DNA from: Amycolatopsis sp. GM8
GTDB lineage: Bacteria > Actinomycetota > Actinomycetes > Mycobacteriales > Pseudonocardiaceae
DNA length: 64,000 nt
NCBI RefSeq assembly: GCF_021653975.1
Contig: NZ_JAJKFK010000002.1
Span: 124,001-188,000, forward strand
Direction: 5' to 3'
Part shown: positions 1 to 64,000 of the stretch, piece after piece
Position numbering within the stretch: position 1 is the first letter of the stretch
Layout of the letters: every line of letters starts with the position of its first letter
Program-made: the position numbers and the translations under genes
The notes under the pieces: model-generated
Seen by the model: only the letters and a program-made list of their open reading frames with translations
What the model was told of the DNA's origin: nothing
Database searches by the model: none

Positions 1-3000
1 GGCCGTAGGACACTTCGCCTGCTGCCCCGGTTCGACACGATCAGCTACCGTGAACTGTGGTCACGGGCCGGCGCGATCGCGACCGAATGGCACCACGATC
101 CGCGGTCTCCGTTGCGGGCGGGCGAGTTCGTCGCCACCTTCGGGTTCGCCAGCACCGACTACGCCACGCTCGAACTGGCCTGCGTCCGGCTCGGCGCGGT
201 GCCGGTGCCATTGCACTCCAGCGTGTCCGCCGGCCACCTGAAGCCGATCATCGGCGAGACCGAGCCACGCATCCTCGCCACCAGCCTCGAACTGCTGGAC
301 ACCGCTGTCGAGTGCGCGCTGGGCGGCACATCGTTGCGCCGCCTGGTGGTCTTCGACTACCACCCGGACGTCGACGAGCAGCGCGAGAAGTTCGAGGCCG
401 CGCACCGGCGCCTGGCCGGCAGCCCGATCGTGCTGGACTCGCTGACCGGCGTCATCGCGCGGGGCAGGGCCCTGCCCTCGCTGCCGTTGTTCGAAGCCGA
501 CCCGGCGAGCAACCGGCTGGCGATGCTCATCTACACGTCCGGCAGCACCGGGACACCCAAGGGCGCCATGTACACCGACCGCATGGTCATCCCGGCGTGG
601 CGCGGGTTCTGGCCCCGGGTCGACGATCTGCCGATCATCGGCGTGCACTGCATGCCGATGAGCCACGTGTCGGCGCGCGCCGCCTTTTCCGGCACGCTCG
701 CGGCCGGTGGCATCGGGTACTTCACGGCGAAGAGCGACTTGTCCACGCTGTTCGAGGACATCGGACTGGTCCGGCCGACGGCGCTGCGGCTGGTGCCGCG
801 CATCTGCGACATGCTTTTCCAGCGGTACCAAAGCGAACTGGACCGGCGGGCGCCCGGCGAAGGGGTCGCGGCGGCGGTGCGCAAGGAGCTGCACGAGCGG
901 TTCCTCGGCGGCCGGGTTGTGTGGGCGGGCAGCGGGTCCGCGCCGATGACGGCCGAGATGTCCGCTTTCGTCGAGTCCTGTGTGGACGTTCCGTTGCAGG
1001 ACGGCTTCGGCTCGACCGAAGCGGGCCGGATCCTGATCAACGGGAAGGTGTGCCGGCCGCCGGTGCGCGACTACAAGCTCGCCGACGTGCCGGAACTGGG
1101 CTACTTCCGCACTGATTCGCCCCATCCGCGCGGTGAGCTGCTGGTCAAGACGGACGCCATCATTCCCGGCTACTACAAGCGTCCCGACGCGACGGCGGAG
1201 ATCTTCGACGCCGACGGCTACTACAAGACCGGCGACATCATGGCCGAGACCGGGCCGGACGAGCTGGCCTACGTCGACCGCCGGACGAACGTGCTGAAGC
1301 TGTCCAACGGTGAGTTCGTGGCGGTCTCACGGCTGGAGTCGGTGTTCGTCACCAGTCCCCTGGTCCGGCAGATCTTCGTCTACGGCAACAGCGAGCGCGC
1401 CTCCCTGCTCGCAGTGGTGGTGCCCACGGCCGACGCGCTCGAACGCGGTGAGGATGCGAAATCTCTGATCAGCGAGTCGCTGCGGCAGACGGCGAAGGAT
1501 GCGGGCCTGCGGCTTTTCGAGCTCCCACGCGACTTCCTGGTCGAGACCGAACCGTTCAGCACCCGGAACGGCCTGCTGTCCGACGTCCGGAAACTGGTGC
1601 GCCCCAAGCTGAAGGAGCACTACGGCGAGCGCCTCGAAGGGCTGTACGCCGAGCTCGCCGAGCGGGAGGCCGACGAGCTGAGCGCGCTGCGCCGAACCGG
1701 GCGGCAGCAACCGGTGCTCGACACCGTGTTGCGGGCGGCCCAGGCGATGCTCGGGTGTGCGAGCACCGAGTTGAGCGGCGAGGCGCACTTCACCGATCTC
1801 GGCGGCGATTCCCTGTCGGCGCTGTCTTTTTCCTCCCTGCTCAAGGAAATCTTCGGGATTGACGTTCCGGTGGGCGTCATCGTCAGCCCCGCCAACGACC
1901 TGCGGCAGCTGGCGAACCACATCGAGACGGCACTGGAGCCCGGGCCGGACCGGCCGACGTACGCGAGCGTGCACCGGTCCGGGAGTGTGCGGGCCAGTGA
2001 GCTGACGCTGGAGAAGTTCATGGACGTCACCGCACTCACCAGAACGCCACCGGACAGCTCCGTCCACACTGTCCTGTTGACCGGCGCGAACGGTTACCTC
2101 GGCCGGTTCCTGTGCCTGGAATGGCTGGAACGACTGGCGCCTCGGGGTGGCCGGCTGATCTGCCTCGTCCGGGGCAGCAGCACCCCCGCCGCGCACCGGC
2201 GGCTCGCCGGCGCGTTCGACAGCGGGGACCCGGAGTTGTTGCGCCGCTTCGAGAAACTGGCCGCGGAGCAGCTGGAGGTGCTCGCGGGTGACGTCAGCGA
2301 ACCTGCCCTCGGCCTCGACGAGGAGACGTGGCAGCGGCTGGCCCGCACGGTCGACCTGATCGTGCACCCGGCCGCGCTGGTCAATCACGTGCTGCCGTAC
2401 GAGCAGCTGTTCGGTCCCAACGTGGTGGGCACGGCGGAGTTGATCCGGATGGCGCTGACGACGCGGATCAAACCGTTCACCTTCGTGTCGACGATGGGGG
2501 TGATCTCCGCGCAGACTTCGACCACCTACGAGGATGCCGACATCCGGCGCGCCAGCCCGGTTCGCGAACTCGACCAGAGCTACGCAAACGGTTACTCGAC
2601 GAGTAAATGGGCGGGCGAGGTGCTGCTTCGGGAGGCGCACGAGCGGTTCGGCCTGCCGGTGGCGGTGTTCCGGTCGGACATGATCCTCGCGCACAGCCGG
2701 TATTCCGGACAGGTGAACGTTCCCGATGTCTTCACCCGCTTGCTGTTCAGCCTCATCGCGACCGGCGTCGCGCCGCGGTCCTTCTACCTGGGTGACAGCG
2801 AGCGCGCACACCACGGCGGGCTGCCGGTCGACTTCACCGCGGAGGCCGTCACGGTGCTCGGCGAGCAGGCCACGGAGGGCTACCGCACCTTCAATGTCAT
2901 CGACCCGCGCGGCGGTGTCTCACTCGACGTGGTCGTGGACTGGCTCATCGACGCCGGCCACGCCATCGTGCGGATCGACGACTACGACGAGTGGTACGCG

Positions 3001-3258
3001 CGCTTCGAGACCGCGATCCGGGCGTTGCCGGAAAGGCAGCGAAGGCACTCGTTGCTGCCGCTGCTGCACGCGTTCCGCGATTCCCGCGCCGCCATCGGCC
3101 GCACCAGGTTCCCCGCCGACCGGTTCCGCGCGGCTGTCCAGGCGGCCAAAATCGGCGCAGAGCAGGATATTCCGCACGTATCGGCTTCGCTCATCCGCAA
3201 GTACGGCACAGACCTGCGAGGGCTGGGCACGCTCAGCCAGCGGCGTTCCCGCGGATGA
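1..3258 (+). CDS. car: Carboxylic acid reductase (A-T-R), 5' truncated by window
   Basis: The product reduces a carboxylic acid to the aldehyde using ATP and NADPH. The frame is open from base 1, so the start lies upstream; 1085 residues are visible and the family is about 1170. In order: an AMP-forming adenylation domain with the P-loop [11 protein letters not shown] near residue 178 and YYKTGD near 410; a carrier domain with LGGDSLSAL near 600, whose Ser takes phosphopantetheine; and an NADPH reductase domain with TGANGYLG near 694 and a YSTSK catalytic pair near 865. It needs a phosphopantetheinyl transferase, and none is in the window. The 3' end overlaps the convergent TetR gene by 26 bp. 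Substrate is not readable; the aromatic-catabolic setting suggests an aryl or fatty acid. Confidence 0.93.
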
Positions 3259-3826
3259 ACGTCGACACCGCGTCGGATACCAGTGAGTCCGCCACCTCGG
3301 GTTCGAGGCCGCCGCTGGCGATCAGGCTCGCGAGGCCGTGCGCCCATGAGTACAGCAGCAGCCCGTAACGCTCGGGATCGCCTGGGGCGAGCGCGCCCTC
3401 GGCCACGCCGTCGCCGAGCAGGTCGTATACCACCGCCAGGGCTTCCGCCGCCGCCGGCAGCTGCGTCTTGTCCCCGTACGGTTTCGCGGAGAACATCAGG
3501 TCCAGCAGCACGGGCCTGCTGTTCGCGAAGGCGATGACCTCGGCTATCACCGCCCGCAACCGCTCGCCGAAACCCGGACCGGCACCGTCGCGGGCCACCT
3601 TCAACTGCGCGCCCAAGCGGTCGAAACCCCGCTCCGCCAACGCGGTCAGCAACGCCTGGCGATCGGCGAAGTGCGCGCGCGGCGCCGCGTGGCTGACCCC
3701 GACGACCCGCGCCAGCTCCCGCAGCGACAGCTGCTCCATCCCGGACTTCTCGACGCTGCGCTCGGCCGCGTCGAGCAGCGCGGCGCGCAGGTTGCCGTGG
3801 TGGTACGGGCGGGCTTCAGCAGACAC
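3233..3826 (-). CDS. TetR-family transcriptional regulator
   Basis: A repressor-type protein of 197 aa. The N-terminal helix-turn-helix reads [19 protein letters not shown], and the C-terminal half is a generic ligand-binding helical domain. The GTG at 3826 is chosen because an upstream in-frame start at 3859 would run through the promoter of the divergent dehydrogenase. Its 3' end overlaps the 3' end of the carboxylic acid reductase gene. The likely target is the shared intergenic region with the short-chain dehydrogenase, where an imperfect inverted repeat lies. Ligand unknown. Confidence 0.85.
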
Positions 3827-3881
3827 AAGTCGATCGTACCTCGATCTTGTCGTTGCCAAGATTCTTGTCAGTGCCTATATT
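3825..3881 (+). promoter_or_regulatory. Leaderless promoter and possible TetR operator
   Basis: A TTGCCA at 3853-3858 and TATATT at 3876-3881 are 17 bp apart. The hexamer ends 6 bp before the dehydrogenase ATG at 3888, so transcription would start at or next to the ATG with no leader. Just upstream, ACAAG (3825-3829) and CTTGT (3846-3850) frame a central GTAC as an imperfect inverted repeat, a candidate operator for the divergent TetR protein. The promoter is seen directly; the operator role is inference. Confidence 0.5.
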
Positions 3882-3887
3882 GACGGC

Positions 3888-4751
3888 ATGAGTGAATCCC
3901 CACTTCCCGATCTCTCCGGCAGAACCGCGATCGTCACCGGGGCGAGCGGCGGCCTCGGGCGCGAGACCGCGCGAGCGCTCGCCGCCGCCGGGGCCCGCGT
4001 CCTGCTCGCGGTGCGCAATGTGGACAAAGGCCGAGCCGTCGCCGCGGAGCTGCCCGGACGGACCGAGGTTCGCGCGCTCGATCTCGCCGACCTCGCTTCC
4101 GTCCGGCGCTTCGCCGACGACTGGCAGGGCGAAATCTCCTTGCTGGTCAACAATGCCGCCACCATCTACCCGCCCGAGCTGACCCGCACCAAGGACGGGT
4201 TCGAGGCGCAGTTCGGGGTCAACCACCTCGGTCACTTCGCCCTGACGCAGCTCCTGCGCGAGCACCTCACCGGCCGCGTCGTCTCGATTTCGTCCGCCTT
4301 CCAGGCGACCCGCCTCGATCTCGACGATCCGAACTGGGAACGCAGGCGCTACAACGCTTCCCGCGCCTACAACGAGTCAAAGCTCGCCGTGCTGCTGTTC
4401 ACCTTCGAACTGCAGCGACGGCTTACGGCGGCAGGCTCGCCGGTCCTCGCCACCGCCGCACACCCTGGTTGGGCGGCGACCGGCGCGCTGTCGGACACCC
4501 GCGGCTTCATGCACACGCTGATGCGGCTGAGCACTCCCCTGCTCGCGTCGTCGGCGGCGGCCGGCGCGCGCCCGACCCTGTACGCCGCCACCGGCGACAT
4601 CCCCGGCGGCACCTACGTGGGGCCCGGCATCCTGCAGATGTACGGCTCACCCAAACCGGTGCAGGCCTCGAAAGCGGCCCGCGACCCCGAGCTGGCGCGC
4701 CGGCTCTGGAAGGTCTCCGAGCAGCTCACCAAGGTGTCGGTGCCCGGCTGA
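3888..4751 (+). CDS. Short-chain dehydrogenase/reductase (retinol dehydrogenase-like)
   Basis: A 287-aa NAD(P)-dependent oxidoreductase with the classical SDR signatures: the cofactor loop TGASGGLG at 17-24, NNAA at 88-91, the Ser-containing strand near 133-136, and catalytic Tyr161 and Lys165 in YNESK. The C-terminal part resembles the WW-oxidoreductase/retinol-dehydrogenase-like group. The ATG is fixed by a leaderless promoter immediately before it. It stands divergent from a TetR gene that probably controls it. It may handle the aldehyde or alcohol linked to the neighbouring carboxylic acid reductase, but that is inference. Confidence 0.88.
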   Translation: MSESPLPDLSGRTAIVTGASGGLGRETARALAAAGARVLLAVRNVDKGRAVAAELPGRTEVRALDLADLASVRRFADDWQGEISLLVNNAATIYPPELTRTKDGFEAQFGVNHLGHFALTQLLREHLTGRVVSISSAFQATRLDLDDPNWERRRYNASRAYNESKLAVLLFTFELQRRLTAAGSPVLATAAHPGWAATGALSDTRGFMHTLMRLSTPLLASSAAAGARPTLYAATGDIPGGTYVGPGILQMYGSPKPVQASKAARDPELARRLWKVSEQLTKVSVPG

Positions 4752-4770
4752 GGCTCGCCGCGGCCCCGGC

Positions 4771-4789
4771 TCGATATGCCGCCGATATA
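4771..4789 (+). promoter_or_regulatory. Putative VanR binding site upstream of vanR
   Basis: The sequence TCGATATGCCGCCGATA holds two CGATA units 11 bp apart, a direct repeat of one helical turn as expected for an OmpR/PhoB-family dimer. The first 17 bp match the site before vanH (9278-9294) at 16 positions. It ends 23 bp before the vanR ATG, and a weak -10-like TAGCAT follows at 4800-4805. The repeat is seen; binding by VanR is inference. Confidence 0.55.
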
Positions 4790-4811
4790 CCGCGGCTCAT
4801 AGCATCGAAGG

Positions 4812-5495
4812 ATGCGTGTGCTGATCGTCGAGGACGAGCCCTACCTGGCCGAAGCCATCCGCGACGGGCTCCGCCTGGAGGCGATCGCCGCCGACATCGC
4901 GGGCGACGGCGACACCGCGCTGGAGCTGCTGGGGGTCAACGCGTACGACTTCGCCGTGCTCGACCGCGACATCCCCGGGCCCTCCGGCGACGAGATCGCC
5001 AAACACATCATCGCCTCCGGCAGCGGGATGCCGATCATCATGCTCACCGCCGCCGACCGGCTCGACGACAAGGCGTCCGGGTTCGAGCTCGGCGCCGACG
5101 ACTACCTCACGAAACCGTTCGAACTCCGAGAGCTGGTGCTCCGGCTCAGGGCACTCGACCGCAGGCGCGCGTACAGCAGGCCGCCGGTGCGGGAGATCGC
5201 GGGCCTGCGGCTGGATCCGTTCCGCCGCGAGGTCTACCGCGACGGGCGTTACGTCGCGCTCACCCGGAAACAGTTCGCCGTGCTCGAAGTTCTGGTCGCC
5301 GCCGAAGGCGGTGTCGTCAGCGCCGAAGAACTCCTGGAGCGGGCATGGGACGAGAACGCGGACCCGTTCACCAACGCCGTGCGCATCACCGTCTCGGCCC
5401 TGCGCAAACGGCTCGGCGAACCGTGGATCATCGCCACCGTGGCCGGCGTCGGCTACCGCATCGACACCGGACACGCGGGAGTGGACCGTGGATAG
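4812..5495 (+). CDS. vanR: VanR glycopeptide-resistance response regulator
   Basis: An OmpR/PhoB-type response regulator of 227 aa that activates the van genes when phosphorylated by VanS. The receiver domain (1-115) has acidic E7/D8, phosphoacceptor Asp51 in VLDRDIPG, the MLTAAD Thr region and the KPFE lysine at about 102. The winged-helix domain (about 130-220) contains LTRKQFAVLEVL and ends in VGYRID. The whole sequence reads very close to the Streptomyces coelicolor VanR I know from the literature. The gene overlaps vanS by 8 bp. A direct-repeat motif just upstream, also found before vanH, suggests autoregulation. Confidence 0.95.
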   Translation: MRVLIVEDEPYLAEAIRDGLRLEAIAADIAGDGDTALELLGVNAYDFAVLDRDIPGPSGDEIAKHIIASGSGMPIIMLTAADRLDDKASGFELGADDYLTKPFELRELVLRLRALDRRRAYSRPPVREIAGLRLDPFRREVYRDGRYVALTRKQFAVLEVLVAAEGGVVSAEELLERAWDENADPFTNAVRITVSALRKRLGEPWIIATVAGVGYRIDTGHAGVDRG

Positions 5496-6624
5496 GCAGC
5501 CCGGTTTGAGCATTCGCCTCAAGCTCACCTTCAGCTACGCGGCGTTCGTCATGGTCGCCGGCGCCTTGCTCCTCGCCGCCGTGTGGGTGTTCCTGCTGCG
5601 CTACGTGCCCGAAGTGATCCGCCTGCCCGAAGGGTTCCCCATCCCCCGCGGGCCGAACGTGCCCAACCGGTCCGATCTCGTGCGCGCCTTCGTCCCGCGA
5701 GCGGGCGTAGTGCTGGCGTTCCTGCTGGTGTTCGGTCTCGTGGGCGGGTGGCTGCTCGCCGGTGGCATGCTCGCGCCGCTGACCCGCATCACCCATGCCA
5801 CCCGCCTGGCCGCGAACGGGTCACTGTCGCACCGGATCCAGCTGGAAGGGCAGCAGGACGAGTTCCGCGAACTCGCCGACGCCTTCGACACCATGCTCGC
5901 CCGGCTCGAAGCGCACGTCGCCGAACAGCAGCGGTTCGCCGCCAACGCCTCCCACGAACTGCGCACCCCACTGGCGATCACGCAGGCACTGCTCGACGTC
6001 GCCCGCAACGATCCGAACCGCGACACCGGCGAACTCATCCAACGCCTCCAGTTCGTCAACACGCGCGCGATCGACCTCACCGAAGCGATGCTCCTGCTCA
6101 GCCGCGCCGACCAGCGGTCCTTCACCCCGGAACACGTCGACCTGTCCCTGATCGCCGAAGAAGCCACCGAAACGCTCCTCCCCCTCGCGGAAAAACGCGG
6201 CCTCACCATCGAGACCTCCGGCGAGATCGCCCACGCCATCGGCTCGCACGCGCTGTTGCTGCAGATGACGACGAACCTCGTGCACAACGCGATCGTGCAC
6301 AACCTGCCCGAACACGGCGCGGTGTGGGTCGCGACCAGCGTTCATCCCGGAACCGTGGTGCTCACCGTCGAAAACACCGGCGAGCAGCTTTCCCAGCACG
6401 TGGTTTCCACGCTCGTCGAGCCGTTCCAGCGCGGCACCAAACGCATCCGCACCGACCACGCCGGTGTCGGCCTGGGCCTGGCGATCATCAAGAGCATCAC
6501 CCAGGCCCATGACGGCACGCTCACCCTCACGCCCCGCCCCGACGGCGGGCTCCGGGTCACCGTTCACCTGCCCGCCGCTCCCTGCGATCCCGTGATGGGG
6601 AAATCGAAATACGTGTCCGGATAA
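5488..6624 (+). CDS. vanS: VanS sensor histidine kinase
   Basis: A membrane kinase/phosphatase (378 aa) that senses glycopeptide action and controls VanR. Transmembrane helices span about 14-39 and 73-93 around a short external loop of about 33 residues, followed by a HAMP segment. The dimerisation H-box FAANASHELRTP has His156; the ATP domain shows NLVHNAIVHN (N box) and GVGLGLAI (G box). The GTG at 5488 overlaps the vanR stop region, giving translational coupling. The 3' end runs 61 bp into the convergent vanX gene. The loop composition may set which glycopeptides induce, but that cannot be read here. Confidence 0.94.
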   Translation: MDRQPGLSIRLKLTFSYAAFVMVAGALLLAAVWVFLLRYVPEVIRLPEGFPIPRGPNVPNRSDLVRAFVPRAGVVLAFLLVFGLVGGWLLAGGMLAPLTRITHATRLAANGSLSHRIQLEGQQDEFRELADAFDTMLARLEAHVAEQQRFAANASHELRTPLAITQALLDVARNDPNRDTGELIQRLQFVNTRAIDLTEAMLLLSRADQRSFTPEHVDLSLIAEEATETLLPLAEKRGLTIETSGEIAHAIGSHALLLQMTTNLVHNAIVHNLPEHGAVWVATSVHPGTVVLTVENTGEQLSQHVVSTLVEPFQRGTKRIRTDHAGVGLGLAIIKSITQAHDGTLTLTPRPDGGLRVTVHLPAAPCDPVMGKSKYVSG

Positions 6625-7196
6625 GGCTCGTCCCGCAGCGTGTAATGCCACCACTCCCACGGGTATGACCGGAAGCCGCAGGCCTCCATGATGGCGCACA
6701 GGGCTTGCCGGTTCCTCGCTTCGACCTGCGTGATCCCCGCCGCGCCGTGATGAGAGATCGGATCCATCAGGTCATGGTCACCGCCCATGGGCGAAAGCTC
6801 GCCGGTGGCCAGTTGATACAGCGTCAAATCGACCGTGCCGCCCCGGCTGTGGCCCGATTTGGCGGCTACATATCCTTTCTCGAACATCGCCGATCGGTCG
6901 ATATTCGGATAGTGCCGCGGCTTCGTCCGGCCGTCCTCCGGCTGTTTCGACCAGCGCAGGAAGTGGTCGACGGCGCGTTGCGGGCGGTAGCCATCCCAAA
7001 GCAGCAGGCCGAAGCCGAGGGATTCGGCCTTTTCCCGCGCCCTTTCCAAGGCCGCGCACAACGCCCTGGTACCGACGATGCGATTCGCCAGGTAGCCGTC
7101 CACCGGTTTGCCGGTGAAGTTGTCCCACGTGGTGTACTTGGCGTCCCAGCGCACTCCGGGCACGAACTCGTCCACGAAGACGAAGTCGTCTTTCAT
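6564..7196 (-). CDS. vanX: VanX D-Ala-D-Ala dipeptidase
   Basis: A zinc dipeptidase that hydrolyses D-Ala-D-Ala so that only D-Ala-D-Lac enters the cell-wall precursor. It has 210 aa with every catalytic position at canonical VanX numbering: Arg71, zinc ligands His116 and Asp123 in GHSRGGTVD, Glu181 and His184 in EWWHY. The ATG overlaps the stop of the ligase frame in an ATGA, so the two are translationally coupled. The last ten or so residues run past the usual end and overlap vanS on the other strand by 61 bp. Cytoplasmic. Confidence 0.95.
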   Translation of the reverse strand: MKDDFVFVDEFVPGVRWDAKYTTWDNFTGKPVDGYLANRIVGTRALCAALERAREKAESLGFGLLLWDGYRPQRAVDHFLRWSKQPEDGRTKPRHYPNIDRSAMFEKGYVAAKSGHSRGGTVDLTLYQLATGELSPMGGDHDLMDPISHHGAAGITQVEARNRQALCAIMEACGFRSYPWEWWHYTLRDEPYPDTYFDFPITGSQGAAGR

Positions 7197-9232
7197 CGCA
7201 TTTTTCCCATCAGCGCCAACGAAACCATCCGGTCGAGCACGTCGGCGAGCGACAGCCCCGCGGCCGCCATCATTCTGGGATAACGGCTGTACGAGGTCAT
7301 CCCGGGCAACGTGTTGACCTCGTTGAGGACGACCTGACCATCCTCTTTCAGGAACATGTCCACCCGCGCCAGTCCCCGGCAGCCGAGGGCTCGGTAGATG
7401 GTCTTTGCTGTTTCCTGGACCAGCGAGCGGGACTCGGCCGAAATGTCCGCCGGAACGATCGGTGTCGAGTTCTCGGAACCGGTTTCGGGCGTACTCTCCT
7501 GATGGATTCGGAAAAAGCCATGAGACAGCGCGATCCGGTCCACCTCGCCGGCGATCAAGTCCAGATCGTTCCCCAAGATGGCGCAGCCGACCTCGCTGCC
7601 GGCGACGGCTTCCTCGATCAGCACCTTCGAGTCGTACTGCCGTGCGGTCTCCACCGCGCTCGGCAGTTCTTCTTTCCGCGACACCTTGCTGACGCCGAAC
7701 GACGACCCCGAACGGGCCGGCTTGACGAAGACGGGATAGGTGAGCCGCTCGGGATCGATGTTCTCGTTCGCGGCGACGGTCCAGAAATTCGGCGTCGCGA
7801 TTCCCGCGCTGCGCGCGACCAGGTAGGCGAGGGATTTGTCCATGCACAGGGCGGAACTTTGGATATCGCAGCCCGCGTAGGGGATGCCGGAGAGTTCCAG
7901 CAAACCCTGGATCGCCCCGTCCTCGCCGAGTTTGCCGTGCAGGACGGGCAGCACCAGGTCCAGCTCGATCGTTTCGTATTTTCCCTGGTCCAGCACCAGT
8001 AATCCGCGCGTGCTCCGGTCCGGCGACAGCACGACCGGACGGCCGTTTTGCCACTGGTCGTCCACGCCGTCACAGAGCTTCCACGCGCCGTCCTGCGTGA
8101 TCCCGATGTAGTACGGTTCGTATTTTCCGACATCGAGGTTTTTGGCGACCTCGCGCGCGGACTTGACGGAGACAGGGTGCTCCTCGGAGCAGCCCCCGAA
8201 CATGATGCCGATTTTCACCCTAGTCACACTGACCCCATTTTCGAATTTCAGGCAGTTGATGATCGAGTTCTCGACGGTGTCCCGCAGCGCGTGATCCGTG
8301 TAGTAGGCGGTGTGCGGACTGATGATCACGTTGGGCAATTCCTGCAGCCGCACCAGCGCTTTGCTTTCAATGGCCTTGTTTCCACGGTCGGCGTAGAAGA
8401 TTCCTTCCTCGCCTTCGAGGACGTCCAACGCCGCACCGCCCAATCGGCCGCTTTCCAGTGCCGCAAGAAGGGCCTCGGTATCGAGAAGTGAGCCGCGCCC
8501 GGTATTGACGATGAACGCGCCGCGCTTCATCTGCTCGATACGTCGCCGATTCAGGAGATGGTGCGTGTCCGCGGTGAGCGGCGTGTGGAGCGTGACGATG
8601 TCGCTCTGCCGCAACAGTTCGTCGAGAGGAACGTAGTCGGCAGAGGTACTCGGACGGGTGTCATGGGCGACTATCCGGCAGCCGAAGCCCCGCAGCCTGT
8701 CCATGACCGCCGCGCCGATGCGTCCAGTTCCGACGACCCCGATGGTCAGATCACGCAGTTCTCTCCCGCGTACATCGTGCAATCGGTAATCATGAACATC
8801 CGCACGGCGAATGGTGGATTTCGCCTGGCGCACCGCCATCAACATCAGCATCAGCGTGTAATCGGCCACACTGTCCGGCGAATAGACGACATTCCCGACA
8901 GAAATGCCGACACTCACCGCGTACGTCACGCTGAGATGGTTATAGCCGATGCTTCTGGTGGAGATGTACCGCACACCGGCCTGGCTGAGCGCACGAAGTG
9001 TGGCGTCCGTGATCCGGGTCTTGTGCCCCACACTGATACACCGGTTTCCGGCCGCCAGTTCGGTATTGGCTTCGGAGACCGCTTCCTCGGTGATGGTCGG
9101 CAGCACGCCGAAGCGCGGCGCCATCTCCCGGAACAAAACGGCCTCGTCCTGCCCGCAGCCATAAATCGTGATCCCCGAGGACGCCAGCGACACGGCGCGG
9201 CCCGCCGTTCGCGCGGGTTCGCTGTAGGTCAT
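7193..9232 (-). CDS. vanH/vanA: VanH-VanA fusion: D-lactate dehydrogenase plus D-Ala-D-Lac ligase
   Basis: One open frame of 679 aa carries two normally separate enzymes. Residues 1-335 are VanH, which reduces pyruvate to D-lactate: NAD loop GTGRIG at 168-173, Arg246 in NTGRGS, His307 in SPHTAY. Residues 336-679 are the ATP-grasp D-Ala-D-Lac ligase VanA, beginning VTRVKIGIMFGGCSEEH, with the omega-loop GFFRIHQE and the NEVNTLPG motif. No stop separates them and there is no linker. An internal GTG at 8227, five bases after GGGG, could also start a free ligase of 344 aa. An out-of-frame TGA overlaps that GTG (GTGA), the usual coupling signature here, so a 1-base change in vanH could have made the fusion. 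Start: ATG at 9232; a TTG at 9244 or GTG at 9193 are alternatives. Confidence 0.9.
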   Translation of the reverse strand: MTYSEPARTAGRAVSLASSGITIYGCGQDEAVLFREMAPRFGVLPTITEEAVSEANTELAAGNRCISVGHKTRITDATLRALSQAGVRYISTRSIGYNHLSVTYAVSVGISVGNVVYSPDSVADYTLMLMLMAVRQAKSTIRRADVHDYRLHDVRGRELRDLTIGVVGTGRIGAAVMDRLRGFGCRIVAHDTRPSTSADYVPLDELLRQSDIVTLHTPLTADTHHLLNRRRIEQMKRGAFIVNTGRGSLLDTEALLAALESGRLGGAALDVLEGEEGIFYADRGNKAIESKALVRLQELPNVIISPHTAYYTDHALRDTVENSIINCLKFENGVSVTRVKIGIMFGGCSEEHPVSVKSAREVAKNLDVGKYEPYYIGITQDGAWKLCDGVDDQWQNGRPVVLSPDRSTRGLLVLDQGKYETIELDLVLPVLHGKLGEDGAIQGLLELSGIPYAGCDIQSSALCMDKSLAYLVARSAGIATPNFWTVAANENIDPERLTYPVFVKPARSGSSFGVSKVSRKEELPSAVETARQYDSKVLIEEAVAGSEVGCAILGNDLDLIAGEVDRIALSHGFFRIHQESTPETGSENSTPIVPADISAESRSLVQETAKTIYRALGCRGLARVDMFLKEDGQVVLNEVNTLPGMTSYSRYPRMMAAAGLSLADVLDRMVSLALMGKMR

Positions 9233-9277
9233 GCCCCCAGTCAAGGCAGCACGGCGTTGCCGGGCCGTATCCGGTTT

Positions 9278-9294
9278 TCGATATGCCGGCGATA
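9278..9294 (-). promoter_or_regulatory. Putative VanR binding site upstream of vanH
   Basis: TCGATATGCCGGCGATA (plus strand) matches 16 of 17 positions of the motif before vanR and has the same 11-bp direct repeat of CGATA. It lies 46 bp before the vanH ATG and directly against the end of the TetR gene at 9299, leaving almost no other room for a promoter. Relative to the downstream gene the repeat is inverted compared with the vanR copy. Role inferred from position and conservation. Confidence 0.55.
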
Positions 9295-9298
9295 CGCG

Positions 9299-9901
9299 TC
9301 AGGAAAACTCCGGCGCCGGCGGGCCCAGCGGATGGGCGCCCTCCGGGCGCAGCCCGTCGAAGATGAGGGCCAGGTAGCGCCGCCACAGGTCAGGCGGCGG
9401 GTCCGGCAGGTAGCTGACCACGTGGCTCGGCGCGCACATCAGGAGCACGACGTCGGCTCCGGTGACGTCCGCCCGGACGGCCCCGGCCTCGCGAGCCCGG
9501 TCGACGAGGCTGGTGATCGTCCGGTTCAGCTGCTCGCGCAAGGCGATCACCTCCGGCCCCGCGTCGACAGCGTTCAGGAGGAACGACAGGTCGCGCTGCT
9601 CCCGCCGGCCCGCCGCCTCGGTGAGGAACTCCAGCAAGGCGGCGCCGGGATCGTCCGCCTCGAGCAGGCGCTGCCCGGCGTCGTCCAGGACGCCGACGTG
9701 CTCGCGGACGATCGCGACGATCAGGTCGTCCTTCGTCGCGAAATGGCGGAACACCGTGCCCTTGCCCACCCCGGCTCGGCGCGCAATGTCCGCGACCGAC
9801 GCGTCGAGGCCGCGATCGGCGAACTCCTCTTCGGCCGCGGCCAGCAGCAGTTCGCGGTTGCGGGCGGCATCGGCGCGCAGCGCCCGGGACGGCGTGGTCA
9901 C
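9299..9901 (-). CDS. TetR-family transcriptional regulator
   Basis: A 200-aa repressor with an N-terminal helix-turn-helix (VADIARRAGVGKGTVFRHFATKDDL, about 38-60) and a C-terminal domain typical of the SbtR-like TetR group. The GTG start at 9901 is followed by ACC and preceded by a divergent promoter region. Two copies of a 19-bp partly palindromic motif in that region (9919-9937 and 9962-9980) are its likely operators, so it should control itself and the divergent oxidoreductase. It is not obviously part of the van cluster, although its 3' end abuts the vanH promoter. Confidence 0.87.
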   Translation of the reverse strand: MTTPSRALRADAARNRELLLAAAEEEFADRGLDASVADIARRAGVGKGTVFRHFATKDDLIVAIVREHVGVLDDAGQRLLEADDPGAALLEFLTEAAGRREQRDLSFLLNAVDAGPEVIALREQLNRTITSLVDRAREAGAVRADVTGADVVLLMCAPSHVVSYLPDPPPDLWRRYLALIFDGLRPEGAHPLGPPAPEFS

Positions 9902-9918
9902 CGGGCCAGTCTACAAGT

Positions 9919-9980
9919 TGACCGCTCGGTCCGTTTACGTGTACCGTCGCGTCCGCCAACCTGACCACTCGGTCCGTTTA
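9919..9980. promoter_or_regulatory. Two-copy TetR operator in divergent promoter
   Basis: TGACCGCTCGGTCCGTTTA at 9919-9937 recurs as TGACCACTCGGTCCGTTTA at 9962-9980, one mismatch in 19, spaced 43 bp (about four helical turns). Each contains the palindromic core GACCNNTCGGTC. The copies cover both sides of the 92-bp gap between the TetR gene and the oxidoreductase. A GGAGG at 9983-9987 serves the latter. Confidence 0.75.
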
Positions 9981-9993
9981 TTGGAGGACGCCC

Positions 9994-10959
9994 ATGAAAG
10001 CCCTTGTCGCGACAGCGTATGGACCACCCGAGCAGCTCTCGATCGCCGAGCTCGCGGTGCCGAGGCCGGGTCCGGGACAGATCCAGGTGAAGATCGCCGC
10101 CTCCGCGATCAACCCGACCGACGTCCGCGTCGTCGCCGGGGACTACCGCGCCCTCACCGAGCTCGAATTCCCTTACGTGCCAGGCAACGAGTTCGCCGGT
10201 ACGGTCACCGAGACCGGGCCCGGTGTGACGGGGTACCAGGCGGGCGACGAGGTGTTCGGCCAGGCGATGCCCCGGCAGCTGAGCTTCGTCGCCGGGACGA
10301 ACCGGCCGTCGCTCAGCACCGGCGCGCTCGCCGAATACGCGGTTTTCGAAGCCGACACGCCACATCTGGCCCACCGGCCCGCGAATGTCCCCGTCGAGCA
10401 AGCCGCCGCGCTGCCCATCGCGGGCACGGCCGCGTACAAGGCCGCAGCCGTCGCCGGGATCCGGCCCGGGGAAACGGTCCTGGTCATCGGCGCCACCGGC
10501 GGGGTCGGCACCGCACTGCTCCCGCTGCTCGCCGTCACGCAGGCCAAGATCATCGCGACCGCCGCCACCGCGGCCGACGGCGAGATCCTGCGCGGGCTCG
10601 GCGCCGACGAGATCGTCGGCTACGACGACTACCCCTCGGACGTCGACGTGGTCCTCAACCTGGTCCTGCACCACGACCGCCTGCCCGTCGCGGCCCGCGC
10701 GCTACGGCCGGGCGGACGCCTGGTCACGATCATCTTCCCGGAACCGACCCAGGATCAGCTCGGCCGCGACGACGTGGAACTGCACTACTTACTGGACGCG
10801 GAGGGCAAGCTCGGCGGCATGCGCGAGATCGCCGAGGCAGCGGCGAGCGGCCGGCTGAAAGTAAGGATCACCGGCAGCTACCGCCTTGACGACGCGGTCC
10901 AGGCAGCCGTCGACTACATGCGCGAGCACACGGTGGGAAAGATCGTCGTCACCATGTGA
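9994..10959 (+). CDS. NADP-dependent quinone-oxidoreductase-type MDR enzyme
   Basis: A medium-chain dehydrogenase/reductase of 321 aa, probably reducing quinones or enones with NADPH in the cytoplasm. It has the N-terminal GroES-like fold (YVPGNEFAGTV, 61-71) and the Rossmann loop GATGGVG at 166-172. The Cys/His zinc ligands of alcohol dehydrogenases are absent, which places it in the zinc-free quinone oxidoreductase branch. A strong GGAGG precedes the ATG by six bases. Divergent from a TetR gene with paired operators in between, so it is likely induced by an electrophile or quinone. Confidence 0.87.
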   Translation: MKALVATAYGPPEQLSIAELAVPRPGPGQIQVKIAASAINPTDVRVVAGDYRALTELEFPYVPGNEFAGTVTETGPGVTGYQAGDEVFGQAMPRQLSFVAGTNRPSLSTGALAEYAVFEADTPHLAHRPANVPVEQAAALPIAGTAAYKAAAVAGIRPGETVLVIGATGGVGTALLPLLAVTQAKIIATAATAADGEILRGLGADEIVGYDDYPSDVDVVLNLVLHHDRLPVAARALRPGGRLVTIIFPEPTQDQLGRDDVELHYLLDAEGKLGGMREIAEAAASGRLKVRITGSYRLDDAVQAAVDYMREHTVGKIVVTM

Positions 10960-10965
10960 ACCGCC

Positions 10966-11955
10966 TTAGTCACCGCTGAGGTCGATGCCGTACAGCGCCG
11001 CCGCGTTGGCCGAGGAGAACCGCTGACGTTCCTCGTCGGAGGCGAAGTGGCCGAGGAACGCATGAATGTCCTCTTTGGACGGATGTTGAAAGGGGTAGTC
11101 GGTGGAGAAGATCAGCCGGTCGACCGTGGTCACCGACAGGGCGTGGTGCAGCAGCGCGGGATTGAGCATGCCGGACGTGGTGATGAAGAAGTTCGACCGG
11201 ATGTAGTCCGACACCGATCGTGGCAGGCCGGCGACGCGGGCCAGGCCGTCGGCCCGGTCCAGCCAGAACAGCAGCATCTCGCCCCAGTGGCCGAGCACGA
11301 TCTGGAGGTCCGGATGCCGGTCGAAGGTGCCGCGCAGGATCAGCCGCAGCGCCGCGGTCGCGGCGTCCAGATGCCAGCCCCAGCCGAAGGTGGCGAGGGC
11401 GAGCTCCGTCGTCGGGGCGAAGCCGCGATAGGAGGCGTCGCGCAGCGCCGGCGAGGGAATTTGTGGGTGGATGAACACAGGTTGCCCGAGTGCGGCCGCG
11501 GCGGCGAAGAAGTCGTCGTAGACCGGGTCGTCGAGAAAGGTGTCGCCGGACCGGCCGTAGACCATGGTCCCCACATGGCCGAGGCCCGCGGCGCGTTCCA
11601 GTTCGCCGGCCACGTCCTGGGGTGACGACATGGGCAGCGTCGACAGCGACCGGAACCGGGTCGGATGGCGGCGGACGGCCTCGGCGGCGAGGTCGTTCGC
11701 CGCGCGGCTGAGGCGCACCGCCTCCGCGGCGGGCAGCGGCTGGGTTCCCGGCGGGGTCAGGGCGAGCACGGACACGTCGATGCCCTGGGCGTCCATGGCC
11801 GCGATCCGGCCCGCGCCGAGGTCTTCCAGCCGCTGCCGGTGGTCGCCCATCTCGTTGAAGGCCAGACTTTCGTCGCGCAGGGGCTCCGGCATGGCGGTGA
11901 GCGCGGCAGTCAGCTCAGGCAGGATCCAGTGTTCTTCGATGGCGATGAGCGTCAT
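10966..11955 (-). CDS. Amidohydrolase-2 family decarboxylase (gamma-resorcylate-decarboxylase-like)
   Basis: A 329-aa TIM-barrel metal enzyme. Residues Glu7, His9, His163 and Asp286 sit where gamma-resorcylate decarboxylase has Glu8, His10, His164 and Asp287, so non-oxidative decarboxylation of a hydroxybenzoate is the best guess. Hydrolysis of a related ring compound is the alternative. The ATG at 11955 has AGAAGG nine bases upstream; an ATG at 11964 overlaps the stop of the exporter gene in an ATGA but has no space for a ribosome site. It follows the exporter directly, so the two form an operon. Confidence 0.8.
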   Translation of the reverse strand: MTLIAIEEHWILPELTAALTAMPEPLRDESLAFNEMGDHRQRLEDLGAGRIAAMDAQGIDVSVLALTPPGTQPLPAAEAVRLSRAANDLAAEAVRRHPTRFRSLSTLPMSSPQDVAGELERAAGLGHVGTMVYGRSGDTFLDDPVYDDFFAAAAALGQPVFIHPQIPSPALRDASYRGFAPTTELALATFGWGWHLDAATAALRLILRGTFDRHPDLQIVLGHWGEMLLFWLDRADGLARVAGLPRSVSDYIRSNFFITTSGMLNPALLHHALSVTTVDRLIFSTDYPFQHPSKEDIHAFLGHFASDEERQRFSSANAAALYGIDLSGD

Positions 11956-11960
11956 GGTGG

Positions 11961-13184
11961 TCATCCTTCTGTGGTGTTGGCGGTCGCGAGGGTCTGGCCG
12001 CGGTGGACTGCGGGGTCGGTGGATGCGATCGCGCGGGTGAGCACCGCGAGCACGGCCAGGATGGCCATGGTGATCGCCATCGGAATCGCGGAACGGCCGT
12101 TGCCGAGGCTGACGACCGGCGTGATGAGCGCGGCGAGCCCGAACTGGGCCGCGCCGAGGACGGCCGAGCCCGCGCCGACGGCGTGCGGCACCGCGTCCAG
12201 GGCGATCGCGGTGGCTGGGCCGAGGATGAACCCCAGCGACGAGACCACGAAGAAGATCGGCACGGGCAGCCAGGCGACACTGATCGGCAGCAGTGCGACG
12301 GCGAGGACGGCGAGCGAGGCGATGACCAGCCAGGCGACGCCGATGGTGAGAATCCGCTGCGGGTCGCTGCGGCGTAGCAGCCGGGACGCGGCCGCGCTGC
12401 CGGCCACCAGGCCGAGCGCGTTGAGTGCGAACAACAGCCCGTAGCCGACGGCGCTGACGCCGATGACCGTCTGGTACAGGAACGGCGACGCCGAGATGTA
12501 GGCCATCATCACCGAGAACGAGAAGACGAAGGTGGCGGTGGCCGCCAGGTAGGTGCGGCGGCCCAGCCTGCGAAATCCGCCGCCACGAACGGTTTTCCGG
12601 CGCTCGCGCGGCAAGCTCTCCCGCACGATCCCGGCCGACCCGGCGAGCATGGCGACGGCCAGGCCGGCCAGCACGGCGAGCACCCCGCGCCACTGGATGT
12701 GATCGACCAGCAGGCTGCCCAGCAGTGGGGCGACCACCGGGGCGAGCCCGCCGACGATCATCATCAGGCTGAACGCGCGGGCGGCGGCGCGGCCGGTGAG
12801 CAGGTCGGCGATGATCGCGCGGCCGATGACCATGCCGGCCGCGGCGCTCAGCCCCTGCACGAGGCGGGCGCCCAGCAGGACGGCGATCGTGGGTGCGAAC
12901 GCGGCGAGGACGCTCGCGGCGACGAAGGCCACCGCACCGACCAGTAATGGTCCGCGCCGCCCGTAGCGGTCGGACACCGGTCCGAAGACGAGCTGCCCGG
13001 CGGCGAGCCCGAGCAGGAACGTCGTGAGGGTCAACTCGATGGCCGTGTCGCTGGTGCGGAGGTCGACGGCCATCCGCGGAAAGGCCGACAGATAGAGGTC
13101 GATGCCGAACGGCGCGACGCTGGCCAGCAGGGCGAGCATGAGCAGCAGCGGAACGGCGATGGTGTCGCGGGGCGGAGCGTTCAC
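11961..13184 (-). CDS. Bcr/CflA-type MFS drug exporter
   Basis: A 12-helix membrane transporter of 407 aa. The motif between helices 2 and 3 reads FGPVSDRYGRRGPLL, the Bcr/CflA/DHA1 hallmark, and GRAIIADL follows helix 4. The GTG at 13184 is chosen because AGGAG lies five bases before it; the longer in-frame start at 13199 falls inside the MarR operator. It exports a drug or toxic aromatic by proton antiport. It is divergent from a MarR gene and co-transcribed with an amidohydrolase, which suggests export linked to processing of a phenolic acid. Confidence 0.88.
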   Translation of the reverse strand: MNAPPRDTIAVPLLLMLALLASVAPFGIDLYLSAFPRMAVDLRTSDTAIELTLTTFLLGLAAGQLVFGPVSDRYGRRGPLLVGAVAFVAASVLAAFAPTIAVLLGARLVQGLSAAAGMVIGRAIIADLLTGRAAARAFSLMMIVGGLAPVVAPLLGSLLVDHIQWRGVLAVLAGLAVAMLAGSAGIVRESLPRERRKTVRGGGFRRLGRRTYLAATATFVFSFSVMMAYISASPFLYQTVIGVSAVGYGLLFALNALGLVAGSAAASRLLRRSDPQRILTIGVAWLVIASLAVLAVALLPISVAWLPVPIFFVVSSLGFILGPATAIALDAVPHAVGAGSAVLGAAQFGLAALITPVVSLGNGRSAIPMAITMAILAVLAVLTRAIASTDPAVHRGQTLATANTTEG

Positions 13185-13193
13185 CACATCTCC

Positions 13194-13219
13194 TGTCAAC
13201 TGATAACTATCAATTGACA
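13194..13219. promoter_or_regulatory. MarR operator (26-bp palindrome)
   Basis: Two 12-base arms, TGTCAACTGATA and TATCAATTGACA, separated by AC, are complementary at 11 of 12 positions. The element fills the 54-bp gap between the exporter start and the MarR start, and is AT-rich against its surroundings. Typical MarR operator size and position, so the regulator should repress both genes. Confidence 0.8.
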
Positions 13220-13238
13220 GCTACGATAGCATCGCAGG

Positions 13239-13769
13239 GTGGACGAAGCGCAACAGTCGGAGTTGTTCGAGCTGGCCGACCTGATCCTCGCGGTCAGCCG
13301 GCTCATCCACGCGTCCAAACAGGACGCTTCCGCCGGCGAATCGTGGACACCTCTGGAAAGCGCGGTGATGCGGTTCATCGACCGGAACCCGGGCACGTCG
13401 GCCAGCGCGGCGGCGGAGTCGACCCAGCTGATCTCCAGCAACTTCAGCCGCGCGGTGCGGGGGCTGGAGAAGAAGGGCCTGGTGCGCCGCGAGGTCGACG
13501 CCCACGACGCGCGACGGGTACGCCTCTATCCGACCGAACGGGCCCAGGAGAACCTGAACTGGCTCAAGGATGTGTGGAGCCGCTTGCTCGACGGGATCGT
13601 GACCGATCCCGAGGAGATCCAGACGATGACCTCGAACCTGCGCCGCATCGAGACCGAACTGGTCGCGCGAACCCGGCGGGGCGGTCTCAACGCAGGAGCG
13701 CGTGAAGCTCCCGCGCACCCCGGAACAGCCACCCGGCCGGGTTCGGGGGCTGTTCCGGGTCCAGCCTGA
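13239..13769 (+). CDS. MarR-family transcriptional regulator
   Basis: A 176-aa winged-helix regulator; the DNA-binding part includes LISSNFSRAVRGLEKKGLVRREVDAHDARRVRLYPTERA (about 65-105). The start is the GTG at 13239, 20 bp after the operator palindrome. About 30 C-terminal residues (from near 145) look like low-complexity read-through: they overlap the 3' end of the convergent P450 gene by 83 bp and are rich in Ala, Pro and Gly. It probably represses the divergent Bcr/CflA exporter and is released by a phenolic ligand. Confidence 0.85.
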   Translation: MDEAQQSELFELADLILAVSRLIHASKQDASAGESWTPLESAVMRFIDRNPGTSASAAAESTQLISSNFSRAVRGLEKKGLVRREVDAHDARRVRLYPTERAQENLNWLKDVWSRLLDGIVTDPEEIQTMTSNLRRIETELVARTRRGGLNAGAREAPAHPGTATRPGSGAVPGPA

Positions 13770-14931
13770 TGTCGGGGAACGCCTGGAAGAGCTCATCGAG
13801 GGCGATCCGGGCCACCTGCGGCGCGTACGCGCTGCCGACGCAGCTGTGCCTGCCGATACCGAAAGCCAGGTTCGGGTGCCGCTCCCGGTCGAGGTCGTAC
13901 AGACCACCGTCGTCGAATTCCGACTCGTCGACGTTCGCCGAGCCGTAGATCAGCCAGAGGTGGTCGCCGGCCTTCACATCCTGTCCACCGACCGACAGGT
14001 CGCGCGCGGCGGTCCGGGAGGCCCCGCCGTACAGCGGGCTCATCCACCGCAAGCCCTCGGCGATCGCCTTCTGGAGCAGCCCGGGATTCTCGATGACGCG
14101 CCGCATCTGCTCCGGGCGGGTGGTCAGGCCGAGGAAGGTCGTCCCGCACGCGTGTCCCGGTTCCTGCAGGCCGCCCAGGAACAGCACCAAAGTGGAAGGC
14201 AGGAGGTACTCGACGTCCCGCATCTCGCCCTCGGGCAGGCCGGCCCGGAAGAACTGACCGACGGGGCCGTCGGTCGGGTTTTCCCGTTCTCCGGCGTGCA
14301 GTTCGGTGAGGTAGGCACGAACCTCCTCGCGCACGACGTCTGCGTCGTCGAAACCGTGCGGATCGAGGAATTCCCCGTTCTCGTCGGTGATGTTGGCGGA
14401 CCCGAGCGCCAGGGTGTGGAACCACCGCTGGAGCGTGTCGGCGGTCAGGTCACGGAACCCGAGCGCGTCGGCGACACTGAGCACGCTGACCGGTTCGAAG
14501 TAGTCGTGCATGAGTTCGCAGCCGCGCGCCGCGTCGAGCTTCGCGCACTGCTCGCGCGCCAACGGCCTGATCCGCTCTTCCAGCCGGTGTTTGAAGGACT
14601 TCGCCTGGAACTGCCCGCCCACCGCGAGGCGGAGGTCGGCGTGGGTGGCGCCCTCGGCCCCCAGGATGAGCGGCGTGCCGAACAGGCGTGCCTCCATCAC
14701 ATTGGTGCCGCCCGGGAAGTCCTCGGCATTGGTGGCGACCTCCCGGCAGAGCTCCCAGTTGCTGACGAACCACGCGCCGAGCGCCGGGACCCAGGCGACG
14801 GGCTGCTCTTTGCGGAGGCGCGTGAAGATCTCGTCGGTCTGCGCGTCGAGTTCCGGGACCGTGAGACCGCTCAGCCACTCGCCGTGCGGAGTTCCCTGGA
14901 GCCGGTGATCGTCGTTGATCTGGTGGGTCAT
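13687..14931 (-). CDS. Cytochrome P450, CYP255 (GcoA)-like aryl O-demethylase family
   Basis: A soluble bacterial P450 of 414 aa. The heme loop is FGIGRHSCVG with axial Cys364, and the ExxR motif is EGLR. In the I helix the usual acid-alcohol pair is replaced by GGLQEPG. The long stretch LQEPGHACGTT to GLRWMSP, plus the N-terminal WLSGLTVPEL and CREVATN segments, read closely to GcoA, the guaiacol O-demethylase of Amycolatopsis. A methoxylated aromatic is the best substrate guess. It is the last gene of the operon, 25 bp after its reductase. Unlike GcoB, that reductase is of the phthalate-dioxygenase-reductase type. Confidence 0.87.
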   Translation of the reverse strand: MTHQINDDHRLQGTPHGEWLSGLTVPELDAQTDEIFTRLRKEQPVAWVPALGAWFVSNWELCREVATNAEDFPGGTNVMEARLFGTPLILGAEGATHADLRLAVGGQFQAKSFKHRLEERIRPLAREQCAKLDAARGCELMHDYFEPVSVLSVADALGFRDLTADTLQRWFHTLALGSANITDENGEFLDPHGFDDADVVREEVRAYLTELHAGERENPTDGPVGQFFRAGLPEGEMRDVEYLLPSTLVLFLGGLQEPGHACGTTFLGLTTRPEQMRRVIENPGLLQKAIAEGLRWMSPLYGGASRTAARDLSVGGQDVKAGDHLWLIYGSANVDESEFDDGGLYDLDRERHPNLAFGIGRHSCVGSAYAPQVARIALDELFQAFPDIRLDPEQPPNPAGWLFRGARELHALLR

Positions 14932-14956
14932 CTGCCTGCCTTCCTAGGGGGATCGG

Positions 14957-15901
14957 TCAGAGATCTAGATCGAGCTGTGCGGTCGCGGCCCGCGAGACGC
15001 AGGGGAACATGACGCGCCCCTCGTCTCGCTCGGTGTCGTCGAGGATGCTGTCCTGGTGATCGGGCGTTCCCGCCAGGACATCCACTTCGCAGGTGCCGCA
15101 GATGCCGCTGCGGCAGGAGGAAAGAATGTCGATTCCGTGGTCTTCGAGGACGTCGAGGAGTGACGACTCCGGCGGGACCCGCAGCGACAGCCCACTGCGG
15201 ATCAGGTTGACGGTGAACTCGGTCGCCGCGGTGCCCGGGCTCGCGCCCACGAACCTCTCCAGGTTCAGGTCGACACCCCCGGTGGTGTCCGCGAGTGACC
15301 GGAGCCGGTCCAGCATCGGGGACGGCCCGCAGGCGTAGAGCGACGCGCCGTCGGTGGCGGCGCGCTCGACGATCGCGGGAAGGGGCAAGAGGCCAGCCTC
15401 GTCCTGCGGGTACAGCACGACGCGGTCCCCGATGCCGGCCAACTCGTCCGCGAACGGCATCAGCTCCCGGGACCGCCCGCCGTAGTGGAGAACCCAGTCC
15501 GCGTCCCGTCGCCGCAGGGTACGGATCATGGCCAGGATCGGGGTGATCCCGATACCTCCCGCGAGCAGCACATAACGGGACGCGGAGTCCGCCAGGCAGA
15601 AGGTGTTGCGGAGGCCCACAAGCCGGACGCGGTCACCCTTCCGCAGGTTGTCATGCAGGTACCGTGAACCGCCCCGGCCTTCGCGCTCCCGTAGCACCGC
15701 GATGCGGTAGCTCTCCCGGTCCCCCGGGGTTCCGCACAGCGAGTACTGCCGCACCATGCCATTGCCGAGCTCGATGTCGACGTGGCTGCCCGCCGTCCAG
15801 TCCGGCAACGCGGACCCGGCCGGCTCGACCAATTCCAGTTCGACGACGCCGTCGGTCAGCCGACGGCGCGCGGAGACATCGAGATCGATGGGCAAGGACA
15901 T
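14957..15901 (-). CDS. Phthalate-dioxygenase-reductase-type ferredoxin reductase
   Basis: An electron-transfer protein of 314 aa that should pass electrons from NAD(P)H to the adjacent P450. Order of domains: flavin-binding barrel with RQYSLCG near 51-57, nucleotide-binding domain with GGIGITPIL near 115 and YACGP near 190, and a C-terminal plant-type 2Fe-2S ferredoxin with CxxxxCxxC (CRSGICGTC) and the fourth Cys at 301. This is the VanB/PDR order (flavin, NAD, FeS). GcoB, the known partner of GcoA-type P450s, has its FeS domain first. Second-last gene of the operon. Confidence 0.92.
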   Translation of the reverse strand: MSLPIDLDVSARRRLTDGVVELELVEPAGSALPDWTAGSHVDIELGNGMVRQYSLCGTPGDRESYRIAVLREREGRGGSRYLHDNLRKGDRVRLVGLRNTFCLADSASRYVLLAGGIGITPILAMIRTLRRRDADWVLHYGGRSRELMPFADELAGIGDRVVLYPQDEAGLLPLPAIVERAATDGASLYACGPSPMLDRLRSLADTTGGVDLNLERFVGASPGTAATEFTVNLIRSGLSLRVPPESSLLDVLEDHGIDILSSCRSGICGTCEVDVLAGTPDHQDSILDDTERDEGRVMFPCVSRAATAQLDLDL

Positions 15902-15957
15902 GGCAACGTTGCCTTTCCACTCATCGTCAGTGGGTGGTTCGACCCGAGGCCGCAGGT

Positions 15958-17205
15958 TCAGGATCGTGGCGCGAGTTCGTACCGTTTGGTCAGCCAGGCC
16001 GCGATTTCCGCGGCGGCCAGTTCGTTGGCGGTGGGTTCGCCCTCGGCGATGGGCCCGCCGAAATGCAGACCGCGGACCTGGGTGGTGCTGAGGTCTTCCG
16101 CGCCGAGCGCGTCGATCATCCGGCGGGAATCATCGGGGAACGCGGCCTGGTCACCGGTGAGCCCCACAAACAAGGTCGGGACGGTGACGCCGGGCGCGCA
16201 GCGGACGAAATCGGCGTTGGAGCTGAGCCCGGACCAGGTCGACAGCCATGCTTCCGGGGTGGTGAGCCGCCCGAATCCGACCTGCCCGTAGTTGATCAGG
16301 TCGGGCCGCTTGCCGAACAACGATCCGTACGGGCGGTCGCTGGGATCCAGTGACAGATCGACGTTCCGGGGATCGGCGTCGGTCCGGTACACGGTGATGA
16401 TCCGCGGCGCCAATGAGCGGCGCCGGTGGACCGCGTCACCGCTTTTCTTGAACGCGGCGCGAGCCTCGGCGGCGCGGGCCAGATGGTCGCGTGCGACGGC
16501 GTCAATGCGCGCGACACGATCGCGTTGCGCGGCGCGATACCGCGCCAGGAACTCAGACTCGTAGGAGGAACTCGCCGGGGGCTCGGCGAACCCGTTCGCC
16601 GGGTCGAACAGGTCGAGTTCTCCCACCACGGACATCGGGTCGCGCTCGTCGGCCACCGAGGGGTCGATGCACCCGAGCAGCAACCGCCCCTGGCCTGGAT
16701 GTGGGGCGAGGAAGATCGCGCCGTCGGCGACAGGCAGGTCGGCGTCGGCAAGCGCGACGGGACGACCGCCGGGCGTGGTGCCAATGCGCTCAGCCGCAGG
16801 CAATCCCGCCTGTTCGAGATAGAAGGCGTACAGCGTGCCCCCGCCCGAATGGCCCAGGGTGACGATCGACGTGAAGCCGTTGTCCCGCAAGAACACCATG
16901 CCCGCGGCGACATCGAGCAGCGCCTGCTCGTGGACCAGCGTGAGGTCGTTGTTCACCGACCGCGTCTGCTGGGTCCACACCGCGGCGCCGGCGTCGAGGA
17001 GCAGCGGGACGAGCGGGTGATGCGTGACGTCCTGACGCGGATGCATCAGGCAGACGACCGTTGTCGCGCCGGGCACGGTGGTGAGCACACCGCGGACGGT
17101 CGCACCGTCCACAGTGGTCAGTCCGTGCACCGACGTAATGGCGTTGTCAGGGCGATCACCGGCGGCGAGGTACCGGCCGGCGCCGAGCCGTTCGGCGCTC
17201 GTCAC
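15958..17205 (-). CDS. Alpha/beta hydrolase
   Basis: A 415-aa serine hydrolase fold: nucleophile elbow GHSGGG with Ser120, an upstream oxyanion strand VVCLMHPRQD, an acid candidate in GLTGDQAAFPDD and a late His in LHFGGP. An inserted region of about 150 residues separates the nucleophile from the acid and His, making it longer than the usual 280-320 aa. GTG start at 17205 overlaps the stop of the preceding small gene in GTGA, so translation is coupled. Same operon as the VOC protein and P450. It might cleave an ester or a ring-fission product; the substrate is unknown. Confidence 0.8.
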   Translation of the reverse strand: MTSAERLGAGRYLAAGDRPDNAITSVHGLTTVDGATVRGVLTTVPGATTVVCLMHPRQDVTHHPLVPLLLDAGAAVWTQQTRSVNNDLTLVHEQALLDVAAGMVFLRDNGFTSIVTLGHSGGGTLYAFYLEQAGLPAAERIGTTPGGRPVALADADLPVADGAIFLAPHPGQGRLLLGCIDPSVADERDPMSVVGELDLFDPANGFAEPPASSSYESEFLARYRAAQRDRVARIDAVARDHLARAAEARAAFKKSGDAVHRRRSLAPRIITVYRTDADPRNVDLSLDPSDRPYGSLFGKRPDLINYGQVGFGRLTTPEAWLSTWSGLSSNADFVRCAPGVTVPTLFVGLTGDQAAFPDDSRRMIDALGAEDLSTTQVRGLHFGGPIAEGEPTANELAAAEIAAWLTKRYELAPRS

Positions 17206-17450
17206 GCTCGCTCCACGCGCAGGGCGTCCTTGTCGTGCTGGGTGATCCGGCTGTCCCTGGCGACCCCGGCGACGGCGCTGTACCAGACGGCGTGGCGGCA
17301 TCCGGTGGCGCGGCGGTCGATCACGATGGGGCCCGGTGCGCTGATCTCGAAGTACGGACCGATCCGCCCGACAGTCACCGCCGGATCCTCGCCCGCGACC
17401 TTGGCGACGGGGGTGTTCTCCGGGACGTCGAGGACGTACAGGGTGGTCAC
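17202..17450 (-). CDS. Conserved-looking small protein, unknown function (82 aa)
   Basis: I do not recognise this protein. It is overlapped by four bases (GTGA) at both ends, with the VOC gene before and the hydrolase gene after, so it is clearly a translated operon member. It has no signal peptide or membrane helix. The sequence suggests a small beta-rich fold (TLYVLDVPEN, AVTVGRIGPYFEIS, GPIVIDRRAT) ending in a polar helix. With a VOC protein and a hydrolase alongside, an accessory or substrate-binding subunit is conceivable but unsupported. Confidence 0.75.
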   Translation of the reverse strand: MTTLYVLDVPENTPVAKVAGEDPAVTVGRIGPYFEISAPGPIVIDRRATGCRHAVWYSAVAGVARDSRITQHDKDALRVERA

Positions 17451-18097
17451 CGCCCGGCCTCCTGGCGGCTGCGCGCCGACTCCCACTTCGCGGCCCGTTC
17501 CACGATCAGTTCCGCCTTGCGTGCCAAGAGCTTGCCGAACGCCGGTTCCGGCTCGGCCATGATGTCGAGCAGTGCGTCGATGGTCAGGTTCGCGTCCAGG
17601 TCCTCCTGCGGGGTGACCGGGCGCATGGCGCGGGTGATCTCGAACATGTAGCCGTTCGGGTCATGCGTGTAGATCGATTCGATGGTCTCGTGCTTGATCT
17701 GCATTTCGACCGGCCAGTCGCTGGCGTCGAGCCGGCGCCGGTACTCCAGCAGGTCGTCCTCGTTCTCGACGTGGATCGCCAGGTGGCGCGATCGCACGAA
17801 GAATTCGGGCACCTCCGCGCCGAAACGCGCGTAGACATCGCCCTTCGCCCCGTCAGCGCCACCGATCCCCTTGTCGGTGCCGAAGTAGTAGAAGAACGCG
17901 ATCCGGTCACCGTTGCCGATGTCGAAGAAGAAATGGATGAAATCCGGGTGGTCCTCCGGGCCCCAGCCCGCGGCGCAGATCGAATGCACGACCGGGAAAC
18001 CCAGCACGTCCCGGTAGAACCGCACCGTCGCGACCGGATCGAAGGTCGGGAACGCCACGTGGTCGACGCCCCGCACCCGATGGTCCAACTCGGTCAT
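17447..18097 (-). CDS. VOC-fold protein (glyoxalase/extradiol dioxygenase superfamily)
   Basis: First gene of the P450 operon; 216 aa. The repeated VOC modules read VDHVAFPTFDPVATVRFYRDVLGFPVV (about 11-36) and RHLAIHVENEDDLLEY (about 105-120), with possible metal ligands His in VDHVAF, His in RHLAIHV and Glu in GYMFEI. That pattern fits a type I extradiol dioxygenase or a glyoxalase-like enzyme. The C-terminal 60 residues are a helical extension. ATG at 18097 has AGGAGG six bases before it. A clear promoter with a possible operator lies upstream. Confidence 0.82.
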   Translation of the reverse strand: MTELDHRVRGVDHVAFPTFDPVATVRFYRDVLGFPVVHSICAAGWGPEDHPDFIHFFFDIGNGDRIAFFYYFGTDKGIGGADGAKGDVYARFGAEVPEFFVRSRHLAIHVENEDDLLEYRRRLDASDWPVEMQIKHETIESIYTHDPNGYMFEITRAMRPVTPQEDLDANLTIDALLDIMAEPEPAFGKLLARKAELIVERAAKWESARSRQEAGR

Positions 18098-18137
18098 GGC
18101 CAACCTCCTGCAGTGCTCGTATGCGCCCGTGTCCCGA

Positions 18138-18175
18138 ACGGTACGCGCGATCAACGATTGAGTCAACAGTTTGAC
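18138..18175 (-). promoter_or_regulatory. Promoter of the P450 operon with possible TetR operator
   Basis: Reading the minus strand, TTGACT (18166-18161) and TACCGT (18143-18138) are 17 bp apart and point at the VOC gene. The inverted repeat GTCAA-N4-TTGAC at 18162-18175 overlaps the -35 box, where a repressor would block initiation. The adjacent TetR gene is the obvious candidate. Boxes are seen; regulation is inferred. Confidence 0.5.
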
Positions 18176-18240
18176 GCTTGAGACGATTCAATGGGCAGCA
18201 ACGACCGTTCAATGGTGCGTGCGGGAAAACCGCTGGGAGA

Positions 18241-18978
18241 TCAGGACTTGAGGATGCGCTCGAGGTGATCGATGTCCTGGCGGAGCATCTTCAGCGCGGC
18301 CTCTGGCCCCTCGCCGTCGAGCGTGTGCTGATCGGCCCGCCGCAGCGCGGCGATCGCCATTTCGGTCAGCTGTTCGGTCACGGCCTCGACGTTGTCGCGG
18401 CCGTCGGGGTTGAACCACCAGGCCACCCAGTTGCACATGCCCAGCACGCCCAGCGCCGCCACCCGCGCGTCGACGGGACGGAACTGCCCTGCCGTGATGC
18501 CGGCCTCGATGACCTCGGCGATCGTCCGCAGCACGGCGCGGCGGCTGTCGTCGTAGGCGGAGGTCAGCTCGGCCGGCAGCTCGGCCTCCGAGCGGATGAG
18601 CAGCCGGAACCTCGCCGGCTGGGTCGCCCGGCGGTGCACGATGATCTCGACCAGGGCCCGGAGCTGCCCGACCGCGTCGAGCTCCGTCGTCGCGACCAGT
18701 TCCCGCAGCTCGTTCAGCGGGCCGTTGGTCACTTCCGTGACCAGCTTCGCGAGCAGCTCGTCCTTGCTCTTGACGTAGTAGTACAGGGCCGGGCGGGTGA
18801 TCCCGATCGCGTCCGCGATGTCCTGCAGGCTGGTCCCGGCGAACCCGCGCTCCGCGAAGAGCCGGGTCGCCTGCTCGTACATCTCGTTCTCGACGAGCTC
18901 GCGGCGGGCGGTCGTGGCACGCGCCGGGGCCGATTCCGCCTTCCGCCGAGCGGGCGTGCGCCGCGAACTGGTCGTCAT
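18241..18978 (-). CDS. TetR-family regulator of aromatic catabolism
   Basis: A 245-aa repressor with a basic, disordered N-terminus and a helix-turn-helix SLQDIADAIGITRPALYYYVKSKDELLAKLV at about 55-85, followed by a TetR_C-type ligand domain. ATG at 18978 is preferred; an in-frame ATG nine bases upstream is possible. It is separated by 37 bp from the maleate-isomerase-like gene and reads in the same direction, so it may be the last gene of the salicylate-type operon. Its stop is 143 bp before the start of the P450 operon, so it could control either unit. Confidence 0.85.
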   Translation of the reverse strand: MTTSSRRTPARRKAESAPARATTARRELVENEMYEQATRLFAERGFAGTSLQDIADAIGITRPALYYYVKSKDELLAKLVTEVTNGPLNELRELVATTELDAVGQLRALVEIIVHRRATQPARFRLLIRSEAELPAELTSAYDDSRRAVLRTIAEVIEAGITAGQFRPVDARVAALGVLGMCNWVAWWFNPDGRDNVEAVTEQLTEMAIAALRRADQHTLDGEGPEAALKMLRQDIDHLERILKS

Positions 18979-19015
18979 GTCCACCATCGTAGGGGAGTCA
19001 CGGCAGGCGGCCGGT

Positions 19016-19774
19016 TCATCGTGCCGCCGACACCGTTCGATCGGCTGCCAGGAGGTTGCCCGCGCCGGGGAGCACCGTCGGCAGCCCGAGGTGGCGCAAC
19101 AGCGCGAACGCGCCCGCCGTCGCGGCCGAGAGGACGGGGAGCCCGAACTCCGCCTCGGCCGGTGCGACCAGGTCGAGCGACGGCATCTGCACGCAGGCGG
19201 AGATGACGAGCGCGTCGGCACCGGCGAGGTCCAGACCACGCGCGGCGGTCATGACCCGGTCCCCCGGGATGCAGCCGACCTCGGCGTTGTCGCCCACTTC
19301 GAGCGCGGCCCAGTCGAGCACCTCGAAGCCCTCGGACTCGAGATAGCCGACGACCTGTTCGGCCAGCGGGCGAAGATAGGGCGTGACCAGCGCGATCCGG
19401 CGGGCACCGAGCGCGGCGAGCCCTTCGACGAGGGCGCCGGCGCTGGAGAGCACGGCGGGACGGCGGCCGGTCTTGGCGAACTGCTCGGTGACGGCGGCCT
19501 CGGTGCGCTGATGCTCGCCGGGGCCCTGTGCCATGAGTGCGACGAGGCACGCGTACAACACCGCGTCCACGTCCGCGTCGGCCAGTTCGTCGATGCACCG
19601 CTCGCGTTGGGCGTTCATCGCCCGCAGTTCCTCCGGGGACACCTTGTGCATCCGCATCCGGCTGGAATGGAAGGAAAAACGCGCGTCGGCGTGCCGGGAG
19701 AGCAGCGCCGGAATCTCCGTTTCGACAGTGACGTTCGAACTGGGGACGACGAGTCCGATCCGGTGGGTGGTCAC
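19016..19774 (-). CDS. Maleate isomerase-like Asp/Glu racemase-superfamily protein
   Basis: A 252-aa cytoplasmic enzyme of the maleate cis-trans isomerase/arylmalonate decarboxylase family. PSSNVTVETEIP (11-22) is the substrate-carboxylate loop. The two catalytic cysteines lie at Cys76 (LYACLVA) and Cys194 (ISACVQMPS), matching the Cys pair of known maleate isomerases. GTG start overlaps the ligase stop in GTGA. Maleate isomerases act at the end of pathways that release maleate, such as nicotinate or gentisate routes. This fits a salicylate-to-gentisate operon, though the ring-cleaving dioxygenase is not here. Confidence 0.83.
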   Translation of the reverse strand: MTTHRIGLVVPSSNVTVETEIPALLSRHADARFSFHSSRMRMHKVSPEELRAMNAQRERCIDELADADVDAVLYACLVALMAQGPGEHQRTEAAVTEQFAKTGRRPAVLSSAGALVEGLAALGARRIALVTPYLRPLAEQVVGYLESEGFEVLDWAALEVGDNAEVGCIPGDRVMTAARGLDLAGADALVISACVQMPSLDLVAPAEAEFGLPVLSAATAGAFALLRHLGLPTVLPGAGNLLAADRTVSAAR

Positions 19775-21459
19775 GAAATTCCTCCTGGACTGATCGCGCC
19801 GTGTTCGGCGGCGAGCTTTTCGACGATGTCGGCCTGCAGGCGCTTCTTGTCCATCTTCCCGACGAGAGTCCGGGGAATCTCGTCGATCAACTCGATGCGT
19901 TCGGGCCATTTGAACTTCGCGACCTGCAGGGTGGCGAAGTGCTCCTGGACATCGGCCAGGGTGATCGGCTCGCCGCGCACCACGACGTACGCGCAGGAGC
20001 GCTCGCCGAGCCGCCGGTCCGGCATGGCGACGACGGCCGCGCCCACGACCCGCGGATGGCGCAGCAACAGGGATTCCACCTCTTCGGCGTTGATCTTCTC
20101 GCCGCCCCGGTTGATCAGGTCCTTGAGCCGGCCTTCGATCGAGACGTAACGCTCGCCCTCGATCTTTCGGAGCGAAGCCAGGTCCCCGGTGCGGTAGAAG
20201 CCGTCGGAAGTGAACGCGTTCGCGTTGTGCGCCGCGGCGTCGAAGTACCCGCGCAACGTGTACGGGCCGCGGCAGCAGAGTTCACCCGTGTCCCCGTCGG
20301 GTACTTCGATCTCCGTGCCCGGTTCGAGAACGCGGATTTCGTCCAAAGGAGACAGTGGGGTGCCGACGGTCGTCGCGCGGGCTTCGCGCGGGGTGCCCGG
20401 GCGGGTCGAGATGAACATGCCTTCGCCCATACCGAACAGCTGCCCGGACCACAGTCCACGACGTTCGAGTTCGTCGAAGAGCGCGCCAGGCACCTTCGTC
20501 CCGGACAGCACCACCCCGCGTGCCGAACTCGTCGCGGCTTCGAACCCCGGCAGGCCGACGGCACCGAAGTGCCCGTGGCCGAGCAGGACGTGCGTGGCAC
20601 GCTCCCGCGCCATCAAGGGCAACGACTTTTCCAGGTCCACGTTCCCGAGGACCAGGCACGCGCCGGCACTGTGCGGGCCGTGCACCGCGCACACGATCCC
20701 CGCGTTGTGGATGACCGGGATCAGGTGCGCCACCCGGCTTTCGGCGGTCCAGCCCCAGGATCGTGCGTACGCCACCGCGTTGTACCAGTACTCGGCGTGC
20801 AGCCGCGGGATCACCTTCGGCACCCCGGTCGTGCCGCCCGAGAGCTGGAAGACGGCGACGTCGTCGGGATCGATGCCGCGCTGGATCTCCTCCACGGTCT
20901 TCCGCGCGGCCAGCGGGTCGAGGTCTGCGCCCAGCGACTCGATCGCGACGCCATTGGCCTCCGTGGTCGCGCCGACCACCAGCACGTGCCGCAGCGTCGG
21001 ATGATCCCGTTGCTGTTCGGCCGCGAACGCGACCAGGTCGAACCCCCGCGAATCCGCCTCGACCAGGTGCGCGACGGCGCCGACCCGGCGGCTGATCTCG
21101 CCGATCTCGTGGCCACGATGGGCGGCCAGCGTGCACACCGGCACCAACCCGGCCTTGAGCACCCCGTACCAGGCCAGGATCGCGCCCAGCCGGTTCGTCA
21201 CCTGGAACAGCACGGGGTCACCGGGTTCGAGGCCCAATCCGGCCAGGCCCGCCGCGATGAGGTCCGTGCGCTCGTCCAGCTCGCGGAAGATGACCCGGCC
21301 GTCGAGCGCGACGACGGCATCGCGATCCGGATGGATCGCCGACACCGCATGGAGTTCGTCGGCGATCGTGCGCGTGCCCCACAGGCCCGCCTCGCGGTAG
21401 CGGGCCGCCAGGTCACCCGGGTACGGGACGACCCGGCCGGCCCATCGAGATGTGTTCAT
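19771..21459 (-). CDS. Aryl-AMP/CoA ligase of the DhbE/SdgA type (salicylate or dihydroxybenzoate)
   Basis: An adenylate-forming enzyme of 562 aa. Signatures: GDLAARYREAGLW at the N-terminus and P-loop FQLSGGTTGVPKVIPR, both typical of DhbE/EntE-type ligases. Further on come FYRTGD and the C-terminal hinge region GRLKDLINRGGEKI, with the catalytic Lys in LVGKMDKK. The family activates salicylate or 2,3-dihydroxybenzoate. Next to a salicylyl-CoA hydroxylase-like gene it most likely supplies the CoA (or AMP) ester. ATG overlaps the hydroxylase stop in ATGA and its own stop overlaps the isomerase start, so the three are coupled. Confidence 0.88.
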   Translation of the reverse strand: MNTSRWAGRVVPYPGDLAARYREAGLWGTRTIADELHAVSAIHPDRDAVVALDGRVIFRELDERTDLIAAGLAGLGLEPGDPVLFQVTNRLGAILAWYGVLKAGLVPVCTLAAHRGHEIGEISRRVGAVAHLVEADSRGFDLVAFAAEQQRDHPTLRHVLVVGATTEANGVAIESLGADLDPLAARKTVEEIQRGIDPDDVAVFQLSGGTTGVPKVIPRLHAEYWYNAVAYARSWGWTAESRVAHLIPVIHNAGIVCAVHGPHSAGACLVLGNVDLEKSLPLMARERATHVLLGHGHFGAVGLPGFEAATSSARGVVLSGTKVPGALFDELERRGLWSGQLFGMGEGMFISTRPGTPREARATTVGTPLSPLDEIRVLEPGTEIEVPDGDTGELCCRGPYTLRGYFDAAAHNANAFTSDGFYRTGDLASLRKIEGERYVSIEGRLKDLINRGGEKINAEEVESLLLRHPRVVGAAVVAMPDRRLGERSCAYVVVRGEPITLADVQEHFATLQVAKFKWPERIELIDEIPRTLVGKMDKKRLQADIVEKLAAEHGAISPGGIS

Positions 21460-22994
21460 GCCTGCTCCTCGTTGAACGACACCAAATCACAGCGTCCGCT
21501 CACCAGCCCCGCGGCGAGATCGGCACGCAGCGCGGCCGGACCGTCGACGACGACGAGTCCGCCGACCTCGATCCGGACCCGCTCGGCCAGGTCCAGCCTG
21601 CTCAGCAGCGCGGCACGGTCCGCCGGACCGGTGAAACGGAAGCCATCGGTGCCATTCTCACGGGCTTGCCGTGCCCGGTCGACGACGGCGTCCCCGGGTT
21701 CGCCCCAGGGATCGGTGACGGCGACGGCGAGCGTCGTGCAGGTCGGTCCGCCCTCCCCGGGCTCGAGAACTCGTTGGGGGAACTCGGTTTCTCCGGACCG
21801 CAAGGGTTGTGCCAGCACCCAGTCGACGACGTCCTGCGACGGGGGTTCGGCGCCGGCGTAATGCTCCAGAGCCGCCGTGACGACATCCGGGCTGGTGGCG
21901 GCGAAGCGTTCCAGGGGAACATTTCCGGCCCTCGTCATGTAGGCGACCATCAGGCGCTCGGCGGGGAGGTGAAGCCGCGACGGGAACGACTCCCACCACA
22001 ACTGGCTGCGCCGGGCCAGTTCCTGCAACCGTTCCACGGCCGGGCGGCGCACGGCCTCGTACCGGGCGAAAGCGGATTGCGCATCCGGTTCCTCGGCCAG
22101 CCCCTCGACCAGGGCGATCGCGTCCTCCATCGCCAGCTTCGTACCCGACCCGATGGAGAAATGGGCGGTGTGCGCCGCGTCGCCGAGCAGCACGGTCCGG
22201 CCATCGGACCACGTCTCGCACCGCACGGTGCGGAACCGCGTCCACCGCGTCCGGTTGCCGATGAGTGAATGCCCGCGCAGGCGTTCGGCGAACGCACCCT
22301 CCAGGTAGCGCAACGAGACCTCGTCGGAAGCGTCGGGCGGCGTCGCGTCCGTCGACCGGTCGAAGCCGGCGTGCCGCCACGTCTCTTCGTCCGTTTCGAT
22401 CAGGAACGTGCTGCGCCCGTCGGAATAGGGATAGGCGTGTGTCACGAACACCCCGTGCTCGGTGCCGACCGGCGCGAAAACGGCGTCCGGCAAGGCGAAA
22501 TCGGCACCGCACCACACGTAGAGTCCGCGTCCGACCTCGACGCTCTCACCGAATTGACCGGCGCTCCGGGTGGCGCTGTTGACTCCGTCGGCGGCGATCA
22601 CGATGTCCGCGTCGAATTCGCCGGCCGTGCGGCGAGTTCCGTATTCGATCTGGACGCCCGCCTTTTCGGCGTGCCGCTGCAGGATGGCGAGCAGTTCGGT
22701 CCGCGCGATCCCGATCAACCGGTCGTTGTGCACGCGCGCGTCGCGGCCGCCGACCGCCATCGTCATGTCGTGCCGCCAGCCGGCCGCCACGATGTCGCGA
22801 AGGGTGTCGGCGTCGGCCGCTTCGAGGTTGCGCTGGGTCCCGGCCGCCAGCCCGACGCCGAAGCCGAACGTCTTGTCCGGCTCGCCCTGCTCGTAGACGA
22901 CCACCTCACACGAGGGCTGAGTCAGCTTCAGCAGACGCGCGACGTAGAGGCCGCCAGGGCCCCCGCCGAGCACCACGGCACGGCGTACTCGCAT
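21456..22994 (-). CDS. FAD monooxygenase, salicylyl-CoA 5-hydroxylase-like
   Basis: A 512-aa flavoprotein hydroxylase. GGGPGG at 10-15 binds the FAD ADP, and GDAAHTAHFSIGSGTKLAMEDA near 272 is the second FAD motif in the form typical of salicylyl-CoA and anthraniloyl-CoA hydroxylases. The segment LWWESFPSRLHL with YMTRAGNVPLERF is also characteristic of that group. About 100 C-terminal residues follow, much shorter than the reductase domain of bifunctional relatives. It should hydroxylate an aryl-CoA using NAD(P)H and O2. GGAGG sits before the ATG; transcription comes from the symmetric divergent promoter. Confidence 0.88.
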   Translation of the reverse strand: MRVRRAVVLGGGPGGLYVARLLKLTQPSCEVVVYEQGEPDKTFGFGVGLAAGTQRNLEAADADTLRDIVAAGWRHDMTMAVGGRDARVHNDRLIGIARTELLAILQRHAEKAGVQIEYGTRRTAGEFDADIVIAADGVNSATRSAGQFGESVEVGRGLYVWCGADFALPDAVFAPVGTEHGVFVTHAYPYSDGRSTFLIETDEETWRHAGFDRSTDATPPDASDEVSLRYLEGAFAERLRGHSLIGNRTRWTRFRTVRCETWSDGRTVLLGDAAHTAHFSIGSGTKLAMEDAIALVEGLAEEPDAQSAFARYEAVRRPAVERLQELARRSQLWWESFPSRLHLPAERLMVAYMTRAGNVPLERFAATSPDVVTAALEHYAGAEPPSQDVVDWVLAQPLRSGETEFPQRVLEPGEGGPTCTTLAVAVTDPWGEPGDAVVDRARQARENGTDGFRFTGPADRAALLSRLDLAERVRIEVGGLVVVDGPAALRADLAAGLVSGRCDLVSFNEEQA

Positions 22995-23025
22995 CCCGAC
23001 CTCCAGGTTCGACTATTGACTGTCA

Positions 23026-23104
23026 CGTAGACTATTCAACGATGACGACAACAGTCAAGAGTGTGGCCTACTTGACTCCAAACGCAGACGTTTAATAGTC
23101 TACG
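23026..23104. promoter_or_regulatory. Symmetric divergent promoter pair with 11-bp inverted repeat
   Basis: Minus strand: TTGACT (23058-23053), 18 bp, TAGTCT (23034-23029), towards the hydroxylase. Plus strand: TTGACT (23072-23077), 18 bp, TAGTCT (23096-23101), towards hyuA. Both -10 boxes sit in a perfect inverted repeat, CGTAGACTATT (23026-23036) and AATAGTCTACG (23094-23104). GACTATT recurs at 23011-23017. The two promoters are thus near copies of each other facing outwards, and one regulator could bind both -10 regions. Confidence 0.7.
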
Positions 23105-23184
23105 TTCCCGTAATCAATCGTCGATCCTGGGCGTGCCCGTCGTGGTGCCCCGGCGATTGCTCTCCACGCGAAGGAGCGTGAGCC

Positions 23185-25296
23185 ATGGCGTATGTCATCG
23201 GCGTGGACGTGGGAGGCACGTTCACCGACGCCGTTCTGGACGACGATGCGGGGACCGTGCTCGCCGCGAAGTCGCCCTCGACGCCGCCGGACTATTCGAA
23301 GGGTGTGCTCGACGTCCTGGAACTCTTGGCCGAGCAATTGGGCAGGACGCTGCCGGAAATGCTGGCGGAGACCCACCACATCGCGCACGGCACCACCTCG
23401 TCGCTGAACGCCCTCGTGACCGGGAACGTGCCGCCGGTCGGGTTCCTCACCACCAAGGGGCACCGCGACTCGATCTTCATCATGAACGTGGAGGGCCGCT
23501 ACCTCGGCCGTTCCCCGCACGAGCTGCAGAACGTGCTCGGCCAGGCCAAGGACCACACGCTGCTGCCGAAACGCCACGCGCTCGAGGTCACCGAGCGGAT
23601 CGACCGCGACGGCCAGGTCGTGGTCACACTCGACGAAGACGAGGCGCGGGCCGCCATTCGCACACTGCTCGACGACGGCGTGCGCGCGATCGCGGTTTCG
23701 CTGTTGTGGTCGTTCCGGAACCCGCAGCACGAGCGGCGGCTGCGCGAACTGGTCGCCGAACAGGACCCGGATGTCTTCGTCGCACTGTCGAGCGAGGTCA
23801 GCCCGCGTATCCGGGAATTCGCCCGCAACGCCACCACGATCATGAGCACCCAGATCGGACCGGGCCTGCGCGACTACCTCACCACCCTGGAGAACTCGCT
23901 CCGCGAGAACCGGCTCTCCGGCCCGTTGCTGGTCATGCAGAGCAACGGCGGCGCCGTCGCGGCACCCGAGGCGCCGGCCACCGCGATCAGCACCATCGGT
24001 TCCGTCCTCACCGGTGGCGTCGTCGGATCGGTGGCGCTGGGCCGCCAACTGGGCCACCGCAACATCATCTCCACCGATGTCGGCGGCACCACGTTCCTCG
24101 CCGGGCTCGTCGTCGATGGCGAACCCGTGCGCGACACCACAACGGTGATCAACCACCATCCGATCAACGTGCCGACCTTGCGGGTCGACGCCATCGGTTC
24201 GGGCGGCGGCGCGATCGCCTGGCTCGACGCCGGCGGGAACCTGCGTATCGGGCCGCACAGCGCGCAAGCGGTTCCCGGGCCCGCGTGTTACGGCAACGGC
24301 GGCACCGAACCGACCAACACCGACGCCAATCTCGTGCTCGGCATCCTGCCGGAGCGAGGCCTGCTCGGCGGACGCAAGCCGCTGTCGCTGGAACTGGCCC
24401 GCCAGGCCATCGAAACCCGGATCGCCAAACCGATCGGCCTCAGTGTCGAAGAAGCGGCCGCCGCGATCTACACCGTCCAAAATGCACAGACCGGCGACCT
24501 GCTGCGCAAGACGGTCGTCGAAGCGGGTCACGACCCGCGCAACTTCGTGGTCTATGCCTTCGGCGGCGCGGGTCCGGCCCACTGCGCCCGCTATGCCGCC
24601 GAAGTCGGCGTCGACGAGGTCGTCGTCCCGCTCGGACCGGTTGCCTCCGCGTTCTCCGCCTACGGCCTCGCATCCTCGAACATCGCGCTGGCCGCGGAAC
24701 TGTCCGACCCCACCGTCGTGCCGTTCGACCCGGCCCGCGCGGAACAGAACTTCCACGATCTCGAAAAGCAGGTCCGGGAAGGGCTCGACCGGCAGGGCGT
24801 CCGGTTCGCCACCGTCGAGCTGTACCGCGAGATCGACATGCGCTACTCCATGCAGCTCGCGGAAGTCACCACTCCGGTCGCGGACGGTCCGCTCGACATG
24901 GCTTCCATCGAGAACGCCGCCGCCGCGTTCGAGGACTCCTACGCCGCCCTCTACGGAAAGGACGCCGGTTTCCGCGAAGCCGGCATCCAGGCCATCACCT
25001 TCCGCGTCCGCGGAATCGGTGTGTTGCCGTTCAACCCCGAACTCCCGGCGATCCCGGCCGCCGCCACATCCGACCCCGTCGCAGCGCACCGCCGCCCGGT
25101 CTGCCTCGACGCCGCCACCGGCTACGTCGACACGCCTGTCTACGACTACCGCGAGCTGCGCGCCGGACACCGGCTCGAGGGCCCCGCCATCGTCGAGGTC
25201 CCGACCACCACCGTCGTGGTCCCGGGTGGCACCACCGGCACGGTCGACTCGCTCGGCAACCTGATCATCCGCACCTCCGCCAGGAGCGCCTCATGA
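23185..25296 (+). CDS. Hydantoinase A/oxoprolinase-family subunit
   Basis: An actin-like ATPase-fold subunit of 703 aa: the phosphate loop VIGVDVGGTFTDAV is at 4-17, and ISTDVGGTTFLAG (near 294) and YAFGGAGPAHCARYA (near 457) are the other nucleotide-binding strands. The family includes N-methylhydantoinase, acetone carboxylase beta and acetophenone carboxylase subunits, which use ATP to activate an amide or ketone with bicarbonate. AAGGAG precedes the ATG. Its stop overlaps the hyuB start in ATGA, giving a stoichiometric pair. The substrate cannot be told from sequence; a ketone or lactam of the aromatic pathway is plausible. Confidence 0.87.
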   Translation: MAYVIGVDVGGTFTDAVLDDDAGTVLAAKSPSTPPDYSKGVLDVLELLAEQLGRTLPEMLAETHHIAHGTTSSLNALVTGNVPPVGFLTTKGHRDSIFIMNVEGRYLGRSPHELQNVLGQAKDHTLLPKRHALEVTERIDRDGQVVVTLDEDEARAAIRTLLDDGVRAIAVSLLWSFRNPQHERRLRELVAEQDPDVFVALSSEVSPRIREFARNATTIMSTQIGPGLRDYLTTLENSLRENRLSGPLLVMQSNGGAVAAPEAPATAISTIGSVLTGGVVGSVALGRQLGHRNIISTDVGGTTFLAGLVVDGEPVRDTTTVINHHPINVPTLRVDAIGSGGGAIAWLDAGGNLRIGPHSAQAVPGPACYGNGGTEPTNTDANLVLGILPERGLLGGRKPLSLELARQAIETRIAKPIGLSVEEAAAAIYTVQNAQTGDLLRKTVVEAGHDPRNFVVYAFGGAGPAHCARYAAEVGVDEVVVPLGPVASAFSAYGLASSNIALAAELSDPTVVPFDPARAEQNFHDLEKQVREGLDRQGVRFATVELYREIDMRYSMQLAEVTTPVADGPLDMASIENAAAAFEDSYAALYGKDAGFREAGIQAITFRVRGIGVLPFNPELPAIPAAATSDPVAAHRRPVCLDAATGYVDTPVYDYRELRAGHRLEGPAIVEVPTTTVVVPGGTTGTVDSLGNLIIRTSARSAS

Positions 25297-27608
25297 GCAT
25301 GCCCATCTTCGGTTCGGAGAACTTCTCGAGCCGCCCGATCGATCCGGACGAGCTGCGCCGGTCGCTGCCCTCGAAACTGCGCACGCACACGGTCACCCAG
25401 GACCAGATCGACACGCTCGACCCGCTCACCTACGAGGTCGTGCGCCACCGGCTGTGGTCGGTCACCGACGAGATGGGCGAAGCGCTCAAGCGGATGTCCG
25501 GCTCGCCGATCGTGACCGACGCGAACGACTTCGACTTCGCCATCTCCGACGAGCTGGGTCAGGAGGTGCAGGTCGGGCTCTACAACACCATGCTGGTCGG
25601 CGCGGTCGACCTGGCCATCTACTGGACGCTGCGCAACCGGGCCACGAACCCCGGGATCACCGAGGGGGACATGTTCCTCACCAACGACCCGTGGGTCGGC
25701 GGCGGTCTGCACCAGAACGACGTGATGGTCTACCAGCCGGTCTTCCACAACGGCGAGCTGTTCGCCTGGACCAGCGCGATCTGCCACGAGCCGGACCTCG
25801 GTGGCGTCGGGCTGGGCTCCTTCGCCCCCGCCGCCGAAGACGTGTTCTCCGAGTCCCTGCCCACGCCGCCGGTCAAGGTGGTGCGGGACTTCCAGTTGCA
25901 GGGCGACGTCTCCGACCTGTGGGTGCGGCGATCCCGGGTGCCGATGCTCGTCGCGCTCGACCTGCGCGCCAAGATCGGTGCGAACAACGTCGGCCGGGAA
26001 CGGCTGCACGCGTTGATCGAGCAGTACGGGGCGGACACGGTCAAGGCCGTCATGAAGCGCATGATGTCGGACGCCGAAACGCGGCTGCGCGGCAAGCTCG
26101 CCGATCTGCCGGACGGCAGCTGGAGCGCCACCGGGTACCAGGACCAGTCCCACGAAGGCGACCGTGGCCTACACAAGATCACCGTCACCACCACCAAAAC
26201 CGGCGATCACCTGACGTTCGACTTCACCGGCACCGATCCCCAATCCGGCGTCGTCAACTGCACCTACGCCGGCATGCGTGGGGGTGTCATGCTGGCGCTG
26301 CTGCCGATCCTCGCCGGTGACATCCCGTGGTCCGCGGGCGGACTCATGCGCTGCTTCGACCTGGTGTCCGAGGAAGGCACGCTCAACAACGCGACCTACC
26401 CCGCCGCCGTCGGCCGAGGCCCGATCGGGCCCGCCTGGCTGACCGGCAACCTCGTCGCCGAGTGCCTGTCGCAGATGCTCGACCGCGACCTCGAACTGGG
26501 CAAGAACGTCCAGGCAACCTGTTGCGGCACCTGGGACACCGCGGTGATCGCGGGGCTCGACGAGCGCGGAGAGCAGCCCGTACCGTTTCTCAACATCGTC
26601 ATGGAGCCCATGTCCGGCGGCTACGGCGCGCGGCCGCACGCGGACGGCATCGACACCGGTGGCCTGTTCTGCATCCCGATGGGCCGCATTCCCGATGTCG
26701 AGATGACCGAGTTCCTCTACCCCGTGCTCACCCTGTGGCGGCGTGAGGTCCCGGATTCGGGCGGGCCGGGACGGCACCGTGGCGGTGTCGGGGCGTCGGT
26801 CGCGATCACTCCGCACGGCACCAGCATCCCGATGGGCCTCGTGCTCGCCTCCAACGGCAAGGCGGTCTCGCAGAACGGCGGGCTGTCCGGTGGACACCCC
26901 GGCAACACCGGACTCGACATCGTGGCCCGGCAGAGCCGGATCACGGACCTGCTCTCCGGCGGCCGGCTGCCCAGCGAACTCGCGGAGGTCAGCGACACCT
27001 TGGAGCCGGCACAGAACTACGCGTCGAGCTACCTCGCGCCCGGTGAAGTGTTCGCGATGACCTGGCAGGGCGGCGGAGGCTACGGCGACCCGCTGACCCG
27101 GGACCCGGAGGCGGTCGCCCGGGACCTCCGGGAACAGAAGATCACCGCTGCCGCCGCCCGGACGGTCTACGGCGTCGTCATCGAATCCGGTGTCGTCGAC
27201 GAAACCGCGACCGCCGCCGAACGTGAACAGCAGCGGTCGGCACGCCGGCAACGCTCACGAGTCACCCAGGCGCCCGCGGGCGGAAAGACCGAACTGGCCT
27301 CGGCGAAACGCCTCGACGACAACCTAGTCACGGCGTCGGACGGGGCGCGGACGGTCGTGGTGTGCCGCCACTGCAACGAAACCCTGAGCGGCGATGGCGA
27401 CGAGCTTGCCCTGGCGGTTTACGAAGGCCCGGCGACCGATGCGGGGCCGCAGATCATCGCGACCGCCGCCGACTACGTCGACGCCCCGGTGGTGTTCCGG
27501 CAGTACTGCTGCCCATCGTGCTGGACGGCGCTCTATTCGGCGGTCGTACCGGCCGACCACGTCGACGCGATGAGCACCCTCGTGCCGGCCGCCGCGGGAA
27601 CCGCCTGA
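25293..27608 (+). CDS. Hydantoinase B/carboxylase subunit with C-terminal zinc-knuckle tail
   Basis: A 771-aa partner of the preceding subunit. Residues about 45-600 are the HyuB domain (DPLTYEVVRHRLWSVTDEMG, GDMFLTNDPWVGGGLHQNDV, a late GGGGYGDPL). After a charged linker the last 83 residues carry CRHC (Cys691, Cys694) and CCPSC (Cys739, Cys740, Cys743), a paired zinc-knuckle. A separate small gamma subunit with such a motif exists in acetone and acetophenone carboxylases, so this looks like a beta/gamma-type fusion. That supports a carboxylase rather than a hydantoinase. The ATG at 25293 overlaps the previous stop. Confidence 0.85.
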   Translation: MSMPIFGSENFSSRPIDPDELRRSLPSKLRTHTVTQDQIDTLDPLTYEVVRHRLWSVTDEMGEALKRMSGSPIVTDANDFDFAISDELGQEVQVGLYNTMLVGAVDLAIYWTLRNRATNPGITEGDMFLTNDPWVGGGLHQNDVMVYQPVFHNGELFAWTSAICHEPDLGGVGLGSFAPAAEDVFSESLPTPPVKVVRDFQLQGDVSDLWVRRSRVPMLVALDLRAKIGANNVGRERLHALIEQYGADTVKAVMKRMMSDAETRLRGKLADLPDGSWSATGYQDQSHEGDRGLHKITVTTTKTGDHLTFDFTGTDPQSGVVNCTYAGMRGGVMLALLPILAGDIPWSAGGLMRCFDLVSEEGTLNNATYPAAVGRGPIGPAWLTGNLVAECLSQMLDRDLELGKNVQATCCGTWDTAVIAGLDERGEQPVPFLNIVMEPMSGGYGARPHADGIDTGGLFCIPMGRIPDVEMTEFLYPVLTLWRREVPDSGGPGRHRGGVGASVAITPHGTSIPMGLVLASNGKAVSQNGGLSGGHPGNTGLDIVARQSRITDLLSGGRLPSELAEVSDTLEPAQNYASSYLAPGEVFAMTWQGGGGYGDPLTRDPEAVARDLREQKITAAAARTVYGVVIESGVVDETATAAEREQQRSARRQRSRVTQAPAGGKTELASAKRLDDNLVTASDGARTVVVCRHCNETLSGDGDELALAVYEGPATDAGPQIIATAADYVDAPVVFRQYCCPSCWTALYSAVVPADHVDAMSTLVPAAAGTA

Positions 27609-27618
27609 GACGCCCTGG

Positions 27619-27656
27619 GCGGGCAGTCGTGATCACTGTGCATCGCGGCTGCCCGC
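27619..27656. terminator. Hairpin between convergent genes
   Basis: GCGGGCAG (27619-27626) pairs perfectly with CTGCCCGC (27649-27656) around a 22-base loop. It fills the 52-bp gap between the hyuB stop and the convergent MarR stop, so it could end transcription from both sides. No T-run follows, so confidence is limited. Confidence 0.4.
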
Positions 27657-27660
27657 TCGG

Positions 27661-28146
27661 TCAGCTGCCGTCGCCACCGGAAATGGCGGTGAGGGCGGCG
27701 ATGAAATGGGCCCGCTCTTCCGCGGGGATGTGGGCCAGGACGTGCTCGCGTGCCAGCCGGGAGTGGTGTGGTTTGGCCGTCTCGGCTTTGGTGTTTCCCT
27801 CCTCGGTCAGTACGGCGAGGGCGGCACGCCGGTCGGTGGTGTCCGGTTCGCGCCGGCACCAGCCCCGAGTCGCCAGGCTGTCGACGACCCGGCTGACCCG
27901 GCTACTCGACAGGCCCGTATTGGCGGCCACTTCGCTGATGCGGAGGGTGCGATGTTCCGCCTCCTGCAACGTGTCGAGCACCGCGAACTCGGTCATCGTC
28001 AGCCCGGTGGTCCGCATCATGGCTTCGTCGACGATCCGAGGCAGGCGCAGCACGGCCCGCCCCAGGGAACGCCAGACCAACTGTTCCTCGGCGGTGAGAC
28101 GGTCCGGTGGTGTCGTGACGCCGCCACGCTCCTTCGCGGGGTCCAT
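27661..28146 (-). CDS. MarR-family transcriptional regulator
   Basis: A 161-aa winged-helix regulator: LTMTEFAVLDTLQEAEHRTLRISEVAANTGLSSSRVSRVVDSLATRGWCRREPDTTDRR spans helix 2 to the wing, in segments typical of MarR. The ATG at 28146 is set by GGGAGG four bases upstream. It follows the methyltransferase gene by 50 bp on the same strand and converges on hyuB. It could regulate the ABM/methyltransferase unit upstream or the hyuAB promoter; nothing in the sequence decides. Confidence 0.86.
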   Translation of the reverse strand: MDPAKERGGVTTPPDRLTAEEQLVWRSLGRAVLRLPRIVDEAMMRTTGLTMTEFAVLDTLQEAEHRTLRISEVAANTGLSSSRVSRVVDSLATRGWCRREPDTTDRRAALAVLTEEGNTKAETAKPHHSRLAREHVLAHIPAEERAHFIAALTAISGGDGS

Positions 28147-28196
28147 GCTGCCTCCCTTGTCCGCACTCGCCGCCGAGCCCAAGTATGCCGCACCTA

Positions 28197-28694
28197 TCAG
28201 GCGCTCCGTTCAATGCTGGCCAGCCAGGCCGGGGCATCGTGCAGTTGCCCGGGACTCCGGCCGGACCACAATGATGACGCGAAGGCACTGCGCACATCGC
28301 CTTCGCTGATGGCCAGCCCGGCGACATACCTGGCGCGGGTTTCGGCATCGAAGATGTGGAAAAGCGCGCTGTCGAGCACATTGTCCACGCCATACCCGCG
28401 GTCACTTTCCTGCAGAGCGTCGCCCACCGCGAACCGCACAGCCACGCCGGCGGACAACGCGTTGTCCTGAGCGCGCCGCACCGCGGCAGGAGACACATCG
28501 ATGCCGAGCACGTCATGGCCCCGGCGCGCGAGCATGATCGCGTTGGCGCCGTCACCACAGCCGATGTCGAGCACGCGGCCGGTGAACCAGCCCTCGCCTT
28601 CCGCGGCGATGATCGCGGGCTGCGGCTGCCCGATGACCCATGGCGTGGCACCGGTGAGGTACGCCTTGTCGTAATAGTCGGGCGACAGTGACAT
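28197..28694 (-). CDS. Class I SAM-dependent methyltransferase, shortened
   Basis: A 165-aa protein with the SAM-binding loop VLDIGCGDGANAIMLARRG (about 41-59), acidic GIDVSP after strand 2 and a DSALFHIFD segment after strand 4. Relatives continue from RARYVASL into a conserved LRPGG strand of about 25 residues before the EDEIRAAF-like helix. Here VAGL runs straight into AISEGDVRSAF, so strand 5 appears lost by an in-frame deletion. It may be inactive. The comparison rests on memory of the family. AGGAG lies eight bases before the ATG. Third gene of the ABM operon. Confidence 0.72.
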   Translation of the reverse strand: MSLSPDYYDKAYLTGATPWVIGQPQPAIIAAEGEGWFTGRVLDIGCGDGANAIMLARRGHDVLGIDVSPAAVRRAQDNALSAGVAVRFAVGDALQESDRGYGVDNVLDSALFHIFDAETRARYVAGLAISEGDVRSAFASSLWSGRSPGQLHDAPAWLASIERSA

Positions 28695-28716
28695 CGATGG
28701 TCTCCTGGATTCCGGC

Positions 28717-29022
28717 CTATTGTGCAACACCGCGCTGGATGACCACACTGTTGGTGATGGCCGGCGGACCGGTGAAGATGGTGCCGACGAGATCGGCCAC
28801 CGCTTGTTTGCCCGACAGCCCGGCAATGTGTTCCTGTAAACCGTTTTCGTCGGTGAACGTGTCGAAGATGCCGTAGGTATCGGCGTCTATCTTCACCACG
28901 AAAAAGCTGGTCGTCCCAGATTCCGAATCAATGACCTTCCGGGAGTACGCGAAGAATTTCTCCGCATTCTCCTGTTGGCCGGGCAGCACCTTGATGGTCG
29001 CCCACACAGCAACTTCCGGCAT
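28717..29022 (-). CDS. Antibiotic biosynthesis monooxygenase (ABM) domain protein
   Basis: A 101-aa single-domain ferredoxin-like ABM protein. The typical VWATIKVLPGQQENAEKFFAYS start, SFFVVKIDADTYGIFDTF core and LQEHIAGLSGKQAV helix are all present. Such proteins are small quinone-forming monooxygenases or stress proteins that work as dimers in the cytoplasm without a bound cofactor. ATG overlaps the stop of the upstream double-ABM gene by one base (TGATG), so the two are made together. Confidence 0.85.
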   Translation of the reverse strand: MPEVAVWATIKVLPGQQENAEKFFAYSRKVIDSESGTTSFFVVKIDADTYGIFDTFTDENGLQEHIAGLSGKQAVADLVGTIFTGPPAITNSVVIQRGVAQ

Positions 29023-29759
29023 CACGCCTCCTCCGCGGTGACGACGGCCACGACGTCGAAGAAATGCGGCCGGAATGTCGCCACCCCGGTCCAGTACTCG
29101 CCGCCCTGGTCGAAGCCGGGACGGGTGAACAGATTGTCGAATTCGCCGAAACCGTGCCAGAGCCCGAGATTGATCACCCGCTCGCCGTCGAGGCTGCGAT
29201 GGAAGTTGATCGCCGCCAACCCCGGCGTTCCCATGGAGCCCGGCGCATAGCGGCGGGCGAGTTCGAGCATCGGCTCCTGGTTCGCCGGGTCGACGGTGAA
29301 CACCCCGAAGTGGGCATGCGGAGTGGCCGAGAGCGAAGCCTCGCTCACCACGTCCGGCGCGGTGAAATCCACGACATAAGTGCGGGCGTCGACCCGGTCC
29401 AGGCCGGGCACCGCCGGAGCGAGAGACCATTCTTCAGGCGCCTTGACCGGCGCGGCCTCCTCAGACCTCCACTGGCTGTACAGCACCAATTCGCCACTCT
29501 GGCCGGCCAGGAGCAAGGCGGCGTGAAAACCGGCGGTCGCCTTCAGGTTGTCCTTCAGGTAGGCCGCGGCGCGCTCGATCTGCACCTGGAGAACACGTTC
29601 GCCGGATGACGGGCCCTTGGGCTTGCGGGTGAGGCCGGCCGCGCTCGTCCCCGGCGACCGGTCGCTCCCGGGGATGCTGAACTGCTCGATCGACGTGACA
29701 ACGCCGGTTCCGACCCCGACGCGCAGGGTCGCCCTTTCCTGAGATGTCGTCGCTGACAT
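29022..29759 (-). CDS. Tandem ABM-domain protein
   Basis: A 245-aa cytoplasmic protein with two ABM-like (ferredoxin-fold) halves. The first, near 65-115, contains AAYLKDNLKATAGFHAALLLAGQSGELVLYSQWRS. The second, near 145-240, contains HAHFGVFTVDPANQEPMLELARRY and HRSLDGERVINLGLWHGFGEFDNL. Double-domain ABM proteins accompany redox tailoring of aromatic polyketides and phenolics, but the function here is not known. AGGAGGAG sits just before the ATG at 29759. It overlaps the next ABM gene by one base. Confidence 0.75.
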   Translation of the reverse strand: MSATTSQERATLRVGVGTGVVTSIEQFSIPGSDRSPGTSAAGLTRKPKGPSSGERVLQVQIERAAAYLKDNLKATAGFHAALLLAGQSGELVLYSQWRSEEAAPVKAPEEWSLAPAVPGLDRVDARTYVVDFTAPDVVSEASLSATPHAHFGVFTVDPANQEPMLELARRYAPGSMGTPGLAAINFHRSLDGERVINLGLWHGFGEFDNLFTRPGFDQGGEYWTGVATFRPHFFDVVAVVTAEEA

Positions 29760-29821
29760 GGAACTCCTCCTGGAGCCTTTTCCCGCGAGCCGTTCCCGCG
29801 AGATCTGACTCGAGCCTAGCT

Positions 29822-29992
29822 TTAAGTGCGTGCGCACGCAACTTTATCTCCGAGGTGCACGTAGGCGTAGCGCCACTCGACCGATCCGTCGTGACGCGCC
29901 CCGTGGATGTGGGCGAGCTCGAGGGCCGGTTCGTCCGGACCGATGACTCCCCAGCAACGTTCACAGACCCTGGTTTTCGACGAGTTGCCCAT
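29822..29992 (-). CDS. Small Cys-containing protein (56 aa), possible zinc ribbon
   Basis: This short gene reads MGNSSKTRVCERCWGVIGPDEP and ends HLGDKVACART. A CxxC pair (Cys10, Cys13) and a later Cys near the end suggest a zinc-ribbon-like fold; small actinobacterial proteins with a CxRC start and a late Cys are common, but I cannot name a function. AAGG lies seven bases before the ATG. It reads in the same direction as the ABM operon, 62 bp upstream. Its last codons contain a perfect 14-bp palindrome, TGCGTGCGCACGCA (29827-29840), which could double as an operator. Confidence 0.5.
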   Translation of the reverse strand: MGNSSKTRVCERCWGVIGPDEPALELAHIHGARHDGSVEWRYAYVHLGDKVACART

Positions 29993-30073
29993 ACCAAAAC
30001 CTTATGAACGGCGCCGCGGCAGCGCCGCTGGTCAACCGTCAACGACCGTCGATATCCCGCCTATGCTGACGGG

Positions 30074-31045
30074 ATGCTGAAGCGGGTCGCGGCGCTGGTG
30101 GTCGACCAGCTCTTCGAGTTCGAGTTCGGGATGCTCTGCGAAGTCTTCGGCCGGGACCGGCGTGCCGAAGGTCTGGACCTGATCGACTTCCGGGTGTGCG
30201 GTGTGCACGCGGACCGGCCGGTGTCGACGAACGTGGGCCAGCGCCTGCTGCCCGCGCACGGCCTCGACGCCATCGACGGGGTCGACCTGCTGGCCGTGCC
30301 GGCAACCGGCCTGCGCGAGTTCCCCGAGGCCGCCCTCGCCGCGGTGCGTGCGGCCCATGCGGCCGGGGCCACCGTGCTGACCATCTGCTCGGGGGTGTTC
30401 CTCGCCGGGGCGGCCGGGCTGCTCGACGGGCGCCGGTGCACCGCACACTGGCAGAACATCGACGAGTTGCGGCAACGACATCCGACCGCGCGGGTCGACC
30501 CGGACGTGCTGTTCGTTGACGAAGGGTCGCTGGTGACCAGTGCGGGCACCGCGGCGGGCATCGACGCGTGCCTGCACATCGTGCGCCGCGAACTCGGCGG
30601 TGAAGCCGCGAACACGTTGGCGCGCCTCATGGTCGCCGCACCACAACGCGAAGGCGGTCAGCGGCAGTTCATCAACCGCCCGCTGCCGCGCTGTGCCGAC
30701 GACACACTCGCCCCGTTGCAGCAGTGGATGATCGGTCACCTCACCGAAGACATCCCGGTCGCGACCCTCGCCGCGCGGGTGCATCTCTCGGAGCGCACGT
30801 TCACCCGCCGGTTCGTCGCGGAGACCGGCACGACCCCGCACCGGTGGCTGACTCATCAGCGGGTCGCCCACGCCCAGCGGCTGCTCGAAGAGACGCGGCT
30901 GACCACCCTTGACGTGGCACTCGGCAGCGGCTTCAGCTCGGAAGCCATGTTGCGCCATCACTTCCGGCAATCCCTCGGTCTGTCCCCCAGCGCCTACCGG
31001 CGAGCGTTCCACACCGGCACCGGCCATCATCAAGACCATGGATGA
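30074..31045 (+). CDS. GlxA-type AraC-family regulator with DJ-1/PfpI domain
   Basis: A 323-aa transcriptional activator. The N-terminal amidotransferase-like domain (about 1-190) carries the Cys elbow LTICSGVFLAGAAGLLDGRRCTAHW. The C-terminal AraC domain has two helix-turn-helix units (VATLAARVHLSERTFTRRFVAETG and TTLDVALGSGFSSEAMLRHHFRQSLGLSPSAYRR). It overlaps the next gene by 8 bp. These regulators often govern use of nitrogenous or aromatic compounds; the target is not evident. Confidence 0.9.
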   Translation: MLKRVAALVVDQLFEFEFGMLCEVFGRDRRAEGLDLIDFRVCGVHADRPVSTNVGQRLLPAHGLDAIDGVDLLAVPATGLREFPEAALAAVRAAHAAGATVLTICSGVFLAGAAGLLDGRRCTAHWQNIDELRQRHPTARVDPDVLFVDEGSLVTSAGTAAGIDACLHIVRRELGGEAANTLARLMVAAPQREGGQRQFINRPLPRCADDTLAPLQQWMIGHLTEDIPVATLAARVHLSERTFTRRFVAETGTTPHRWLTHQRVAHAQRLLEETRLTTLDVALGSGFSSEAMLRHHFRQSLGLSPSAYRRAFHTGTGHHQDHG

Positions 31046-31700
31046 CGCCGACGCGCGGCTGCTGGCCGGCACGAACCCGTTCCCCGAGACCATCGACGAG
31101 CGGCTACGGCAGCAGCTCACGTTCCTCATCGAAGTCGACCGGCTCAAGACAATCCTCCGGCAGTCCCCCTTGGCGGCCGTGGACCGGCGGGAGAACGACG
31201 CCGAGCACTCGTGGCATCTGGCCTTGATGGTCACGATCCTGGCCGGGCACGCGGACGAGAAGATCGACGTCGGGCACACCGTCGAACTGGTCCTGGTGCA
31301 CGACCTGGTCGAGATCTACGCCGGCGACACTCCGCTCTACGACGCCGAAATGACCCTCGACCAGGCCGAACGTGAGACGGACGCGGCCGCGGCGCTGTTC
31401 GGGCTCCTGCCGGCCGACCAGGCGAACCGGATCCGGGCGCTGTGGGACGAGTTCGAAGCGCGGCAGACCCCGGAGGCCCGCTTCGCGAAGGCCATGGACC
31501 GGCTCCAGCCGCTGCTGCTGAACTGGATGGCACGCGGCGGGACGTGGCGGACCCCGGGCGTGACCGCCGACGACATCCGGGCCCGCAAGGCCGTGATCGG
31601 GGACGCGTCGGCGTCGTTGTGGGCGGCCGGCCGGGAGCTGATCGACGAGGGCGAACGCCGGGGCTGGGCACGGCCGGGCGCGACCCGGTCAGTGGGATGA
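31038..31700 (+). CDS. HD-domain hydrolase (YfbR-like 5'-nucleotidase family)
   Basis: A 220-aa metal-dependent phosphohydrolase. His in ENDAEHSWHLAL and the His-Asp pair in VLVHDLVEIYAGD are the HD metal ligands; the late FAKAMDRLQPLLLNW supplies another Asp. Proteins of this kind dephosphorylate deoxynucleoside monophosphates. The ATG at 31038 overlaps the end of the regulator gene by 8 bp, so they are co-translated, but a functional link is not obvious. Confidence 0.83.
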   Translation: MDDADARLLAGTNPFPETIDERLRQQLTFLIEVDRLKTILRQSPLAAVDRRENDAEHSWHLALMVTILAGHADEKIDVGHTVELVLVHDLVEIYAGDTPLYDAEMTLDQAERETDAAAALFGLLPADQANRIRALWDEFEARQTPEARFAKAMDRLQPLLLNWMARGGTWRTPGVTADDIRARKAVIGDASASLWAAGRELIDEGERRGWARPGATRSVG

Positions 31701-31772
31701 CGCGGTTGGTCGCGCTCATTGCCCGGCCTAACGTTCCCGGGAAAGACAGATCCTCGGCGAAAGGCGGGTCCC

Positions 31773-32714
31773 GTGCTCGTTCGGTCACTCGGTTACCTCC
31801 GCTGGCGCAGCCCGGACGTCTCGGCCTGGGCGACGTTCGCGACGCAGATCCTGGGCATGATGCACGCCCGGACGGACGCCGGCGGCGGCCTGTACTTCCG
31901 CATGGACGACGAGCCCTACCGGCTGGCGGTCGTGCCGGGCGCCGAGCCCGGGATCGACGCGCTCGGTTTCCAGGTCAGTGACTCCGCGAAGCTCGACGAG
32001 ATCACCGTCATGCTCGACCGCGTCGGCATCGCGTGGTCCGGTGGCACCGAGGCCGAGTGCGCGGACCGGCGGGTCGGCGAGCTGGTCCGCTGCGATGACC
32101 CGGCCGGCGTGCCGATCGAGTTCTACTGCGCGCCGATCACCGACCACACGCGGCTGGTGACGCCGTACGTCGACGGGTTCATCGCCGGCGCGCTGGGGTT
32201 CGGGCACGTCGTGCTCACCACCACCGACATGGCCGCCTCGGCCGGGTTCTACCGCGACGTCCTCGGCTTCCAGCTGCGCAACACCGCGACGCTGCCCAGC
32301 CCCAATGGCGCGCCGTCGCGCACGGTGCAGTTCTACGGGTGCAACCCGCGCCACCACAGTGTCGCACTGGTCGAATTCAAGGATCCGGGCATCCTGCGGC
32401 ATTTCATGGTGGAGATGACGACGCTCGACGACGTCGGCGCCGCCATCGACCGCTGCCAGGACAACGGTGTGACGATCCGTGAAACCCTCGGCCGCCATAC
32501 GAACGACCTCATGGCGTCGTTCTACGTGGCGGCCCCGGACGGCACGAACGTCGAGATCGGTTTCGGCGCCCAGCAGGTCGATTCGAGCACCTGGGCCGTG
32601 CATGAGATCACCGCGCCGAGCCTGTGGGGGCACCGGCCGGTTCCCGCGCCGCCGCCCGTCCCGGAGGTCGCCGCCGAGCCGCACCGCGACCCGGCTACCG
32701 CGGTCCGGAGCTGA
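31773..32714 (+). CDS. Type I extradiol (ring-cleavage) dioxygenase, HsaC/BphC-like
   Basis: A two-module VOC dioxygenase of 313 aa. The N-terminal module is structural (SLGYLRWRSPDVSAWATFATQILGM). The C-terminal module has the Fe(II) ligands His in FGHVVLTTTDMAASAGFYRDVLGF, His in PRHHSVALVEF and Glu in TNVEIGF. It cleaves a catechol-type ring next to the hydroxyls. The GTG at 31773 has AAGGCGGG upstream. It is followed after two bases by a KstD-like flavoprotein, a pairing that points to steroid or bicyclic aromatic breakdown. Confidence 0.88.
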   Translation: MLVRSLGYLRWRSPDVSAWATFATQILGMMHARTDAGGGLYFRMDDEPYRLAVVPGAEPGIDALGFQVSDSAKLDEITVMLDRVGIAWSGGTEAECADRRVGELVRCDDPAGVPIEFYCAPITDHTRLVTPYVDGFIAGALGFGHVVLTTTDMAASAGFYRDVLGFQLRNTATLPSPNGAPSRTVQFYGCNPRHHSVALVEFKDPGILRHFMVEMTTLDDVGAAIDRCQDNGVTIRETLGRHTNDLMASFYVAAPDGTNVEIGFGAQQVDSSTWAVHEITAPSLWGHRPVPAPPPVPEVAAEPHRDPATAVRS

Positions 32715-32716
32715 CC

Positions 32717-34402
32717 ATGGCAGATGACGACATCTGGGACGTCGACGCCGACGTCGTAGTGGTCGGCTCGGGCGCGGCCGGGTTCGCCGCCGCCTTCGCG
32801 GCCCGGCACGAGGGTGCTTCGGTCGTGATGGTGGAGAAGGCCGGGTTCCTCGGCGGCACCACCGCGAAGTCCGGCGCGTACTTCTGGATCCCGAACAACC
32901 ACCTGCTGCGCGAGCGTGGCCTCGTCGACGACCGGGATCAGGCGCTCCGGCTGCTGGCCCGGCTGTCCTATCCACAGTCGTACGTACCGGAAGACGAGCG
33001 GCTGGGCCTGAGCCGGCTCGAATACGACCTATTGGCCGCCTTCTTCGACAACGCGGCCCCGGCGCTGCAGGCGATGACCGACTGCGGGGCCTTCAAGCCC
33101 GGCCTCGACATGGCCATGCCGGACTACTGCGCCGACCTGCCCGAGGACACCGTCCCCTATGGCCGGCACATCTTCCCGGACGGCTGGCGGTCGCAGCAGG
33201 ACATCATCGCCGGCCTCGGCGTCACCGACGGCAGCACCCGCGGCGAGTTCATGATCGCCGAATTCGAGCGCCAGGCCCGGTTGCTCGACATCGATATCCG
33301 CACCAGTCACGAGGCCGTCCGGCTGATCACCGACGACTCGGACGACTCCGACGACGGCGGCGTGCGCGTCGTCGGGCTCGAACTGCACCATCGCACGCGC
33401 ACCGTGCTGGCCCGCGCCCGCAAGGCGGTGGTGTTCGCGTCCGGCGGGTTCGCGCACAACGCGGACATGCGGCGCCAGTTCCTGCGCGGGCCTGTCTTCG
33501 GTGGCTGCGCGGCCGAGTCGGCGACCGGGGACTTCGTCACGATCGCCGGAGAGGTCGGCGCGCAGCTCGGCAACATGAGCCACGCGTGGTGGTCGCAGAT
33601 CGCGCTCGAGATGGCCCTGGCGCAGCCGTCCACCATCCGCGACGTCTTCATGCCCTTCGGCGACAGCATGGTGCTGGTCAACCGCTTCGGCAAGCGTGTC
33701 GTCAACGAGAAGATGGTCTACAACGAGCGCTCGCAGGTGCACTTCGAGTGGGACGCGACGCACCGCGAGTACTCGAACCTGTTGCTGTTCCAGGTTTACG
33801 ACGACGCGGTCGCGAACAACGACTTCGACAACCCGTACCGCGTGCCGGTGCCGATGCCCGGCGAATCGGTGGGTTACGTGCTCTCCGGTGACACCATCGA
33901 GGAACTCGCCGCCGCTCTGGACGCCAGGCTCGCCGAGCTGTCCGATCGCACCGGCGGGGTCCGGCTCGACGACGGTTTCGCCGCGCGGCTGCGGGCGACG
34001 ATCACCCGTTTCGACAGGCTCGCCGAGTCCGATGTGGACGAAGACTTCGGCCGGGGCGAGTCACCGATCCAGCGGGCGTGGATCGGGCCGCCGCGCCATC
34101 ACGGCATGGCGAACCCGACGATGCACCCGTTCGCGGGCACCGGTCCGTACCACGCGATCATCCTGGGCGCCGGGATGCTCGACACCAAGGGCGGTCCGCG
34201 CATCGACGCGCAGGGCCGCGTCCTCGATGTGCGTGGCGAGCCCATTCGCGGCCTGTACGGGGCGGGCAACTGCGTCGCCTCACCGGCCGCTCAGGCCTAC
34301 TGGTCGGCCGGCGCCACTCTCGGCGTCGCGCTCACGTTCGGCTACATCGCCGGACGCGGCGCGGCTGCCGAACAGGTCAGTGACTTCGACGGCGCGTTCT
34401 GA
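32717..34402 (+). CDS. FAD-dependent dehydrogenase, 3-ketosteroid-delta1-dehydrogenase/fumarate-reductase-like
   Basis: A 561-aa flavoprotein. The FAD loop VVVGSGAAGFAAAFAARHEG is at about 14-33, followed by VMVEKAGFLGGTTAKSGAYFWIPNN, the typical KstD/fumarate reductase signature. The C-terminal FAD contact is GLYGAGNCVASPAAQAYWSAGATLGVALTFGYIAG. It probably introduces a double bond into a ketone ring of a steroid-like substrate. Co-transcribed with the extradiol dioxygenase just upstream. The substrate could equally be a non-steroid enone. Confidence 0.85.
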   Translation: MADDDIWDVDADVVVVGSGAAGFAAAFAARHEGASVVMVEKAGFLGGTTAKSGAYFWIPNNHLLRERGLVDDRDQALRLLARLSYPQSYVPEDERLGLSRLEYDLLAAFFDNAAPALQAMTDCGAFKPGLDMAMPDYCADLPEDTVPYGRHIFPDGWRSQQDIIAGLGVTDGSTRGEFMIAEFERQARLLDIDIRTSHEAVRLITDDSDDSDDGGVRVVGLELHHRTRTVLARARKAVVFASGGFAHNADMRRQFLRGPVFGGCAAESATGDFVTIAGEVGAQLGNMSHAWWSQIALEMALAQPSTIRDVFMPFGDSMVLVNRFGKRVVNEKMVYNERSQVHFEWDATHREYSNLLLFQVYDDAVANNDFDNPYRVPVPMPGESVGYVLSGDTIEELAAALDARLAELSDRTGGVRLDDGFAARLRATITRFDRLAESDVDEDFGRGESPIQRAWIGPPRHHGMANPTMHPFAGTGPYHAIILGAGMLDTKGGPRIDAQGRVLDVRGEPIRGLYGAGNCVASPAAQAYWSAGATLGVALTFGYIAGRGAAAEQVSDFDGAF

Positions 34403-34411
34403 GGGGAAAAG

Positions 34412-34975
34412 TCAGAGCGTGAGCGCCCCGTCGAGCAGAGTGGCGGCGGCGGCCTTGGCCGCCCTCGCGCCGTGCCGGCCGCGATCCATCCGCGTCGATT
34501 GTGCGGCGCCGTCCCAGAGCAAATGCAGCTGACGTCCGAGGGTTGCCGGATCCGCGGCGCCGGCCTGCGACACGAGCGCCGTCAAGACCTCCCGCAGCCA
34601 CGCCCGGTACGCGTCGGCCGCCGCGTCCGCGCTCGGGGCATGGGCCTCGGCGGTCGCGTTGGCGAACGGGCAGCCCCGGTACTCGGGATCGCCGGCGAGC
34701 TTGATCTGGATGTCGAACACCGCGAGCAGTTGGTCGCGCGGCGAGCGACGGCGGTCGATCGCCCGCTCGACGCGCTCGCGCATCTCACGGTGGCGGACCG
34801 CCAGATAGGCGGCGATCAACGCGTCCTTGGAGCCGAAGGTGCTGTAGAGGGTCGCCTTGGCGACTCCGGCCTCGGCGATGACCCGATCGATCCCGACCGT
34901 GTGCACGCCCTCCCGGTAGAAGAGCTCGGTCGCGGCGGCCAGCAGCCGTTCATGCGGGGTCGCGGGGGCGGTCAC
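34412..34975 (-). CDS. TetR-family transcriptional regulator
   Basis: A 187-aa repressor: helix-turn-helix VHTVGIDRVIAEAGVAKATLYSTFGSKDALIAAYLA at about 24-58, then a TetR_C-type domain with YRGCPFANATAEA. The GTG start overlaps the stop of the upstream exporter gene in GTGA, so it is the second gene of that unit. Its operators are probably the two CAGAC/GTCTG palindromes flanking the exporter promoter, giving autoregulation. Confidence 0.87.
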   Translation of the reverse strand: MTAPATPHERLLAAATELFYREGVHTVGIDRVIAEAGVAKATLYSTFGSKDALIAAYLAVRHREMRERVERAIDRRRSPRDQLLAVFDIQIKLAGDPEYRGCPFANATAEAHAPSADAAADAYRAWLREVLTALVSQAGAADPATLGRQLHLLWDGAAQSTRMDRGRHGARAAKAAAATLLDGALTL

Positions 34976-36153
34976 GGATGCACCCTAACGCCGGCTCGCA
35001 GCGTCGCGCCGAGAGCGATCGAGCTGAGGACGGCGAGCGCGATGGCCAGTTCGACGGTGACCGCGGTCAGCGAGGCGCCAGCGCTCAGCAGCGCTCCCGG
35101 GATGACCGCGGTCCCCAAGCCGCCGTAGGCGACCACGAACACCGCGGACAGCAGAGCCGGCCGCTCGTCGTCGGTCGCGAGCGGCGCCAGGCTGCGGATC
35201 GGCCCCTGGAACCCCGCGCCGAAGCCGATGCCGGCGACCGCGCTGGCCACCAGATAGAGCCCGGCGCTGCCGAGTTCGATCGCCACGATGGTCGCGCCGA
35301 GGCCGGCGAGCGTGCTCACCGCGCCCGTGATCGTGAGCGCGCGACCGGAGGCGCCCCGCACTACGACCGTGGTGAGCGTGCCGGACCACAGGAGGACGAA
35401 GATCGGCAGCGCCGTCGGCCAGACGGCGCCGCTGCCCGACAGGGTCGTGTACAGAGCCGGACTGAGCGCGGCATAGAAGCCCGAGAGCGCCCACACCGCG
35501 AACACGACGGGCGCGGTGGCGAGGAACACCGCACGCGCGTTGGCGGGGATCGCGACCCGAACCCTGGGCCGCAGCGCGTCCTGTGAGGCCTGCCGCGTGC
35601 CGGCGGGGATGAGCCGCAGGACGATCAGGGCCTGCCCGGCCAGGACGGCGGCGAGGATCAGGTAGATGGTGTGCGTCGGGCCGGGAAGGAACTGGACGAC
35701 GAGCCCGCTCAGCAGCGCGCCCAGTCCGCTGCCCGTCCCGGGCGAGGCCGCGCTCGCGATCGCTCCCCGCTCCGCGTCGGCTTCGATCATCGTCGCCGAC
35801 AGCACGCCGAATGCGGCGCCGGAGGCGAGCCCCTGCACGACCCGGCCGACCACGATGAGCGTGAACGAGCCGGCGACGGCGAACAGCAGCAGGGCGATGA
35901 TCTGCGCGCAGATCGCCGTGAACAACACCGGCCGGCGCCCGAACACGTCCGGCAGTTGGCTGAGCCACAGGAGCCCGGCGAGTACGGCCACCGCGTAGGT
36001 CGCGAACGCGATCGTGCCGGTCAGCGGGCTCGTGTGCCAGGTGGCCGCATAGCGCTGGTAGAGCGGGCTGCTGGCATTGGCCGCGGCGAGGAACGCGACG
36101 ACCACCGAGCTGGTGAGAGCCAGGGTGGCCAGGCGCCTGCTCGGCGCGACCAT
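34972..36153 (-). CDS. MFS transporter
   Basis: A membrane transporter of 393 aa with 12 predicted helices. The helix 2-3 loop reads LSQLPDVFGRRPVLF, the major facilitator motif. Helix 5 region has the glycine-rich SPGTGSGLGALLSGL. ATG at 36153 is preferred because an ATG at 36171 would put codons across an operator palindrome (36154-36167). Likely an efflux pump controlled by the TetR protein encoded just after it. Substrate unknown. Confidence 0.86.
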   Translation of the reverse strand: MVAPSRRLATLALTSSVVVAFLAAANASSPLYQRYAATWHTSPLTGTIAFATYAVAVLAGLLWLSQLPDVFGRRPVLFTAICAQIIALLLFAVAGSFTLIVVGRVVQGLASGAAFGVLSATMIEADAERGAIASAASPGTGSGLGALLSGLVVQFLPGPTHTIYLILAAVLAGQALIVLRLIPAGTRQASQDALRPRVRVAIPANARAVFLATAPVVFAVWALSGFYAALSPALYTTLSGSGAVWPTALPIFVLLWSGTLTTVVVRGASGRALTITGAVSTLAGLGATIVAIELGSAGLYLVASAVAGIGFGAGFQGPIRSLAPLATDDERPALLSAVFVVAYGGLGTAVIPGALLSAGASLTAVTVELAIALAVLSSIALGATLRAGVRVHP

Positions 36154-36218
36154 ACAGACCTGTCTGTCCATTCCTCGGACATTAACAGTATCGTTGCGAC
36201 CTGAACAGACAGGTCTGT
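36154..36218. promoter_or_regulatory. Paired TetR operators between exporter and nitroreductase
   Basis: ACAGACCTGTCTGT at 36154-36167 and its exact reverse complement ACAGACAGGTCTGT at 36205-36218 lie 51 bp apart (centre to centre). Each is itself a palindrome with CAGAC/GTCTG arms. They flank the promoter region between the MFS gene and the divergent nitroreductase, so the TetR protein encoded in the exporter unit could control both directions. Confidence 0.75.
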
Positions 36219-36256
36219 CTGATCAACGCCCACTGATTCCGACGGGGAGCAAAGCA

Positions 36257-36937
36257 GTGCCCGACAGCAGCCCGACGTCCTCGGCTCTCGGCCTCACCGC
36301 CGACCAGGTACTCACCACCACGCGCGCGGTTCGCAGACGTCTCGACCTGACCCGGCCCGTTCCGCGTGAGCTGATCCAGGAAGCCGTGACAGTCGCCACC
36401 CAGGCTCCGTCCGGCCGTAACCAGCAGCAATGGGACTTCGTTTTCGTCGAAGACGCCGCGACGAAGGTGGAAATGGCCAACCTCTGGCGCGCCGGGCTCG
36501 CGCATGGCAGTCCCGACGAGCACCACGGCCTGCCACTCCCCACCAGGGGCAGCTTCGCCTCTGCGGAGTGGGGGAGGATCCGGGGCAGCCTCGGCTACCT
36601 GGTCGAGCATCTGCACGAGGTGCCAGTGCTGATGATCCCCGTGGTGCGGGTCGCCAGCCGCGCGGAACTCCGCACGGTGCACGGGCAGGCGCACAACTGG
36701 GGCTCGGTGCTTCCCGCGACCTGGAGCTTCATGCTCGCCGCGCGGCAACGCGGTCTCGGCACGTGCTGGACCATCGGTCACCTCGCCTATGAACGCGAGA
36801 TGGCCGACCTGCTCGGCCTCCCGTTCGACACCACCGTCCAGGTGGCGCTGACCCCCGTCGCCTACACGATCGGCACCGACTTCAAACCGGCCCAGCGGGC
36901 CGACAGCAGGACGTTCACGCACTGGAACCGTTGGTAG
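36257..36937 (+). CDS. Nitroreductase-family flavoprotein
   Basis: A 226-aa FMN protein. The N-terminal RAVRRRLDLTRPVPRELIQEAVTVATQAPSGRNQQQW is the FMN phosphate-binding segment (Arg cluster and APSGRNQQ). The GLGTCWTIGHL loop near 165 and a late GTDFKPAQR complete the fold. It reduces nitro groups or quinones with NAD(P)H. GTG at 36257 follows GGGGAG by eight bases. The TetR operator at 36205-36218 lies 38 bp upstream, so it may be induced together with the divergent exporter. Confidence 0.86.
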   Translation: MPDSSPTSSALGLTADQVLTTTRAVRRRLDLTRPVPRELIQEAVTVATQAPSGRNQQQWDFVFVEDAATKVEMANLWRAGLAHGSPDEHHGLPLPTRGSFASAEWGRIRGSLGYLVEHLHEVPVLMIPVVRVASRAELRTVHGQAHNWGSVLPATWSFMLAARQRGLGTCWTIGHLAYEREMADLLGLPFDTTVQVALTPVAYTIGTDFKPAQRADSRTFTHWNRW

Positions 36938-36946
36938 AGGCGGTGA

Positions 36947-37357
36947 TCAGAGCGTGAGGCGGCCGGGGTGGGCCAGCTCGGCGGTGGTGATGTGCACCCG
37001 GGCCGTGAAGCCCGGGTGCTCCCCCACCAGCGCCGTCACCTCGGCGCTGTCGGCCGGTTTGCCGGTCGTGCGAACGGCATGCGCGACCGCCCAGGTCCGG
37101 GATTCCCCGGCGAGCCGGCGACGTTCCGGATCGCCGTAGTACCGGCGTTCGAGCTCGGCGAGGTCCCCGTCGTAGCGCCATGCCGAGACGAACTCGTTCT
37201 GCTCGTGGAGCGCGAACGCACACAACAGCGCGAACCCGGTCCGTTCCCGGATGGGCACGATTTGGTGCCACCAAACGAGGAAATCGTCCATCGAGTCCGG
37301 TTTGAGTTCGTAGCGGCGGAACTGCACTCGCGGCATCCGGGGATCAGCTCCGTTCAC
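36947..37357 (-). CDS. NIPSNAP-like small protein
   Basis: A 136-aa protein whose core, MPRVQFRRYELKPDSMDDFLVWWHQIVPIRERTGF, followed by FVSAWRYDGDLAELERRYY, matches the ferredoxin-like NIPSNAP domain (R-x-Y-x-L-x-P). Such proteins are often encoded next to degradative dehydrogenases, and their role is undefined. GTG at 37357 overlaps the aldehyde dehydrogenase stop in GTGA; the ATG at 37336 is an alternative start. Convergent with the nitroreductase gene, 9 bp apart. Confidence 0.72.
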   Translation of the reverse strand: MNGADPRMPRVQFRRYELKPDSMDDFLVWWHQIVPIRERTGFALLCAFALHEQNEFVSAWRYDGDLAELERRYYGDPERRRLAGESRTWAVAHAVRTTGKPADSAEVTALVGEHPGFTARVHITTAELAHPGRLTL

Positions 37358-38850
37358 GACAGTTCGACGACCACACTCTTCGACTCGGTGTAGGCGTCGA
37401 GCACCTCGGTGCCGTGCTCGCGCCCGATGCCGGACTGCTTGTGGCCGCCGAACGGCAGCGGGCCGGCGCTCATCTGGCTGCCGCGGTTGATCCAGACTGA
37501 GCCGGCGTCGAGGCGCGCCGCGGCGCGATGCGCCGTGCCGATGTCGCGGGTCCACACCGAGGCGGCCAGCCCGAAGATGGTGTCGTTGCCGAGTCGCACC
37601 ACCTCGTCCAGCTCGGTGAACGGCATGATCATCGAGACCGGCCCGAAGATCTCCTCCTGCGCGACACGGGACTTGTTGTCCAGCCCGTCGATCAGCGTCG
37701 GCGCGACGTACAGGCCGCCGCCGTCGATCGGCTCGGCGCCGGTCACCAGCGTGCCGCCGGCGTCGGTCGCCAGCTCGATGTAGTTCGTGACGCGCTCGAA
37801 GTGCCCGCGGAAGGCGAGCGGCCCCATCTTGGTCCCGGGGTGGAACGGGTCGCCGAGACCTGCCTTGTACGGCTCGGTCGCCTGGGCCAGCAGTTCGACG
37901 AACTTGTCCCGGACCGGTTCCTGGACGAAGATTCGCGACCCGGCGACGCACGCCTGACCGGAGCCCGCGCAGAAGGCCAGCGCGCAGATCTCGGCCGCCT
38001 TCTCCAGGTCGGCGTCCGCGAACACGATGTACGGCGTCTTCCCGCCCAGTTCCAGCGTGACCCGCTTGAGGTTGCTCGCCGACGTCGCCAGGATGTGCTT
38101 GCCGGTGGCGGTCGATCCGGTGAAGGCGACCTTGTTCACGCCGTCATGGGACATCAGCCGCTCGCCGGTGACCTTGCCGTCGCCGGTGATGACGTTGACG
38201 ACTCCCGCGGGCAGGTCGGTCTGGCGCAACAGGTCCGCGAAGCGCAGCGTGCTCAGCGAGGTGTGCTCGGAGGGCTTGCACACAACCGTGTTGCCGGTCG
38301 CGAGCGCGGGCGCGAGCTTGTACGACATCTGCAGCAGCGGGCCGTTCCACCCGGCGATGGCGCCGGCGACACCGAGCGGCTGGCGCAGCGTGTACTGCAG
38401 CTGCGTGCTCGGTGCCGGCGCGGTCTGGCCGTAGAGCTTCGTCGGCCAGCCGGCGTGGTTGCGGAACACCTCGACGCAGTGGTTGATCATCCACTGGGTC
38501 TGCGTGTACGCGCTGCCCATCTCGAGTGACTCGAGGGCGGCCAGCTCGTCGACGTTCGCCTCGATGATGTCCGCGACCTGCAGCAGCAGCTGGGTGCGCC
38601 GGTAGGGCGCGATACCGGCCCAAGCGGGATCCTCGAACGCGCGCCGCGCGGCGGCCACGGCGGCGTCGACGTCGTCGGCCCCGGCGAAGCTGATCGTGGC
38701 GATCGGCTGCTCGGTGACCGGGTCGATGGTCTCGAAGGTCTGCCCGCTGCGCGCGGCGACCTCGGTGCCGCCGATGTAGAGGCCCTTGGTGCCGGTGAGA
38801 AAGTCCGGTCGCGGGCGGGCGTCGGCACGGACGAGCAGCGGTTCGATCAT
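37354..38850 (-). CDS. NAD(P)-dependent aldehyde dehydrogenase
   Basis: A 498-aa class-3-fold aldehyde dehydrogenase that oxidises an aldehyde to the acid. Catalytic Cys301 lies in GSGQACVAGSR, the general base Glu267 in LELGGKTP, and the cofactor loop is FTGSTATGK at 243-251. ATG at 38850 has GGAGG five bases before it; an ATG at 38862 has none. Divergent from the amidohydrolase gene across a 195-bp region containing a candidate IclR site, and coupled to a NIPSNAP-like gene. Confidence 0.92.
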   Translation of the reverse strand: MIEPLLVRADARPRPDFLTGTKGLYIGGTEVAARSGQTFETIDPVTEQPIATISFAGADDVDAAVAAARRAFEDPAWAGIAPYRRTQLLLQVADIIEANVDELAALESLEMGSAYTQTQWMINHCVEVFRNHAGWPTKLYGQTAPAPSTQLQYTLRQPLGVAGAIAGWNGPLLQMSYKLAPALATGNTVVCKPSEHTSLSTLRFADLLRQTDLPAGVVNVITGDGKVTGERLMSHDGVNKVAFTGSTATGKHILATSASNLKRVTLELGGKTPYIVFADADLEKAAEICALAFCAGSGQACVAGSRIFVQEPVRDKFVELLAQATEPYKAGLGDPFHPGTKMGPLAFRGHFERVTNYIELATDAGGTLVTGAEPIDGGGLYVAPTLIDGLDNKSRVAQEEIFGPVSMIMPFTELDEVVRLGNDTIFGLAASVWTRDIGTAHRAAARLDAGSVWINRGSQMSAGPLPFGGHKQSGIGREHGTEVLDAYTESKSVVVELS

Positions 38851-38916
38851 GTGGTCCTCCATCAGGGCGCGGTCGGGTTCGACTCAACAACAGTGCTCGA
38901 CCGGCGGCCATCGGGG

Positions 38917-38970
38917 CATACCACCTGATGGGATGGTCGTCCGCGCGTCACCCGTCCCGTTGACCGGGAT
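38917..38970 (+). promoter_or_regulatory. Candidate IclR-regulon motif, copy 1 (two elements)
   Basis: CATACCACCTGATGGGATG (38917-38935) shares CATACCA and the GGGATG end with motifs at 48611-48629 and 53462-53480 in the same orientation to the gene downstream. A second element, TGACCGGGAT (38961-38970), matches the core of the 53462 copy exactly and lies in a TCCCG/CGGGA inverted repeat. Situated between the divergent aldehyde dehydrogenase and amidohydrolase genes. Confidence 0.4.
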
Positions 38971-39045
38971 CAGCGGCGATCCGGGCCGCCACGGATCACA
39001 AATAATGTGCCGAGCACACATCTCAAGGCGGAGGTTGAGTGGCCC

Positions 39046-40281
39046 ATGGCTGACCAGGACAAATCATCCGATCGGATCGTCGTCATCTCGGCGGACACCC
39101 ACGGTGGCGCCGAACTTCGCGAGTACAAGGAGTACCTGCCGAAGGCGTGGCACGAGCAGTTCGACGCCTGGGCCGAGGCCTACGAGTCGCCCTGGGACGA
39201 TCTGGTCAACGACACCAAGTTCAAGAACTGGGACAGCGACCTGCGGATCAAGCATCTCGAGGCCGACGGGATCGCCGCCGAAGTGCTGATCCCGAACACC
39301 ATTCCGCCGTTCTTCCCGACCATCCAGAACATCGTCAGCCTGCCCACGACGCGCGAGGAGTACGAGCGCCGGATGGCCGGGCTGCGGGCGCACAACCGGT
39401 GGGCCGAGGCGTTCTGCAAGAAGCAGCCCGGACGCCGCCGCGCGTTGTTCCAGATCTTCCCCAACGACGTCGACGACGCCATCGCCGAGGTCGAGTGGGC
39501 CGTCGGGACCGGGGTCGCCGCGGGCATCCTGATGCCGGGCATCCCGCCGAACCACCCGGCCGGGGCGCTGTACGACTCGCGGCTGGACCCGCTGTGGGAA
39601 CGGTGCGCGGCGCTGGACATCCCGGTGTGCCAGCACGAGGGCACCGGCATCCCCGACTACCCGGACCACCCGGCGAGCGCCGGCATCTCGTCGTACGAGC
39701 AGAGCTACTTCGCGCAGCGCAGCCTGTGGACGCTGATCCTCGGCGGCGTTTTCGAGCGTCACCCCGGCCTGAGGTACACCTTCACCGAGCAGGGCGTGAA
39801 CTGGATCCCGCAGGCGCTCAACCGGTTGGACAACACGATCACCGCCGCGAAGAAGCGGCCGTGGGCCGACATGTTCTTCCGCGGCGCGTACGAGGCGCTC
39901 AGCATGACGGCGTGGGAGTACTGGAAGCGCAACTGCTACATCGCGCACCCGCTGCGGCCGGTCGAGGTCGAGGACTTCGCCGAACTCGGTATCGACCACA
40001 TCATGTGGGGCTCGGACTACCCGCACACCGACGCGACCTCGCCGTACTCGCGCGAGGCGATCCGGCTGACCCTGGCCGGGGTCGGCGAGGCGGATGCCCG
40101 CAAGCTGCTCGGCGGCAACGCGGCGAAGGTCTTCGGCTTCGACCTCGAAGCGCTGCGGCCGGTCGCCGAGCGGGTCGGGCCGACCCTCGACGAGGTTCGC
40201 AAGCCGTTGGCGCGCAAGGACTACCCGGACGCCGAGTGGTTCGAGATCCGGGCCGGGGTCCGCTCCACGATCCTCGGCTGA
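39046..40281 (+). CDS. Amidohydrolase-2 family metal-dependent hydrolase/decarboxylase
   Basis: A 411-aa TIM-barrel enzyme of the ACMSD/resorcylate decarboxylase group. The metal and catalytic positions are Asp17 and His19 in SADTHGG, His197 in CQHEG and Asp324 in WGSDYPH. The long helical insert near 30-130 is typical of the larger actinobacterial members found in steroid and aromatic catabolic operons. It may hydrolyse or decarboxylate a ring-cleavage product; substrate unknown. GGAGG lies 11 bases before the ATG. First gene of a three-gene plus-strand operon. Confidence 0.82.
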   Translation: MADQDKSSDRIVVISADTHGGAELREYKEYLPKAWHEQFDAWAEAYESPWDDLVNDTKFKNWDSDLRIKHLEADGIAAEVLIPNTIPPFFPTIQNIVSLPTTREEYERRMAGLRAHNRWAEAFCKKQPGRRRALFQIFPNDVDDAIAEVEWAVGTGVAAGILMPGIPPNHPAGALYDSRLDPLWERCAALDIPVCQHEGTGIPDYPDHPASAGISSYEQSYFAQRSLWTLILGGVFERHPGLRYTFTEQGVNWIPQALNRLDNTITAAKKRPWADMFFRGAYEALSMTAWEYWKRNCYIAHPLRPVEVEDFAELGIDHIMWGSDYPHTDATSPYSREAIRLTLAGVGEADARKLLGGNAAKVFGFDLEALRPVAERVGPTLDEVRKPLARKDYPDAEWFEIRAGVRSTILG

Positions 40282-40285
40282 GCTG

Positions 40286-41341
40286 ATGCGTCCCACGGTT
40301 GGTCTCGCCGTCCACACCGCCGGCGGCCCGGTGCTGCCCTGGTCGTTCGAGCGCCGCGACCCGCGTCCCCACGACGTCGCCGTCGCGATCACGTATTGCG
40401 GCGTCTGCTACAGCGACGTCGAAGCGGTCCGCGGCGCCCGGGAGCCGAACCTGCCGCTCGTGCCGGGCCACGAGTTCGTCGGCCGGGTCAGCGCCGTCGG
40501 CGACTTGGTCACAAGCTTCCGGGTCGGCGACTCGGTGGCGGTCGGCAACTGCGTCGACTCGTGCGGAGCGTGCGAGGAATGCCTCGCCGGCCAGCAGAAC
40601 CACTGCACCGACGGCGGTCCCACGCTGACCTACCTGGGCGTGGACCGGCACGACGGGCGGCGCACCCAGGGCGGTTGGAGCACCGAGTACGTCGCCGACG
40701 AGGCCTGGGTCTACCGGCTCCCGGACGGGCTCGACCCGGCACCGGCGGCGCCGCTGCTGTGTGCCGGGATCACGTCGTGGGAAGCGTTGCGGCACTGGGA
40801 GATCGGGCCGGGATCGACCATCGGGATCGTCGGTATCGGTGGGCTCGGGCACCTCGGTGTGAAGTTCGCGAAGGCACTCGGGGCGGAGGTCGTGGCGTTC
40901 ACGCTCACGCCGGAGAACGTCGCCGACATCAAGGCGCTGGGTGCCGACGACGTCGTCGTGTCGTCCGACCCCGATGCCCTCGCGGCACAGGCCCGCCGTT
41001 TCGACTTCATCCTCGACACGGCGTCCCGCGCGCACGATCTGTCGCCGTACCTGCGGGCCCTCCGGCTGCACGGCACGATGTGTCTGCTGGGCATCCCGCC
41101 GACCGTCGAGGTCGAGACCCGCGCGCTGCGGGTGGGGCGGCACAGCCTGGCCGGTTCGGGGACGGGCAGCCCGGCGCGGGTGCGGGAAATGCTCGACTTC
41201 TGCGCCGAGCACGGCATCGTCGCCGACGTCGACGTCCTGCCTTCGACTCAGCTCGCGACAGCACTGGACCGGCTGGAACGGGGCGATGTGAAGTACCGCC
41301 TCGTGCTCGATCTCGCCGACCTCACGGAGAGGGCATCATGA
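40286..41341 (+). CDS. Zinc-dependent alcohol dehydrogenase
   Basis: A 351-aa medium-chain dehydrogenase with the full zinc set: catalytic Cys in ITYCGVCYSDV and His in VPGHEFVGRV, and structural zinc cysteines in CGACEECLAGQQNHC. The Rossmann loop is GIGGLGHLG. It resembles the cinnamyl-alcohol/YahK type. It probably interconverts an aldehyde and alcohol of the pathway with NADP. The start lies four bases after the amidohydrolase stop and its own stop overlaps the next gene (ATGA). Confidence 0.88.
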   Translation: MRPTVGLAVHTAGGPVLPWSFERRDPRPHDVAVAITYCGVCYSDVEAVRGAREPNLPLVPGHEFVGRVSAVGDLVTSFRVGDSVAVGNCVDSCGACEECLAGQQNHCTDGGPTLTYLGVDRHDGRRTQGGWSTEYVADEAWVYRLPDGLDPAPAAPLLCAGITSWEALRHWEIGPGSTIGIVGIGGLGHLGVKFAKALGAEVVAFTLTPENVADIKALGADDVVVSSDPDALAAQARRFDFILDTASRAHDLSPYLRALRLHGTMCLLGIPPTVEVETRALRVGRHSLAGSGTGSPARVREMLDFCAEHGIVADVDVLPSTQLATALDRLERGDVKYRLVLDLADLTERAS

Positions 41342-43011
41342 CCGAAACCGGCGGCGAGCTGCTGGTGAACGCTCTGGTCGGACACGGCGTCGACCGGGTC
41401 TTCTGCGTACCGGGCGAGAGTTATCTCGCGGTGCTCGACGCGCTCTACGACGTGCGCGACTCCGTGCAGGTCATCACCTGCCGCCAGGAGGGCGGCGCCG
41501 CGATGATGGCCGAGGCCGACGGCAAGCTCACCGGACGGCCGGGGATCTGCTTCGTCACCCGCGGGCCCGGCGCGACCAACGCCAGCGCCGGAGTGCACAT
41601 CGCCGCGCAGGACTCGACTCCGATGATCCTGTTCATCGGCCAGGTCGGCCGTGGGGACACTGAGCGGGAGGCATTCCAGGAGATCGATTACCGGCGCATG
41701 TTCGGCTCGATCGCGAAGTGGGTCGGACAGATCGACAGCGCGGACCGGGTACCCGAGTACGTGGCGCGCGCCTTCGCGGTCGCGCAGTCCGGGCGCCCGG
41801 GGCCGGTCGTGCTCGCCCTGCCCGAGGACATGCTGACGGACACCGTCGAGATGGCCGCGCCCCGTGCGCCGGTGGCGGCCCCGGTCGAGACCTACCCGTC
41901 GGCCGACCAGATGCAGGCGATCGGTGACGCGCTGGCCGCGGCGCAACGTCCGCTGGTCATTGTCGGCGGATCCCGCTGGGATGTCGGTTCTATCAAGGCG
42001 TTCGAGCGTTTCGTCGCGGCGTGGGACCTGCCGGTCGCCGCCGCGTTCCGCCAGCAGGACCGCCTGGACAACGCCCACCCCTGTTACGTCGGCAGCTTCG
42101 GCGTCGGCGGCGACCCCGCGCTGGCCGAGCGGGTCGCCACCGCCGATGTCGTGCTCGTGGCCGGTGCGCGCCTCGATGAAATGAGCACGAACGGGTACCG
42201 CCTGCTGGACGCGCCGGTGCCGCGCCAGCAACTGATCCACGTGCACGCCGGTGCGGAGGAACTCGGCAAGGTCTATGTGTCCTCGCTCGCCGTCAACGCG
42301 TCGCCCAACGGGTTCGCGAGCCTGCTGCACCTCGTCGAGCCGGACGCGCCGGTGCCGTGGTCGGCGTGGCGGGCCGAGAGCCGGGCGGACTTCGAGCGTT
42401 GGCAACAGCCGCCGGCGAGCACCGAACGCCTCGACCTGGCGCGCGTCGTGCGCTGGTTGTCCGGGCGGTTGCCCGGCGACGCCGTGATCACCAACGGCGC
42501 GGGCAACTACACCGGCTGGGTGCACCGCTTCCACACCCACCGCCTGCCCGGCACGCAGTTGGCCCCGGTCAGCGGTTCGATGGGTTACGGGCTGCCCGCG
42601 GCGGTGGCCGCCAAGCTGCGTCACCCGGAGCGGATCGTGGTGTGCTTCGCCGGCGACGGTGACTTCCTGATGCACGGTCAGGAAATCGCGACCGCCGCTC
42701 AGTACGGCGCGAACCTCGTCGTGGTCGTCGTGGACAACGCCATGTACGGCACGATCCGCATGCATCAGGAAACGCACCATCCGGGCCGGGTCATCGGGAC
42801 GGATCTGAAGAGTCCCGATTTCGTCGCACTCGCCCACGCCTTCGACTGCTACGCGGAGCGCGTGGAGACCACCGAACAGTTCGAGGACGCCTTCAACCGC
42901 GCCGTCGCGGCCGGTCGCCCGGCGCTGCTGCACCTGCCCGTTTCACGCGAAGCGCTTTCGCACACCCGGACATTGAGCCAAGTGCGCGCGGCCGGGAACG
43001 CTCACCGGTAG
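41338..43011 (+). CDS. Thiamine-diphosphate enzyme, acetolactate-synthase-like
   Basis: A 557-aa ThDP protein. The activating Glu is in CRQEGGAAMMAEADG near residue 50; the central domain runs about 190-330; the ThDP-Mg motif is GDGDFLMHGQEIATAAQYGANLVVVVVDN near 440. It lacks a regulatory subunit gene and sits in a catabolic operon, so it is more likely a 2-oxoacid decarboxylase or carboligase than a biosynthetic acetolactate synthase. Coupled to the alcohol dehydrogenase by ATGA; a decarboxylase yielding an aldehyde would fit that partner. It overlaps the convergent IclR gene by 10 bp. Confidence 0.85.
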   Translation: MTETGGELLVNALVGHGVDRVFCVPGESYLAVLDALYDVRDSVQVITCRQEGGAAMMAEADGKLTGRPGICFVTRGPGATNASAGVHIAAQDSTPMILFIGQVGRGDTEREAFQEIDYRRMFGSIAKWVGQIDSADRVPEYVARAFAVAQSGRPGPVVLALPEDMLTDTVEMAAPRAPVAAPVETYPSADQMQAIGDALAAAQRPLVIVGGSRWDVGSIKAFERFVAAWDLPVAAAFRQQDRLDNAHPCYVGSFGVGGDPALAERVATADVVLVAGARLDEMSTNGYRLLDAPVPRQQLIHVHAGAEELGKVYVSSLAVNASPNGFASLLHLVEPDAPVPWSAWRAESRADFERWQQPPASTERLDLARVVRWLSGRLPGDAVITNGAGNYTGWVHRFHTHRLPGTQLAPVSGSMGYGLPAAVAAKLRHPERIVVCFAGDGDFLMHGQEIATAAQYGANLVVVVVDNAMYGTIRMHQETHHPGRVIGTDLKSPDFVALAHAFDCYAERVETTEQFEDAFNRAVAAGRPALLHLPVSREALSHTRTLSQVRAAGNAHR

Positions 43012-43814
43012 CCGTGGTACCGCGAGATACCGAGGGCCGCGGCACGCACGGCGGCGGCGAAGTTCGGGCCGTCGAACTTCGCGCGCATCGCGGTGATCGA
43101 GATCGCCGCGATGCTCTCACCGTTCGCGTCGAGAATCGGCGCGGCGACACAACGCACGCCCACGGTTCCTTCTTCGCGGTCGAAAGCCACCCCGAGGCGG
43201 CCGATCTCGGCCAGTTGCTCACGCAGCAGCTGCGGCGACGTGATGGTGCGGCCGGTGGCCGCGGGCAGGCCGGTCGCGATGATGCGTTCGACGGTCTCCT
43301 CCGGCGCGAACGCGAGGATCGCCTTCCCGAGTGAGCACTGGTGGGCCGCGATGCGGACACCCATCTGAGAGGCCGCGCTGGCCGTCTGGTGACCGGCGAG
43401 CTTCGCCGCGCACACGATGTCGGTGCCGTCGAGCACGCCTAGGTGGATCGTCTGATGCGTGGTGCTGTACAGCTCGGCCATGTACGGCGTCGCCTCACGC
43501 CGCAGCCGGGTCTGGGCCGGTACGAGGCCACCGAGTTCGAACAGGCGCATGCCCAGCTGCAGGCCGGAGTTCGTGCGGACCAGCGCGCCGAGGTCCACGA
43601 GCGTGCGGGAGATCCGGTGGACCGTCGAGCGCGGCAGTCGCGTGCTGGCACTGAGGTCGCTGATCGTGGCCCCGGCCCGCGACGACGCGACGGCGTCCAG
43701 GATCCGGAAGGCCTTGCTGACCAGGGACGAGTCGTCGGCGGTGGAGCCATCCAGCACCAGCTGGTCTTCGCCGGGGTGAGCTGTGAGCGTCGCTTTGCTG
43801 CCGTGCACGTCCAT
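43002..43814 (-). CDS. IclR-family transcriptional regulator
   Basis: A 270-aa regulator: N-terminal winged helix with ATISDLSASTRLPRSTVHRISRTLVDLGALVRTNSG (about 49-83) and the C-terminal IclR effector domain with HLGVLDGTDIVCAAK, SLGKAILAF and GVAFDREEGTVGVRCVAAPI. It is the last gene of the long minus-strand catabolic operon, 66 bp after the small dehydratase subunit, and lies between two units it could regulate. A motif repeated in three promoters around it is the candidate binding site. Confidence 0.9.
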   Translation of the reverse strand: MDVHGSKATLTAHPGEDQLVLDGSTADDSSLVSKAFRILDAVASSRAGATISDLSASTRLPRSTVHRISRTLVDLGALVRTNSGLQLGMRLFELGGLVPAQTRLRREATPYMAELYSTTHQTIHLGVLDGTDIVCAAKLAGHQTASAASQMGVRIAAHQCSLGKAILAFAPEETVERIIATGLPAATGRTITSPQLLREQLAEIGRLGVAFDREEGTVGVRCVAAPILDANGESIAAISITAMRAKFDGPNFAAAVRAAALGISRYHGYR

Positions 43815-43880
43815 GTGCTTTCCCGCTTCCGTCCACCCGGCAATGAGAATTCCAGTTTCGCACGCGAACGTGATCTTCGG

Positions 43881-44393
43881 CTATTTCGTGAGCCGGGCCA
43901 GGGTCGACGCTTCGAGCCCGCCGGCGTCGAGGATCTCGCGGACGACCTCGGCGACCGGTGACAGTTTTCGCTCTTGGCCAGTGCTGAGGTTGCGGGCGAG
44001 GCCGGTGTCCAGGTCGACGTCGAGTTCGTGGCCGGTCACGGTGAGTTCGGCCAGCGCGGAACCGTAGGCCCACGCCGGAAAGCCCTCGTTGATAGCGGTG
44101 CGCTGGAAGATGGCGTTGAAGCTGACCGCGAACACCGCGCCGACACCTCGTCGTTGCAGGGCCTTGATCGCCTGCAGGTGGTAGTGCGCGTGGCCACGCC
44201 CGAACGAGGTGCCGGCGACGAGGAGGTCACCGTCGCCGATCTCGCCGGCGAAGCTGAGACCCGACTCCTCGAACAGGTGCTCCTCGGCCGCGGCCCAGTC
44301 CGCGGTGCGACGGAAGTCGAACCGGTTCGGCACGATCTGGTGGCAGCTGAACCCGTCCCCGAGCTGCCAGACCCGGCCCCTAAGCGATGGCAT
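43881..44393 (-). CDS. Aconitase-superfamily dehydratase, small (swivel) subunit
   Basis: A 170-aa LeuD-like swivel domain. GTSFGRGHAHYHLQAIKALQRRGVGAVFAVSFNAIFQRTAINEGF contains the substrate-contacting GxSFGxG loop and the SFN-FxR-AINEG pattern. With the large subunit it forms a hydro-lyase that adds or removes water at a di- or tricarboxylic acid. The gene overlaps the large-subunit gene by 14 bp. Companion lyase-family gene suggests a 2,3-substituted malate rather than isopropylmalate. Confidence 0.86.
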   Translation of the reverse strand: MPSLRGRVWQLGDGFSCHQIVPNRFDFRRTADWAAAEEHLFEESGLSFAGEIGDGDLLVAGTSFGRGHAHYHLQAIKALQRRGVGAVFAVSFNAIFQRTAINEGFPAWAYGSALAELTVTGHELDVDLDTGLARNLSTGQERKLSPVAEVVREILDAGGLEASTLARLTK

Positions 44394-45648
44394 CGGCGTG
44401 CTCCTGCAGGTAAGGCTCCGGATCGGTGATGCGACCCGCCAGCGCCGAAGCCGCGACGACGGCCGGGTCGGTGATGTAGATGTCGGCTTCGTCGCTGCCC
44501 ATCCGTCCGCGGTTGTTCTCCACGGAAGTCGTGACGCAGCGCTCGCCGGCTTCCAGCAGCAGCGGCGACTGGTTGCCCGAGAAGCAGGCGCCGCAGCCAG
44601 GGGTGGTGACGGTGACACCCGCGGCCAGCATCGTTTCGAGGTACCCACGGCGGGCCGCCTCGGCCGCGACGAGTGACGAGATCGGGGTGACCACGAAGCG
44701 CACCGACGGATGCACTGTCCGGTCACGGACGATCCGCGCGACGAGCGCCAGGTCGTCGATGCGGGCCGAGGAGCACGACCCCACGTAGGCGGCGGTGATG
44801 CCCAGCCCGTCGAGTTCGGCGACCGGGCGTGCCGACGCGGTGTTGTCCGGGCCGCGGACCTGGCGCCGGATCTGGCCGAGGTCCACGACGACCTCCGCGG
44901 CGTACTCGGCGTCCGGCAGTGGGTGCACCGGCTCGTAGTCGTACTTCGCGCGGCCCTCGATGTAGTCGAGCAGCGCGCGATCCGGCGGGAAGATCATCGA
45001 AAGCGCGCCGATGTTGTTGGCAACATTGGCGATCCCGAGCCGGGTGTCGATCGACAGATCCTGCACGGCCGGCCCGCTGAACTCGACGATCGTGCCTTCG
45101 GCGACGCCGGCGAGCACCTGCTGCAGGTGCTCGCTCACGTCCTTGGCCACGAAGCCCGGCGGCAGCTCCCCCTCCAGCCGCACCGACACACAGTCCGGCA
45201 CGATCAGCCACACGTCGCCGGTCGCGAGCGTGTTGTAGGTGCTCTCGTTGGTGGCGAGCGCCAGGCAGTTCAGCGCGCCCATGGTCGCGGCCTGCGTGTC
45301 ACCGCCCGCGAACACGGCGCCCGGCAGGGCCCACCCGTGCTCGGCGGGGATCTGGTGCGAGATCCCGTGGCGCCCGATGCCGAAGAAGTTCTCCGGCGGG
45401 ATTCCCTGCGCGTCGAGGAACGCGCGCTTGCCCTGGTGCAGCGCGGGCATCCGGACGCGGTCCAGGTGGTCGAAGGTCATGATGACGCGCGCCGGGTCCC
45501 AGACCTTGTACTCCCCCTCGGCGAGGAAACCCAGCGGAGTCCCGTCGGTTATACACACGACGTCGACCGGCACCCGCACCGCCTCACCGGGCGTCACTTC
45601 ACGGCCACAGCGGCGGGCCAGGATCTGCCCGGCCATCGTTCCGGTCAC
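44380..45648 (-). CDS. Aconitase-superfamily dehydratase, large subunit (LeuC/DmdA-like)
   Basis: A 422-aa 4Fe-4S hydro-lyase subunit. The cluster cysteines are in VGSCSSAR and the CGAC pair of PGCGACFSGN. FGIGRHGISHQIPAEHGWALPG and GGDTQAATMGALNCLALATNES are the conserved active-site strands. At 422 residues it has the length of the archaeal-type LeuC/homoaconitase and 2,3-dimethylmalate dehydratase group. GTG start overlaps the upstream lyase stop (GTGA). Needs the adjacent small subunit. Confidence 0.88.
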   Translation of the reverse strand: MTGTMAGQILARRCGREVTPGEAVRVPVDVVCITDGTPLGFLAEGEYKVWDPARVIMTFDHLDRVRMPALHQGKRAFLDAQGIPPENFFGIGRHGISHQIPAEHGWALPGAVFAGGDTQAATMGALNCLALATNESTYNTLATGDVWLIVPDCVSVRLEGELPPGFVAKDVSEHLQQVLAGVAEGTIVEFSGPAVQDLSIDTRLGIANVANNIGALSMIFPPDRALLDYIEGRAKYDYEPVHPLPDAEYAAEVVVDLGQIRRQVRGPDNTASARPVAELDGLGITAAYVGSCSSARIDDLALVARIVRDRTVHPSVRFVVTPISSLVAAEAARRGYLETMLAAGVTVTTPGCGACFSGNQSPLLLEAGERCVTTSVENNRGRMGSDEADIYITDPAVVAASALAGRITDPEPYLQEHADAIA

Positions 45649-46496
45649 GGCAAGTACCTCCGCCAGGCCCGGGCGTCGATCGTTTCGTCGATCTGAGCGC
45701 GAACCTCGTCCCAGTGGGCGAGCGAACGGTCGGTGCGATCGGTCTTGAGTTCGACGAGCATGCCGCGAACTGCCTCGTAGGCGACCCGGAACGCGCTGCT
45801 GGAGTGCACCACGATCTTGACCCCGTCGCGTTCAGAGGTGTCGAGCTGGTCCGGCGCCGCGCGGTCGGGGATGAACGTGTTCAGCAGTGGCCGGTCGATC
45901 GCCGCCCGGACCCGGGCGACGTCGGACGGGTGCAGGGTGGCGGCGAACACGAGGTCGGCACCGGCGTCGGCATACGCGCCGAGCCGGTCGATCGCCTCGT
46001 CCAGGCTGCCACCGGCGGACAGCGCGTCGGTCCGGCCGATCACCAGCAGGTCGTCGTCGGAGCGGGCCTCCACCGCGGCCTCGATGTTCGCGACGGCGGC
46101 TTCGATCGGGCGCAGCCGCTCGCTGGTGCCGAGATGCTTGCCGCCGCCGAGGTCCAGATCCTCGAGGTGGAAGGCCGCGACGCCGGCCTTTTCGAGCAGC
46201 CGCACATTGCGGCGGATCCGCAGCGGGATGCCGCCCCCGTCATCGAGATCCGCGATGACGGGCAGAGCGACGGCGTCGGCGATCGTGCCGGCGTGCGCGA
46301 CGAGTTCGGGGATGGCGACCAGCCCGGTGTCGGGCAGCCCGTAGGCCACCGACGCGATGCCATACCCGCCCACATACACCGCTTCGAAGCCGAGCTGCTC
46401 GACCAGTTTCGCGGTGAGCACGTCCGCGGCTCCGGGCGCGATGATCAACCCGGGCTCGCCTATTCGCGCCCGGAACTTCTCCCGTATCGCGGTCAT
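45645..46496 (-). CDS. Isocitrate lyase/PEP mutase superfamily enzyme
   Basis: A 283-aa TIM-barrel enzyme that would cleave or form a C-C or P-C bond beside an alpha-keto acid. The Mg-binding strand IADLDDGGG, the HLEDL strand and IGRTDAL are conserved. The catalytic loop, normally KKCGH or KRCGH in lyases, reads DLGGGKHLG here, so the acid-base Cys is missing. That makes a methylisocitrate or dimethylmalate lyase role uncertain. Coupled by GTGA to the dehydratase pair, which resembles the dehydratase-then-lyase order of 2,3-dimethylmalate breakdown. Confidence 0.83.
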   Translation of the reverse strand: MTAIREKFRARIGEPGLIIAPGAADVLTAKLVEQLGFEAVYVGGYGIASVAYGLPDTGLVAIPELVAHAGTIADAVALPVIADLDDGGGIPLRIRRNVRLLEKAGVAAFHLEDLDLGGGKHLGTSERLRPIEAAVANIEAAVEARSDDDLLVIGRTDALSAGGSLDEAIDRLGAYADAGADLVFAATLHPSDVARVRAAIDRPLLNTFIPDRAAPDQLDTSERDGVKIVVHSSSAFRVAYEAVRGMLVELKTDRTDRSLAHWDEVRAQIDETIDARAWRRYLP

Positions 46497-46503
46497 GCCG
46501 ATC

Positions 46504-47373
46504 TCAACCCTCTCGATCGCGGGTGAGAAATTCCAGCACCACCCGCTCGAAGTCCGCCTTGCGTTCGATCATCGCCCAGTGTCCACATCGGGCGAAGACG
46601 TGCAATTCGACGTCCGGGAGGAGCCGGGTCGGCACGATCGCGTTGTCCAGCGGCAGTACCCGGTCGTCGCGTCCCCACGTGATCAGTGTCGGCGCGGCGA
46701 TGCGTCCGCTCTGCGCCCACAGCGGGGTCGGCGGGTTCGCCGGTTTGCGGCGGTACAGGGCGTCGTAGGTGCGCCTGCTCCAGTCGATGGCGCCGGGCCG
46801 TTGCGACTGCTCCCAGCGCCGTTCGAGAAGCTCCTCGGTGAGGATGGACTGGTCGAAGACCATCGTCTCCAGCCACGCCTTCAACGTGTCGCGGTTGGGA
46901 TTGTCGTTGAAGTCCATCAGCCGCTTGATGCCCTCACTCGGGCTCGGGGCGAACACGCTGAGCCCCACCCCGCCCGGCCCCATCAGCACCAGCCGGTCGA
47001 CCCGTTCGGGAGCCAGCAGCGCCAATTGAGCGACGACCCCGGCACCCATGGAGTTACCCAGGAAGTGCGCCTTCTCGACCCCGAGCTCGTCGAGCAGCCC
47101 GAGCACAGCGGGCGCGGCGAGCGCGGGATAGGGGCGATCCAGTTCGTCCGGGATGTAACTGTCGCCGTAGCCGGGCATATCCACCACGAGGCACCGGAAA
47201 CGTGCGCCGAAGATCGCCAGGTTGTCGGCGAAATTGGTCCAGCCGCTGACGCCCGGCCCCGAGCCGTGCAGCAGGACCAGGGGCGGCCCGTCGCCGAACT
47301 CGTGGAAATGCAGCCCCGCCGACGACTTCCGGCTGGTCTGCTCGAAGGTCGGGTTCTCCTGGAGCGCGGTCAT
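46504..47373 (-). CDS. Alpha/beta hydrolase, HsaD/BphD-like meta-cleavage product hydrolase
   Basis: A 289-aa C-C bond hydrolase candidate. LLHGSGPGVSGWTNFADNL is the oxyanion motif typical of meta-cleavage product hydrolases; the nucleophile is Ser in GNSMGAG, the acid is Asp in WGRDDRVLPLDNA and the His is in CGHWAMIE. It would split the ring-fission product made by an extradiol dioxygenase. No dioxygenase is in this operon; one lies at 31773. ATG overlaps the monooxygenase stop by one base (TGATG). Confidence 0.88.
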   Translation of the reverse strand: MTALQENPTFEQTSRKSSAGLHFHEFGDGPPLVLLHGSGPGVSGWTNFADNLAIFGARFRCLVVDMPGYGDSYIPDELDRPYPALAAPAVLGLLDELGVEKAHFLGNSMGAGVVAQLALLAPERVDRLVLMGPGGVGLSVFAPSPSEGIKRLMDFNDNPNRDTLKAWLETMVFDQSILTEELLERRWEQSQRPGAIDWSRRTYDALYRRKPANPPTPLWAQSGRIAAPTLITWGRDDRVLPLDNAIVPTRLLPDVELHVFARCGHWAMIERKADFERVVLEFLTRDREG

Positions 47374-48548
47374 CAGATCAGGGCCTCCGCTAGGGGACGA
47401 TTCATGGCGTAGTTGGCGAAGCTGGCCATCGTCGGGCCCGGCACGTTGATGGCGTGCACGAGCCCGGCATGCGCGTCGCGCCACAGGCGCTGCAACGGGT
47501 TGTTGTCGGTGCGCAGCGCACCGCCGCCGGATCGGGCGAACAGTTCGTCGAGTGCCTGCACGGCACGCCAGCTGCCGCGCACCTGGTCGCGGCGCGAGCG
47601 CACCCGCAGCTCCATCGGAATCGGCTGGCCGGCCTCGATCAGCGCGCCGACCTCGGCGAGGTTACTGAACAACTGCGCCCGGCTGGCCGCGATGTCGGCC
47701 GCGGCATTTCCGATCGCGGCGTTGGAGTGCGGGTCGTCGGCGTACGGTTTGCCGCCGCGCGGCTGTGCCCGCTCACGCTGGCGGTCCAGCACGTGGCCCA
47801 GCGCGCCCTCGGAGATGCCGATGATCGAAGCCGTGATCGCGTTCGGGAACACCGACGAGAACGGGTACCGGAACGTCGGCGGCAGGTGCTCCCGCCCGCT
47901 CGGGTCGACCACCTCGGCGCTGTCCATCGCCCGGTAGGCCGGGACGAACGCGTCCCGCACCACGATGTCGTTGCTGCCGGTACCGCTCAATCCGACGACA
48001 TGCCAGCTGTCCTCGATGACCTGATAATCCTTGCGCGGCAACAACATGTGCAGGATCACCGGCGGGTCGGCGCGGTTGCCCTCAGCGTCGCCGAGGAAAC
48101 CGCCGAGGAAGATCCAGTCACAGTGATCGCTGCCGGAGGAGAACTGCCACCGTCCATTGAGGATGTAGCCGCCGTCGACGGGCTTGGCGATGCCGCCGGG
48201 CATGTAGGTGGAGCTGATCCAGGTGTCCGGGTCGTCGCCCCACACCTCTTCCTGCGCCTTGTCCGGCAGCAGGCCGAGCTCCCACGGGTGCACCCCGACG
48301 ATGCCGCTGACCCAGCCCGAGGCGCCGCAGCAGGACGCGATCTCCATGACCGCCCGGAAGAACACCTGTGGATCGACCTCGTAGCCGCCATACCGCTTGG
48401 GCTGCAACAGCCGGATGACCCCGGTGTCCTTGAGCGCCTTCGCCGTCGCGTCGGGCAGCCGGCACAGGCGCTCGGCGTCGTCGGCCTGCTTGGTCAGCAT
48501 CTCTTTGCTCGCGGCGATCCTGTCCAGCACCTCGTGCTGCTGATTCAT
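47373..48548 (-). CDS. Flavin-dependent monooxygenase, HsaA/acyl-CoA-dehydrogenase-fold
   Basis: The 391-aa oxygenase component of a two-component flavin hydroxylase. RLLQPKRYGGYEVDPQVFFRAVMEIASCCGASGWVSG, FSSGSDHCDWIFLGGF and VVGLSGTGSNDIVV read like HsaA, which hydroxylates a phenolic steroid ring to a catechol. A small flavin reductase (HsaB type) should supply reduced flavin, but none lies in the operon. GGAG is five bases before the ATG. First gene of the operon ending with IclR; a candidate regulator site lies 62 bp upstream. Confidence 0.86.
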   Translation of the reverse strand: MNQQHEVLDRIAASKEMLTKQADDAERLCRLPDATAKALKDTGVIRLLQPKRYGGYEVDPQVFFRAVMEIASCCGASGWVSGIVGVHPWELGLLPDKAQEEVWGDDPDTWISSTYMPGGIAKPVDGGYILNGRWQFSSGSDHCDWIFLGGFLGDAEGNRADPPVILHMLLPRKDYQVIEDSWHVVGLSGTGSNDIVVRDAFVPAYRAMDSAEVVDPSGREHLPPTFRYPFSSVFPNAITASIIGISEGALGHVLDRQRERAQPRGGKPYADDPHSNAAIGNAAADIAASRAQLFSNLAEVGALIEAGQPIPMELRVRSRRDQVRGSWRAVQALDELFARSGGGALRTDNNPLQRLWRDAHAGLVHAINVPGPTMASFANYAMNRPLAEALI

Positions 48549-48610
48549 CTGTTCTCCTTCACGACGACTGTGGTCAGGATGGCCGAGGCACACCCCCCGG
48601 CGGGGCCGCG

Positions 48611-48629
48611 CGTTCCGATCACTGGTATG
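48611..48629 (-). promoter_or_regulatory. Candidate IclR-regulon motif, copy 2
   Basis: On the minus strand, CATACCAGTGATCGGAACG, 62 bp before the HsaA-like gene. It agrees at 15 of 19 positions with the copy before the ABC importer operon (53462-53480). It lies in the 102-bp gap between the importer ATPase gene and the catabolic operon, showing that the latter probably has its own promoter. Confidence 0.45.
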
Positions 48630-48650
48630 GCGCCGACCCGTCGCGGGCGG

Positions 48651-49376
48651 TCACGGCACTCCGGCCGGGGATTCGCCGAAGTACCCGGCGGTGAGCCGCT
48701 CCTCGTCCACGCCCGAGGCCGGCCCCGAGTAGGTGGCCGCGCCGTGGTCGAGCAGGAACACGACGTCGGCCAGGCCGAGGACCCGGCCGACGTACTGCTC
48801 GACGATCAGCAGCGCCACATCACTGCCGGCCAGGCCGCGGACAGCGTCGTAGATCTCGTCAACGATGCGCGGCGCGAGCCCGATCGAGACCTCGTCGAGC
48901 AGGACCACCTTCCAATCGGCCATGAACGCGCGCGCCATCGCGAGCATCTGCTGCTCCCCGCCGGAGAGGCTGCCGGCCGCCTGCCGGCCACGCCTGCCCA
49001 GCACCGGGAAGGCCTTGATCGCCTTCTCGACAGCATCTGCTTCGGGCACCCACGGCGGCGCCTGGATGCGCAGGTTCTCCTGCACGCTCAGGTTCCGGAA
49101 GATGCCGCGCCCCTCCGGCACCATGCACAAACCGTGCTGGGCCCGCTTGTGTGGCGAGGCGCGGGTGACGTCCGTGCCGGCCAGCGTGACGCTGCCGGCG
49201 CTCGGCCGGAGCAGCCCCGCGATGGTGCGCATCAGCGTCGTCTTGCCGGCCCCGTTCGGACCCAGCAGCGCGGCGATCGAACCCGTTGGCACATCGAGAG
49301 TGAGGTCCCAGAGCACCGTGGCCTTGTCGTACCCGGCCCGCAGGTCCCGCAGTTCCAGCGCGTTCACGGCGGTCAT
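48651..49376 (-). CDS. livF: Branched-chain-type ABC transporter ATPase (LivF)
   Basis: A 241-aa ATP-binding subunit: Walker A GPNGAGKTT at 39-47, signature LSGGEQQ near 137 and Walker B VVLLDEVSIGLAP. It powers uptake through the fused permease/ATPase encoded just upstream, with which its start overlaps (ATGA). In the context of catabolic genes the importer probably brings in a carboxylated aromatic or steroid-derived acid rather than an amino acid. Confidence 0.9.
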   Translation of the reverse strand: MTAVNALELRDLRAGYDKATVLWDLTLDVPTGSIAALLGPNGAGKTTLMRTIAGLLRPSAGSVTLAGTDVTRASPHKRAQHGLCMVPEGRGIFRNLSVQENLRIQAPPWVPEADAVEKAIKAFPVLGRRGRQAAGSLSGGEQQMLAMARAFMADWKVVLLDEVSIGLAPRIVDEIYDAVRGLAGSDVALLIVEQYVGRVLGLADVVFLLDHGAATYSGPASGVDEERLTAGYFGESPAGVP

Positions 49377-52111
49377 GACACTCCCCAAGCGGTTGCGTCG
49401 GCGGATTGCCCGGCCGGTGCGGGCGCGGCGGGAGGGTGCCCCTCGACTTCGGCGTCGCCGAGGTACGCGGCGCGCACAGTGGACGACGTGAGGATCTCGG
49501 CCGGTGGCCCTTCGGCGATCAGACAGCCGAAGTCGAGCACATAGAGGTAGGAGCACAGCCTGCTGACCAGCGAAATGTCGTGCTCCACCAGCAAAACCGC
49601 CACCTCGCGTTCGCGGACGACCCGTTCGATGACGTCGCCGAACCGTGCCGTCTCCACCCGGTCCAGCCCGGCCGACGGCTCGTCGAGCAGCAGCACGTGG
49701 AAGGGCCCCGCCAGGCAACGGGCCAGTTCGACCAGCCGTCGCTGCCCGGTGGACAGCGACCCGACGACACGGTCCGCGATCTCACCGAGGTCGCACAACG
49801 CGATCGCGTCTTCGGCCTCGGCGGCGATGCGGGTCTTGTCGGCCCGCGTGCTCCACACATGGCGCAATGGGTTGTTCCCCGCGATGGCTCCCTCCACGCC
49901 GAGCGCGACGTTTTCGCGCACCGTGCGGGACTCGAACAGCGCCATCTGCTGGAACGTGCGGCCGAGTCCCCGACGCGCCCGGGGGCCCAGACCGGCACGG
50001 CCGAGATCGCGGCCGTCGAGCAGTACGCGCCCGGACGACGGCCGGATGATCCCGCAGGTGGCGTTGAAGGTCGTGGTCTTACCGGCGCCGTTGGGCCCGA
50101 TGAGCCCGGTGATGCGATTCGCGGGAACGGCGAGCGAGACCCCGTCGACGGCCTTGAGGCCGCCGAAGCGGACGCGCACATCCACGACCTCGACGGGGGT
50201 CGCGGCCGCCGGGCCGCCGGGACGGCGTGGTCGTGCGGCCACGGGTTTGGTTGCCGCACGGGTCTTGGCGGGCCGGGCGCGCTGGAAACGCCGGACCCAC
50301 TTCGGCGCTTCGCTGTGCCCTTGGCGCGCGTAGACGAGGGCGAAGGTCGCCGCCCCCAACCCGAACAACAGGTTGAGGTAGTCGGTGGTCGCGGCAGCAT
50401 CCAAATAGGACGGTACGAGGCCGATCCCGGCGGCGGCGATCACCGCGTACCACGGAGAACTGCCCGGGTTGATCACGACGAGCACGAAAATCGTGAGCGA
50501 CAGGAGCGGCCCATAGGACGCCGCGGTCACGGCCTGCTGCCCCGCGCCACCCAGCACACCGGCGAACGCGGCGAGGAAAGCCGACAGGCAGAACACCAGT
50601 ACCCGGGCGATGTTCACCGACACGCCGGTCGCCTCGAGCCCGTGCACACTGTCGTTCAACGCGCCCAGCAACCGGCCGAGGCGGCTGCGAGTGACCGCGG
50701 TGACGAGCAGCGCGACGAGCACCACGAGCCCGAGCACGAGGTAGAAGTACCCCTCGTCCGAGGCCAGCCAGCCGTCACCCGGGCGCTCCACGAAAATCGT
50801 GGCCCCCTCGTTGCCGAACATCCACGGCAGCGGGAAGAACAGGTAGGTCACGACGACGGCGAACCCGAAAGTCGCCAGCGCCAGATACAGCCCGGAGAGC
50901 CGGATCGCCGGCACGGCCAGCAATGCGCCGACCGGTATGGCCACAATGGACGCGAGCACGAGCGTCACGCCCCACGGCAGGTGGAACAGGTTGGTGAACT
51001 GCGTGAAGGCGCACACCCCGATCGCCATGAACGTCACATGGCCCAGTGAGACCTGACCGGACAGCCGGGTGAGCAGACCCAACGCCAGGAACAGGATCAC
51101 GTACGCCAGGCTCAGCGTGTAGTCGGCCAGGTGGAACCCCGCGTAGAGCGGCGCCAGCGCGACGAGCACGACAAGCGCGAGACCGCCGGTGGCCTGAACG
51201 GGACCGGGCATCCGCCAGGCGGGTGCGCGAGGCGGGACGAGCCGGGTGCGATGTCCGAGCACCCGCTTCGGCGAGAGCAGCAGGACGAGGAACAACACGA
51301 CGAACGGCAACGCGCTCGGCAGGCCGCTGAGCGGCCCGTCCGGGAAGAACATCGTGCACAGTGACGACGCGACGCCGATCGCCAGGCCGCCGAGATAGGT
51401 GCGCGGCAGACTGGTGAACGAACCCACCGCGGCCGCGCCGAAGGCCTGGACGACGAGCAGGGTGAGGGTCTGGCCGTCGAGCGGGACCAGCGGTGCGATC
51501 GCGACCCCGGACGCCGCCGCGAACGTCACGCCGATGCTCCAGCCCCACCGCCGGGCCCTGGCCGGGCTGCGCCCGGCCAGGTCGAGCAGCCCCGGGTCGT
51601 CGACGACCGCCCGCATGGCGAGGCCGGTCCGGGTCAGGGTGAACAGCAGGAACAGACCGATGCTCGCGAGCAGCACGAACACCACCATGATCAGCTGCGC
51701 GGTGGTGACGACCGTCGAGCCGATGTCGATGCGCTGCTCGGGCAGGAACTGCGGCACGGTCCGGATCTCCGCGGTCCCGTAGATCAGCGAGACCGACGCC
51801 TCGACGATCAGCACGATGCCGACGGTGGTGGTGACCTGGACCGCGAGCGGCGCGCTCGGCAGGCTCCGGGTGAGCAGTTCGAGCACGTAGCCCATCACCG
51901 GTCCGGCCACCAGGATCGCCACCGCGGCCGCCAGTGGCCACGCGAGGTGGTGACTGACATGCAGCGTGTAGAAGACGAACGCGGCGACCGTGGCGAGTGA
52001 GCCGTGCGCGAAGTTGAAGACCCCGGAGGTCCGGTGCGTCAGCACCAGACCGATACCGGCCAGGCTGTAGACCGACCCGAGGACTATGCCGATGACGATG
52101 TAGGACAGCAT
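49373..52111 (-). CDS. LivH-LivM-LivG fusion: two permeases and an ATPase in one protein
   Basis: A single 912-aa chain holding three normally separate ABC subunits. Residues 1 to about 285 are a LivH permease (GSVYSLAGIGLVLTHRTSGVFNFAHGS). About 300-600 are a LivM permease (YVILFLALGLLTRLSGQVSLGHVTFMAIG). After a basic, proline-rich linker, about 640-905 are a LivG ATPase (Walker A GPNGAGKTT near 668, LSTGQRRLVELARCLAG, VLLLDEPSAGLD). All motifs are intact, so it should work with LivF and the binding protein six bases upstream. Permease fused with one ATPase is known; all three together is unusual. Confidence 0.92.
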   Translation of the reverse strand: MLSYIVIGIVLGSVYSLAGIGLVLTHRTSGVFNFAHGSLATVAAFVFYTLHVSHHLAWPLAAAVAILVAGPVMGYVLELLTRSLPSAPLAVQVTTTVGIVLIVEASVSLIYGTAEIRTVPQFLPEQRIDIGSTVVTTAQLIMVVFVLLASIGLFLLFTLTRTGLAMRAVVDDPGLLDLAGRSPARARRWGWSIGVTFAAASGVAIAPLVPLDGQTLTLLVVQAFGAAAVGSFTSLPRTYLGGLAIGVASSLCTMFFPDGPLSGLPSALPFVVLFLVLLLSPKRVLGHRTRLVPPRAPAWRMPGPVQATGGLALVVLVALAPLYAGFHLADYTLSLAYVILFLALGLLTRLSGQVSLGHVTFMAIGVCAFTQFTNLFHLPWGVTLVLASIVAIPVGALLAVPAIRLSGLYLALATFGFAVVVTYLFFPLPWMFGNEGATIFVERPGDGWLASDEGYFYLVLGLVVLVALLVTAVTRSRLGRLLGALNDSVHGLEATGVSVNIARVLVFCLSAFLAAFAGVLGGAGQQAVTAASYGPLLSLTIFVLVVINPGSSPWYAVIAAAGIGLVPSYLDAAATTDYLNLLFGLGAATFALVYARQGHSEAPKWVRRFQRARPAKTRAATKPVAARPRRPGGPAAATPVEVVDVRVRFGGLKAVDGVSLAVPANRITGLIGPNGAGKTTTFNATCGIIRPSSGRVLLDGRDLGRAGLGPRARRGLGRTFQQMALFESRTVRENVALGVEGAIAGNNPLRHVWSTRADKTRIAAEAEDAIALCDLGEIADRVVGSLSTGQRRLVELARCLAGPFHVLLLDEPSAGLDRVETARFGDVIERVVREREVAVLLVEHDISLVSRLCSYLYVLDFGCLIAEGPPAEILTSSTVRAAYLGDAEVEGHPPAAPAPAGQSADATAWGVS

Positions 52112-52117
52112 CCGCGG

Positions 52118-53359
52118 CTACTTCTGCTTGGCCAGGCTCGTCACGAGGTCCTGGGGCGCGCACACCTTCAGCTGGTCACTCGGCGCCCACTTCCCGTTTT
52201 CGATCTGGGTCAGGAACGCGCAGTTGGTCACGGTCGGTTGGCCCTTCGTGATGTTCAGCGGCGGGGTGAACCCGCCGAGGTCGAAACCCTGGGGCAGCGC
52301 GTAAAGGCCGGCGAGGACCGATTCGGAGGTGACGTTGTCGGAGTTGGACGCCTCGACCGCGGCCTTGAACAACATCCCGTCGATGTAGGCGGCGGAGAAG
52401 AACGGCTGGACGTTGCCCTTCACGCTCGGGGCGAACTTCGTCACGGCGTCCTCGAAGGCTTGGCCGGCCGGTGTCCGCTGCGCGATCGCGTCGACGTACA
52501 GCGGGTACCGGTTGTCGACGTTCTTCAGGCCCTGCCCGGCCGGGCTCTGCAGCACGTCGGCGGTGACGTTGCCGCCGCCGGAGACGTAACCGATCGGCAT
52601 GCCGAGGGTGCGGCACTGTTCGGCGACCGGGCGCACCGGCACCTTGATGATCATCGACTGGGCGCCCGCGTCCTTGGCCGCCTGGCACTGCGGCACGTAA
52701 CTGGGCGCGGTGGACGACACCTTCTGGTTGATGACCAGATCGACCCCGACATCGTGCGCGACCTCGTCCTGCTGTGCGCTGAGTGCCGCGCAATTGGGGC
52801 TCTCGGCGCAGACATAGGACGCGACCTTCGGGCCGAAGGATTTCGCGACCTGGAGCTCGACATAGGTCTGTGCGGCGGTGCTGGCGCCGGTCGGGAAGAA
52901 CATCGGGGACGTGTAGAACGGTGGCGTCAGTGAGAACCCGCCGATGACGGGGATCTGCTTCTGCTCCACGTACTGCGACCACGTCGGGCTCGGCACGCTG
53001 TTGTCCGAGACGATCGCGCTGACGTGGTCCTTTTCGACGAGTTCCTTGACCTTGGCCAGCGCGGTGGTCGCGTTGCCGGCGTCGTCCTCGATGAAGAGCT
53101 TGACCTTCTTTCCCTTGATACCGCCCGCGGCGTTCACCGAGTCCGCCCACATCTGGATGCCGTCCTTGGCCGGGCCGATCGTCGACGCGGTTCGGCCGGT
53201 GTAGCTGCCGATCGCGCCGATCACGATCTCGTCCGGGCTCGCGGACCCACTGGAGCCGCATGCCGCCGCGGCGGTCAGGGTCATCGCGGCGGCGACGGTG
53301 ACGCCTGCGAATCGGCTTGCCTTTGTCAACCTCGCTGTCAACATGTTTGGCGCGCGCAC
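52118..53359 (-). CDS. Branched-chain-type substrate-binding lipoprotein
   Basis: A 413-aa extracellular solute-binding protein. The signal peptide ends in a lipobox AAAC with the lipid-anchored Cys34. The mature part has the Peripla_BP_6 start IVIGAIGSYTGRTASTIGPAKDGIQMWADSVNAAGGIKGKKV. GTG at 53359 is chosen because GGAG lies five bases before it; an ATG 15 bases later is possible. First gene of the importer operon; a candidate IclR site lies 102 bp upstream. Four cysteines in the mature chain are more than usual and may form disulfides. Confidence 0.9.
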   Translation of the reverse strand: MRAPNMLTARLTKASRFAGVTVAAAMTLTAAAACGSSGSASPDEIVIGAIGSYTGRTASTIGPAKDGIQMWADSVNAAGGIKGKKVKLFIEDDAGNATTALAKVKELVEKDHVSAIVSDNSVPSPTWSQYVEQKQIPVIGGFSLTPPFYTSPMFFPTGASTAAQTYVELQVAKSFGPKVASYVCAESPNCAALSAQQDEVAHDVGVDLVINQKVSSTAPSYVPQCQAAKDAGAQSMIIKVPVRPVAEQCRTLGMPIGYVSGGGNVTADVLQSPAGQGLKNVDNRYPLYVDAIAQRTPAGQAFEDAVTKFAPSVKGNVQPFFSAAYIDGMLFKAAVEASNSDNVTSESVLAGLYALPQGFDLGGFTPPLNITKGQPTVTNCAFLTQIENGKWAPSDQLKVCAPQDLVTSLAKQK

Positions 53360-53461
53360 CTGGTCTCCACTTCTCCGACGGTCCGATCTTGCCAACCGGC
53401 GGGCTGCCGGGGCCTTGCGTGCAGAAACCGTAAGCGCGGTGGCGCGGCCTGCCCGGGGCGT

Positions 53462-53480
53462 CATCCCGGTCACTGGTACG
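53462..53480 (-). promoter_or_regulatory. Candidate IclR-regulon motif, copy 3
   Basis: On the minus strand, CGTACCAGTGACCGGGATG, 102 bp before the substrate-binding protein gene. It shares 15 of 19 bases with copy 2 and the exact core TGACCGGGAT with copy 1. It sits in the divergent gap between the importer and a GntR gene, so a GntR site cannot be excluded. Confidence 0.45.
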
Positions 53481-53591
53481 TCGCTGGTTCGCCGCTGCCG
53501 GGCGATGGCGCGGCGGGCCGGACGGTGTTCCTGCCCACTGTGGAGGTGGCCGCCGTGTGCGCCCGCACGGCAACCGGACTACCTTTTTGTT

Positions 53592-54323
53592 GTGAAGACA
53601 GCTGAGGGGGGTTCGGGTAGCCGTCGCCGGTATCTGGACATCGCACAGAACTTGCTCACCGCCTTCAACAACGGTGAGTACAGCCCGGGAGACCGGCTGC
53701 CGGCGCACTCCGAAATCGCGACGCAGGCCAACGTGTCACGCGCTACGGCTCGCGAGGCGTTCCTGGCCCTGGAACTCATCGGGGCGATCGAAGTACGCCA
53801 TGGTGACGGCACTTTCTTACGCGGCTCCGCGGCGAAAGTGGGTGGTGCGCACAGCTCCCCGCTCGACGTCCCGCCCCGTGAGCTGATCGAGTGCCGCCTG
53901 CACATCGAGCCGATCGTGGCGGGTCTGGCCGCCGCCCGTATCCCGGACGAGCAGTTCGCTGTGCTGGAGGGCATCCTCGACGAGCAACAGGACCTGGTCG
54001 ACAAGGGTGAGAAGGTCGCCCGCTTCGTCGCACTCGGCCTCGACTTCCACACCACCCTGGCGCCGGGCTGCGGCAACTCCCAACTGGCGGACATCGTCCG
54101 GCAGCTGGTCAACTTCGAGCACCACCCGCTGTGGGCTTTGGTCAATCAGCAGGGCATGCCGGACGCCCGCTCCCGCCAGTCCCAGGTCGACGAACACCGC
54201 GCCGTTTTCGACGGCCTGCGCTCGCGCCACCCGGAAACCGCGAGCGGCGCGATGAGCCGCCACCTGGGCCACCTCGAGCGAACCTTGTTCCCCAGCGCCG
54301 AAAACGCGCGTTCGGCGGAATGA
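53592..54323 (+). CDS. GntR/FadR-family regulator, paralogue 1
   Basis: A 243-aa regulator with an N-terminal winged helix (PGDRLPAHSEIATQANVSRATAREAFLALELIGAIEVRHGDGTFLRG, about 32-75) and a C-terminal FCD ligand domain. The GTG at 53592 has no ribosome site; a TACCTT at 53580-53585 ends six bases before it, so the transcript is probably leaderless. It is very similar to the GntR protein at 60592-61332 along its whole length (RATAREAFLALELIGAIEVRHGDGTF is identical in both). It converges on ribokinase and probably serves the nucleoside locus, or the divergent importer. Confidence 0.88.
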   Translation: MKTAEGGSGSRRRYLDIAQNLLTAFNNGEYSPGDRLPAHSEIATQANVSRATAREAFLALELIGAIEVRHGDGTFLRGSAAKVGGAHSSPLDVPPRELIECRLHIEPIVAGLAAARIPDEQFAVLEGILDEQQDLVDKGEKVARFVALGLDFHTTLAPGCGNSQLADIVRQLVNFEHHPLWALVNQQGMPDARSRQSQVDEHRAVFDGLRSRHPETASGAMSRHLGHLERTLFPSAENARSAE

Positions 54324-54350
54324 CCTAGCCCGTGTTTCGGCGCGGCAGGT

Positions 54351-55262
54351 CTACCGGCCGTCGTCGGCAATGAGGTCGTCGAGGCTCGGCATGGCGGACT
54401 GCGCACCCGGCGCCGTACAGGCCAGGGCGGCGGCGTGGTTGGCCAGCCCCAGAGCTTTGCGTGGGTCACCACCGGCAGCGAGCGCGGCGGCGAAGGCGCC
54501 GACGAAGGTGTCCCCCGCCCCCGTGGTGTCGGTGACCTCGATCGCGCGCCCGGGGACGTGACACGCCGCATCGCCGCCCGGGCCCGCCATGACCACCCCA
54601 TTCGCGCCGAGGGTCGTCACGACCTCGACGTCCAGCCGGCGCGCAAGCTCAGTGGCCGTCGTCCGCGGGTCCGCCGCGGCAAGACCGTACCGGCCGGCCA
54701 GCACCTCGGCCTCCGTCTCATTGATGACCAGGATGTCGACGGCTCCGACCAGGTCCGAGACGTCAGAAATGGGCGCTGCGTTGAGGATGGTGCGCGCTCC
54801 GCGACCGCGCGCGACACGCAGCGCCGCGGCGACGACGGGCAGCGGAAGCTCCAGCTGAGCGACCAGGATGTCGCCCTGGCGCAGCAGGGAACGAAGAGCT
54901 TCCACATGGTGACCCGCCACGTCGCCATTGGCACCGGGAACGACCACGATCGAGTTCTCGCCGGAATCGGTCACGGTGACCACCGCCAGCCCGGTGCTGC
55001 GCTGCACCCGGGTCACGGCGGTGGCCTCGACACCATTGGCCTTCAGGTTTCCGATCTGGCGCGCCCCGCTGTCGTCCACGCCGACGGCGCCGACCATGGC
55101 GACCTTCGCGCCGAACCGGGCCGCCGCGACGGCCTGGTTGGCGCCCTTACCTCCGGGCAGGCGTGACGCGCTCGTTCCCAACAGCGTTTCGCCCGGTCGC
55201 GGGGTCCGGGCGACTCTCAGGACGAGGTCCTCATTGATCGAACCGAAGACCGCGACACTCAA
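54351..55262 (-). CDS. rbsK: Ribokinase
   Basis: A 303-aa PfkB-family sugar kinase: GSINEDLV and [18 protein letters not shown] form the N-terminal sugar site, and DTTGAGDTFVGAFAAAL is the C-terminal anion hole with the catalytic Asp. It phosphorylates ribose released by the nucleoside hydrolases to ribose 5-phosphate. The TTG at 55262 overlaps the hydrolase stop (TTGA) and is the only start that gives the normal ribokinase N-terminus. Last gene of the operon. Confidence 0.9.
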   Translation of the reverse strand: MSVAVFGSINEDLVLRVARTPRPGETLLGTSASRLPGGKGANQAVAAARFGAKVAMVGAVGVDDSGARQIGNLKANGVEATAVTRVQRSTGLAVVTVTDSGENSIVVVPGANGDVAGHHVEALRSLLRQGDILVAQLELPLPVVAAALRVARGRGARTILNAAPISDVSDLVGAVDILVINETEAEVLAGRYGLAAADPRTTATELARRLDVEVVTTLGANGVVMAGPGGDAACHVPGRAIEVTDTTGAGDTFVGAFAAALAAGGDPRKALGLANHAAALACTAPGAQSAMPSLDDLIADDGR

Positions 55263-56239
55263 CTTTGGACACTGCTCAACTGCGACTGCTGTGCGCTGAT
55301 GGTGGTGATCGCGTCGATGATCAGGTTCCAGAACGCGTCGAAGTCCAGCTTCGTCGCGACGAGGGTGTTGAACGGCTCGCCGAAGGCCCCGAGAAAATCG
55401 GTGACCGTGTCGCCGTAGGTCCACTGACCCCGCGTTTCGACGGCGACGAACGCGTCCTCGACGTGGAGGATGTCCGGGTTGATCACCCGCGCCACCGCGC
55501 AGGCGTCATGGATCGGCGGGTGCGGCAGCTTGTACACCGAGTCGTAGGTGCCGCCGAAATAGTCGAGCCACGCCACGACCGTCTGGGCCAGTGGAGAGCC
55601 GATGGCGCGGATCCGCTCCTTGATCTCGGGCGTGGCAACGGCCTGGTGCGTCAGGTCCAGGCCCACCATCGTGACCTGCCAGTCGGCCGAGAACACGGCC
55701 GAGGCGGCCTCGGGGTCGGCGTAGATGTTGAACTCCGCGGCAGGTGTCGCATTGCCCTGCGTATAGGCACCGCCCATCAGCACGACTTCCCGGACCCGCC
55801 CGATGATCTTCGGCTCCAGCCGCATCGCCAGCGCGATATTGGTCAGCGGGCCGACGGGCACGAGTGTGATCTCCTGCGGCTCGGCCGCCATGACGGTGTC
55901 CACGATCAACTGCGCGGCCGGGCGCGGGTCGAGTTCCATAGTCGGCTCGGGCAGGGCCGGACCGTCCAAACCGGACGTGCCGTGCACACTGCCCACAGTG
56001 AGTTCGCCGTCGGTGGTCTGCTTGCGCACGAGCGGGAACTCGGCGCCCCTGGCGATCGGGACGTCGGCACCGACCAGGGTGGCGACCCGCATCGCGTTGT
56101 ACGTGACCTTGGGCAGGATCTGATTGCCGGCGACGGTCGTGACCGCGACGAGATCGATCTCCGGGTTGCCATGGGCGAGCAGGATCGCGATGGCGTCGTC
56201 GTGGCCGGGATCGACGTCGAGAATGATCTTGCGGGGCAT
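55259..56239 (-). CDS. Inosine-uridine-preferring nucleoside hydrolase, copy 1
   Basis: A 326-aa nucleoside N-ribohydrolase. The calcium-binding aspartate cluster DVDPGHDD (Asp8, Asp10, Asp14, Asp15) is intact, with VPVGPLTNIALA and VVLMGGAYTQGNATPAAEFNIYADPEAA as further active-site strands and a C-terminal HDACAVA. It splits a ribonucleoside into base and ribose, which ribokinase next door would use. A second, more distant copy lies at 59639. No signal peptide. Confidence 0.92.
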   Translation of the reverse strand: MPRKIILDVDPGHDDAIAILLAHGNPEIDLVAVTTVAGNQILPKVTYNAMRVATLVGADVPIARGAEFPLVRKQTTDGELTVGSVHGTSGLDGPALPEPTMELDPRPAAQLIVDTVMAAEPQEITLVPVGPLTNIALAMRLEPKIIGRVREVVLMGGAYTQGNATPAAEFNIYADPEAASAVFSADWQVTMVGLDLTHQAVATPEIKERIRAIGSPLAQTVVAWLDYFGGTYDSVYKLPHPPIHDACAVARVINPDILHVEDAFVAVETRGQWTYGDTVTDFLGAFGEPFNTLVATKLDFDAFWNLIIDAITTISAQQSQLSSVQS

Positions 56240-56287
56240 GGTGGTGGATTTCCTTCCTAGGGTGGAATCTGTGCGTGGCAGGCCGGC

Positions 56288-57208
56288 TCACTTCATGCCG
56301 GACCGGGCCAGACCGGGGATGAGTTGCCGCTGCAGGAAGATGAACAACACCAGCAGCGGGATGGTGGCGATGGACGCGCCCGCGAAACTCAGCCCCCAAT
56401 TGGGCAGCTCGCCGGGCGCGACGGATTGCGCGATGGCGACCTGGACGAGCTGTTTCTCCGGGCTCTGGATGGCGATGAGCGGCCAGAGAAAAGCGTTCCA
56501 CGAGAACAGGAAAATCGTCAAGACGAAGGTCACGAGATCGGCGCGGACATTGGGCAGGACGACCGACCAGAAGATGCGGAAGTGACCGGCGCCGTCCAGC
56601 CGCGCCGCCTCGTCCAGTTCGACCGGGACGGCCTCGAACGCCTGACGGAGCAGGAACAGTCCGAACGCGTTGGCGATCCACGGAATGCCCACCCCGACCA
56701 GGGTGTCTTCGATACCGAGCTTGCCGATCAACTCGAACATCGGCAGCGCCAATGCCTCCGCGGGAAGCATGAACGTGGCCAGGATGAGCGCGAAAATGAT
56801 GTTGCGCCCGGGAAACTTGATCCGGGTCAGCGCGTAGGCGGCCGGGCAGCAGACCACCAGTGCCCCGAGGACCTGTCCACCGGCGACCAGACCGGAATTG
56901 ACCAGCGCCTGCCCGATATCGCGCTCGGTGAACAGCTCCACGACGTTTTCGATCGTGGCGTGCAGCGGGATGAACGTCTTCCAGCTCACCGGGAACACGT
57001 CGGTGAAGATGGAGTTCTGGGTCTTCAGGCCGGACGCGAACATCCAGATATAGGGGCCCAGGAAGGCAACGATGATCACCAGCACGATGACGATCGTGGC
57101 CAGGACGCGCCCACCGCTGCGCACGATTCGCCGCGGCTGCGTGGTTGTGGGGCGCTGCTGCCCGCCGGCCGCCCGGGTGGACGGCGGGCCGGTCGTGGTC
57201 AGAGTCAT
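56288..57208 (-). CDS. CUT1-type ABC sugar permease (MalG-like)
   Basis: A 306-aa inner-membrane permease with six predicted helices after a basic N-terminus of about 35 residues. The EAA loop reads VELDEAARLDGAGHFRIFWSVVLPNVRADL, which docks the ATPase. Start ATG at 57208 is one base after the stop of the partner permease (TGAGATG). Part of the importer with the MalF-like permease and the binding lipoprotein. No ATPase gene is present; a shared MsiK-type ATPase elsewhere is the likely partner. Confidence 0.9.
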   Translation of the reverse strand: MTLTTTGPPSTRAAGGQQRPTTTQPRRIVRSGGRVLATIVIVLVIIVAFLGPYIWMFASGLKTQNSIFTDVFPVSWKTFIPLHATIENVVELFTERDIGQALVNSGLVAGGQVLGALVVCCPAAYALTRIKFPGRNIIFALILATFMLPAEALALPMFELIGKLGIEDTLVGVGIPWIANAFGLFLLRQAFEAVPVELDEAARLDGAGHFRIFWSVVLPNVRADLVTFVLTIFLFSWNAFLWPLIAIQSPEKQLVQVAIAQSVAPGELPNWGLSFAGASIATIPLLVLFIFLQRQLIPGLARSGMK

Positions 57209-57209
57209 C

Positions 57210-58154
57210 TCAGTAGTCCCATCGTGTCCGCAGCAACCGCATCTGCACGAGACTGATCGCCAGGGCGATGACGAGCAGCAGCACCGAAATCGCCGAGGCA
57301 TATCCGGGCTGTTGCAGGGTGAACGCCGTCCGGTAAATGAGATAGACGAGCGTGTTCGTGGTTCCGTTGGGCGCACCGCCGGTCATGATGTAAGCCGGGG
57401 CGAAGGACTGCAGGGCGAACACGGTGATCACCACCACGACCAGCACCGTCGTCCGGGACATCATCGGGATCGTGATGTGCACGAATCGCTGGAACCCGTT
57501 CGCCCCGTCGATCCTGGCCGCTTCCATCAGATCCTTGGGCAGCGCCTGCAATCCGCCGAGATAGAGCACGGTCGCCATGCCCAATTGCTGCCACACGGTC
57601 AGCGCGATGATCGCCGGCAGCGCCTGTGAGCCGCTGGTCAGAAACGGTTGCGGACTGATCCCCACCGCGCCGAGCGCGGAATTGACCAGACCGTTCGCGT
57701 TGAGCAGGAACGTCCACAAGGTCGCGATCACCACGGACGAGGTGATCACCGGCAGGAAGATCATCGTGCGCACAGCGCCACGGGCCGGGAGCTTTCCGTT
57801 GAGGAAAACGGCCAGCAGGAACGCGAGCGGAATCGTCACGACAACGACGCCGACGGCGAGCAGCAGCGTCACGACGAGCGACTGCACGGTCCCGCTGTCG
57901 GTGAAAATCCGCACGAAATTGTCGAAGCCGACGAAGGTGGACAGGTCGGGATTGATCAGGGTGTAGTCGAAAAAGCTGTTCCTGATCATCAGAACCAACG
58001 GCCCGTACTGGAAGATCAGGGCCAGGATGACGAAGGGCGCCAGGAAGAGGGCTGCCGCCGCGTAATCCCTCCGGGCACGGCCTCCCCCGGCCGGGGCGAA
58101 CCGCTTGGCGATTCGCCCCAGCGCGGATTTCTTGTTCGCTGAAATCGTGGCCAT
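57210..58154 (-). CDS. CUT1-type ABC sugar permease (MalF-like)
   Basis: A 314-aa membrane permease: six helices and the EAA loop PKDLMEAARIDGANGFQRFVHITIPMM. The signature FLPVITSSVVIATLWTFLLN is typical of CUT1 permeases. AGGA precedes the ATG at 58154 by six bases. It forms the channel with the MalG-like permease downstream. The operon context (nucleoside hydrolases, ribokinase) suggests that the cargo is a nucleoside or riboside. Confidence 0.9.
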   Translation of the reverse strand: MATISANKKSALGRIAKRFAPAGGGRARRDYAAAALFLAPFVILALIFQYGPLVLMIRNSFFDYTLINPDLSTFVGFDNFVRIFTDSGTVQSLVVTLLLAVGVVVVTIPLAFLLAVFLNGKLPARGAVRTMIFLPVITSSVVIATLWTFLLNANGLVNSALGAVGISPQPFLTSGSQALPAIIALTVWQQLGMATVLYLGGLQALPKDLMEAARIDGANGFQRFVHITIPMMSRTTVLVVVVITVFALQSFAPAYIMTGGAPNGTTNTLVYLIYRTAFTLQQPGYASAISVLLLVIALAISLVQMRLLRTRWDY

Positions 58155-58171
58155 CGTGGGTCCTGTTTCCG

Positions 58172-59542
58172 TCAGCGTCCGCTGCTCAGAATGGGCTGAA
58201 GCTGCGAGACCGCCTGGTTGAGTCGCTGTTGCGGGTCGGAGCCGTAGGCGATGTCCTTGAGCGCCTTGGCCACGATGTCGTTGTACTGGCTGAACGACGA
58301 GGTCACCGGTCGCGGCTGCCCCCACTGGAGCAGTTCGTTGTACTCCATGTCGAACGGCGGCTCGTGGAACATGGGCAGCGAGTTGTACACCGACTGCAGG
58401 GTGGGCATCCGGATCGCGTCCTGGTTGTACTTGGTGACCGCGGGCGCCGTGGACATGGCGGCGACGGCCTTGGCGGCGGCGTCGGCGTGCTTCGACTTGG
58501 CCATGACGCCGACCGTGAGAGCGCCGGTCTGGACGATCGGCGTCTTGATGTACGGCATCGGCGCGTTGCCCCACTTGAACGGGACGTTGGCCTTCTTCAG
58601 GTTCAGCGCCTGCTCCCCGACGTAGATGTCGAAGCACGCTTTACCGTCGATGAAGGCGTTGGGGCGCCCGGTTTTTGACGACACCGCGGTCGGGCCGTTG
58701 AACAACGACTGGTAGAACTTCGCCGCGTCCACGGCTTCAGGGGTATTGAGCCATCCGTCGGCGGACTTGCCGTCGGGGGAAAGGGCGTAGAAAGTCTTGT
58801 AGGCGCTCGAATCCTGCGGCGCCTTGGGGTCTCCGGCGCTGCGCATCATGACGAGGTCGCCGTAAACCGTGCCCGGGGTGCCGTCGCCGAGCTGGGTCGG
58901 CGCGAGCCCGTAGATGTCGGGCGTTCCCGGCGTTCCCTTCTGGCACTTGGCCATCGCGTCGCGCGCCTGGGCCCAGGTCCACGCCTTGTCGATGGTCGTC
59001 GGCACGGTGATGCCCGCCGCGTCAGTGAGGTCCTTGTTGTAGTAGATGGTGAGCACGTCCTGCTGCACGCCCATCGAATAGACCTTGCCCTGGTACGACT
59101 GTTCTTTCAGAGTGGCGGGAAGTACGTCCTCCTTCCAGCCGGCGGGCAGGTATTTGTCCAGCGGCAGCAGAATGCCCTTGGACGCGTAGTCGGTGGTGTT
59201 CGGGCTGTCATAGCCGACGATGTCGGGAGCGTTGCCGGTCGGCGCGAGCACGCTGATCTTGTCGGCCAGCTGCGAGAACGGCACGTCCTGGGTCTTGAAC
59301 TTGACGCAACCCTTGACCGAGTTGGAATAGTCGTTCAACTCCGCGTCATTGGGCACGTTGTTTTCGGCACGCAGGACGCTGAGAGTGATGACACCGTCCG
59401 GGCAGTCAGCCGTCTTGGGGCCGACGTCTTCACCGCTGCTGCACCCGGCCAGAACCAGCGTTACCGCGGCGCCGAGCGCTACGCCTGAAGCCATCATCAG
59501 TTTCGGGCGCGTCCCGCGCCGGACGGTTCGGACCGTGTTCAT
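58172..59542 (-). CDS. Extracellular sugar/nucleoside-binding lipoprotein
   Basis: A 456-aa family-1 solute-binding protein. The twin-basic signal peptide ends in the lipobox LAGC with Cys34. The mature part follows the CUT1 pattern (YASKGILLPLDKYLP, GKVYSMGVQQDVLTIYYNKDL, WTWAQARDAM, PMPYIKTPIVQTGALTVGVM). GAAGGAG sits six bases before the ATG. It delivers substrate to the two permeases encoded downstream. The ligand is not readable from sequence. Confidence 0.9.
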   Translation of the reverse strand: MNTVRTVRRGTRPKLMMASGVALGAAVTLVLAGCSSGEDVGPKTADCPDGVITLSVLRAENNVPNDAELNDYSNSVKGCVKFKTQDVPFSQLADKISVLAPTGNAPDIVGYDSPNTTDYASKGILLPLDKYLPAGWKEDVLPATLKEQSYQGKVYSMGVQQDVLTIYYNKDLTDAAGITVPTTIDKAWTWAQARDAMAKCQKGTPGTPDIYGLAPTQLGDGTPGTVYGDLVMMRSAGDPKAPQDSSAYKTFYALSPDGKSADGWLNTPEAVDAAKFYQSLFNGPTAVSSKTGRPNAFIDGKACFDIYVGEQALNLKKANVPFKWGNAPMPYIKTPIVQTGALTVGVMAKSKHADAAAKAVAAMSTAPAVTKYNQDAIRMPTLQSVYNSLPMFHEPPFDMEYNELLQWGQPRPVTSSFSQYNDIVAKALKDIAYGSDPQQRLNQAVSQLQPILSSGR

Positions 59543-59638
59543 AACTGACTCCTTCGGGAGGTGTGCTGCGGGCGCGCAGCGCGGACAACTCGGGGAGGCG
59601 ACGTCGTTGTCCCTGAGGCCAATGAGCCTGAGGACTGG

Positions 59639-60595
59639 TTATTCGGCCTGTGCCAGCGATCTGCTCAGGATCGTGTTGAACAGTTCCGCGTCGGCGTCGA
59701 GGGCTACGAATGCGTTAGCTGTTTCGCCGCTGCGGCGGGCGGTGTCGATGATGGTCCGGCCATAGGACGCGAAGCCGGTGGTCTCGACCTGTACGTGCAG
59801 CGGGGTCAGGTCCAGCACGTCGGGGTCGAGCAGATAGGCCACACACAACGCGTCGTGTACGGGGGCGGCGTCGGGCGTTTCTTGTTGCTGTGTCTTGGTG
59901 TAGCCATCGATTCGCTGCCGGATGAGGGCGGCGGCTGCGGTAGCGGCCGGCGTGCCAATTCTCCGGATCGCATCGTTCTGAGCACCGGTGACGGTCGCGC
60001 GGTGTGTGGCGTCGAGGGGGACGAGCACCAGGCGTTCGAACCCGGCCCGGAAGACGACGTCGGCGGCGACCGGGTCGTGCCAGATGTTGGCCTCGGCCGA
60101 CGGGGTGACGTTGCCCAGCGCGTGGCTGCCGCCCATGATGACGATCTCCTCGACCGCGTCGACGATCGTCGGATCGAGGGTGACGGCGGTCGCGATGTTC
60201 GTCAGCGGCGCGACCGGGACGAGGGTGATGCGCCGCGTTGTGGAGCGGAGGGTTTCGACCAGCCACTCGACAGCGTGCTGCCCGCTGGCGCCGCGCGTCG
60301 TCGCCGGCACCGGGAAGTCGGCGGGGTGGATGATCTCCCGTGCACTGTCGATGTGACCGGGGAACTGGAACGGGATCGGCGCGAACGGCTTTCCCAGTCC
60401 TTTGTGGACCGGAACGTCGGGCCGCTCGATGAGGTCGAGCACCCGTAGTGTGTTGTCGGTGCACCGGTCCACCGCGTGATTGCCCCAGACGGTGGTGCAG
60501 CCGACGAGGTCGATCTCGGTGGACAGGCCGGCGATCATGATCGCGATCGCGTCGTCCGTCCCGGTGTCCACATCGAGGATGATCGGTCTGGTCAC
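59639..60595 (-). CDS. Inosine-uridine-preferring nucleoside hydrolase, copy 2
   Basis: A 318-aa homologue of the enzyme at 55259, with the aspartate cluster DVDTGTDD (Asp8, Asp10, Asp14, Asp15), VPVAPLTNIATAV, IVIMGGSHALGNVTPSAEANIWHDPVAADVVF and HDALCVA. The two copies differ enough to suggest distinct nucleoside preferences. GTG start overlaps the GntR stop in GTGA. Second gene of the operon; a 96-bp gap with a small GCTGCG/CGCAGC hairpin (59564-59579) precedes the binding-protein gene. Confidence 0.9.
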   Translation of the reverse strand: MTRPIILDVDTGTDDAIAIMIAGLSTEIDLVGCTTVWGNHAVDRCTDNTLRVLDLIERPDVPVHKGLGKPFAPIPFQFPGHIDSAREIIHPADFPVPATTRGASGQHAVEWLVETLRSTTRRITLVPVAPLTNIATAVTLDPTIVDAVEEIVIMGGSHALGNVTPSAEANIWHDPVAADVVFRAGFERLVLVPLDATHRATVTGAQNDAIRRIGTPAATAAAALIRQRIDGYTKTQQQETPDAAPVHDALCVAYLLDPDVLDLTPLHVQVETTGFASYGRTIIDTARRSGETANAFVALDADAELFNTILSRSLAQAE

Positions 60596-61332
60596 CGCGC
60601 CCTCCGCTGCTCCGGATCGTCGAAAATGTCCAGGGTCGTCCGGTCGATCGTGTCCAGGTGCTCGTGCATGTGTGCGGCGGCCGCGCTGGCATTGCCGTTC
60701 TCGATGGCGTCCAGGATCGCGCGGTGCTCGTCGATGTGACTCTGGCGCGAGGCCGGGTTCGGTAGCCCCTGCTGATTGACCAGCGCCCACAGTGGATGCC
60801 GCTCGATGTTGACCAGCTGGGAGACGATGTCCGCCAGCAGGTGGTTCCCGCAGTAGGTCGCGAGGTCGGCGTGGAACTCCAGACCCAGCGCCACGAACCG
60901 CGCCACATGCTCGGCGTCGTTGACGAGCTCCGCCTGCTCGTCGGTGTGCCGGCGCAAGATCGCGATCTGCTCGTCACTCATCCGCGCCGCGGCCAGCGTC
61001 GCCACCACCGGCTCGATGTGCAGGCGGGTCTCGATCAGCTCCCTCGGCGGCAGGTCGAACGGTGATCCGGTGGTACCGGCCGCACGAGCCGCCGGCCCGC
61101 GCACGAACGTGCCATCGCCGTGGCGCACCTCGATGGCGCCGATCAGTTCCAGCGCCAAGAACGCCTCGCGCGCGGTAGCCCGCGACACACCGGCCCGCGC
61201 CGCGATCTCCGTATGGGCAGGTAGCCGCGCCCCCACCTCGTAGCGACCACTCGCGATCGCGGTCAGCAGATCCTGGGCGACCGCCAGATACCGGCGCCGC
61301 CCACCATTCCGCGAGTGGTCAGACTTCTGCAC
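60592..61332 (-). CDS. GntR/FadR-family regulator, paralogue 2
   Basis: A 246-aa regulator, winged helix (LPAHTEIAARAGVSRATAREAFLALELIGAIEVRHGDGTFVRG, about 40-82) plus FCD domain. It is a close paralogue of the protein at 53592-54323, aligning end to end. It heads the nucleoside operon and is coupled to the hydrolase by GTGA, so it is autoregulated. A TGACGCGTCA palindrome over its -35 box is the likely operator. The transcript appears leaderless. Confidence 0.9.
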   Translation of the reverse strand: MQKSDHSRNGGRRRYLAVAQDLLTAIASGRYEVGARLPAHTEIAARAGVSRATAREAFLALELIGAIEVRHGDGTFVRGPAARAAGTTGSPFDLPPRELIETRLHIEPVVATLAAARMSDEQIAILRRHTDEQAELVNDAEHVARFVALGLEFHADLATYCGNHLLADIVSQLVNIERHPLWALVNQQGLPNPASRQSHIDEHRAILDAIENGNASAAAAHMHEHLDTIDRTTLDIFDDPEQRRAR

Positions 61333-61338
61333 GGCTTG

Positions 61339-61368
61339 AAGTTAGACGTCCGCTCCCTGACGCGTCAA
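61339..61368 (-). promoter_or_regulatory. Leaderless promoter of the nucleoside operon with palindromic operator
   Basis: Minus strand: TTGACG (61368-61363), 18 bp, TAACTT (61344-61339). The -10 box ends six bases before the GntR ATG at 61332, so there is no leader. The perfect palindrome TGACGCGTCA (61358-61367) overlaps the -35 box, where the GntR protein would block transcription. Confidence 0.55.
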
Positions 61369-61448
61369 GACTCGCGTCGTCGCTGGACTGGGCCATATCT
61401 ACCGCTTGGTTTGAAAATCTCTGAGCGCGCAGCAGGTGGCTTGTTCTG

Positions 61449-62317
61449 TCAGGCGCCTGCGTGTCGCAGCGTTCCCGTGAACGGGTTGCGTCCGCCGAGC
61501 ATCACGGTGCATGCAAATGAGCGGACGAGATTCCCGGGGCCAGTGTTCTCGTACTGCCAGCTGTACCCGGACGTGTACCGGCTATCGGTGCCGCCGGTCC
61601 ACGCCTGCGCGGCGGACGGGCAGAGTTGGTCGTCGAGCGCCCGAATCTGCTCGATCGTCGGCGTGGTCGCGAACAGATCCGTCAAGCCGCGCACGAGGGT
61701 GACCTCGGCCGAGTGCGGACCTGAGCACGGCACGATGATGATCGAGCGCAGATTCGGTGTCACGGCCAGGCATGTCCCGACCTTGACCGTGGCGAACACG
61801 TCGGCACTGGTGGCGTCAGGACCAGCGGATGGCAGCGTTGCGGCCGCTGCCCACGGCAGCCGCTTTACCGCCGAGGTGATCGGGGCAGGTGCGATCGGGG
61901 CAGGTGCAATCGGCCGCGGGGCGGACGTGATCGGGGGCGGTGCGGCGGGCGCGTTGCCGCCACTCGGGGGCGCGATCGGAGCGCTCGCGATGGGAGTCTT
62001 CACGTCGTTGGCGCCATCGCCCGCCGTTGAGATCTGCGGTACCAACACACGGATCGCGGTCACAGCCAAGGCAAGAATGAGAACGCCACCCAGACCCGAC
62101 GCGGCCTGCGCCGCGGCGGCAGCGAATACCGGCCGGCAGCGGGTTCTTCCTGCTCCGGTGGCGCCCAGGTCCGCCACGCCGTAGGGCCATTCTCCGCCGG
62201 CGGCGTCTTGTAGCGCCGCGTGTTGCGCTCGGAGCGCTTCGCAGCCTCCACCCAAGCGTCGTCGAAGTTCGGCAACGCAGGGCCTTCGTTGTCGTCCCGC
62301 CCCGCAGATTTCCCCAT
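61449..62317 (-). pseudogene. Septum-formation-like membrane protein, apparent frameshift
   Basis: Two overlapping frames together look like one protein. The first starts at the ATG 62317 (MGKSAGRDDNEGPALPNFDDAW) and gives a hydrophilic N-terminus but stops at 62060. The second, one base back, picks up within 62060-62160 with a membrane helix (GGVLILALAVTAIRVLV), a Pro/Ala-rich stretch of APIAP repeats, and an extracytoplasmic domain with VGTCLAV, VPCSGPHSAEV and paired Cys that resembles the actinobacterial septum-formation domain. Neither frame alone has a sensible start and a complete product. A shift in the GC-rich run is likely: mutation, sequencing error or ribosomal frameshifting. Confidence 0.55.
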
Positions 62318-62445
62318 ACTCAAACAGTAAACACAGGCCCATCACGGACATACCCCCTCGCGACCCCCAGGACCGATCGCTAACCAGATCGTCATGCGGC
62401 GTTCAACAGCCACTCCCCCAGACCTGTCGCGGCGCCAGGCGTAAA

Positions 62446-62904
62446 TTATGAGGGGTAGTCGCCGGGAGCCGCCAGAACGCGGTAGTGGTAGCTATCGCCT
62501 TCGTCATGGTCTTTCGTTATGGCGAACCCTGCCGTGAGCAGAATGTCGAACACGGCTTGCTTCATGACGGTCTTGATGTCGACGCGATAGCGAAGAGCGA
62601 CCATTCGTCTTTCTTCGGTGGCGTCTTCAGGTATGTATGCGCTATCAAAATCGATGCCAACCGCCCAGCCGATAGTTACTCCAAACGGATTGTCTGTATT
62701 GATCATTATCAGCACGCCAGGGATGCCCCATGGCGGATCTTGAGGAGCGAGGATGCGACTGGGAATCCCTGCATTGGTTAGCGCAGAATTCACCCGGCCC
62801 GCAAGTTGGCGCCATTGGTCCACAATTTCGCCGTAACCATCCGGGAGCGGCAAATGTTGAGAAACGACGGTCCAGTATATCTTTCGGGGGTCGACAACCT
62901 TCAT
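62446..62904 (-). CDS. Hypothetical protein (152 aa)
   Basis: I do not recognise this protein. It is soluble, with no signal peptide or membrane segment, begins MKVVDPRKIYWTVVSQHLPLPDGYGEI and ends in a segment of helix and strand (VMKQAVFDILLTAGFAITKDHDEG). Base composition is distinctly lower in GC than all genes upstream, and codon use is correspondingly different, which suggests transfer. ATG at 62904 or 62913; neither has a good ribosome site. It lies 325 bp from the tRNA-Tyr att junction. Its size and pairing with nothing else resemble orphan immunity-type proteins, but that is speculation. Confidence 0.6.
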   Translation of the reverse strand: MKVVDPRKIYWTVVSQHLPLPDGYGEIVDQWRQLAGRVNSALTNAGIPSRILAPQDPPWGIPGVLIMINTDNPFGVTIGWAVGIDFDSAYIPEDATEERRMVALRYRVDIKTVMKQAVFDILLTAGFAITKDHDEGDSYHYRVLAAPGDYPS

Positions 62905-63183
62905 AGTGATCATACTACTGTGCGATCTCTACAGGATGCCGAGAGCCATTTGACCCAGAATTGGACGGCTACATCTACTCAAAGCTTGCCCCGAAGGAGA
63001 AGTTGACAGATGGCCGCCGAGCATTTCGGCGCCGAAGGTGATCCCGCGTCCGGCGGCGCTGGCTGGGCCTGCTCGCCGTGCGCTGACACTTGCGGCACGC
63101 ACGCGTCTCGGCGTGGCTGCGCGGCGACGGGTGGCCAAGTGGGCGAAATGCCGGTCAGCCACGAATCGCCCCAGACAAAATCA
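62905..63183. other. Gene-free stretch before the tRNA fragment
   Basis: No convincing gene on either strand. The open frames here use atypical codons and have no family resemblance. The first part is AT-richer than the rest of the window; GC rises again towards the terminator at 63184. Confidence 0.5.
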
Positions 63184-63215
63184 CCCCCGTGGCCTGTCTT
63201 CGCAGGTCACGGGGG
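63184..63215 (-). terminator. Intrinsic terminator after the tRNA-Tyr 3' end
   Basis: CCCCCGTG-G-CCTG pairs with CAGG-T-CACGGGGG around a TCTTCG loop, a stem of about 12 bp with one mismatch. Reading the minus strand, as for the tRNA, it is followed by TGATTTTGTC. It lies 15 bp beyond the tRNA 3' end, where a tRNA terminator belongs, and marks this side as the original chromosome. Confidence 0.7.
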
Positions 63216-63229
63216 CGTTTGCCCTGGTG

Positions 63230-63279
63230 TGGCGGGTGAGGGATTCGAACCCCCGTAGGCTGAGCCGTCTGATTTACAG
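63230..63279 (-). other. 3' half of tRNA-Tyr(GTA): attachment-site junction
   Basis: The minus strand reads CTGTAAATCAGACGGCTCAG, then the T-arm GGGGGTTCGAATCCCTC and the acceptor strand ACCCGCC plus discriminator A. This is tRNA-Tyr from the anticodon loop (GTA) to the 3' end. The 5' half is absent: the bases before the loop (TGGAA) cannot pair with the anticodon stem, and no GGCGGG acceptor partner follows. Such a fragment arises when an element integrates at a tRNA anticodon loop, as SLP1 does at tRNA-Tyr. Confidence 0.75.
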
Positions 63280-63397
63280 TTCCACCAAGTTAGGGACGAC
63301 TCAGGCTCATTCGGTACAGCCAAGTTCAAAATGGCTGGCCAGCTAGCTTCTGCACGGGTCTCGTTGGATAGCTCGGTATACCCCGGGATAGACCGGG

Positions 63398-63419
63398 TGG
63401 CACCGAACATGGCACCGAA
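63398..63419. repeat. Paired TGGCACCGAA repeats, possible integrase arm sites
   Basis: TGGCACCGAA occurs at 63398-63407 and 63410-63419, a direct repeat with a 12-bp period, about 120 bp inside the element from the tRNA fragment. Short direct repeats near att sites are typical arm-type binding sites for tyrosine integrases. The rest of 63280-63567 shows no gene. Confidence 0.45.
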
Positions 63420-63567
63420 GTACCCCACCCCGACGAACACCCGCGTACTCATCCGAGACGCGGGAATCAGCCGTGCCCGCATACAGGACCCGGCATAACA
63501 AGGCGGCCCTGACGCGGCGACTGCAACGCCGGCCAGGGCCTTGATCGACTGAGAAGGAGTCGACCCG

Positions 63568-63762
63568 ATGAGCATCATTCCATCCCTGAAGGTCCGGAGA
63601 GAGGTTCGTGAGTTGCGGACCCGTGTGCGCACCCTCGAGCTGTCGCTCGACATCCTCGAGGCCGAGACACGCCCCGCCCGCGCGACCGCGGCTGCCGCGC
63701 CGTGGCCGACCCGCCCAGACGGCCGACCGGCGCTTCACGTTCTGCGGGGAGGCACCCGATGA
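63568..63762 (+). CDS. Small element-borne protein (64 aa), coiled-coil
   Basis: AAGGAG lies eight bases before the ATG. Residues 8-35 (VRREVRELRTRVRTLELSLDILEAE) form an amphipathic helix with heptad-like Leu/Val spacing, probably a short coiled coil; the rest is Ala/Pro-rich. No helix-turn-helix is visible, so it is not an obvious excisionase. It overlaps the next gene in ATGA. Function unknown. Confidence 0.6.
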   Translation: MSIIPSLKVRREVRELRTRVRTLELSLDILEAETRPARATAAAAPWPTRPDGRPALHVLRGGTR

Positions 63763-63962
63763 ACTCCGAGACCCGTCACAACGACCGCGCAGAAGCACGG
63801 CGGGCCCGAGCGAAGTTCGAGACGTTGCTCGAGGCGTGCTGCGCCCTGTACGGCGAGCTGAAGCGCGAGGAGATCGTCGACGGGCGCGAGGACCTCGGGG
63901 CCATCGCCGACCGTCTGCTGACAGCCATGCAGTTCGCACTCGGAGCGGAGGTCGCTGCCTGA
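63759..63962 (+). CDS. Small element-borne protein (67 aa)
   Basis: A charged helical protein (EARRARAKFETLLEACCALYGELKREEIVDGREDLGAIADRLLTAM) with no known domain that I recognise. It overlaps the upstream small gene by four bases (ATGA) and its stop overlaps the next start by one base (TGATG), so it is co-translated with the integrase-like gene. Confidence 0.6.
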   Translation: MNSETRHNDRAEARRARAKFETLLEACCALYGELKREEIVDGREDLGAIADRLLTAMQFALGAEVAA

Positions 63963-64000
63963 TGGGACGCCCACCGACGCCGATCGGGCACTACGGCAAC
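63962..64000 (+). CDS. Start of a tyrosine integrase gene (3' end outside window)
   Basis: Only 13 codons are visible: MGRPPTPIGHYGN. Actinobacterial site-specific integrases very often begin MGRPPLPIGTWGKI or similar, so this is probably the N-terminus of the arm-binding domain. GGAGG lies 10 bases upstream, and the ATG overlaps the previous stop (TGATG). Position beside an att junction fits. The call rests on a short match from memory. Confidence 0.55.
   Translation, partial: MGRPPTPIGHYGN

What the first reader, a model, noticed from the sequence alone, without database searches (positions are those of the whole stretch)
7193..9232. VanH and VanA fused into one 679-aa protein
The D-lactate dehydrogenase runs in frame, without stop or linker, into the D-Ala-D-Lac ligase. 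The D-lactate maker and user would be physically joined. An internal GTG (8227) preceded by GGGG could also release free ligase. An out-of-frame TGA overlaps that GTG, the GTGA pattern used for gene coupling throughout this window, so a 1-base change in vanH may have created the fusion. In the van clusters I know, the two genes are separate.
Basis: partly seen in the sequence, partly recalled or inferred. Interest (0 to 1): 0.75.

Follow-up and report, generated by a model that had tools for sequence, protein, structure and literature searches.

The report
Fused VanH-VanA resistance enzyme
In this actinomycete the enzyme that makes D-lactate and the enzyme that uses it for vancomycin resistance are read as one protein, apparently because a small deletion where the two genes usually overlap put them in one frame; the DNA should be resequenced before much is built on it.

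Summary
On the minus strand, 9232-7193 is one open frame of 679 codons: a complete VanH D-lactate dehydrogenase running into a complete D-Ala-D-Lac ligase, with vanX overlapping behind it and vanRS beside it. In relatives the genes are separate and mostly overlap by a few bases in different frames. Of 85 distinct junctions, 56 have vanA one frame ahead of vanH, 24 two ahead, 5 in the same frame; only the window's is open through both. Its junction is net one base shorter than the commonest form. The junction frame changed at least 14 times on a tree of 82 pairs, so natural indels there are common. In 144 conserved genes (159 kb) of this assembly I found no clean one-base frameshift, which argues against, without excluding, a sequencing error. 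No other fusion appeared in six genome searches; one was printed earlier, for Ktedonobacter sp. SOSP1-52 (PMC9689679), with the same doubt. Most likely a recent natural fusion, probably functional, with some free ligase.

The parts
7193..9232 (-). fused vanH-vanA open frame, 679 codons plus stop
8228..9232 (-). VanH (D-lactate dehydrogenase) part
   Evidence: vanH_gen just above its cut-off
7193..8227 (-). VanA-type D-Ala-D-Lac ligase part; would be free VanA if started at GTG 8227
   Evidence: solved relatives 3se7, 1e4e
8216..8240 (-). junction: GTG 8227 = homologue of relatives' vanA start; TAG 8222-8220 = homologue of relatives' vanH stop, here out of frame; TGA 8226-8224 also out of frame
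6564..7196 (-). vanX (D-Ala-D-Ala dipeptidase), start overlaps the vanA stop (ATGA)
   Evidence: (end of the frame), on its first 199 residues (dipept_VanX 398.4 bits, cut-off 320)
4812..5495 (+). vanR, closest to the VanR-O model
   Evidence: 455.8 bits, below that exception model's cut-off 505
5311..6624 (+). vanS, closest to the VanS-O model; true start probably further in, as the match begins at residue 81
   Evidence: 515.8 bits, below that exception model's cut-off 720

Best explanation
A van cluster (vanRS, vanHAX) in an actinomycete, very probably an Amycolatopsis, in which a net loss of one base in the unconserved tail of vanH has turned the usual stop-start overlap of vanH and vanA into one continuous frame. 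VanRS-controlled transcription (inferred) would give mainly a 73.6 kDa protein that both reduces pyruvate to D-lactate and joins D-lactate to D-Ala; VanX removes D-Ala-D-Ala. The conserved internal GTG probably still yields some free 37 kDa ligase. Coupling by termination and reinitiation is replaced by covalent coupling. Shown: the frame, completeness of both halves, the homologous start and stop, the shortened junction. Inferred: that the base is really absent in the organism, that the fusion is made, that it is active, and that free ligase is made too.
For: Fused frame with both families complete. Both halves look constrained: at columns invariant in the other 72 sequences the window deviates at 0 in VanH and 1 in VanA (a Pro read as Val), against 0-2 and 0-3 for the others (that count dropped duplicates, five short or damaged loci, and 16 loci with a stop letter in the aligned stretch; in 10 of the 11 of these checked it is the natural end of vanA, in L099 it lies at the start of the vanH stretch). 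Junction indels are frequent in nature: 56/24/5 distinct junctions at offsets 1/2/0 and at least 14 changes on an 82-row tree, with strongly supported sisters that differ, e.g. L041/L049. No clean one-base frameshift in 144 conserved genes, 159,072 bp, of this assembly: 95% upper bound about 2 per 100 kb. Internal start kept, pairing within the relatives' range.
Against: Only one assembly of this species was available, and the difference lies near a short G run, where sequencing errors also fall. The out-of-frame TAG and the GTG are still intact, as expected of a very recent change or of an error. Fusion is rare although junction indels are frequent, which hints that fusion may be disfavoured. 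No expression or activity data. The fold prediction of the whole fusion failed (mean pLDDT 33.6), so compatibility of the two folds was not tested.
Confidence: 0.62

Rival explanations
1. Sequencing or assembly error: the organism has the ordinary overlapping vanH and vanA, and one base was lost in the record.
For: The other 84 distinct junctions compared are unfused; the window's start and homologous stop are intact; the difference is a single base near a G run; the authors of PMC9689679 raised the same doubt for the Ktedonobacter case.
Against: 0 clean one-base frameshifts in 144 genes of this assembly bounds the error rate at about 2e-5 per base, i.e. at most about 5e-4 for a 27-base junction (though the finding was picked out because it looked odd); natural indels here are frequent.
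Confidence: 0.25
2. Real fusion in DNA, but slippage at the GGGG (of the ribosome or of RNA polymerase) also releases free VanH at one of the two out-of-frame stops that follow within about 15 bases, so that fused and separate enzymes coexist.
For: Both other frames meet a stop within a few codons of the run (TGA 8226, TAG 8222); the TGA overlaps the vanA start.
Against: A run of four G is short for efficient slippage (general knowledge); no evidence that the run is conserved as a signal; not testable here.
Confidence: 0.06
3. A real but harmful or neutral lesion: the fusion is poorly active and the cluster is on the way to decay.
For: Fusion is rare (1 of 85 distinct junctions); both enzyme families are usually oligomers, so a direct join could interfere (general knowledge).
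Against: No other damage seen in vanH, vanA, vanX, vanR or vanS; the join lies between the last matched VanH residues and the first matched ligase residues.
Confidence: 0.07

Closest known systems
vanHAX of Amycolatopsis, Streptomyces and other actinomycetes
   Same: gene order, full-length enzymes, vanA-vanX overlap, adjacent vanRS; VanH 67-80% and VanA 72-87% identical (damaged L104 left out)
   Different: there vanH stops inside or near the vanA start, in another frame; here the frame is continuous
vanH-vanA fusion mentioned for Ktedonobacter sp. SOSP1-52 (PMC9689679; passage seen)
   Same: vanH and vanA as one frame
   Different: another phylum; in the three Ktedonobacteria records compared here (L031-L033) vanH and vanA share a frame but an in-frame TAG separates them, so a fusion there would arise differently; the SOSP1-52 record itself was not seen here
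Putative VanY-VanZ fusions (PMC8698665; passage seen)
   Same: fusion of two van proteins
   Different: other partners

Membership tests
VanH D-lactate dehydrogenase | match above a curated vanH model cut-off, both 2-hydroxyacid dehydrogenase domains | tested here: met
   vanH_gen 542.9 vs 540 bits (vanH-Ac1, -Amyco, -Sc models match below their own cut-offs)
D-Ala-D-Lac ligase (VanA type) | match above the D_ala_D_lac equivalog cut-off | tested here: met
   611.3 vs 550 bits (named subtypes such as VanI, VanO, VanA fall below their own cut-offs); FRIHQE stretch aligns with VanA of 1e4e
VanX | match above the dipept_VanX cut-off | tested here: met
   398.4 vs 320 bits, on the first 199 residues
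vanHAX operon, ordinary form | vanH and vanA as separate genes | tested here: not met
bifunctional VanH-VanA enzyme | single polypeptide with both activities in the cell | not testable with these tools
   needs proteomics and enzymology
VanO-type resistance cluster | VanR and VanS above the VanO exception cut-offs | tested here: not met
   best models, but 455.8 vs 505 and 515.8 vs 720 bits

The most novel reading that the evidence does not exclude
A natural, active bifunctional VanH-VanA enzyme, fixed in this species: the first well-founded case of D-lactate production and use joined in one chain, raising local D-lactate at the ligase and tying the amounts of the two enzymes together.
Probability: 0.25. 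Interest if true: 0.55.

Novelty: new variant of a known kind. Interest (0 to 1): 0.4.

Why it matters
If real, it is a ready natural test of whether the common vanH-vanA gene overlap serves to keep the two enzymes in step, and whether D-lactate is handed from maker to user. If an error, it is a caution, since the other printed case that I found carries the same doubt.

Tried and rejected
Chance open frame: rejected, both halves are complete family members. A second close vanH-vanA pair in this genome: none among the matches listed for G000 (that list is cut; the other ligase matches listed are 33-39% identical).

Fusions elsewhere. In one search none besides the window; the crude word FUSED printed for L008, L009, L026, L027, L066 and L089 means only that the vanA frame stays open upstream, and these are in different frames from vanH. 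Family of the window: 150 of 390 genomes have a match at 1e-120, only the window's own spans both halves. Families of L035 (Streptomyces) and L034 (Plantactinospora): 32 of 394 and 35 of 340 genomes have a match at 1e-160, none spans both. Class and phylum samples at 1e-205: 394 and 396 genomes, only the window's own. Class of G781 (Ktedonobacter racemifer record): 47 genomes, three matches spanning both, each with a stop inside. Match lists are cut at the bottom, but a fusion would rank near the top; the samples overlap in part and are not the whole of any group above family. Of 411 plasmid records with a match the 40 listed each showed two pieces; the other 371 were not seen. Of 263 relatives in genome contigs only the best 80 were kept.

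Assembly quality. A first count without a coding filter (split frames 0 of 66 in G000; 2 of 98, 1 of 94, 1 of 98 in three relatives) gave many internal stops from shadow frames and was replaced: G000 1 of 144 split and 5 with an internal stop; relatives 1 of 176 and 7, 0 of 174 and 2, 0 of 70 and 0, 1 of 106 and 1. The split G000 gene lacks its N-terminal part in any neighbouring frame. Of the five G000 genes with a stop, three have it within five residues of the end of the alignment, one has stops at positions 11 and 106 of an 831-column alignment in one unbroken frame, and one sits in a short repeated alignment. I count none of these as a one-base shift; that is a judgement.

Structure. The single-sequence prediction gave pLDDT 33.6; an alignment meant for a second run seemed to misplace the VanH rows (39-45% identity to the fusion), so no second run was made.

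Papers. Searches; most listed papers were not opened. Passages only were seen of PMC8698665, PMC9689679, PMC11727664, PMC4229326 and PMC3323079. The Ktedonobacter mention is the only VanH-VanA fusion met in them.

Full report
What is there. The finding lies on the minus strand. From ATG 9232 the frame runs without a stop to TGA 7195-7193. Its first half is a complete VanH and its second a complete D-Ala-D-Lac ligase by Pfam and by NCBIfam cut-offs; the ligase half aligns almost end to end with two solved VanA ligases, 3se7 and 1e4e. vanX follows with an ATGA overlap, and vanR and vanS, nearest to the VanO models but below their exception cut-offs, lie on the other strand beyond it. The window is G000:C12:124001-188000. 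The genus is very probably Amycolatopsis: two same-genus genomes, G006 and G014, gave junctions identical to named loci L061 (A. deserti) and L063 (A. thermalba). The three van genes have G+C of 0.616-0.636 against 0.684 for the window.

How relatives do it. Of the 110 loci hold both genes (the other 13 lack one or hold no neighbouring pair). After 12 duplicates 85 junctions remain: in 56 vanA lies one frame ahead of vanH, in 24 two ahead, in 5 in the same frame. The commonest form is an eight-base overlap in which the vanA start codon is followed, one base on, by the vanH stop TAG. The five same-frame cases are the window, three Ktedonobacteria with an in-frame TAG between the genes, and the damaged Fodinicola locus L104. 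Only the window is open through both genes. Its GTG 8227 aligns with the relatives' vanA start, and its TAG 8222-8220 with the relatives' vanH stop, but its junction is net one base shorter in the unconserved vanH tail, so vanH does not reach that stop.

Real or error. On a tree of 82 vanH+vanA pairs the junction offset changed at least 14 times (quick method, 27 of 79 inner branches weak), so indels at this place are natural and frequent. To judge the assembly I compared conserved genes in about 420 kb of G000 with stretches of four relatives. In 144 genes (159,072 bp) one was flagged as split and on inspection lacked its N-terminal part rather than being shifted; five more held a stop letter, none of which looks like a one-base shift. 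Four relatives tested the same way had 1 of 176, 0 of 174, 0 of 70 and 1 of 106 flagged as split. The assembly is therefore not error-rich, but a single error cannot be excluded, and no second genome of the species was at hand. Both halves keep the columns that are invariant in relatives, but for one Pro-to-Val in the ligase.

How it would work. The overlap in relatives fits termination-reinitiation coupling (inference; PMC3323079, passages seen, says this of vanA-vanX). In the fusion the ribosome reads on, so the coupling becomes covalent. Free VanH is not expected unless slippage occurs; both other frames meet a stop within a few codons.

Rarity. No other fusion appeared in the searches or among the 40 of 411 plasmid records listed. 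One printed mention exists, Ktedonobacter sp. SOSP1-52 in PMC9689679, whose authors leave open an error of sequencing or annotation.

Verdict. A confirmed observation of a fused frame, most likely a recent natural one-base event in an otherwise ordinary vanHAX cluster. It is a new variant of a known kind, of moderate interest, with resequencing as the first need.

Noticed in passing
L031, L032, L033 (Ktedonobacteria), junction near 6996: vanH and vanA lie in the same frame with one in-frame TAG between them; this may bear on how the printed SOSP1-52 fusion arose.
   Followed up: partly
L010/L028 (G007:C1:3101516-3103969): vanA matches query residues 338-629 and 622-682 in two pieces about 1.4 kb apart, as after an insertion.
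   Followed up: no
L011/L029 (G003:C1:1222677-1225480): vanH matches in two pieces about 1 kb apart and vanA matches only to residue 588.
   Followed up: no
L104 (Fodinicola feengrottensis): vanH and vanA are damaged and matched only in part.
   Followed up: no
window 199-3258 +: AMP-binding plus NAD_binding_4 protein resembling a carboxylic acid reductase (likeness recalled); its true start may lie upstream, as the AMP-binding match begins at profile position 73.
   Followed up: no
window 6564-9232: vanHAX has lower G+C (0.616-0.636) than the window (0.684), as an acquired cluster might.
   Followed up: partly
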